Below are positions 1 to 64,000 of a stretch of 64,000 bases of DNA, piece by piece. This DNA is from Plumapathes pennacea (Eukaryota > Cnidaria > Anthozoa > Antipatharia > Myriopathidae). Made by a program: the position numbers and the translations under genes. How positions within the stretch are numbered: position 1 is the first letter of the stretch; each line of letters starts with the position of its first letter. The notes under the pieces are model-generated. The model saw nothing but the letters and a program-made list of their open reading frames with translations, was not told the DNA's origin and searched no databases. The stretch lies in NCBI GenBank assembly GCA_964036295.1, contig OZ038466.1, positions 3,658,001-3,722,000 of the forward strand, written 5' to 3'.

Positions 1-17967
<17,967 letters not shown>

Positions 17968-18684
17968 TACTCTGCGATCACAAGGCGCCCGTGCTGTTCA
18001 ATTAGTACGAAAGGTCACTTTCTCTAACAGAAACAGAAATACATCGCATGATAATCACATTCATTTTTTGGCGGGAAAGAAGTAAGACAATGCGCATGTC
18101 TTCGTGGTAAGCCGCAACCCAGCTATATCGCGGTCGCATAAAATACACTTGTAGTAAGCTTGATATATGAAGCTTATATCACAGATAGTATACACATATA
18201 AAGATGTTATACCGAAAAAATGTGTGAAAACAGCAAGGTATTCGTGCGCACGATCCCCACAGCCTCAGCGGCCGTTCTTAGCAACGTAAAGCGAGCCTGG
18301 TGTTCGGCGCGCGTTATCGACAAAATATATTCAAGAGCAAAAGTTGCGCGCACAAAATGAAACAAAACAGAAATAAGCAGTGCTTTTGTTCAATATGCGC
18401 TCGTGAATAGCACGTGTGTATGAGATTATGTGGGGTCCGTTAGCAGACGAAATAAAGTCACGTCATTTTTTAACAATCTTTGTTTCATTTTTGTACTCAG
18501 TTGAACAAATCGATGTGGACATACTTTAATAAATTCAAAGCAAGTGGACCAGCCTCTGCACTCGGCAAGCGGAAACGCTCTTCCTGGGTGTTTTCCATAA
18601 AACAATCAAACACGTCAAAAATTTGTTTTACAATGAGTTAATGGCCATAGTAAATTTGCTTGAAAGAGAAGAAGATTAATCTTC

Positions 18685-18747
18685 TTAGTCCGTTTTGTCC
18701 ACGCCAGCTTCGCCGACTTTCTTGTCCTTTGGAACCGTCACAACCTC
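18685..18747 (-). CDS. Candidate terminal exon of an unidentified gene
   Basis: On the minus strand a pyrimidine tract ending TTTTTTCAG is followed by 20 codons, EVVTVPKDKKVGEAGVDKTD, and a stop. The peptide is lysine- and acid-rich like many cytosolic C-termini. An ATTAAA lies about 150 bases downstream. Upstream partners were sought on the same strand. Weak candidates are near 20433, a hydrophobic stretch after a CAG acceptor, and 22226-22274, which ends in GTAAGT, but phases and family could not be confirmed. Confidence 0.3.
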   Translation of the reverse strand, partial: EVVTVPKDKKVGEAGVDKTD

Positions 18748-20879
18748 CTGAAAAAAGATCAAAAGGAAATCACGCAATATAAGTTTTATTTACTTTTTAG
18801 TACGGTTAAGTTATTTATACTTTCACATCAGTACCTTCGCGTCTTGGTATAGTGCCCGGGGGGGGGGGGGGGGGGTCCTTTGAGTACCCCCCTTCCCCCC
18901 GAGGTATAGTGGAGTATAAACGTAGTAACCAGCAAAGGCTCCGGCCACGAATGTTGTGCACACAACGAAATATTTGTTTCCAAATATTTCTAAAAACATT
19001 CCGTCTGCAATCCTATACTTGTTTTTATTGACTCAGTTTACACGTTGTGGATCGTGCATAAGCTACAACTTGTTACTTGTAGTCAGTGTTTGGCTTCGAT
19101 TTTTGGTGACGTAGTCAAAGAATTAAATGACGTACGGTTTACATGCAGAAGGTTATGGTGACAAACAAAGTAAAAATTTCGAAATATAACAAAATGAATT
19201 AATTGATTAACAGTTTCGTGCCGAAGAAACCAGGTCTACAAAAAAACGAAATAATGTGTACACTTCTAATATCCCTTTCCTGGACTCGCCCCTGTCATTG
19301 CTGCTAGAATGTGATTCACCGAGAACCCTCATTAATACAGTATGAGGGATATAACTGTAAATTATAATTTAAAATCTCTCAGGAAGCAAGATAGCCTTTT
19401 TCCTCGTCCAATTTACCTTGGCTTGAAGACAGCTAGATCTTATCTATTTTCAGGTCAAATACGGGTGAAAATCGATCCGTGCGGCTTTTTGCAATGCAAA
19501 TTTTAAGAAAATTATGAAGTGACAAAGCACGGCAAACTTATGTCTTGCAGCAAACAGGATTAACTATTGATCAGTTTACCACTTCAGTGGCATGAATCGT
19601 AATTTCATTTCCTCGTGCGTTAATCCAAAGCTAATTTAAGAAAGCGCGAGTCTAAATTCAGAATTAATACTTTTGACGAGTTTCGTTACCTTATCTTTTC
19701 TGTCCAAGGAAACCATTTCCTATTTTCCCAGCTTGACCGGACATATTAAGGCAATGTAATTAATAAATAAATTCATGGTTTTCGTTTGTCGCAGGCCCGG
19801 TTGCTGGCTTCTAAAAGCAGCACTGCTCATTACTATATTGTCAGTTAAGTTCATAAACGAAGTTGCATGTCGAGAATCCACGCTCCGGCTGTCCAGTTTC
19901 TGCGCGCGGGAAAAACGGTTTTCACTGCAGACTGTTTGAACCCTTTTACTGTTGTCTTTCTGTTTAAATCAAACTGAAAAATGAAATGCAAAAACAAAAA
20001 GAAAAAAAAAAAAAAAAAAAAAAGGAAACGAAATCCATTAAACATAAATTTATAACTTAGAATGTACATAGTTGGTATTTCATTTGAGTGGTTCAAGAGT
20101 TGCAAGTAAAACGAGCAGTTATTTTATCTGCTCATCTCAAAACCACGCCTTATGCAATGCTGCATGTAACTGTTTGGTGAACGTATGTCCGAATGTTTTT
20201 TCTCTTGGGTTCCTCTTGCTGGCGGCAGTTTTACTTTTCGTCAGCTGGAGTTTTCTCAAAGTAGTTTCCCACCATGATAGGGAGCGCACTGCAGTTCAAT
20301 CCTCTCGATCTAATATCTTCCCGGTTTGCTATCAACTGAGTCTGGAAAGCTGGAAGCGAGAGATTTTATTAACAGATGGGAAAGTAATAATAGTCACACC
20401 TAAACATACAAGTACAGCTATCAAAGTCAAGTCCTGAAATTTGATGGAAGCCGGCACAACCTATTTTATAAAGACCAGCCTGGATATTGTCATTGAGCGA
20501 CGACGACCTTGCCATGGGCAGTGTGCCAATGTCACTAGCTTGCCGAGGTAGCCGGTGAATGATCGAAACGCATATTGATGAGTTGATCAGCAGACTATAG
20601 ATACGCCACGTGCAAGGGGTGAGTTTTTCATTTCGTTTTGTAGCTGCCTACTTGCATGGCTGGGTTTGACATTACCGGGTGATCAGAAGAAACTTCTCTC
20701 AGTATAGACAAAACGACTAGTCGATCTAGTGATTCGGATTTGACCAACATACTCTGTTTTTATACTACAACACTATATCTTTATTCAACTTCTCCTCTTA
20801 ATATAGGCAAAATGATGGGTGCATGATCCGAAGTAATACGGATTTCGCTAACATATTTTGTCAAGAACAATACACCTTT

Positions 20880-22192
20880 TTATTGCTTGTGACAACACAA
20901 GCTTTAAAATGGAACGATTTTTTTTTTTTTTTTTTCTGGGTTACAAATCTGCATGCGGTGATTGGTTCATATTATCATGTGATTTGTGATGACGTTGTGA
21001 TCAAGTGACTTGGCGGGCGAGCAGTTTCGCCATTTTGAAGAAAGCAAGTTGCTTGCCTTAGTTGGCTCTGTGGATTATTTTATGGACCGCTCGTTTAACT
21101 TCGCTTTGCGTGCAGTAAAGGTTCTTGAGGCAAATATCACGCGAAATTAAGATACAAGATCTATCAATGAAATGTCACGAGCATAATATCATAGAACGGG
21201 GAATCCGGAATCATCAGCTACTTAGCTACGATACTGAATACCTCGAAGTCTTCAAAAGCTCAAGGTTGATATCCGACTATCCGAGCCGTAATGTTCGCTC
21301 CACAAGCCCGTGATGCACGCCTTTGTTGTCACGGTATTCAAACGTCTGCAGCTTCCGATACAGATTAATTTCGTATCGACCCAGAATTTTGCGTTAAAGC
21401 TTAATGCATAGCAGTCTTGAACATATTAGTGATCACACTTGTACATGTAGGATGCGTAACGTCTGAGATGGCTTTTTCATACGAAGTAATTTCATCATGG
21501 GAAGTGTCATGTTTTAATGTGCTACAGAGATAAGTCTAAAGCCTGGTTTCCATATAATCGTCTCTGACGTAAGGATCGTCTCTGTCGCAGATTTTTTTGT
21601 CAAGCGATCGGGACAATTATATGGAAACACTCTTGCGATTGTTTGAAACGATCCTTACGTCAGAAGCGACTCGATCGTCCCGATAGAACCATGTTCTATC
21701 CTTGCGTCGGAGACTACCGGAAATGCAGAGACGATCCTTACGTCAGAGACGATTATATGGAAACCAGGCTATAGCAAGCGTCACACAAGTACTGTCACGT
21801 GCATCGGAAAGCAAGTTCAAAATGCTCCCGGCAAAAACGATCACTCAAGACAAAAGCAAATCACTCATTGAAAATATTATTCCGTATGAAACATCATTCC
21901 CGGCATGAGTCGGGAGCTATGAAAACTGGGTTGTTGCAAACGAAGAATATTCCTACGGGGCCTTCGATAATTGTTTTCTCTCAATTATTAGTAATACACT
22001 TTTTCGTGAATATCTGTTTGACCGAAATTAGAAGAAAAGAGGGCAAGAAAAATAAAGGGAGCTCTTGGATCCGTCATGTGCAAAAACTGACTCGGCTATA
22101 ATATCTTTTGCATATAAACGCACGACAAAAGTTCCTCTCCCGGGACCCCGCGTGTCTCTATTCATTGTACTAATGACGTCACAAGCGCACTG
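20880..22192. repeat. Compound dispersed repeat, copy B (1.3 kb)
   Basis: It matches the two ends of copy A (6577-11849) with about 5-10 percent differences but goes directly from GGACCGCTC to GTTTAACTTCG at about 21091, omitting 3.7 kb. It also lacks copy A's 333-bp insertion and carries a different one (21540-21770). Around 21813-21920 it has about 110 bases that copy A lacks. It is either an internally deleted derivative or the simpler ancestral form. Confidence 0.65.
21540..21770. mobile_element. 231-bp palindromic MITE with AGCCTGGTTTCC ends
   Basis: It starts AGCCTGGTTTCCATATAATC and ends with the complement. Internal copies of CGTCTCTGACGTAAGGATCG pair with each other, so nearly the whole element can fold. 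It is absent from the equivalent place in copy A. The ends resemble AGCCTGGTTCACACG of the element at 41206-41372. No coding capacity. Confidence 0.75.
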
Positions 22193-23491
22193 CTTGTTGG
22201 TCTTGGAATATCCCAAAATCACTTACCAATGCATGGATGACGGAATCACAATAACAATGGCTCTTACTTTCTGTACGCCTGGTGCTATAAATCTCACCCT
22301 GGCTTGTATGATATGTCAAATAAAGGAACTCTACTTTCAAACTTCTCACAAAAAGGAGTATCTGTAGCGTAGGTGCCTTGCTAAACAGGTGAAAATTAGC
22401 TTACGAAATGTGAGGGAACGTGAAGAAAAGCAGCTAAAAAAAATACAGGTCCAACTTGTCGTGATTGCATGCTAACGACCCAATCCAAAGGCCCAGTGTG
22501 GCACGGAATCCAAGGTGATAATTGGAATGACAAAGTGAAAACTTTTTTTCAAAGGAAAACTACGTGCCCAGTTAGGTCGATGAGCCACTTTAAACGCTCA
22601 GTCAGCACCATCTTTGTTCATCTGTAGCTGCAGCTTGTGAGCAATGTCTTTTCCCCTCCTCCGCGCGCCCTAATACGCTTTTATTAAGTTCGCTGCACCC
22701 AAGGAGGTATCGCACGCCCAGCCTAATCGCGTTTTTCTATTGAAACGTCTAAAATGTATTAGCGAGATCTAAAGGGACACAAGAAGGAAACCATACACTG
22801 CCTCAGAGTGACAATATTTCTCGAGGACAGCTCACCAATTAATTTACAGCGTCGAAATAAACTTGATTAAGAGTCAACAAATATCGACATCAGGAAGTCG
22901 GTTTTGCTCTTTAACGCCACAATTAAAAATAAAATGAAGCCGCCACGATTTTGCCGTGGACCCCTGCATGTCAGTGCCACAGAACTACATAGTCAAGCAG
23001 ATGAAGTTTGAGTGATACCTCGGCATCCTAAACCACAATGGCAGCAGTCGGTTGACCTGATGTTTGCCCGATAATAAGCCAAGACAAGACGGAGTACGTT
23101 TCGTTTCAGTCTGTCATTTGGTCCTGCAAAACTATTTTTTTAATTGGACAGATTTGAATTTTCCTGACAAAATAAATCGAGGTAAATTCTCGAAAATAAG
23201 CACCTGAGGAACGGATGGCAACTGACTCCTCTTAACCTGCATGTCGATCCTCCAAAACAGGATCGAAGATATTAATTTTAAATTTGAAACACGTTAGACG
23301 TTCGGCAAACAGATCTACAGAAATGGAATTTTAGGGTAATCCTGGCCAGAAATTAAAGAAAGAACAGTGGCTATAGTCTGAAAATAACAGCAAAAATCGA
23401 GAAAAAAATCCTTGTAAATAAATTTTTAATTACTGCTAGACTATATGTCCTCATGCATATGGATATTCCTAATCGCTTTAGGTTGCAGTTG

Positions 23492-23515
23492 ATATATATA
23501 TATATATATATATAT
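23492..23515. repeat. AT dinucleotide microsatellite
   Basis: About twelve tandem TA units, followed by TACCCATATAG. Simple sequence with no gene. Confidence 0.9.
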
Positions 23516-24246
23516 ACCCATATAGCCCCTAGATATCTAGCGAACCTCCACCTAAACATCTTATGTCAAGATTGTCAAGGAAAAGAAGTTTTAAAATTGA
23601 CTGAACATCACTTTTCGGCTGCCAGCAGGAATATATCAAATTGAAGGGAAGACATCATTATAATGAAATCTAAAACGACAGTTGAAATGACAAGATCGCT
23701 TCCAATGTGACACTCCTTGGTTTTATTTAGCGTGGGAGTACAACAGAATGGCCTATTAAAATAAAGCAAAACTTCAGCTACATTCTCGATTCAATAGTAG
23801 GAATTCCTCACCGGGCTAATCCCAGGGAGTTTCAACTGTCACGATACCCTACACTCCATGAATTTCTCTTTGTTGTCAGTGCCTAGCTCCAAGTTTGTCT
23901 CTTGCTGCTTTCTTTTGTAAATAAAAGATCGATAAAAGTAAATAATATAGAACTAGCCAGAATGGTCCTGAAAGTTAATGAAAACGCACATCAATCTCCC
24001 GTCGATTTTATTAAGATTATGCTTTACGTTTTACAGATTTAATCATAAACCCGCTCTCTGTTTACAGTGCCGGGTCTTAAACAGTGCTTTATATTCGTAT
24101 CTTCCATGGTGCGATTCCGGCATAACTGTGGGGAATAAAGGATTCTTATAACGACTTCCCGAACGAAAACGTCGTGGGATTTTTAAACATGTTTTTATTT
24201 ATTATTACATTACGAGACGGAGCTACAGTATCAATACACGAACCAT

Positions 24247-24252
24247 GCTGCG

Positions 24253-24283
<31 letters not shown>

Positions 24284-24294
24284 AAAAAAAAAAA
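24247..24294. repeat. Poly-C run joined to poly-A run
   Basis: Uninterrupted C followed at once by uninterrupted A, about 48 bases in all. Such runs are prone to assembly and length error. Confidence 0.9.
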
Positions 24295-26259
24295 CTGCTC
24301 CAACAAAAAAACGATTATACAGCAAACAAACGGTTCAGGTTTATCGTATTATACAATCAACTATATACGTCGCCCAAGCTGCGATCAAAACGCAAAATGT
24401 AATCATATTCATGTACTGCGGACTATAATCAAACTGTGGCATGGTTTCCGGCGATAGGATATGAACTTCATTTAACTATGTCTTTTGTTCTTCACAGGAT
24501 TTTAAGATATCTGAAGATGTATTTTAGTTTCTGGGGCTCCATACATGTCAGACAACCTGACAAACACTTCGTCCAACATACAAGCAACAAAACGAGTTTA
24601 ATTGACACGAATCATATTTAATTCACAAAATAACATGGAACAGAAAGCAAGCAAAAGCCTATATTCGTTTCTTTTTTCAAGTTACTCTAATGAAGTATGG
24701 ATTAAATGAATTAATCAAATGAATTAATAATACTAAAAAAATATAGGAAACTCCGCTTTATCCAGGAGTAAAATGAATTTGTGTCCACAGTTTCGCTGAC
24801 TCTAGTATTTGAGGCATGTTGAATAAACAGTGGGCAAAACAGTTTTCCGGCGTGTCAGCGAATGTCAACCCAGTACAACACGTATACACTGCAATAGTCA
24901 GTATTGCATCAGTGCTATATATTAAAATATTACTTGTTTGCCGGATTTAATTAAATCAAGACCGCGGAGGAAAGTAAATCTTCCGTCGGAAAAGCGAGGG
25001 AAATGAAAAAAATCATGAAGCAGAATATACCGAGCAGTGTATTGCCGCTCTTACTGAATGCGGTTGATTGAGACAATCTACTCGAGGATCGTGAATTTGC
25101 GCAGCTGGTTGTCAGTAGTACACAAACACAAGGAACAAGAAATATACGGAAAACAGCGCATTAAAGTCGTCAATGGTTTTCTAAAGTGGCATGTAGCAAT
25201 GCACACGGCGAAAGAAACCATAAATACATTTTATTGAATATTTCTGTTAGCCCCCTAACAAGCAATACGAAAATCGATTGACTCTTTCCATTTTTCTGCA
25301 AAAGCTAATTGGCTGCGTCACCGCTGTCACAATTACTTTGCATTATCTCTGTTGTTGGGCCTGCCTATTTTTGGACACGGAAAAAGTAAAGATGATATTC
25401 ACTAATGGATAATTTAGCTTTTGAGCGAGTACGCATCTCGACTTTAATCAACCTAACGCATTTATTCTTGGTCGCCAGCTGATTCTTAATTTTTGAAAAG
25501 CATTTTGCTCTCAAGAGAGTATTACAAATTGGTTTCAATTTCAGGAAATCTTCTTTTCAACGCCTATTCATCATCTATCAAGGACAGCTTCAAACAAGGG
25601 TGCCGACTATTCGCTGCTCTCAAGCCTTGATAAGATTTCGCCGGAACTCTAGTCCGTGCACTCTGCCGATCCCGCCTGCTGCCAAGTACAACAATTTTCA
25701 CGATCAGCTGCGCTTAAACTTCCACTCCCTGTAGTCGTAAAGCTTGTGAGAATCGTTCCAAGATTAGTGCTGTAAACAGATTTACAAAACCAGTTTTTCC
25801 ACTGAAGAGTTTTCCGGTTTCTGGCACGTTTCTGGTGAGAAGCCTTACAGTGTCCCTGATCGTTCACAGCTTTTCTTTTGTAGGAGTTGGAGCAGCGACA
25901 ATCGCTTGTCGAACAGATTACGGTCACTTTCACTGACTGCAGGGAAAAGAGCATCCGAAAAGCTTTCGTGGTAAGCTCGAGGACAAGGCGCAACCCAGCG
26001 CCCTGGTGATTTCTCTCTGTGATTCACATCAAAGTTTCCTAAAAAAACAATAACGTTCTGTGTATTCAGCTGGAGTAAAGGCAGTACAGGGTTGAATACG
26101 TGAATGACTCTCGAAAGAAATTAGAACACGAGTGACTGGAGCTTTTGAGTAGAACATAGTGCGCTCAGACGGTCCTGAAAACGCCAATAGTCGGAAGGCT
26201 TATAGAGAGTGAACCAATTTTCCATAGAAGTCGGGAAGAAAAGCGGAAACAACACCGCC

Positions 26260-27285
26260 ATGTCTGAAAACACATCAACGATTGCTCCATCACAAACTGG
26301 GATAAACAGCCATTTTGATCCCGTCTTCGACGGGTTTCTCATGGTGCTAAGCGTCGCTGTCGTAGCGATTAACGCCGTGGTGATATTTCTGTTCTTCCAC
26401 CGCGAGTACCTACAAACGAAGACCAACAGTTTGCTGTTGAGCCTTGCAGTCTCTGATTTGAGCGCCGGTCTCCTCGGAATACCCATGAATATTCTGTGCA
26501 ACGGACTGCTGGACGATTCCGTCTGTATCGCCGCTGCAGTTCTGTACAGATTCGTGGGGGTCTCTACCATCTACCACATCCTCGTGATCACGCTCGAGCG
26601 TTACATCTTCGTGATGTACCCGATGAAGTACATCAACATCGTCACCGTTTCGCGCCTCATGAAGTTGATCGGCGCCGTGTGGCTCTTCTCGCTCTTTGTG
26701 TCGCTCATTCAGTTCAGCTGGCACGAAGAGGCCATCTTCTTTGGCCTCACGCAGAAGATGAAAAACATCAGCCTGGGCTATAACATCTTCGGCGCGTTCT
26801 TCTGCTTCCTGCTCCCGCTCGTCTTCATGGCGATCAGCTACACGCGCATGTTCCTGGTCATTCACAGGCAGATCAAGGATATCCAAAGCCAGTACCGCCA
26901 CTGTCGCGTAGGGGGTGCAAGCCACACCCCACCCGTCGCCACCGAAGCCAGAGCCCTTGGAATCTTTGCCACTATGCTCCTCATCTTCGCAGTGTGCTGG
27001 TCGTCGTGGTACATTGTGGCTATCTTCTACTTCAGTGGCAACCATAAAAAGATACCATCACATTTGGCAAATACGTTCGATTTTCTCCGGTTCAGCGTCG
27101 CGCTGGTGAATCCGATTTTGTACGCTTTTTTAAAGCGTGACTTCGCGCGTGCACTCAAGTCTCTGTTTAAGAGGGACGGGGCGCAGCCGAGAGACAGTAC
27201 ACCCGACAGAAATCGCTCCTCCACTTTAAACGTGTCGCTGTCGAAAGATTCCGAGGTCTGCCGAGAGGATCGCCCTTGTGAGTGA
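26260..27285 (+). CDS. Orphan class A (rhodopsin-type) G protein-coupled receptor
   Basis: Single exon, 341 residues. Seven hydrophobic segments are visible: about residues 25-50 (VLSVAVVAINAVVIFLFF), 58-82 (LLLSLAVSDLSAGLLGIP), 97-120 ending in ERY in place of DRY, 140-160 (LIGAVWLFSLFVSLIQF), 185-210 (IFGAFFCFLLPLVFMAISY), 243-268 (GIFATMLLIFAVCWSSWYIV) and 280-300 with NPILYAF, the NPxxY motif. Asn-Ser/Thr sites precede segment 1. The start at 26260 is the first ATG of the frame and has a strong CCGCC context; the frame is open upstream to a GTG at 26209, which is not a credible eukaryotic start. The ligand cannot be told. Intronless receptors of this kind are common as expanded families in anthozoans. 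Confidence 0.88.
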   Translation: MSENTSTIAPSQTGINSHFDPVFDGFLMVLSVAVVAINAVVIFLFFHREYLQTKTNSLLLSLAVSDLSAGLLGIPMNILCNGLLDDSVCIAAAVLYRFVGVSTIYHILVITLERYIFVMYPMKYINIVTVSRLMKLIGAVWLFSLFVSLIQFSWHEEAIFFGLTQKMKNISLGYNIFGAFFCFLLPLVFMAISYTRMFLVIHRQIKDIQSQYRHCRVGGASHTPPVATEARALGIFATMLLIFAVCWSSWYIVAIFYFSGNHKKIPSHLANTFDFLRFSVALVNPILYAFLKRDFARALKSLFKRDGAQPRDSTPDRNRSSTLNVSLSKDSEVCREDRPCE

Positions 27286-29419
27286 ACAGAAAACAAGCCC
27301 GGTCTGGCCTCCATAGTCATTCTCAAAATCTTTACATCATGTTCAGTGCTAAAACAGATTTTTCTTCAATGCGAATTCAATGCATTTTCACCTCTCGTCT
27401 GTAAGAAATTTAACAATAGAAAAACACACTGACAAAGCGGAGACCGCTTTAAGGCGGAAAGGGGGGGGGGGGGGGGGGGGGGGTTTGCTGGAGCAGGAAG
27501 AAAATACATTCAACATTTAGTTCGAGATTAACACAACTTTCAAGGCATGCTGTAAATTAAGAATTTTCAAACCATTCCTGAAAACTATTGGATGTAGTTT
27601 ATTCCAAAGTGATTTTGGTAATCAAGCATAACTGTAGATAAGCACTATCAAAAGACGAAAAAGCCACAAAGGCACTTGACACAGCACCCTCACGTTCCTA
27701 TACAAATGTAAATATGCTATTCGTGGGGCTAATCTCTCAGCCACCAATACGAAAATGTGACTCCATGCATCGGTAAGAAAACGTCAGTTAAAAGCCCGCA
27801 ACCGAAGGTTTGATCATCCAAACGAAAGCTATCAAAGTGAATACATTCTTGTAGCTGCTAATAGTATTTACGTTGTTGTTGAGCGGACTTTTTTATTATT
27901 CAAGTTTAAGAGAAAACGACAACGAATGTCGTTTAGGCCCCGGTTAAACGTCGATCTTAGCATGCGTGGAACTAAACTATTACACTTCGGGTCAACCGAA
28001 ATTAATTAAGTTCGACTGTTGGGTCAAAAGTCGAATTTAATCGTCGAAGTTAATTCCGTCAAAACAAATTCAGAGTGTAAGAACCAATTTTTGGGGTCAG
28101 CGGGAGTTTACATTTAGTTCGAATTATGCTAAGATCGACGTTTGACCCAAAGTCGACCTTATGCCGTTCTAATCGACTCCATTCGATTAGATCGAATGAG
28201 TCGATCAAAACTCACTCAGTTAAACTAGCGGGTGCAACAGCTGGGTAAATATTTCGTATTCAGAAAAACGCGCTTCACATAATCGCAACCAAACTCATTT
28301 AGAATGTAGTACCTTCAAGGAAATAGGTCTAGAAACAGGTAAATAGTGTACGTTCATTAAAGCAGGCATGGGAAATATTGGTAGGCTAAAAATAAAAGAG
28401 TGAAAATCAAGCGAAACGTTCATTCACTGCTCACCTCGACTACACAGTTGTGCTATTGTTTTGATTGCAGAACTGAACTGAACAGAACTTGAATGATAGC
28501 ACCCGCGTTTTTGATCAAATACCCAAAAGGCACTGTGGAACGATGTCTTGTGATGTTTTGTCAAATATTCTGTCAAACGTAAAATATCTCTTCGCTTGGT
28601 TTCTTTATGCAACATTGTTTGACTCGCGCACGTTTACTACAGAGTAAAACACCCCATCTCTCCCCTCCTCCCGCCCCCCTCAACAACAACATAGTAAAAC
28701 AAGTTTCTTAAAAAGTTTTCATTGTTTGGCCACCTAATAAAACATCCCAGATGATGTTTCAAAAAACATTGCTGGGCGATGTTTTATGATGACTTACTCG
28801 ACGTCAGTGGGTTTTAAGCTGCTATAACACGAGTCCACAATTTGCCCGTCATTCTGCCTGACCTGTCACTTACGGACTTATAGTGTTGTAAAAAAATATT
28901 TTAAAACATGTCAGATTTGAGGCTAAAGTCTAAATTGAAACAGAAAAAATAGGCGTAATGGAACAGCTGCTCAAACAACTACATCTTACCCTACTACTAA
29001 TTGAAGGCTCCTCCGTCAAATACAGAAAAATCAACGCACTTTGGCCGGTTCACAAATATCTCCTTTATTACTCGAACATTAGAAAGTTCCAACGAGTGAA
29101 AGCCCAAACGTTCAATTTCAAAATACACGACGGCTACGGCATAATTATACCTTAGTGAAGTACAAACTTGATTTTATGATTAGTAAAGTTTTACATTTTT
29201 AATTCCACATAATTTGGACATTTGAAATAAAAGTCGTACCGCGAAAATATAAAACTTGGTTCTTACTCGCATTTCGCCTTATAGCGATGACCACTGTTTA
29301 TAAACATTTCTTCTTATTCTAAGCTGGCACTGTTAAAAACAATATAACTTTTTCCGGTTTTAACAAACAATAAATTTCCGATTGGTACATTAACAATATA
29401 GCAGCTTATATTACGTTGA
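27286..29419. other. Intergenic region after the first GPCR
   Basis: It holds a G run (27461-27483) and a putative MITE (27936-28149). The rest is AT-rich sequence in which I see no gene; the short frames at 28424-28615 and 28958-29155 resemble chance frames. Confidence 0.6.
27936..28149. mobile_element. Putative damaged MITE with GGCCCCGGTTAAACG end
   Basis: The left end GGCCCCGGTTAAACGTCGAT followed by CTTAGCATG pairs with the right GCTAAGATCGACGTTTGACC, but the outer GGGGCC is missing on the right. The interior repeats TCGACTT/AAGTCGA-type segments. It resembles the other GGCCCCG-ended elements here but has lost one tip. Confidence 0.5.
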
Positions 29420-29425
29420 CTATTG

Positions 29426-29700
29426 TATGGTGGCCCATCGTTATAATAGCAAATTAACATAAAACTGAAGAAAAAACTAAGAAAAAATATTGAAATTAAA
29501 AAAAAAAAACGACAAAAAAAAAACAGACAAAAAAAAAACAAAGAAAATGAAAAAAAATCAGAAAATAAAACCGAGAAAAAAAATCAAAACAAAAAAAGCA
29601 AGATAAGAAAACAAAGAGAGAAAAAAATAACCGAGAAAAAAAAATCACAAGTCCAGACGTGGCCCATCGTTATAATAGACCACAATGCTTTGCAAGTACT
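29426..29700 (+). repeat. Left terminal inverted repeat of the 5.3-kb transposon
   Basis: A 275-bp repeat in three parts: outer tip with GTGGCCCATCGTTATAATAG (29430-29449), an A-rich tract with scattered C and G (29466-29645), and an inner second copy of the same 20-mer (29659-29678) followed by ACCACAATGCTTTGCAAGTA. The ATG within this last stretch (29685) is in frame with the transposase. Confidence 0.9.
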
Positions 29701-29735
29701 GTTGGCAGATTCCGCTGACCGTAAGCTATTTCAAG

Positions 29736-32641
29736 ATGGCGGCAGCACGGATTAGAAACTCAGATTGGGAAACCGACGAAGAATTGAAGGGCGATATGCA
29801 GAAGTATGTGATGCAGAACCTTCGAAGACAAGAGATATTAGATTTCTTGATGCGAGATTATCCCCAATATGCGTGGAGCCTTCCTACTTTGAGCATAAGA
29901 ATGCGTGAATTCGGCATCAAGTACGTCGATTATAACATCAATGTAGATGATGTGAAGAAGGCTGTTGAAGCCGAAATCGACGGACCAGGGAAGCTTTTGG
30001 GCTACCGATTAATGCACCGCAAAGTTCGTGATCAGCACGGTCTAGCCGTTCCTCGTGGCCTTGTTTATGATGTGATGACAGACGTGAACCCAGAAGGTCT
30101 CCAAGGAAGAGGGAATGTTGGACAGGCAAAAAGGAGAAGAAGAGGGCAAACTGGAACACTATCTTCAATGGTATTTTTTTTTTGTAATTAAAAAATTGTT
30201 GTGTTAGCTTTCCTATTAAGTTGTTATTGCGGATCAAGTAACTTTTACGCCACCCCTGTCCCTTGTAGAACGAGATATTACCAAAGAACGAGTCATTTTA
30301 GAACGAGAAACCATAAAACTATAACGTGTGGTGTTATTTTAGAGTTTTCTCGTTCTAAAATGACTCGTTCTTTTGGTAATATGCTTACTGTTTTTTCTTT
30401 TGTATTTTTGCGAACTTGCTTCCTGATTTGTGGTGCTATTATTTATACAGGGCCCAAATCATACCTTCTCAGGCGATGGCCACGACAAACTTATGGGTTT
30501 TACACGGGACAGGTTTCCTTTGGCTATTTATGGTATGCAGGACGTATTCAGCAGTAAACTCCTCTACTTGAAAGTTTGGATTTCAAATTCAAACCCAAAT
30601 TTAATCGGAAGGTGGTATTTACAGCATCTGTACCAGACCAGAGGTGAGAAAATCCCATCCTGACCACTGCACATCTTTCTTAACAAGGATGATATTAGCA
30701 CAAACAATTATTTAACTAGACAATCCTAGACAACATTGTGTGGGACACAGTATCCTGAGTGGCTATCAACTCACAGATTCAGTGGTTATGTATCCCCCCT
30801 CCCCCTGAAAATGTTGAAGACATAAACTTGACAATGCACACACAGTATGTCTTTGTTCTCTGCTGTCCATCATTGAAATGGGAGGGGGGTAGGGGGAGTG
30901 TGATTGTCATGTGGCAGGCACAAATCATGATTGTGTGTAGGTTTCAGAATTTTCATCCTGCAATATTTTATTTGATCTCACCACCATGTTCTTTGATCAA
31001 CAGTCATCAGCTCCCGTTTACGACTGGACAGAGGAACTGAAACTGGCCAATTGGCCACTATCCATGCCTTCTTAAGAGGTGCTCAAGGTGGCTGTGACAA
31101 TCCAGAGGCCACTGTGCTATATGGCTCATCAACCAGTAACAAGGTTTGCAAAAGGATCAATATTACACATCAGAAAAGCAGGAAATCTCAGACAAGTAAT
31201 TATTGGAACACCCCCTTCTCCTAGTTCAAGGTTGGGTTAAAAAAGTTCTCACTACTGTAGTTTAACTCACTTGCCACCTCCACCTCCAACATTGAGGAAG
31301 GGGAAATGCTAACAGTGTTCCAGGAATTTGTTAAAGAATGCATGGCTTAGTTGGGGTTTAAGGTGAAAAATCAACAGCACTTATGGTTTATGTTTTGTCA
31401 TTAATTCCTTATATTCATAATTACACATTGTGGTTGCAGATTGAGAGGTGGTGGAGAGAGCTTCACCATCGTCTTGAAAAATACTTCAAGCAATAACTTT
31501 CGATGCTGTTTGATGAAGGCCTTTATGATCCAGACAACCAGCGAGATAGGTACATGTTATGATTGATTATGATGTGGTAGATGGCGGATCTTTGAGTCAC
31601 TTTAAACTGAAACTTTTTTTAACTTTTTAAGTTTGTTCAAGAGTAAACTTATTACAACTTACTTTTCAAGTTTAATATAAGGGAAAACTAGTACTTGGAA
31701 GGACTGCCTAAAAGTGCCATACAAGTTGAGACCTAATCCAGGATTAGCCTAATTGAGCTTTGAACAACTGGGCCCATGCTTCTAAAAATAACTCTTTTTT
31801 TTAAGGGACCTCTTGGCTTTTGTGTACATCCCAATCCTACAGAAAGAGCTTGATATATTTTGTGAGACAGTATGGAATCCTCATTGCATCAGATATCAGA
31901 AGGATGCCCAAATACCAAAAGGCATCCCAAATCACCTTTACAGCTTTCCTGAAAAATATTCAGCAATAGACTGTGGTAAGGTGTATTACAAATATTATTT
32001 TGATAATGACTAAAAATGGTCATTTTTGTATAAAATGATGAAATTCAGAATTTATGTAGGTCCTCTCAGAGTGATCTGCACAAAGTCTTACATTGTATAT
32101 TTGTTTTGGGTATTGGAAGACGTTTTTGTTTAAAGTGCATACATGGCCAAACTTATAAAATAACTCAGATTCTACATGTAATGTTTAATAAACAAGCAGT
32201 AGTACTAGTGTTTATCAGATTTAAAACCATGAGGGTACAGTCCGAGAACTGCAAGAACATGCAATGTAAGTAAATTGAGTGGCTGCAAAAACTGAACTTC
32301 CAAAAGTTTAATGTTCTGAAATTTTTATAAAAAATCATATGGAATTTGCCAATGAAATAATTTATTTATATTTTGTTGCTGAGCTACAGTATTGCATTTG
32401 ATTCAGCATAATTATGTCCTGTAGGGTTTTTAAATTTACTTTTTTTGTAACACAAGGATGGCCACTTTCACAAGAAGCACTTGATGAAGTAGCTGAATTG
32501 TCCGGTGTGCTTGAAGAAGACGACTATTTGAATCCCGGGGTTAGGGAGAAATGTGAAAGGATAATCCCAGAACTTTCTGATGTGAAAAGTAGAGATGCAG
32601 CAGAAACCTACTTGTTCTTAAAGGCACACTACAAGGAATAA
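29736..32641 (+). pseudogene. Integrase-core (DDE) transposase of the 5.3-kb transposon, one internal stop
   Basis: Exons read: 29736-30170, 30451-30643, 31004-31143, 31440-31549, 31806-31975, 32457-32641; all GT-AG, phases consistent, 410 residues if the stop is ignored. The N-terminal third is basic and helix-rich, possibly DNA-binding, and ends in KRRRRGQ. The catalytic core matches a family of animal and fungal integrase-like proteins: first aspartate in GDGHDKLMGF, second in RLDRGTETGQ, glutamate in IERWWRELHHRLEKYF. A TAA codon at 31494-31496, 18 codons into the fourth exon, interrupts the frame just after the glutamate motif. The frame continues cleanly afterwards to a natural stop, so decay is recent or the stop is an allele or error. 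The ATG at 29736 has good context; an in-frame ATG at 29685 lies in the terminal repeat. AATAAA at 32680-32685. Confidence 0.82.
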
Positions 32642-32670
32642 GACTGGAAAATATACAAATTACATTGTAG

Positions 32671-32685
32671 TTTATTTTCAATAAA
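32671..32685. terminator. Abutting poly(A) signals of the two convergent transposon genes
   Basis: AATAAA on the plus strand at 32680-32685 is 39 bases after the transposase stop. AATAAA on the minus strand (TTTATT at 32671-32676) is about 170 bases after the kinase stop. Cleavage downstream of each would give transcripts with overlapping 3' ends. Confidence 0.65.
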
Positions 32686-32847
32686 GTCAACCTTTGAATG
32701 AATATGAAAATATGTTCTCAAAATTAACAACCTTAACAAAAAATATGTTTGTCTATAGGAACATTACTATAGTACAGCTTTTCAGTTAACATTAACATTA
32801 AGTTTCCTGATACTACCCTAGACCATTTTCAACACATTGGTCAACAA

Positions 32848-34464
32848 CTAGATATCAGAGACCATCATTTTGCAAAACTTGTTGCAAGTATGTTCATCTA
32901 AAAAGTGATAAATACTGACTGTGGACAGGTTGCCACAACAAAAGTAGATCTCATCTTCTTCACCTTCTGCAAATAGTTCCATGGTAGCAATTTCTGGGTC
33001 GTACAAGGAATATCCTGATCCTTGGATGTCTAGTAGCATTAGCTTTTGATTTGCAAGTGTGTAGGTATAATGTACCAAACATTGTGCTTTCTCAAAGATC
33101 TCATTAAATGCTGGATCAGAATCATTGGGAGGTTTGATACAATTGCCATCATTATTTACATACTTGGCAAATATTCCAGGAACATATTCCTCCACTGTGA
33201 CTGGCTTATCTTTGAATTTTGAGTAATATACTCTGTTGTACACAAATGACTCTCCAAATTCAGTAGGAGTTTTTGATGTGAACTTCTTTGTTAATTCTCT
33301 TGCAACTGTGTGCATTTGCACTTGTTTCCTTGTATGTACCTCTATGTCAGACTTTATAACATTTTTGATACTGGATTTAGCCTTTTCATTGTACATTTTT
33401 ATGACCCATTTCTGGCCAGAACTACCCTGTGTGCATTTATAAGCATCTCTGAATGCTCCAGAGGCAAATTTATCCTCATCAATGGTGAGATCAAGGGACT
33501 TGACTATTTTCCATTCCCTCTTTACAAGATCAAATGACTCAACATCTAATACTACCCTTGTTGTAGAGATGGGCTTTACAAATTTACCAGCTCCAAGGAG
33601 TTGGTCAATGGATACTGATCTTGGGTAGTTGGAATGCATACTTACAGATGCAACTGAGGTGCTTGCAAACTTGATGCGCTTTGCTGGTCTGGAGGGACCA
33701 TGTATATTATCATCTTCATCACCACTTTCTGGCAAGGTAAAAGGCTCACTTTGCACTTCGTCTTCCTCTGGCTCAAGGTTCACAACAAATCGTACAAGGT
33801 AGACCTAATGATAACGTAAGCAATATGCAAGAGGCATGACATCTTTACAACAACTTTCTATTTACATAGAAGACATAGAAGAGGTTGGCCAATTGCACTT
33901 TATCTGCTACAACAAGCTTGTTGTGAGCCCAAATTGTTTGACGAATTACGTGGAATCATCTGACATCTGACTCGATTTACTTTATAGTTATCTCAGATGC
34001 AAAGCACCAACTGTAATTTTGCCATTGATTATTAATACCATGTAATTATGTGCTTGAATAATAAACGTTGTTGTTGTGGAAGATTAACCAGAATGGACCG
34101 ACACAGTGATACATTCATTGCTTACCTTGTCTTTACGATGAGGTATTTGGTTTATGTTTGTACACGAAGGTCCCTTGTTGGTTACGAGTATATCACATGA
34201 ACCCACGGGCATTCCAAAGTGGGCAGCACACGAGCTTTTTAAGTTTCCGAGCGTTAGTTCATCAAACATAAACTCCACGAATTCCCTGGGCTGCACTGGT
34301 CGGTAAGTTTGTTTGTTGTCCGGCTCAGCCATCAACCTCTGAACAATAAGTTCCCGCGGAGCTCCTCCGGCACCTTTTCCACGTCCAGCTTGGTTTTGCT
34401 TTGTTCTTTTATCGCTCATTTTGGCTTGGAGTTCCTTCCAAACCCTATTCATTTTTGGAGGCAT
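32848..34464 (-). CDS. Transposon-borne alpha-kinase (atypical protein kinase)
   Basis: Two exons, 34126-34464 and 32848-33804, 431 residues from the ATG at 34464; a repeat-encoded ATG at 34506 would add 14. Residues 1-45 are basic. Residues 55-120 (REFVEFMFDELTLGNLKSSC onward) form a compact unidentified domain cut by the intron. An acidic linker and KRIKF nuclear-signal-like run follow near 145-160. The alpha-kinase catalytic domain then shows SGAFR near 229, lysine in WVIKMY at 249, LLDIQGSGYSLYDPEI at about 370-385, GNLS at 404 and HTCNKFC at 418-424, the zinc-binding end typical of eEF2 kinase, myosin heavy-chain kinases and TRPM6/7. Alpha-kinases phosphorylate Ser/Thr within helices. 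The frame is fully intact, unlike the partner transposase. Its role in the element is unknown. Confidence 0.85.
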
Positions 34465-34490
34465 ATCGCTCAACTCGCACGTGCACCAAT

Positions 34491-34766
34491 AGTACTTGCA
34501 AAGCATTGTGGTCTATTATAACGATGGGCCACGTCTGGACTTGTGATTTTTTTTTCTCGGTTATTTTTTTCTCTCTTTGTTTTTTTATCTTGCTTTTTTT
34601 GTTTTGATTTTTTTTCTCGGTTTTATTTTCTGATTTTTTTTCATTTTCTTTGTTTTTTTTTTGTCTGTTTTTTTTTTTGTCGTTTTTTTTTTTTAATTTC
34701 AATATTTTTTCTTAGTTTTTTCTTCAGTTTTATGTTAATTTGCTATTATAACGATGGGCCACCATA
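34491..34766 (-). repeat. Right terminal inverted repeat of the 5.3-kb transposon
   Basis: Reverse complement of the left repeat with the same tip, tract and inner 20-mer. The inner ATG (34506) is in frame with the alpha-kinase, so both element genes may begin with the same repeat-encoded MLCKY residues or use the ATGs further in. Confidence 0.9.
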
Positions 34767-34772
34767 CTATTG

Positions 34773-35583
34773 CTACTGGCTGCAACACTCAGGCTCATAT
34801 TCGTGAATATTCTTCTTTTATTCGACAAGCGACACTGAAGCATTTACCACATATATCTTAGTACTTGGAAGGCATGGTGAAGGTGAGAAATTGTTAACGT
34901 ACCATATAATAACTATTTGAGGCATTGTACTTAATGATATTATAAGCAAGAAAATCTTGTGATCGAACTGAGTTAAGTTGTTTAACACACAGTTCAACTT
35001 TCTCTCTGTCTCTCACAAGAGATACAAAGTGATTGGAGAAGTTGGCAACCTTCTCAGATAAAAGCTGATTGAGCCAAGTCAAGGAGTTCCTTGCGAACTT
35101 TCAGTGATATCTTATGCAAAGTACGGCATCCAGCCGACTCCGCGAATAGCCAATAATAATTCGAATATAATGTGAATAGCCAATAATAATAATGCCAAAA
35201 TGGTGCGCATGTGCATATCGGGGTCGTGTATAGTGACGTCATGAGTCGTGTGACTTTCGTTTTGCGCCATTTTGAATATATAATGTATGATACTATTCAG
35301 AATATGACGTGCCAGAATAGCCAATATATAAACCACCTATAAGCCACTTTCACAGCAGTCATGCGCAGTAGCAAAATCAGTTCTTTTTACTGCTCGTATA
35401 AACGAGTGTATGTCAAATAAATATATCTGCCGAGCTTGATTTTGTTTCTACAAATTGCATTATGAGCCTCAAAGAAACAGTTTTCCACTCTGCCCGCCAC
35501 GTGGCCCGGCTTACCCTCGCAAACTGCGCATGACTGTGAAAGGAGCTCATTGTACCTGAACAAAAGGGAAACTGCCGCTGCTG
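34773..35583. other. Spacer between transposon and SLC5 gene
   Basis: AT-rich. It includes a degenerate copy of the TTAACCCTTTCACTCCCAAG-type element (about 34980-35075) and a short duplicated phrase, GAATAGCCAATAATAATAAT, near 35140-35195. I see no gene; the 3' UTR of the SLC5 gene probably extends into it. Confidence 0.5.
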
Positions 35584-38500
35584 CTAGAATGATGTGGACA
35601 TTAGAACGGTTCCTTCTTTTTGCTGCTGCTCCTCGAGAACGTCGTCTTCCATCTTGTCATCATACTCGAGATCCTACGTCATGATACCAAAAATGACGTC
35701 ATTTGCCTCTTGTTTCAAAACGAGCCTTAGTAACCATTTAGCACTGAGCCTCGTTTTGGCGTATTGATTATAGCAGAAATTGACCAATCGACTCCTAATC
35801 ACTGAATAAAGGTGAAGCTACATTCACACTGAAAGGAAGGACCATCTTAATTGAAACTCCCGTTCGTTTTTGGAGATGAAGGAATAAGTGAAAAAAAAAA
35901 ATCCTGAATCAGGGATTTTGAAAAACTATTTTCAACAAACCATTTATCTTACCTCTCCCTTGTTCAACTCAATTTCTTCGCTACTTTGATAACTTGAACT
36001 TGCACTGCAGGGAAGACAATATCTCATATGGAACAACAGTCTGGGATCCACATCCTCAGGTCGATGGTCTCCTAAAACAAAACAATCAAGCAAACAAGAA
36101 ATGGATAATGAGACAAAGAGGAAAATACTTCTTAAAGCGAGGTTTTCAAACACGGCTCCAAAAGTGGACACTCTCGAAAACGACGCATTTCCAAATCAAA
36201 ATGAATTAAGTGCGGACGGGCAACGTCATAAAGAGAACTTTTTAAAAACGCACGAAAACATGTCAGTGTGGACGTAAGCCTAAAAACCGTGATTGTCAAA
36301 CACAAAACGCTTCAGAAAGTACCACAGAACTACAACGTTAAGCTATCTTACCAGGAAATAAGACGCTGACTATCAGCCCAACAATGAATGTGATGCCAAA
36401 ACAGACAGTGCTGTACCAGAGAAAAGACAGTTTGTACAAGGACAGGCCGTCATATTCAGTCGGAACAGCTGCTGTGGTGTTGGAGAAGGTCGAGTTTGTA
36501 CAACCGCTGGTGGAACGTGGCGCTAAATCGACTGGAGGGCGCTGAAGCTGACTGCCGATGCCAACCCACAAACCCATGGCGAAACCAAATAACATACCAA
36601 CACACACACCCTGAGAAGCAAAGGGAATAAAACAGTTCACAAGCAAGTACAACTTCTAATTTAAAGGCCATGTCACTCGACGCAATGTTTCTTGCAACTT
36701 GCAACGCAACGCCGTTGCGAGACAAGCTGCAGTTCAAGAAATTGCGCCGTGCAAGTTTCAACGCAACAAGTTTGAGAGGCAAGTTGCAGAAAAAATTGTC
36801 CCGTGTGATATGGCCTTGAAACTCAGTAATTATAACTAACAGACAGAAAAGGATTTAGAGATACGATCCACACTTGGAGGATGAAGAAAATTATCACTTG
36901 GTGGTGAAGAACTCTAAACTCCTCGGCGTGAACGAAATTAATTTTCTCCGTTCAATCTCTTATAAAGTTATTTATTTTGTTTTACCTCAAGGAAAACACA
37001 GCATTTGAGAGCTTGATTTTCGGCGCGTTTTCCTGCTCAACTCGGCCAAAATGGAGTAACGTACCGAAACAAGTGTAACAAGTTTTTTCAGAGCGTTTAG
37101 TTGACAAAGAGAACAACTGGTTAATACAGGTTGGTTCAATCGGGCTTTAACCCTTTCACTCCCAAGAGTGATCAACTTCAATTTTCTCCTTCAGTCTCTC
37201 ACCAGAGATATAACATACAGTAGAGAGAACTTAGTTTTTGATACCTTGCTCAGATGAAAACTGATTAAACTATCAATTCTCACTGCATCAATTATACATT
37301 TTCTTCTAAAAGGTTGAGAGAATCTGCATTTTGAACTTGGGAGTGAAAGGGTTAAACAACTCGGCCTTGGCTCGTACCTTGGAGTTAGCTCGACGAGTCA
37401 ACATTCCGAGACAGAATGCTCCCACGACTGGACCACCGACAACTCCAAAAACGCGGTAAAATGTCTGCAAAAATCAGGACAAACAAAATATGGAGAGATG
37501 AGGTCTGCAGTGCCCAAGACCTCCCCGGGGAGCCATCCCTGTACACTCTGTATATTCCAACCTTACAACTGTATTACGATCCATTCCTCCTTACCTGAAG
37601 AATTGCTCCAAGTTTGGTGGCCAGGAACGAAAGACCAATAACGAATACTCCGAAAGCAAGGGCTGAAAAGATGAATTACGAACGTTATCAATGTACTGTA
37701 TGGTACTCTCGTGCTATTTTAGATTTTATAATTTCTACTGTAATGGGCAAAGAAAGATCCAGCTATTCTAATACTGACATCGTGATCACACTGGACAATT
37801 TTAAGTCCTTGATGACCCAAAGAATCGGAATGGAGTAACAGAATAACGACTCAAAACTTCCACTTTGCAAAACAAAAAATAATGTACATGTACGTGAATG
37901 TATGCCGGTGTGCATTTGTATATATGTACATTAGTGCATGAGTCTGCGGGTATGCGTGTGTGTGACGTCTTTCACAACTAACAGTGATCAAAGCCAAATT
38001 TCTCCTTTCAGTTTACAATCATCTGTACCAAGGACGGTGTGGAGAAAACAGTTTGCAGAACATTCTAAATTCTCCCAACTCAAATTCCCTACAAATTCTC
38101 TTGCATCAGTTGGGAGATCTTAGGTTCAGATATTTACAGGGCATTGAGGCATCATATTATCATGTCATATCATCAGTCATTACCAAAGCACTTGGAATAC
38201 AGCGTGGCCCTCTTGTCTGACAACTCTTTGTTCTGGTACTTCATGAATGGTTTAATGATGTCCTGCAGCACCACAGCAGCCAAAGAGTTCAGACCCGATG
38301 ACACCGTGCTGAGTAAATATACACATGCTCTACACATGAGAAAAAGCTAACCAGTGAAGGTGGAGCACTGTTCACATAGTTTGTCATAGTTGTATCTTTT
38401 TGTATGGTATTTATTGTGCATGGAAAAGTCCTAGATGCTGCACAGTCTGTATGTGCATTTCTTTGGCCCAAAAACTTCATGCGCTTTGGAAGGCAGATAA

Positions 38501-41500
38501 ACAGAAAGGAACATGTTAATTGATTGATTGGTTGACTGATTAATTGACTCAGAGAATTATCGAACAACTTATTGATTGATACATAAAAGATAGGAGTCCC
38601 TAAATATGAATCAATTATTTTGCTTTGCAAGAAATTGCCTCACCTTAATGTTCCACTAAAAAGACAAGCCATGAATAATCCTGGCACTCCATGTAAATCC
38701 TCAAGCACTTGCATTACAAAGTATGGCAGGATCTGAGAATAGAGCAGTTGACTAATATTATCCAATATTATCATATTTGCATCAACTGACTGATTCTATC
38801 ATGCAGGAATAGATTGATCACTACCCTGCAGTCATCAAAATTTTTCAAAAACTATCACTACCCCGTGGTCATAAAAAATTTCCAAAAAAGTTTACCATCC
38901 TGTGCTCATCAAACTTTTTTGAAATATTTCACCACCTCAAAATTTTCCAAAAATTTTCACCACCTTGCAGTCATCAAATTTTTCAAAAATTTTCAACACA
39001 CCACAGTCATCAAAATTTTCCAAAAATCTTCACCGCCGGTGTGATGCCTATCTGAACCCAGTGGTATATTTGCCTTTACAGATGTATTACCTGGTCAGCA
39101 CTGCTGATGTGTTTCATAGCAATGGGGTCACAGTCGTGATAAAAGGCATAGATGACACAGCCACACAATGCACAAAGTGACACAGCCAGTATACTTAAGG
39201 GACAGTTGATCCACACGGAACTGACAAAAAAAGAAAAAATCAAGTTACATTGTACTATGTTGTTTTACGTTTTACATTTATTCAAAGATACTAAACCTCT
39301 ACAGCAGTCAACAGATCCAATCTTGGTTTTTATCCAGTCCTGCCTGAAGGGTACTTACATCTGTGCGTCTTGGTCTGACTTCGCTGACAAGAACCTCTGG
39401 ACTGCTGTTTGATTGACAGCCCACAAGGGCAACAAGCCAATAGCACCACCAATTATCAAACTCCAGATGGACAGCCTCTGAGTGGGATCTGGATTGAACC
39501 TAAAAGTGCAAAGAAATAAACCTTTAAATGTTACAGCTTGTGGTGCAGGTGTACCATAAGTATAGATAAAATCTGACTGAAAAGTATGAAGAGAGTATTT
39601 ACTCAAAAAATTTGAGGCGATCTCCCTTCTCCATCAGACCCCAGACGCGCCCAAACCCTCCCACTTCTTCACTGCCTTTGATGACAACTGCTACCAGACC
39701 TCCAAGCATCACCAGCGCTTGAAAGACGTCATTCCAAATCACTGCCTTCATACCTCCCTGAATTAGACACAAAAAGATGGTGTAGTCAGAAAACACTGAT
39801 ATCTTATCACAAATTACATGTCAATAGTACATATTAGGAAAAATACAAAAATTAGACTCACAAACTAACATATGGTGCAGATATTACATTGTGGCCTAAT
39901 AAAATAAAATAAAAATACATACCTAAAATAAATTATCTTTCCCAGCCCTCCCAAGTTAGTAGAGCATTTATATATCAGTCTTATACTCACAATAGTGGTG
40001 TAAAAGGTGCAAACCACTCCAATGGATAAAATTGACACCCAGACAGGGAATCCAGTGACTGAAACACAACAACCAGAAAGACACTCAATATAACCAGTGA
40101 TCAGTCTTTGAAATGTCTCTATTACCTTCAAAAAGCATGTCATAAAGCAAAATGTGAGACATAATTAAGGAACTTTCTTCCATGCCAAGGGAAAGATCCC
40201 ATTTGATCAGTGTTCATGGCAGACTCACCTGCTTCAAGTGCCAAAGATGGGCCATACAACACTATAGCCATGTATAAAGACTGTGAACATGGTGGAACAA
40301 AGTATTAAATTTTGCAGTCAAGTTTCATTCCTGAAAAGAACTCATGATACAAACATTTTAGACAAAATTATAAGACTAGTTAAAGAATGTTTAGTCACTG
40401 TATACAGTTCAATCAACTTTCATTTGATTAATATAAAGTTATCTAGTAAATTATTACCAAGTTGTATTCCATTTAACTGCATGATATAAATCAGGGTGGG
40501 AGGGCTAATTCTATTTTTCATAACAAAACAAAATAAACAAAAATATATAACATACCAAAGATAATATAAAACAAAACAAAATGAAACAAAAATAAACTAT
40601 TGACAATTATTTGAAATACTGAAAAATATATAAAGGAATATTGTTGGCTCTTGAGAAAAACTGACACATCAAAACCAATATTCAAAGGGTATTATATGTT
40701 TATTTAACAAGAAGTACCGTTTGAATGATGAATAACAGGCTGCCTATAGTACGGACTACACCAGAGAAACGTCTCTCCAAGTACTGAGGAAGAAACATGT
40801 CAAATAACTATTTTACCATCAAAAGTGAAAGTTGGCTTTCACTCAATTAACTTTCGTCTGAGGAATTCTTAAAATAATATTTTGAACTGAAATGTTAAAA
40901 ACATTTGAGGCTTCATTAGCCGGTAAAGCTAAACTGGAATTGTAAGAGTCTTTGAGATGATGGAAAGAGAAAAAATAGCTTAATTTTTGTAGAAAAGAAA
41001 GAGAGAAAAAATTAAGATTTTTTTTTTATCATTTCTTGATATTTTGGTACTACATGTTAAGCAACAGTTGGGTCAACAATAATTGAAAGAATTCATATCT
41101 GTCACATTTAATGATAAATTAGATTTTTTTTCCTTTTTGGCCTGCACGCGTTATGCATGACTATTTAACTTCAATCGATTGTTTGATTGATGACAAACTC
41201 TTTAAAGCCTGGTTCACACGAGTAAAGCAAGCGCAAACGCAAACGCAAGCGCAAGCGACCGGTTCACACGGTAAAAATTGTGAAGCAAGCGCAAACGCAA
41301 GGGCAAGAGAATGGGAACGTTTTCATTCTCTTGCGCTTGCGTTTGCGCTTGCTTTACCGTGTGAACCAGCCTTAACAGATAATCCCGGCCCACTTTTTCT
41401 ATAAACATGATCACAAAGGCGTATGACCTTCACGGGATCATTCAGAAAACAATATTATCCTAATTTGCTATAAATATGCAAAAATATACAACACGCGTAC

Positions 41501-42070
41501 AACTAAAATCTTTCATCACAAAAACTAATCAACCAGGGCATCGTTATAAAACTAAAAGGTAAAGAAAAACATCAGCTATCAAAGAAACAAATGATCTCGT
41601 AAACTGGGGCCACAAACTTTGCATACTTCACAGCCGCGAAAGTTTGATTAACTTTTCTATGACCACGTGCAAATATCGTGGCTGCATAGATTTAGACAAC
41701 AGAAACTCGCCTCAAACCTTACCTCATAAGAACTGGTGATGTTTATGGAGCGAAACACTGGCACAAAAACCAGGGCAACTGCTGGGAAAAGTATCACGTA
41801 GGAGGCAATAATCATCCAATACTCTGTGCCAAACATATACATCTCGGCCGGTACACCAAGAATCGTAATGGCCGACATAAACGAAGCTAAAAGTGAAATG
41901 GCCACCGGAATTGCCATCATGCCGCGGTTCGCCAGAAGATACTGCTGTGTTGTTTTCTGTTTTCCTCCGGCAAAGGCATGATAAATTCCGATTGTGACTG
42001 AAAGTACAAGCATTACTGCAAATACTACGTAGTCCCACACACTAAATTTGACAATTCTTCCATCGGCCAT
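35584..42070 (-). CDS. Sodium-coupled monocarboxylate transporter-like protein (SLC5 family)
   Basis: Fourteen exons: 41723-42070, 40718-40783, 40229-40280, 39991-40058, 39603-39757, 39359-39499, 39091-39220, 38644-38732, 38184-38308, 37595-37662, 37378-37464, 36352-36610, 35953-36071, 35584-35673; GT-AG and in phase; 598 residues. It is a plasma-membrane symporter of the sodium/solute symporter fold. Family landmarks: WDYVVFAVMLVLSVTIGIYH, the YLLANRGM loop, LGVPAEMYMFGTEYW, GGMKAVIWNDVFQALVM, WAVNQTAVQRFLSAKS, GVPGLFMACLFSGTLSTVSSGLNSLA and the VVGGPVVGAFCLGML region. The NQ-x-QR and STVSSG-x-NS stretches fit SLC5A8/SLC5A12 (lactate and short-chain acids) better than glucose carriers. SLC5A6 (biotin/pantothenate) and SLC5A5 (iodide) are the alternatives. 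Length matches the family. The C-terminus is acidic and ends STSF. An intron holds the short element at 37147-37355. Confidence 0.9.
36664..36817. mobile_element. Short MITE with AAGGCCATRTCAC ends
   Basis: Left end AAGGCCATGTCACTCGACGC and right end, read inward, AAGGCCATATCACACGGGAC. The interior is rich in GCAACTTGCAACGCAAC-type repeats that pair with each other. It lies in an intron of the SLC5 gene immediately beyond the exon at 36352-36610. Confidence 0.6.
37147..37355. mobile_element. ~208-bp MITE with TTAACCCTTTCACTCCCAAG ends
   Basis: The terminal inverted repeat TTAACCCTTTCACTCCCAAG matches its complement at the right end. The interior includes AGTGATCAACTTCAATTTTC and GATGAAAACTGATTAAAC. 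The same family is complete at 58165-58375 in the opposite orientation, with fragments elsewhere. Confidence 0.8.
38825..39035. repeat. Degenerate tandem array, ~30-bp CATCAAA-TTTTTCAAAAA units
   Basis: About six imperfect units built on CAGTCATCAAAATTTTTCAA with interspersed CACCACC. It lies in the SLC5 intron between the exons at 39091-39220 and 38644-38732. Confidence 0.65.
41206..41372. mobile_element. 167-bp palindromic MITE with AGCCTGGTTCACACG ends and TAA duplication
   Basis: Left end AGCCTGGTTCACACGAGTAA, right end read inward AGGCTGGTTCACACGGTAAA. TAA flanks both sides (41203-41205, 41373-41375). The interior is made of GCAAACGCAAGCGCAAG repeats and their complements. It lies in the first SLC5 intron. 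Confidence 0.8.
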
Positions 42071-43951
42071 GATGACAATATTTGACCGACCAACGTGATG
42101 TGGTCCAAAGGTGGTTCGTATGTGATGAAATCCAACTTCTGTTTATCCAATATAATTACAATGAAATGAAAACAGTCACAAAAGGTCAGCTCGTTAACCC
42201 GCTGTTTCAAGTCACCCGCGGTTATAGTTAACAGTAAAGGAGACTGGTACGAGTCTTCTTCAAGCGCAGACGCAGGTTTTGTAAAAAAACGTTTTCTTTT
42301 TTCACGGTTCTAAGTCAGAATCCCAGTCTCGCTTGAGCTGGATCTTAATGAGTAGGCTTTTACTTTCTTTTTTTTTTTTTCGCTTTAGGCTTGCCTTTGC
42401 GAACGCGCTCTTCACTGTCGTCACTTTCGTCGAGTTCCATGAAACATGTTCAAATTCTGTGCAAGTCAGTACAAAAGTCGATGCAAATCGAAAAAACACT
42501 TGCAAAAAAACATTGAATTGGCCGCTGGCTCTTAATCGAAGCTATCATAACGATTTACAGAAGTGTTTTATACGGCTTCTTGCTAAAAGATCCCAACAAC
42601 ACAAGTTCACTCGGTCTCAGCTCATCGAATAACACACTGACTGGCGTTATAAAATATTTATTGATCATCACTGCACAACTATATAGAATATGAGAATTTA
42701 GCTTGTGTCCCTAAGAAATTGACACAACGTCCTATGGCACTAAACGATTAGTTTTTGCATAGCCTGCGTCGCATCCGACTGAAGACCGGTGCACGGGGCA
42801 GGCTCCTTTTGTACTGCATTATTTTTTTTAATTTCCTTTTCTTTTTTTCAATACTACTACAGCATGATCCATGCCATACAAAGGAAGCAAGACTAGGTTT
42901 GATCCACATAATTGTACTACTAGTACAACTAAGGATTGACCAAGGTATTTCAAAGCTCGACGCGAACTGACTCAACGCTGGCACCACCATACATTTGTCT
43001 CTAAACTTAATAATTTTGGAATGCTGTCAATTTGCATCCGTCGAGCTTTGAAGTACCCTCATAAATTCATTTTAACATTGACCTGGCGAGCTTAACGCGG
43101 TCTTTCTGTGGCTCGCCTTGCTTACAACCCAATTCACTCTATGAAATAGGTTTCCATCTGTTTTCTACATCGTGTGGTATGTCCCTGATAAAATATTGGA
43201 AGAGAAAATTGAAGTTCATCACACTGTTTTTTTTTTGTTTTTTTTGTTTGTTTTTTTTTTGTTTGTTTGTTTTTTGTTTTTCTTTTTCTTCTGGGAAATT
43301 ACCGACAGTCAACAACTCTCCAAAACACGTGAAAAAAATTAATTACTTGAAGGATAATTTTAAAAACCCTAACGCCGATGTTACGGTTGAGGCCCCGTTT
43401 ACACTAAAAACTATTTCGAATATAAAGTTCCCACTTTCGATTCCGGATTCGTTTTCTCTCCGGATTCACTAAAAATGACACCAAGTTCACAAAAACTAGT
43501 GTAAACGCTTTCACGAATCCGGAAACAAATGTCTCGAATCCGGATAAATTCGCTCCAGTGTAAACGGGGCCTGAAACCTGCTTTACACATCAAAGTTACT
43601 GATTGCTCGGCAACTCTCTATATTTATTATGAGACATGGACTAAAAGAAGAGAAAGTACGTTAACGGCTTCACTAGTTAACAATAACTTCAAACACTGAC
43701 AAAACAGCTACAGTGTACTGTCACAAAGCCTTCAGTTCACTATCCTTAGTTGTGCCGTGTGTCCAGGTGTCTAGTAGCCTGATATTCATAGCACTTGCAG
43801 TGCAAGTCTCAACAATGTCTGGCAGGTTTACACCTGATTATTTCAGGTTTACGCCTGTTTTTCAAAAATTGCGTCTTTCAGCCATCAAAATCAAGGAAAA
43901 GACGACGCAAATCCTTTTGGCCCTATTTTCCTCGGGCATTTTTTCACACCT
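42071..43951. other. Intergenic region between SLC5 gene and RPB1 gene
   Basis: It holds the SLC5 promoter side, a T-rich stretch at 43226-43290, the short element at 43391-43571 and the RPB1 3' flank. A minus-strand AATAAA (TTTATT at 43623-43628) about 325 bases past the RPB1 stop is a candidate poly(A) signal. No further gene is seen. Confidence 0.6.
43391..43571. mobile_element. 181-bp MITE with GGCCCCGTTTACACT ends and TGA duplication
   Basis: It begins GGCCCCGTTTACACTAAAAA and ends with AGTGTAAACGGGGCC. TGA lies on each side (43388-43390, 43572-43574). The interior repeats GAATCCGGA. Same style as the element at 11017-11349 (3-bp duplication, GGCCCCG tips), but a different sequence family. 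Confidence 0.85.
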
Positions 43952-57506
<13,555 letters not shown>

Positions 57507-58825
57507 TTCCTTCGACTGTTTTCTTTCAAAGATGGCGATGAGGTAATGCCGAAAATGGCGTGAACTTCTCTCGCTTGAGATAACTCTCTCAGTACTTTTT
57601 GCTTATCCGGCGACGCCAACTAATTTTTTAACAAACAGCACGTGTGTGTTTACGATCTAACGGCGTGACCGCCACAACGTGAGTCGGAGAAGCCGAAGTT
57701 CCTTCTTTTCCCCGCTCTCGCTGAAAGCGCCCCGAAAGCGCTTCTTGCCTGCCGTGGTGGCCACCTCGCGTATTTATAGGCATCTCGCATTACGCGGGGG
57801 CACCAGGGGCACTACGCGTGCAGTGCCTTGTGGGCCTGCTTTCAAAGTTCCCGGATGAGATTATCTTGTTCTCAGGTCCCAGGAACGCTCAAAATACTGG
57901 GTCTGGCATTTCTCGAGGCTTTAATTTATCTGGTTGCGAAGAAAATTTGGAGACAAGAAAATTTGGGCACTTGACCTTGCAGGCCATAGAACAGTGTCAG
58001 CAAAATAATATATATATAGGGTGGGTGGGGTGGGCACTCAATGATCTGCCCAAAAGGGTTCCCTTTTTAGGTCTCAGAATGGTATGGTTTTTTGTTATAA
58101 AGAGAAGTTAAAACTCTGCCACAATCACACCAGTTGTTTCTAGGCTGCACAGCTTACAACACAATTAACCCTTTTACTCCCAAGCTCAAAATATAAATTC
58201 TCTCAACCACAAAATAAGAAAATGTATGAGAGATGAAATGAGAATTGATGTTTTAATCAGCAGTCACTTGTACAAGGTATCAAATGCCAAATTCTCCATA
58301 CTGTTTGATATATCTCTGGTGGGAGGCTGAAAAGAGAAAATTGAAGTTGATCACCTTTGGGAGTGAAAGGGTTAAAGGCACATAAAAGGGTCCCATACTT
58401 GGGTATATAAAAGAGCCCCTTGTTTACAAGAGGTTCTGATATACACATTTTAAAAGTGTCACTACTTTGGATCCCAGAAGATCCTATAAAATTCATTTGA
58501 GTGCAATTCATTTCAAGACAAGACCAACACAACAACAGGGAATTCAAGAGAAACCACATTCTTTGAAAGGTTTGTCATAAACAAGCATTATTTATTTGTC
58601 AAGCTTAAAAAATCACTAAGCACTTTTTCCTGGCAACATGAGTGTCAAACCATCTGAACTCTGTATTTCCTTTGCTACTACAACAACCTTCCAAAACAGC
58701 AAGCCATAAATTGACTGAATGTAAATTGAAAATTACTAAGGGATTGTCTTTAAAAAGAAATAAGTTGTTTATCAGGTCAGTCTGTCCATTCAAGTGCCTC
58801 AACTTATCACCCGATCTGGTGATCA
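57507..58825. other. Spacer between RPB1 and the hinge-protein gene
   Basis: It contains the RPB1 upstream region, GC-richer around 57650-57830 as often seen near housekeeping promoters, and the short element at 58165-58375. It also holds the hinge-protein 3' UTR with a minus-strand AATAAA (TTTATT at 58586-58591). No other gene is seen. Confidence 0.6.
58165..58375. mobile_element. ~211-bp MITE with TTAACCCTTTTACTCCCAAG ends
   Basis: A complete copy of the family at 37147-37355 in opposite orientation: left end TTAACCCTTTTACTCCCAAG, right end GGGAGTGAAAGGGTTAA preceded by AATTGAAGTTGATCACC. It lies between the RPB1 and hinge-protein genes. Confidence 0.8.
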
Positions 58826-60130
58826 CTATTTCAAGCTGGCAAACAATCTGCTGGCAACCTGAGAGAAATGGTGACAAAATATATCAGAAATAAGCAGCAC
58901 ATGAGAACAAGAGGGCATCCTGTGAATACTAAGAAGAAACCAACTATTGCAAGAAATAATGCAAAAAGTAAAGCCAGTGAGACCAATTGGGAATAATATA
59001 TGTTGGACTAAGGTTGAGTAGCAATATTATCTGCAGCTTATTAAGAAAAATGTAATAATTCTTTGCCCTCTGGGAACTTTTAGCACCATCTTTGACATAA
59101 GCCTTCTTTGTACAACCAGGAAATTGAATACAACAATATTTTGGGACATATTAAATCGATCAATCGCAGAGAGAAACATGACAGTGACCTTGTTGCCTCA
59201 TTATCATGTTACTCTACCCAGCTCATTCTGTGCAGGTGCTGTTTTGGAATAGGGTGTAGCTGTGGTTGTCAAATTGCTTCTGTTTTAAAACACTACTAGC
59301 TATTGTACATCTCTGTTTTAGTAACTTAAATACTGAAATTTCTGTATAGCCTAGACATGTGCATAATCCCTTCAATCCTGTTGACCCAAACCCCTATTTA
59401 TTATTTTTCCCCATGATTATTATCCATGTATGTACACAGTTGCCTGACAGTGAATCTAACAGGATGTTCATTGATCATAGTCACAGTATCCCCACCCAAT
59501 GTTTGCCATGCTTTGCTGTCCTCACTTCCCTTATTATCTACAAATTAGTTTGGTCTGAATATTGACCATGTGGAACAACTTTTAAAATCAGAGCGTGTAA
59601 TATGCTTGCTGCATCACAACATGTACACATATTTTACCCAGAGATGATCCAATGATCGCAAAACATAACATCACTCTCTACTTACACATTTATCTTGGCA
59701 CTCGAGAAAATCAAACAGCTCCTGTACACATGTCTCCTCCGTTTGCGATCTGCTATTAACTCGATCATTGCAGCTCTCAAATTCCATTCTCAACTTTGAA
59801 CAGCCTGGTTTGTCTGCACATGTAGCTTTTATCTCGTCGAGAGGATCTACCGGGTCGTCTTCTTCCTCCTCTTCGTCTTCTTCATCTTGGTCTCCGTCAT
59901 CACTCCCTTCTCCTTCTTCGTCACCGCCAGTTGTCTCATCTTCGGATTCTGGATCAGAATCGTTGTTCTGAAAGGTATAAATTTAACGAGATTTACAAAT
60001 GTTTCCAGAGCAAAAATGAATTGAAAATATTTTGCATTATTCTGCAGCAACAGCGTTGTTAATGTGCGAGTTTTACCTCACTTTCGACGATTTCTTCGGT
60101 CAAAAGTTCTTTCTCGTCGCCAACCGCCAT
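58826..60130 (-). CDS. UQCRH: Cytochrome b-c1 complex subunit 6 (hinge protein)
   Basis: Three exons: 60077-60130, 59686-59967, 58826-58858; GT-AG, all phase 0; 122 residues. The protein is a small acidic subunit of mitochondrial complex III that helps dock cytochrome c on cytochrome c1 in the intermembrane space. Visible parts: MAVGDEKELLTEE start, an acidic tract (about residues 19-58), DPVDPLDEIKATC, the paired-cysteine hairpin (C-x5-C, then CNDRVNSRSQTEETC), and ELFDFLECQDKC joined to VASRLFASLK. That last junction was found by looking for the conserved short tail; human ends CVAHKLFNNLK. Human length is 91, so the acidic tract is about 30 residues longer here. No separate presequence is evident; disulfide relay import is typical of the family. 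AATAAA lies about 235 bases downstream. Confidence 0.92.
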
Positions 60131-61301
60131 CTTGGACTTTTACCGGCGTGTGCAAAGACTCGGTTCCAGTCTCTATTATGCAATATGTCCCATGATCCTT
60201 TGGGAGCACGGAAAGAAAAAACGTGGTAGCACGTGATAATGCTCAAACCTCTAGCACCGCACGTTGCTTAATAAATGATGGCGAAAACCTGCAGACTGCC
60301 CAGCTATCATCTTTGAAGTAATCGCAGGCTGGGTGTCGTTATCAGCTGCAACGAGTCATTGCGCATTTTGTGGTTCAGTCAGTGCGTCGGGCAGTAGAAT
60401 TCAAGCTGCAGGTGGAGTGCTAGAAAAGCACTCATGCCGTACTTCATTGCCGGTGTTAGCAGAGACCGTTTATTTCAAGTGCAATTTGGCTTTTCAGGCT
60501 GACTAAAAATAGAAAATGTAACTCTAAAGACCTACATAGCCTGGAGGTTTGTAAACATCAAATAAAAAACGCGACATGTTCAAATTACAAAATGCTTACT
60601 CTTGTTTCAGTTTTCCTAGTACATGTGCAAAGTACCTAATGGTTACCAGAACTAAAAGCAAAAATCTGAAGTCGGAGCTAAATTGGACTCTTTTCTTGCT
60701 GAACGGCAGTTTGTTAGTATAATCAATATTGACTTGTGACAAACTAAACTTCCGCATGAAAACCGGAACAGAGCATATGAGCTTCTGGTCAATAACCCGG
60801 AAACACAACATTCTGCGGATGATAAAAGGCCAATATGATTATGGTCATTTTTATATATCTGTCGTTTCTCATGAATAGAAAAAGTAATGAATGCAAAACA
60901 GTTCTTTGTCATATGGTGAGCTTTCTTATCAAAAGCACCAATAACGGCTGTGACCCCCAATAATGGACTGCGAAAATAGGAAATTTTCCTAGATAAAAAG
61001 ACGTGGCCCTTCTTTTCACAATATATTAAGTAATTCTCCTGTTAAGTTGTCTCCTACTGCCAAGTATAAATATAGCTGTAACGACGCCATATAATTAATT
61101 CACCACAACTGAAATCAGACTGAACCAATGAGCAGATGTTCAGATTTTCATTTCATATTCGATTTCTGATCATTTTATTTTAGACACATCCAGATCGAAT
61201 TGATTTAATAGGTAAGGTTTGACACCGCAGTGACAACAGTCCAACGGACACTTCCCCTGGCTTGACCAATTGCGTCTTTCCTGCTTCACTTTCGAGTGAA
61301 C
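60131..61301. other. Spacer between divergent UQCRH and GPCR genes
   Basis: It contains the upstream regions of both genes. A TATAAATATA near 61065 is a possible core promoter element for the receptor gene. I see no coding sequence or clear repeat. Confidence 0.45.
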
Positions 61302-62420
61302 ATGAACAACACGTCCCCGCGAGATCACGGCGATGATGCGGCATGTGAACTAAGGGAACTGCCTTTAATTTCTTCGGTAATGTTGATTTGTTTGAGCACT
61401 CTATCAGGGCTAACAGCTTTGCTTGGGAATGCGTTGGTCGTGTTGGCTATTCACCGAACGACAACGCTGAGGATTGCGTCAAATTACTTTATTGCGTCTC
61501 TGGCCGTAGCTGATTTCTCTGTCGGCTTACTTATGTACCCGGTGCTAATCGCCAAAGTCTCGGCAAACATTTGGCAGGGGGAGCACTGGCTGTCCAAAAC
61601 GGCCGACTTTTTATGGATGCAGACGACTACAACGACGACTTTTAATTTGTGTGCAGTGAGCCTAGACCGCTACATTGCCATAACCGCTGTTTTTAAATAC
61701 CATAGAATTGTTACGAAAAAGAAGTCTTTGAAGGCCATTGCTTTTATTTGGACTTTTTCGTTTATCTTCGCCAGCCTTCGGCTGTTTGTGACCAGCGCCA
61801 CCCATTATTCCAAGCTGTGGATTGCAACAACGCTGTTAACTGTGGTCCTACCATTGATAATAGTCGGCATTTGCTACTACCGCATTTACAGAGAGGCGAA
61901 AACTCAGTCGCGTAAAATTGCTAAGAATTGTCTCGGCGCAGAAGAAGCCGCCATATCTACAAAAAATAGAAAGGCTGCGTGGACAGCGGCCATTATCATA
62001 GGCCTCTTCGTCGTGTTCTGGTTGCCAAGCCTCATTGCGTCTGTTGTGGAGTTGATGGTTACACAGCCTTGCCAGAGAGCGAAGATTGACTACGCGTGGT
62101 TTTGGATTGCAGTGCTTTCGTTTAGCTCTTCTGCTTTCAATCCTTGGGTTTACACCATACGCATCCAGGAATTTCGTAACACTATGCGCAGGATCATCTT
62201 CTGCCGCGCTGGCGGTATTCCCGCCAGAATCTCGGAATGGGAAATTAGCAGAGAGACGAGCCGGAGACTTAGCGTATTGTATAAGCTGCCAAACGTTAAG
62301 CACAGTGGTGTTTTGGAACTGCAAATAGATAAATTTGAAAGCAAACTGCGTCGGGAGATTGATGACGGCGAAACGTCAAAAAGTGGCACGTACAAGTTCT
62401 TAACCAGAGCTGATCAGTAG
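61302..62420 (+). CDS. Orphan class A (amine/melanocortin-like) G protein-coupled receptor
   Basis: Single exon, 372 residues. Seven hydrophobic segments with the class A landmarks: GNALVVLAI in segment 1, ASLAVADFSVGLLMYP in segment 2, DRYIAIT after segment 3, FIWTFSFIFASL in 4, LLTVVLPLIIVGICYYRIYR in 5, FVVFWLPSLIAS (CWxP-like with F) in 6 and FNPWVYTIR (NPxxY) in 7. An N-glycosylation site lies near the start. The C-terminal tail is long and charged. ATG at 61302 is taken as start; the frame extends only to a GTG two codons upstream. The general build resembles biogenic-amine-like receptors expanded in cnidarians, but segment 3 lacks an obvious amine-binding aspartate, so the ligand is unknown. 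Confidence 0.88.
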   Translation: MNNTSPRDHGDDAACELRELPLISSVMLICLSTLSGLTALLGNALVVLAIHRTTTLRIASNYFIASLAVADFSVGLLMYPVLIAKVSANIWQGEHWLSKTADFLWMQTTTTTTFNLCAVSLDRYIAITAVFKYHRIVTKKKSLKAIAFIWTFSFIFASLRLFVTSATHYSKLWIATTLLTVVLPLIIVGICYYRIYREAKTQSRKIAKNCLGAEEAAISTKNRKAAWTAAIIIGLFVVFWLPSLIASVVELMVTQPCQRAKIDYAWFWIAVLSFSSSAFNPWVYTIRIQEFRNTMRRIIFCRAGGIPARISEWEISRETSRRLSVLYKLPNVKHSGVLELQIDKFESKLRREIDDGETSKSGTYKFLTRADQ

Positions 62421-64000
62421 TCTCCTGGATCAGCTCTTGTGTGGAATTTCCAAGCAATTCAACTACACAAGCGTCATCTTTAGGACTTGGCAGACAGACA
62501 ATGACTTGGCGAGACGAACTTAAAACAACTTACTTCGTCTCGACAACGTTGAAAAGGTTATGATTTCAGCGAGTGGTTTTACCGGTCAGACGCGTGTTTA
62601 TGCTGCAAAACTATTGCCGGATGCTTGGGAAAAAGAAAGAAAAAACGAGATTGAGTTCAGAAAGAATTCACAACCTCTTTCCTTGTTGCCCACCTGTTTT
62701 CTTGGCCGTAAAGTGGAAAACTGTCCTTCCACAGGCTAACGATCAAAGCCGCCGCAAAATGCATGCTTTTGGCCTGTCATTAATATAATTAAACTCGGTT
62801 TCGTTTACTTCAAATTCTTCACCTTGAAATTATATTGATTGAATTCATCTTTAAATTTGCCAAAAGCTGCAACATTTATATTAAGTTGTCTTGTGACTTG
62901 GGAAAGTAGTGCCCCATTTTTCATCACATTTCTCGCCATCACAATTCTTAGTCTAAACGGCTATTCAGAGTTGCCTTGTAAATTTTTAGTTATTAATTCT
63001 GGGGGCGTATTATGGCAGCTACCAAAGGGCGGGTAAGACACTTGTCTAAAAGCCGGAAGTGAGACAAAGTGACGCACATGGAGCACAAAATAAATTATTA
63101 ATGCTCCTAACATTACAAAAGCCTACATACGGATAGATTCCGCATAGTTATATTTTTCACTTGGTACATCGAAGAAAAGAAAGGAGGGAACACAAGGAAA
63201 CAAAGAAAAGGAAATGATTTGTTTATCGACGGAAGTTAAAACTCTCTTATCGGCGTTTAGGTGATGTCTTTCGCAATTCGTCACAATAGAACTTTGGCAT
63301 TTTAATAATGACGAGACCATGACAAAAAAGACAAGAAATCTAGAAATGGAGTTTAAGCCAGATACTATAAATGAATGAATTGTGTAATTATATGAAGACG
63401 AAGCTCTGGTTGGATTCAGTCCTGAAGTAACGATATTACTAGTGCCAATCTCTTGGCGAACAAAATGCAAGGCTTTCGTGAAAAACCACTTGTCTTAAAA
63501 ATCTTGCGGCAGCTCAAAACAGTCTAAGGAAGTATTGTTGTGAGCAAGATAGTTTGGCTTTCATGCTCAAGATCGAAACTAAATCCAAGATTAGCTGTAA
63601 TCGGGCTTTGAACAACTAGCTAGGCTCCTGATTCAAAATCCGTACTATACTAACATTTTAAGATCACACCACAATCTTGTATAACACATGAATATGTATC
63701 AATAAAGTAGGATTTTCTTTTTTATCCTCACCTTTGTCAAATCAGTTGTATTGTTTGTATGCCACAAGACGCAGTAATTAAACAGATAAATCGGTCACGT
63801 TCTTTGAAAAAGGTTTAGTCACATTATTATTCACATCTCTCCCTTTCTTCTTCTTCTTCTTTTTCTTCAGGCTCTTATGCAGGTCTTTTTGTTTACGGTC
63901 ATGGGGCGGTTATTATCTCTCGGTTTGTCCTACTTAACTTCTCAACATTCAAAAAGAAACTTTATCAATTCTAGTGCAAGTATATAAAATTTTAATTCAA
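62421..64000. other. Right-hand intergenic sequence
   Basis: AT-rich. It contains a fragment near 63570-63625 resembling the interior of the GGCCCGGTTTTTC element, a TTC-rich microsatellite at about 63845-63870, and scattered short frames with no recognised family. The receptor's 3' UTR begins here. I see no gene. Confidence 0.5.

Follow-up and report, generated by a model that had tools for sequence, protein, structure and literature searches.

A two-gene DNA transposon of Plumapathes pennacea that pairs an IS3EU-type transposase with a convergent alpha-kinase gene

The window analysed here is a stretch of 64,000 nucleotides from the antipatharian Plumapathes pennacea (assembly GCA_964036295.1, contig OZ038466.1, positions 3,658,001 to 3,722,000, forward strand), and all positions are counted from its first letter. 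Positions 29426-34766 are a DNA transposon with the duplication CTATTG on either side. Inside it, a transposase gene of six exons on the plus strand and an alpha-kinase gene of two exons on the minus strand are convergent, with about 200 bp between the gene ends. The features are as follows.

29420..29425, no strand: target-site duplication, left, CTATTG
29426..29705, plus strand: terminal inverted repeat, left; begins TATGG and holds GTGGCCCATCGTTATAATAG at 29430-29449 and 29659-29678
29736..30170, plus strand: transposase exon 1, coding for the helical N-terminal part; exons matched in family B, splice sites set by eye
30451..30643, plus strand: transposase exon 2, first catalytic D, DGHD
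31004..31143, plus strand: transposase exon 3, second catalytic D, LDRGTETG
31440..31549, plus strand: transposase exon 4, catalytic E, IERWW; in-frame stop of the window copy
31806..31975, plus strand: transposase exon 5
32457..32641, plus strand: transposase exon 6, carries the final stop
32848..33804, minus strand: alpha-kinase exon 2, linker and catalytic domain, includes the stop
34126..34464, minus strand: alpha-kinase exon 1, N-terminal domain, 113 codons; 64% identity match in family B
34486..34766, minus strand: terminal inverted repeat, right; finishes CCATA
34767..34772, no strand: target-site duplication, right, CTATTG

The initial annotation was correct in describing an exact 6-bp duplication, two convergent spliced genes, a transposase broken by a single in-frame stop and a kinase whose frame is open; it was also right about the long terminal inverted repeats, which measure about 280 bp at 99% identity to each other rather than the 275 bp given there. 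The 20-mer GTGGCCCATCGTTATAATAG is present twice in each inverted repeat at a spacing of 229-230 bp, so that the window has four matches, compared with an average of 0.00 over 100 shuffles. The first transposase intron holds an imperfect 39-bp inverted repeat with 13 bp between its arms (30283-30373). Elsewhere in the window, an open frame of YSPTSPS-type heptads (43952-45358, minus strand) is what we take to be the tail of the largest RNA polymerase II subunit, and an exon at 47661-48230 may belong to the same gene; two long single-exon frames on the plus strand (26206-27285 and 61266-62420) presumably encode proteins resembling rhodopsin-type receptors.

Splice sites were set by eye and are backed by matches to the individual exons in a diverged family (B). 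Taken singly, the transposase exons give just one Pfam match, below threshold (rva_4, 16.9 bits, cut-off 26), while the spliced protein, with X at the stop, matches PF24764 rva_4 with an E-value of 1.2e-19 and 71.2 bits. The catalytic triad is retained in nearly all of the aligned homologues (D in 49/50, D in 50/50, E in 50/50; 50 of the 120 listed homologues were aligned), and the integrase-like DDE core that had been read from the motifs DGHD, LDRGTETG and IERWW is thereby borne out. The N-terminal region is predicted to be helical, and in a fold search the top matches to TnsB, MuA and HIV integrase were weak, with TM scores of at most 0.34 by query length.

The kinase reads without interruption over 431 residues and matches PF02816 far above the cut-off (E 1.2e-30, 107.4 bits, cut-off 21.3). 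The catalytic Lys, Glu, Asp, Gln and Asn and the zinc-binding His and Cys residues are all found, their roles being those we assign from the TRPM7 structure, so that the identification made earlier from sequence hallmarks holds. Alpha-kinases are a rare kind of protein kinase. The catalytic residues are conserved across 121 aligned kinases (120 of the 158 found, together with that of the window), and the predicted structure agrees with an alpha-kinase fold, the structural matches covering residues 180-426; the N-terminal domain is predicted to contain strands and a single helix. The named homologues nearest to the element's proteins are mostly cnidarian. In a tree with only two cellular references, the transposon-like kinases are set off by a long branch with support of 96/96. 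Three peptide patterns for alpha-kinase relatives matched 51 stretches in viral_contigs with none confirmed, which is not proof of absence there.

The window element is well supported, from its sequence features, as a two-gene transposon of the IS3EU (IS3EU/GingerRoot) kind. The accessible part of PMC10045372 describes that group by an integrase-type DDE transposase, 6-bp duplications and TA..TA ends. The window element has the PF24764 transposase, the duplication CTATTG and the ends TATGG..CCATA, the fungal form being TAYGG..CCRTA.

A search of the assembly (290 Mb in 24 contigs) with the inverted repeat gave at least 40 matches. Five further copies of the window family (family A) are complete or almost so (L031, L032, L033, L034 and L035), and two more, L036 and L037, have one common internal deletion and a truncated kinase. 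Two ends about 23 kb apart, L039 and L040, both carry GACAAG and are read as a single element split by a later insertion. In each of the eight copies for which both ends were located a duplication can be recognised, and these duplications differ from each other (four exact at 6 bp, two with one mismatch, one offset by a base and one of 8 bp); L035, L038 and L041, with one end missing or rearranged, lie outside this count. Many of the 6-bp duplications start with C and finish with G, a possible target preference. No difference separates L031 from L032 over 5350 bp, and their flanks are unrelated, which indicates recent movement. The window copy keeps its ends intact, is flanked by an exact duplication and matches two copies elsewhere in the assembly at 99.5% identity; it is thus a recent insertion. 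The check that had been proposed, for other copies holding both genes within their own duplications, therefore turns out positive at unrelated sites of the same genome.

The state of the two genes differs among these copies. The transposase is open in none of the six near-complete copies (that of L031 and L032 has two stops), and the kinase is open in four of the six: the window copy, L031, L032 and L035, the last with Gly changed to Val beside a catalytic motif. It is broken by a stop in L033 and by frameshifts in L034. Movement of the near-complete copies presumably depends on transposase that others supply. With L031 and L032 counted once, the kinase is open in 3/5 distinct copies and the transposase in 0/5; since two of the four open kinases are identical, the copies are too few to conclude that the kinase is kept for itself.

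The pair also recurs in families far from that of the window. A kinase search of the assembly gave 80 matches, which clustered into 63 loci, and a search with the first transposase exon gave 141 matches and 123 loci. A convergent transposase lies within 7 kb at 34 of the 63 kinase loci, against a mean of 0.185 under random placement (n=200), and 29 of the 63 have none within that distance. Seen from the transposase, 34 of 123 loci have a kinase, many of these loci being fragments, and the figure is 0 of 42 for loci below 42% identity, where the distant transposases may lack a kinase or have one too diverged for detection. For a closer count, 45 first-exon rows were picked by hand from the 141 for coverage of at least 120 residues. 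Forty of such length have at least 44% identity, and 30 of the 40 are stop-free; a convergent kinase lies within 15 kb in 26 of the 30 and within 7 kb in 23. The corresponding number within 15 kb is 0/10 for first exons with stops and 0/5 for those at 27-33% identity. The result for the 40 was the same with 37 of the 80 kinase rows as with all 80. At two places in the assembly (G000 C1:14753214/14754712 and C6:1839775/1841279), convergent transposase first exons lie in pairs at a distance of about 1.1 kb, and no kinase was detected with them; these may be palindromic non-autonomous derivatives.

In family B (L072) the repeats measure about 350 bp, the duplication CTGTAT is exact and neither gene has a stop. 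In family C (L073) the matched pieces are stop-free, the kinase is a single exon, and GTTGTC flanks each side, with two extra bases on the left. As judged by the recurrence of the pair in such diverged families, the kinase is the standard second gene of the clade, in line with what the initial annotation had proposed for a complete transposon. That annotation had named copies without the kinase as evidence to the contrary; those found are the deletion derivatives L036 and L037, in which the kinase is truncated rather than absent, and decayed or distant transposases for which no kinase was detected. From search lists, kinase and transposase may also be linked in other species, namely P0291/P0128 (374143), P0259/P0202 (969663) and P0045/P0162 (64267), the members of each pair coming from equally long contigs.

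Constraint on the kinase over long times is clear from residue conservation. Over shorter times the picture varies with the set of copies, pairs with eight or fewer differences or with dS of 1.3 or more having been left out. Family C copies including L063 give dN/dS values of 0.26-0.54, and L055, L056, L057 and L070 give 0.31-0.50 (0.35 for the pair L055/L056); the set around L064 is at about 1. Among family A copies the values run from 0.35 to 4.24 on few differences and scatter around 1, so that recent selection on the kinase is not evident within the window family, in answer to the question, raised in the initial annotation, of whether dN/dS lies below 1 across copies. The earlier idea that the kinase is selected for itself thus keeps its starting observation, an open kinase beside a stopped transposase, and loses much of its force. 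Kinase and transposase distances agree closely over 16 loci (r 0.95, 0/2000 permutations), a figure driven by near-copies; over eight family representatives r is 0.44 and 1377 of 40320 permutations are as high, and this poor agreement between families argues against tight co-adaptation. L060 and L067 are closer in kinase (0.41) than in transposase (0.48), and L065 and L066 have the opposite pattern (0.52 and 0.30); exchange of kinase genes between families is possible.

The arrangement has a precedent in fungi. As far as the accessible text goes, Kojima 2025 (PMC12730594) reports fungal TET-bearing IS3EU families in which transposase and alpha-kinase have opposite orientations, with a TET/JBP gene between the two. 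The initial annotation's statement of knowing no described transposon with an alpha-kinase as a standard second gene is accordingly superseded, and the novelty of the present element is limited. With this fungal report, the source for the animal-fungal link of the pair, the kinase is probably old as a second gene. No account of the pair in animal transposons was found in the open-licence literature searched, a scope with Repbase outside it.

We consider it likely that the kinase gene is a standard second gene encoding an active enzyme that acts in trans for the element. Transposase and kinase would both be expressed from the inverted repeats, with one promoter sequence driving both, because in each of the three families examined the two genes have their start codons 14-39 bp inside the inverted repeats (31 and 22 in A, 14 and 39 in B, 25 and 15 in C). 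The kinase would then be made as an active enzyme and would work in trans; copies with a truncated kinase have moved, so it need not be encoded in cis. Our leading guess for its target, at slightly short of an even prospect, is the transposase or transpososome, whose phosphorylation would license or limit transposition. Chromatin or silencing factors at the element are a less favoured candidate, and some other target seems unlikely.

Several other readings of the same data have to be weighed. That a unique host gene was caught by chance between two inverted repeats would fit the single window copy and nothing beyond it; copies at different sites, and the recurrence of this convergent arrangement in diverged families, rule this out for practical purposes. 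Nor is it at all likely that the window locus holds a transposon kinase since domesticated by the host: an open kinase does adjoin a broken transposase there, but the copy has the ends, duplication and near-identical relatives of a recent arrival. More deserving of attention, and still improbable, is a passenger captured once and carried without helping the element. The dN/dS values near 1 among several window-family copies, and the movement of derivatives with a truncated kinase, are as expected of neutral cargo; against this, catalytic residues are retained throughout the 121 aligned kinases, open kinases occur in families whose protein sequences have diverged by about 44-60%, dN/dS is low among family C copies and in L055/L056, and the pair recurs in fungi, so far as PMC12730594 can be consulted.

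An anti-silencing role, in which the kinase phosphorylates histones or silencing proteins as a functional counterpart of VANC or of the fungal IS3EU TET/JBP protein, is a weightier rival, plausible while falling behind our leading guess. The TRPM7 kinase fragment phosphorylates histone H3, which counts in favour. Of the 150 linkers that were extracted from 241 (the remaining 91 are outside the count), 46 contain a basic cluster K[KR]x[KR] of a kind that could help the kinase enter the nucleus, against a shuffled mean of 14.5 and maximum of 25, but the other 104 linkers have none and the shuffles ignore relatedness. The TET/JBP gene that fungal IS3EU adds between the same two genes, in the accessible part of PMC12730594, points the same way; on the other hand, animal and fungal silencing systems differ, and a target inside the element is the better fit.

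We give an even chance to the broader proposal that the alpha-kinase is an ancestral standard gene of an entire clade within IS3EU, common to animals and fungi, that would form a class of DNA transposon equipped with a protein kinase; co-expressed with the transposase from identical repeats, the kinase would either license transposition or lift silencing. Were this so, many TRPM6-like, eEF2K, vwkA-like and myosin-heavy-chain-kinase-like genes in cnidarian gene sets would be transposon genes, and hemichordate alpha-kinase genes perhaps too. Cnidarian alpha-kinase genes listed under host names may be transposon genes, with distorted counts of gene-family expansion as the consequence. Furthermore, the pair opens to experiment the question of whether a mobile element uses phosphorylation to control its own transposition or host silencing.

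Among known systems, the fungal TET-bearing IS3EU families come closest by description: as given in the available portion of PMC12730594, they have 6-bp duplications, TAYGG..CCRTA ends, repeats longer than 30 bp and opposed transposase and alpha-kinase genes, whereas the window element has an animal host, repeats of about 280 bp and no detected TET/JBP gene. IS3EU/GingerRoot elements as treated in PMC10045372 have the transposase type, duplications and TA..TA ends in common with it, and the word kinase has 0 occurrences in the text available from that source. With TRPM7, MHCK-A and eEF2K the second protein shares an alpha-kinase catalytic domain by sequence and predicted fold, at about 20-25% identity in structural alignments, and unlike them it has its own N-terminal domain and no channel or WD repeats. 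Finally, while transposase and partner are unrelated to those of the ProtoRAG and RAG-like transposons, as far as PMC7204232 is accessible, the window element resembles these in its organization, a DNA transposon with convergent genes for a DDE enzyme and an accessory partner.
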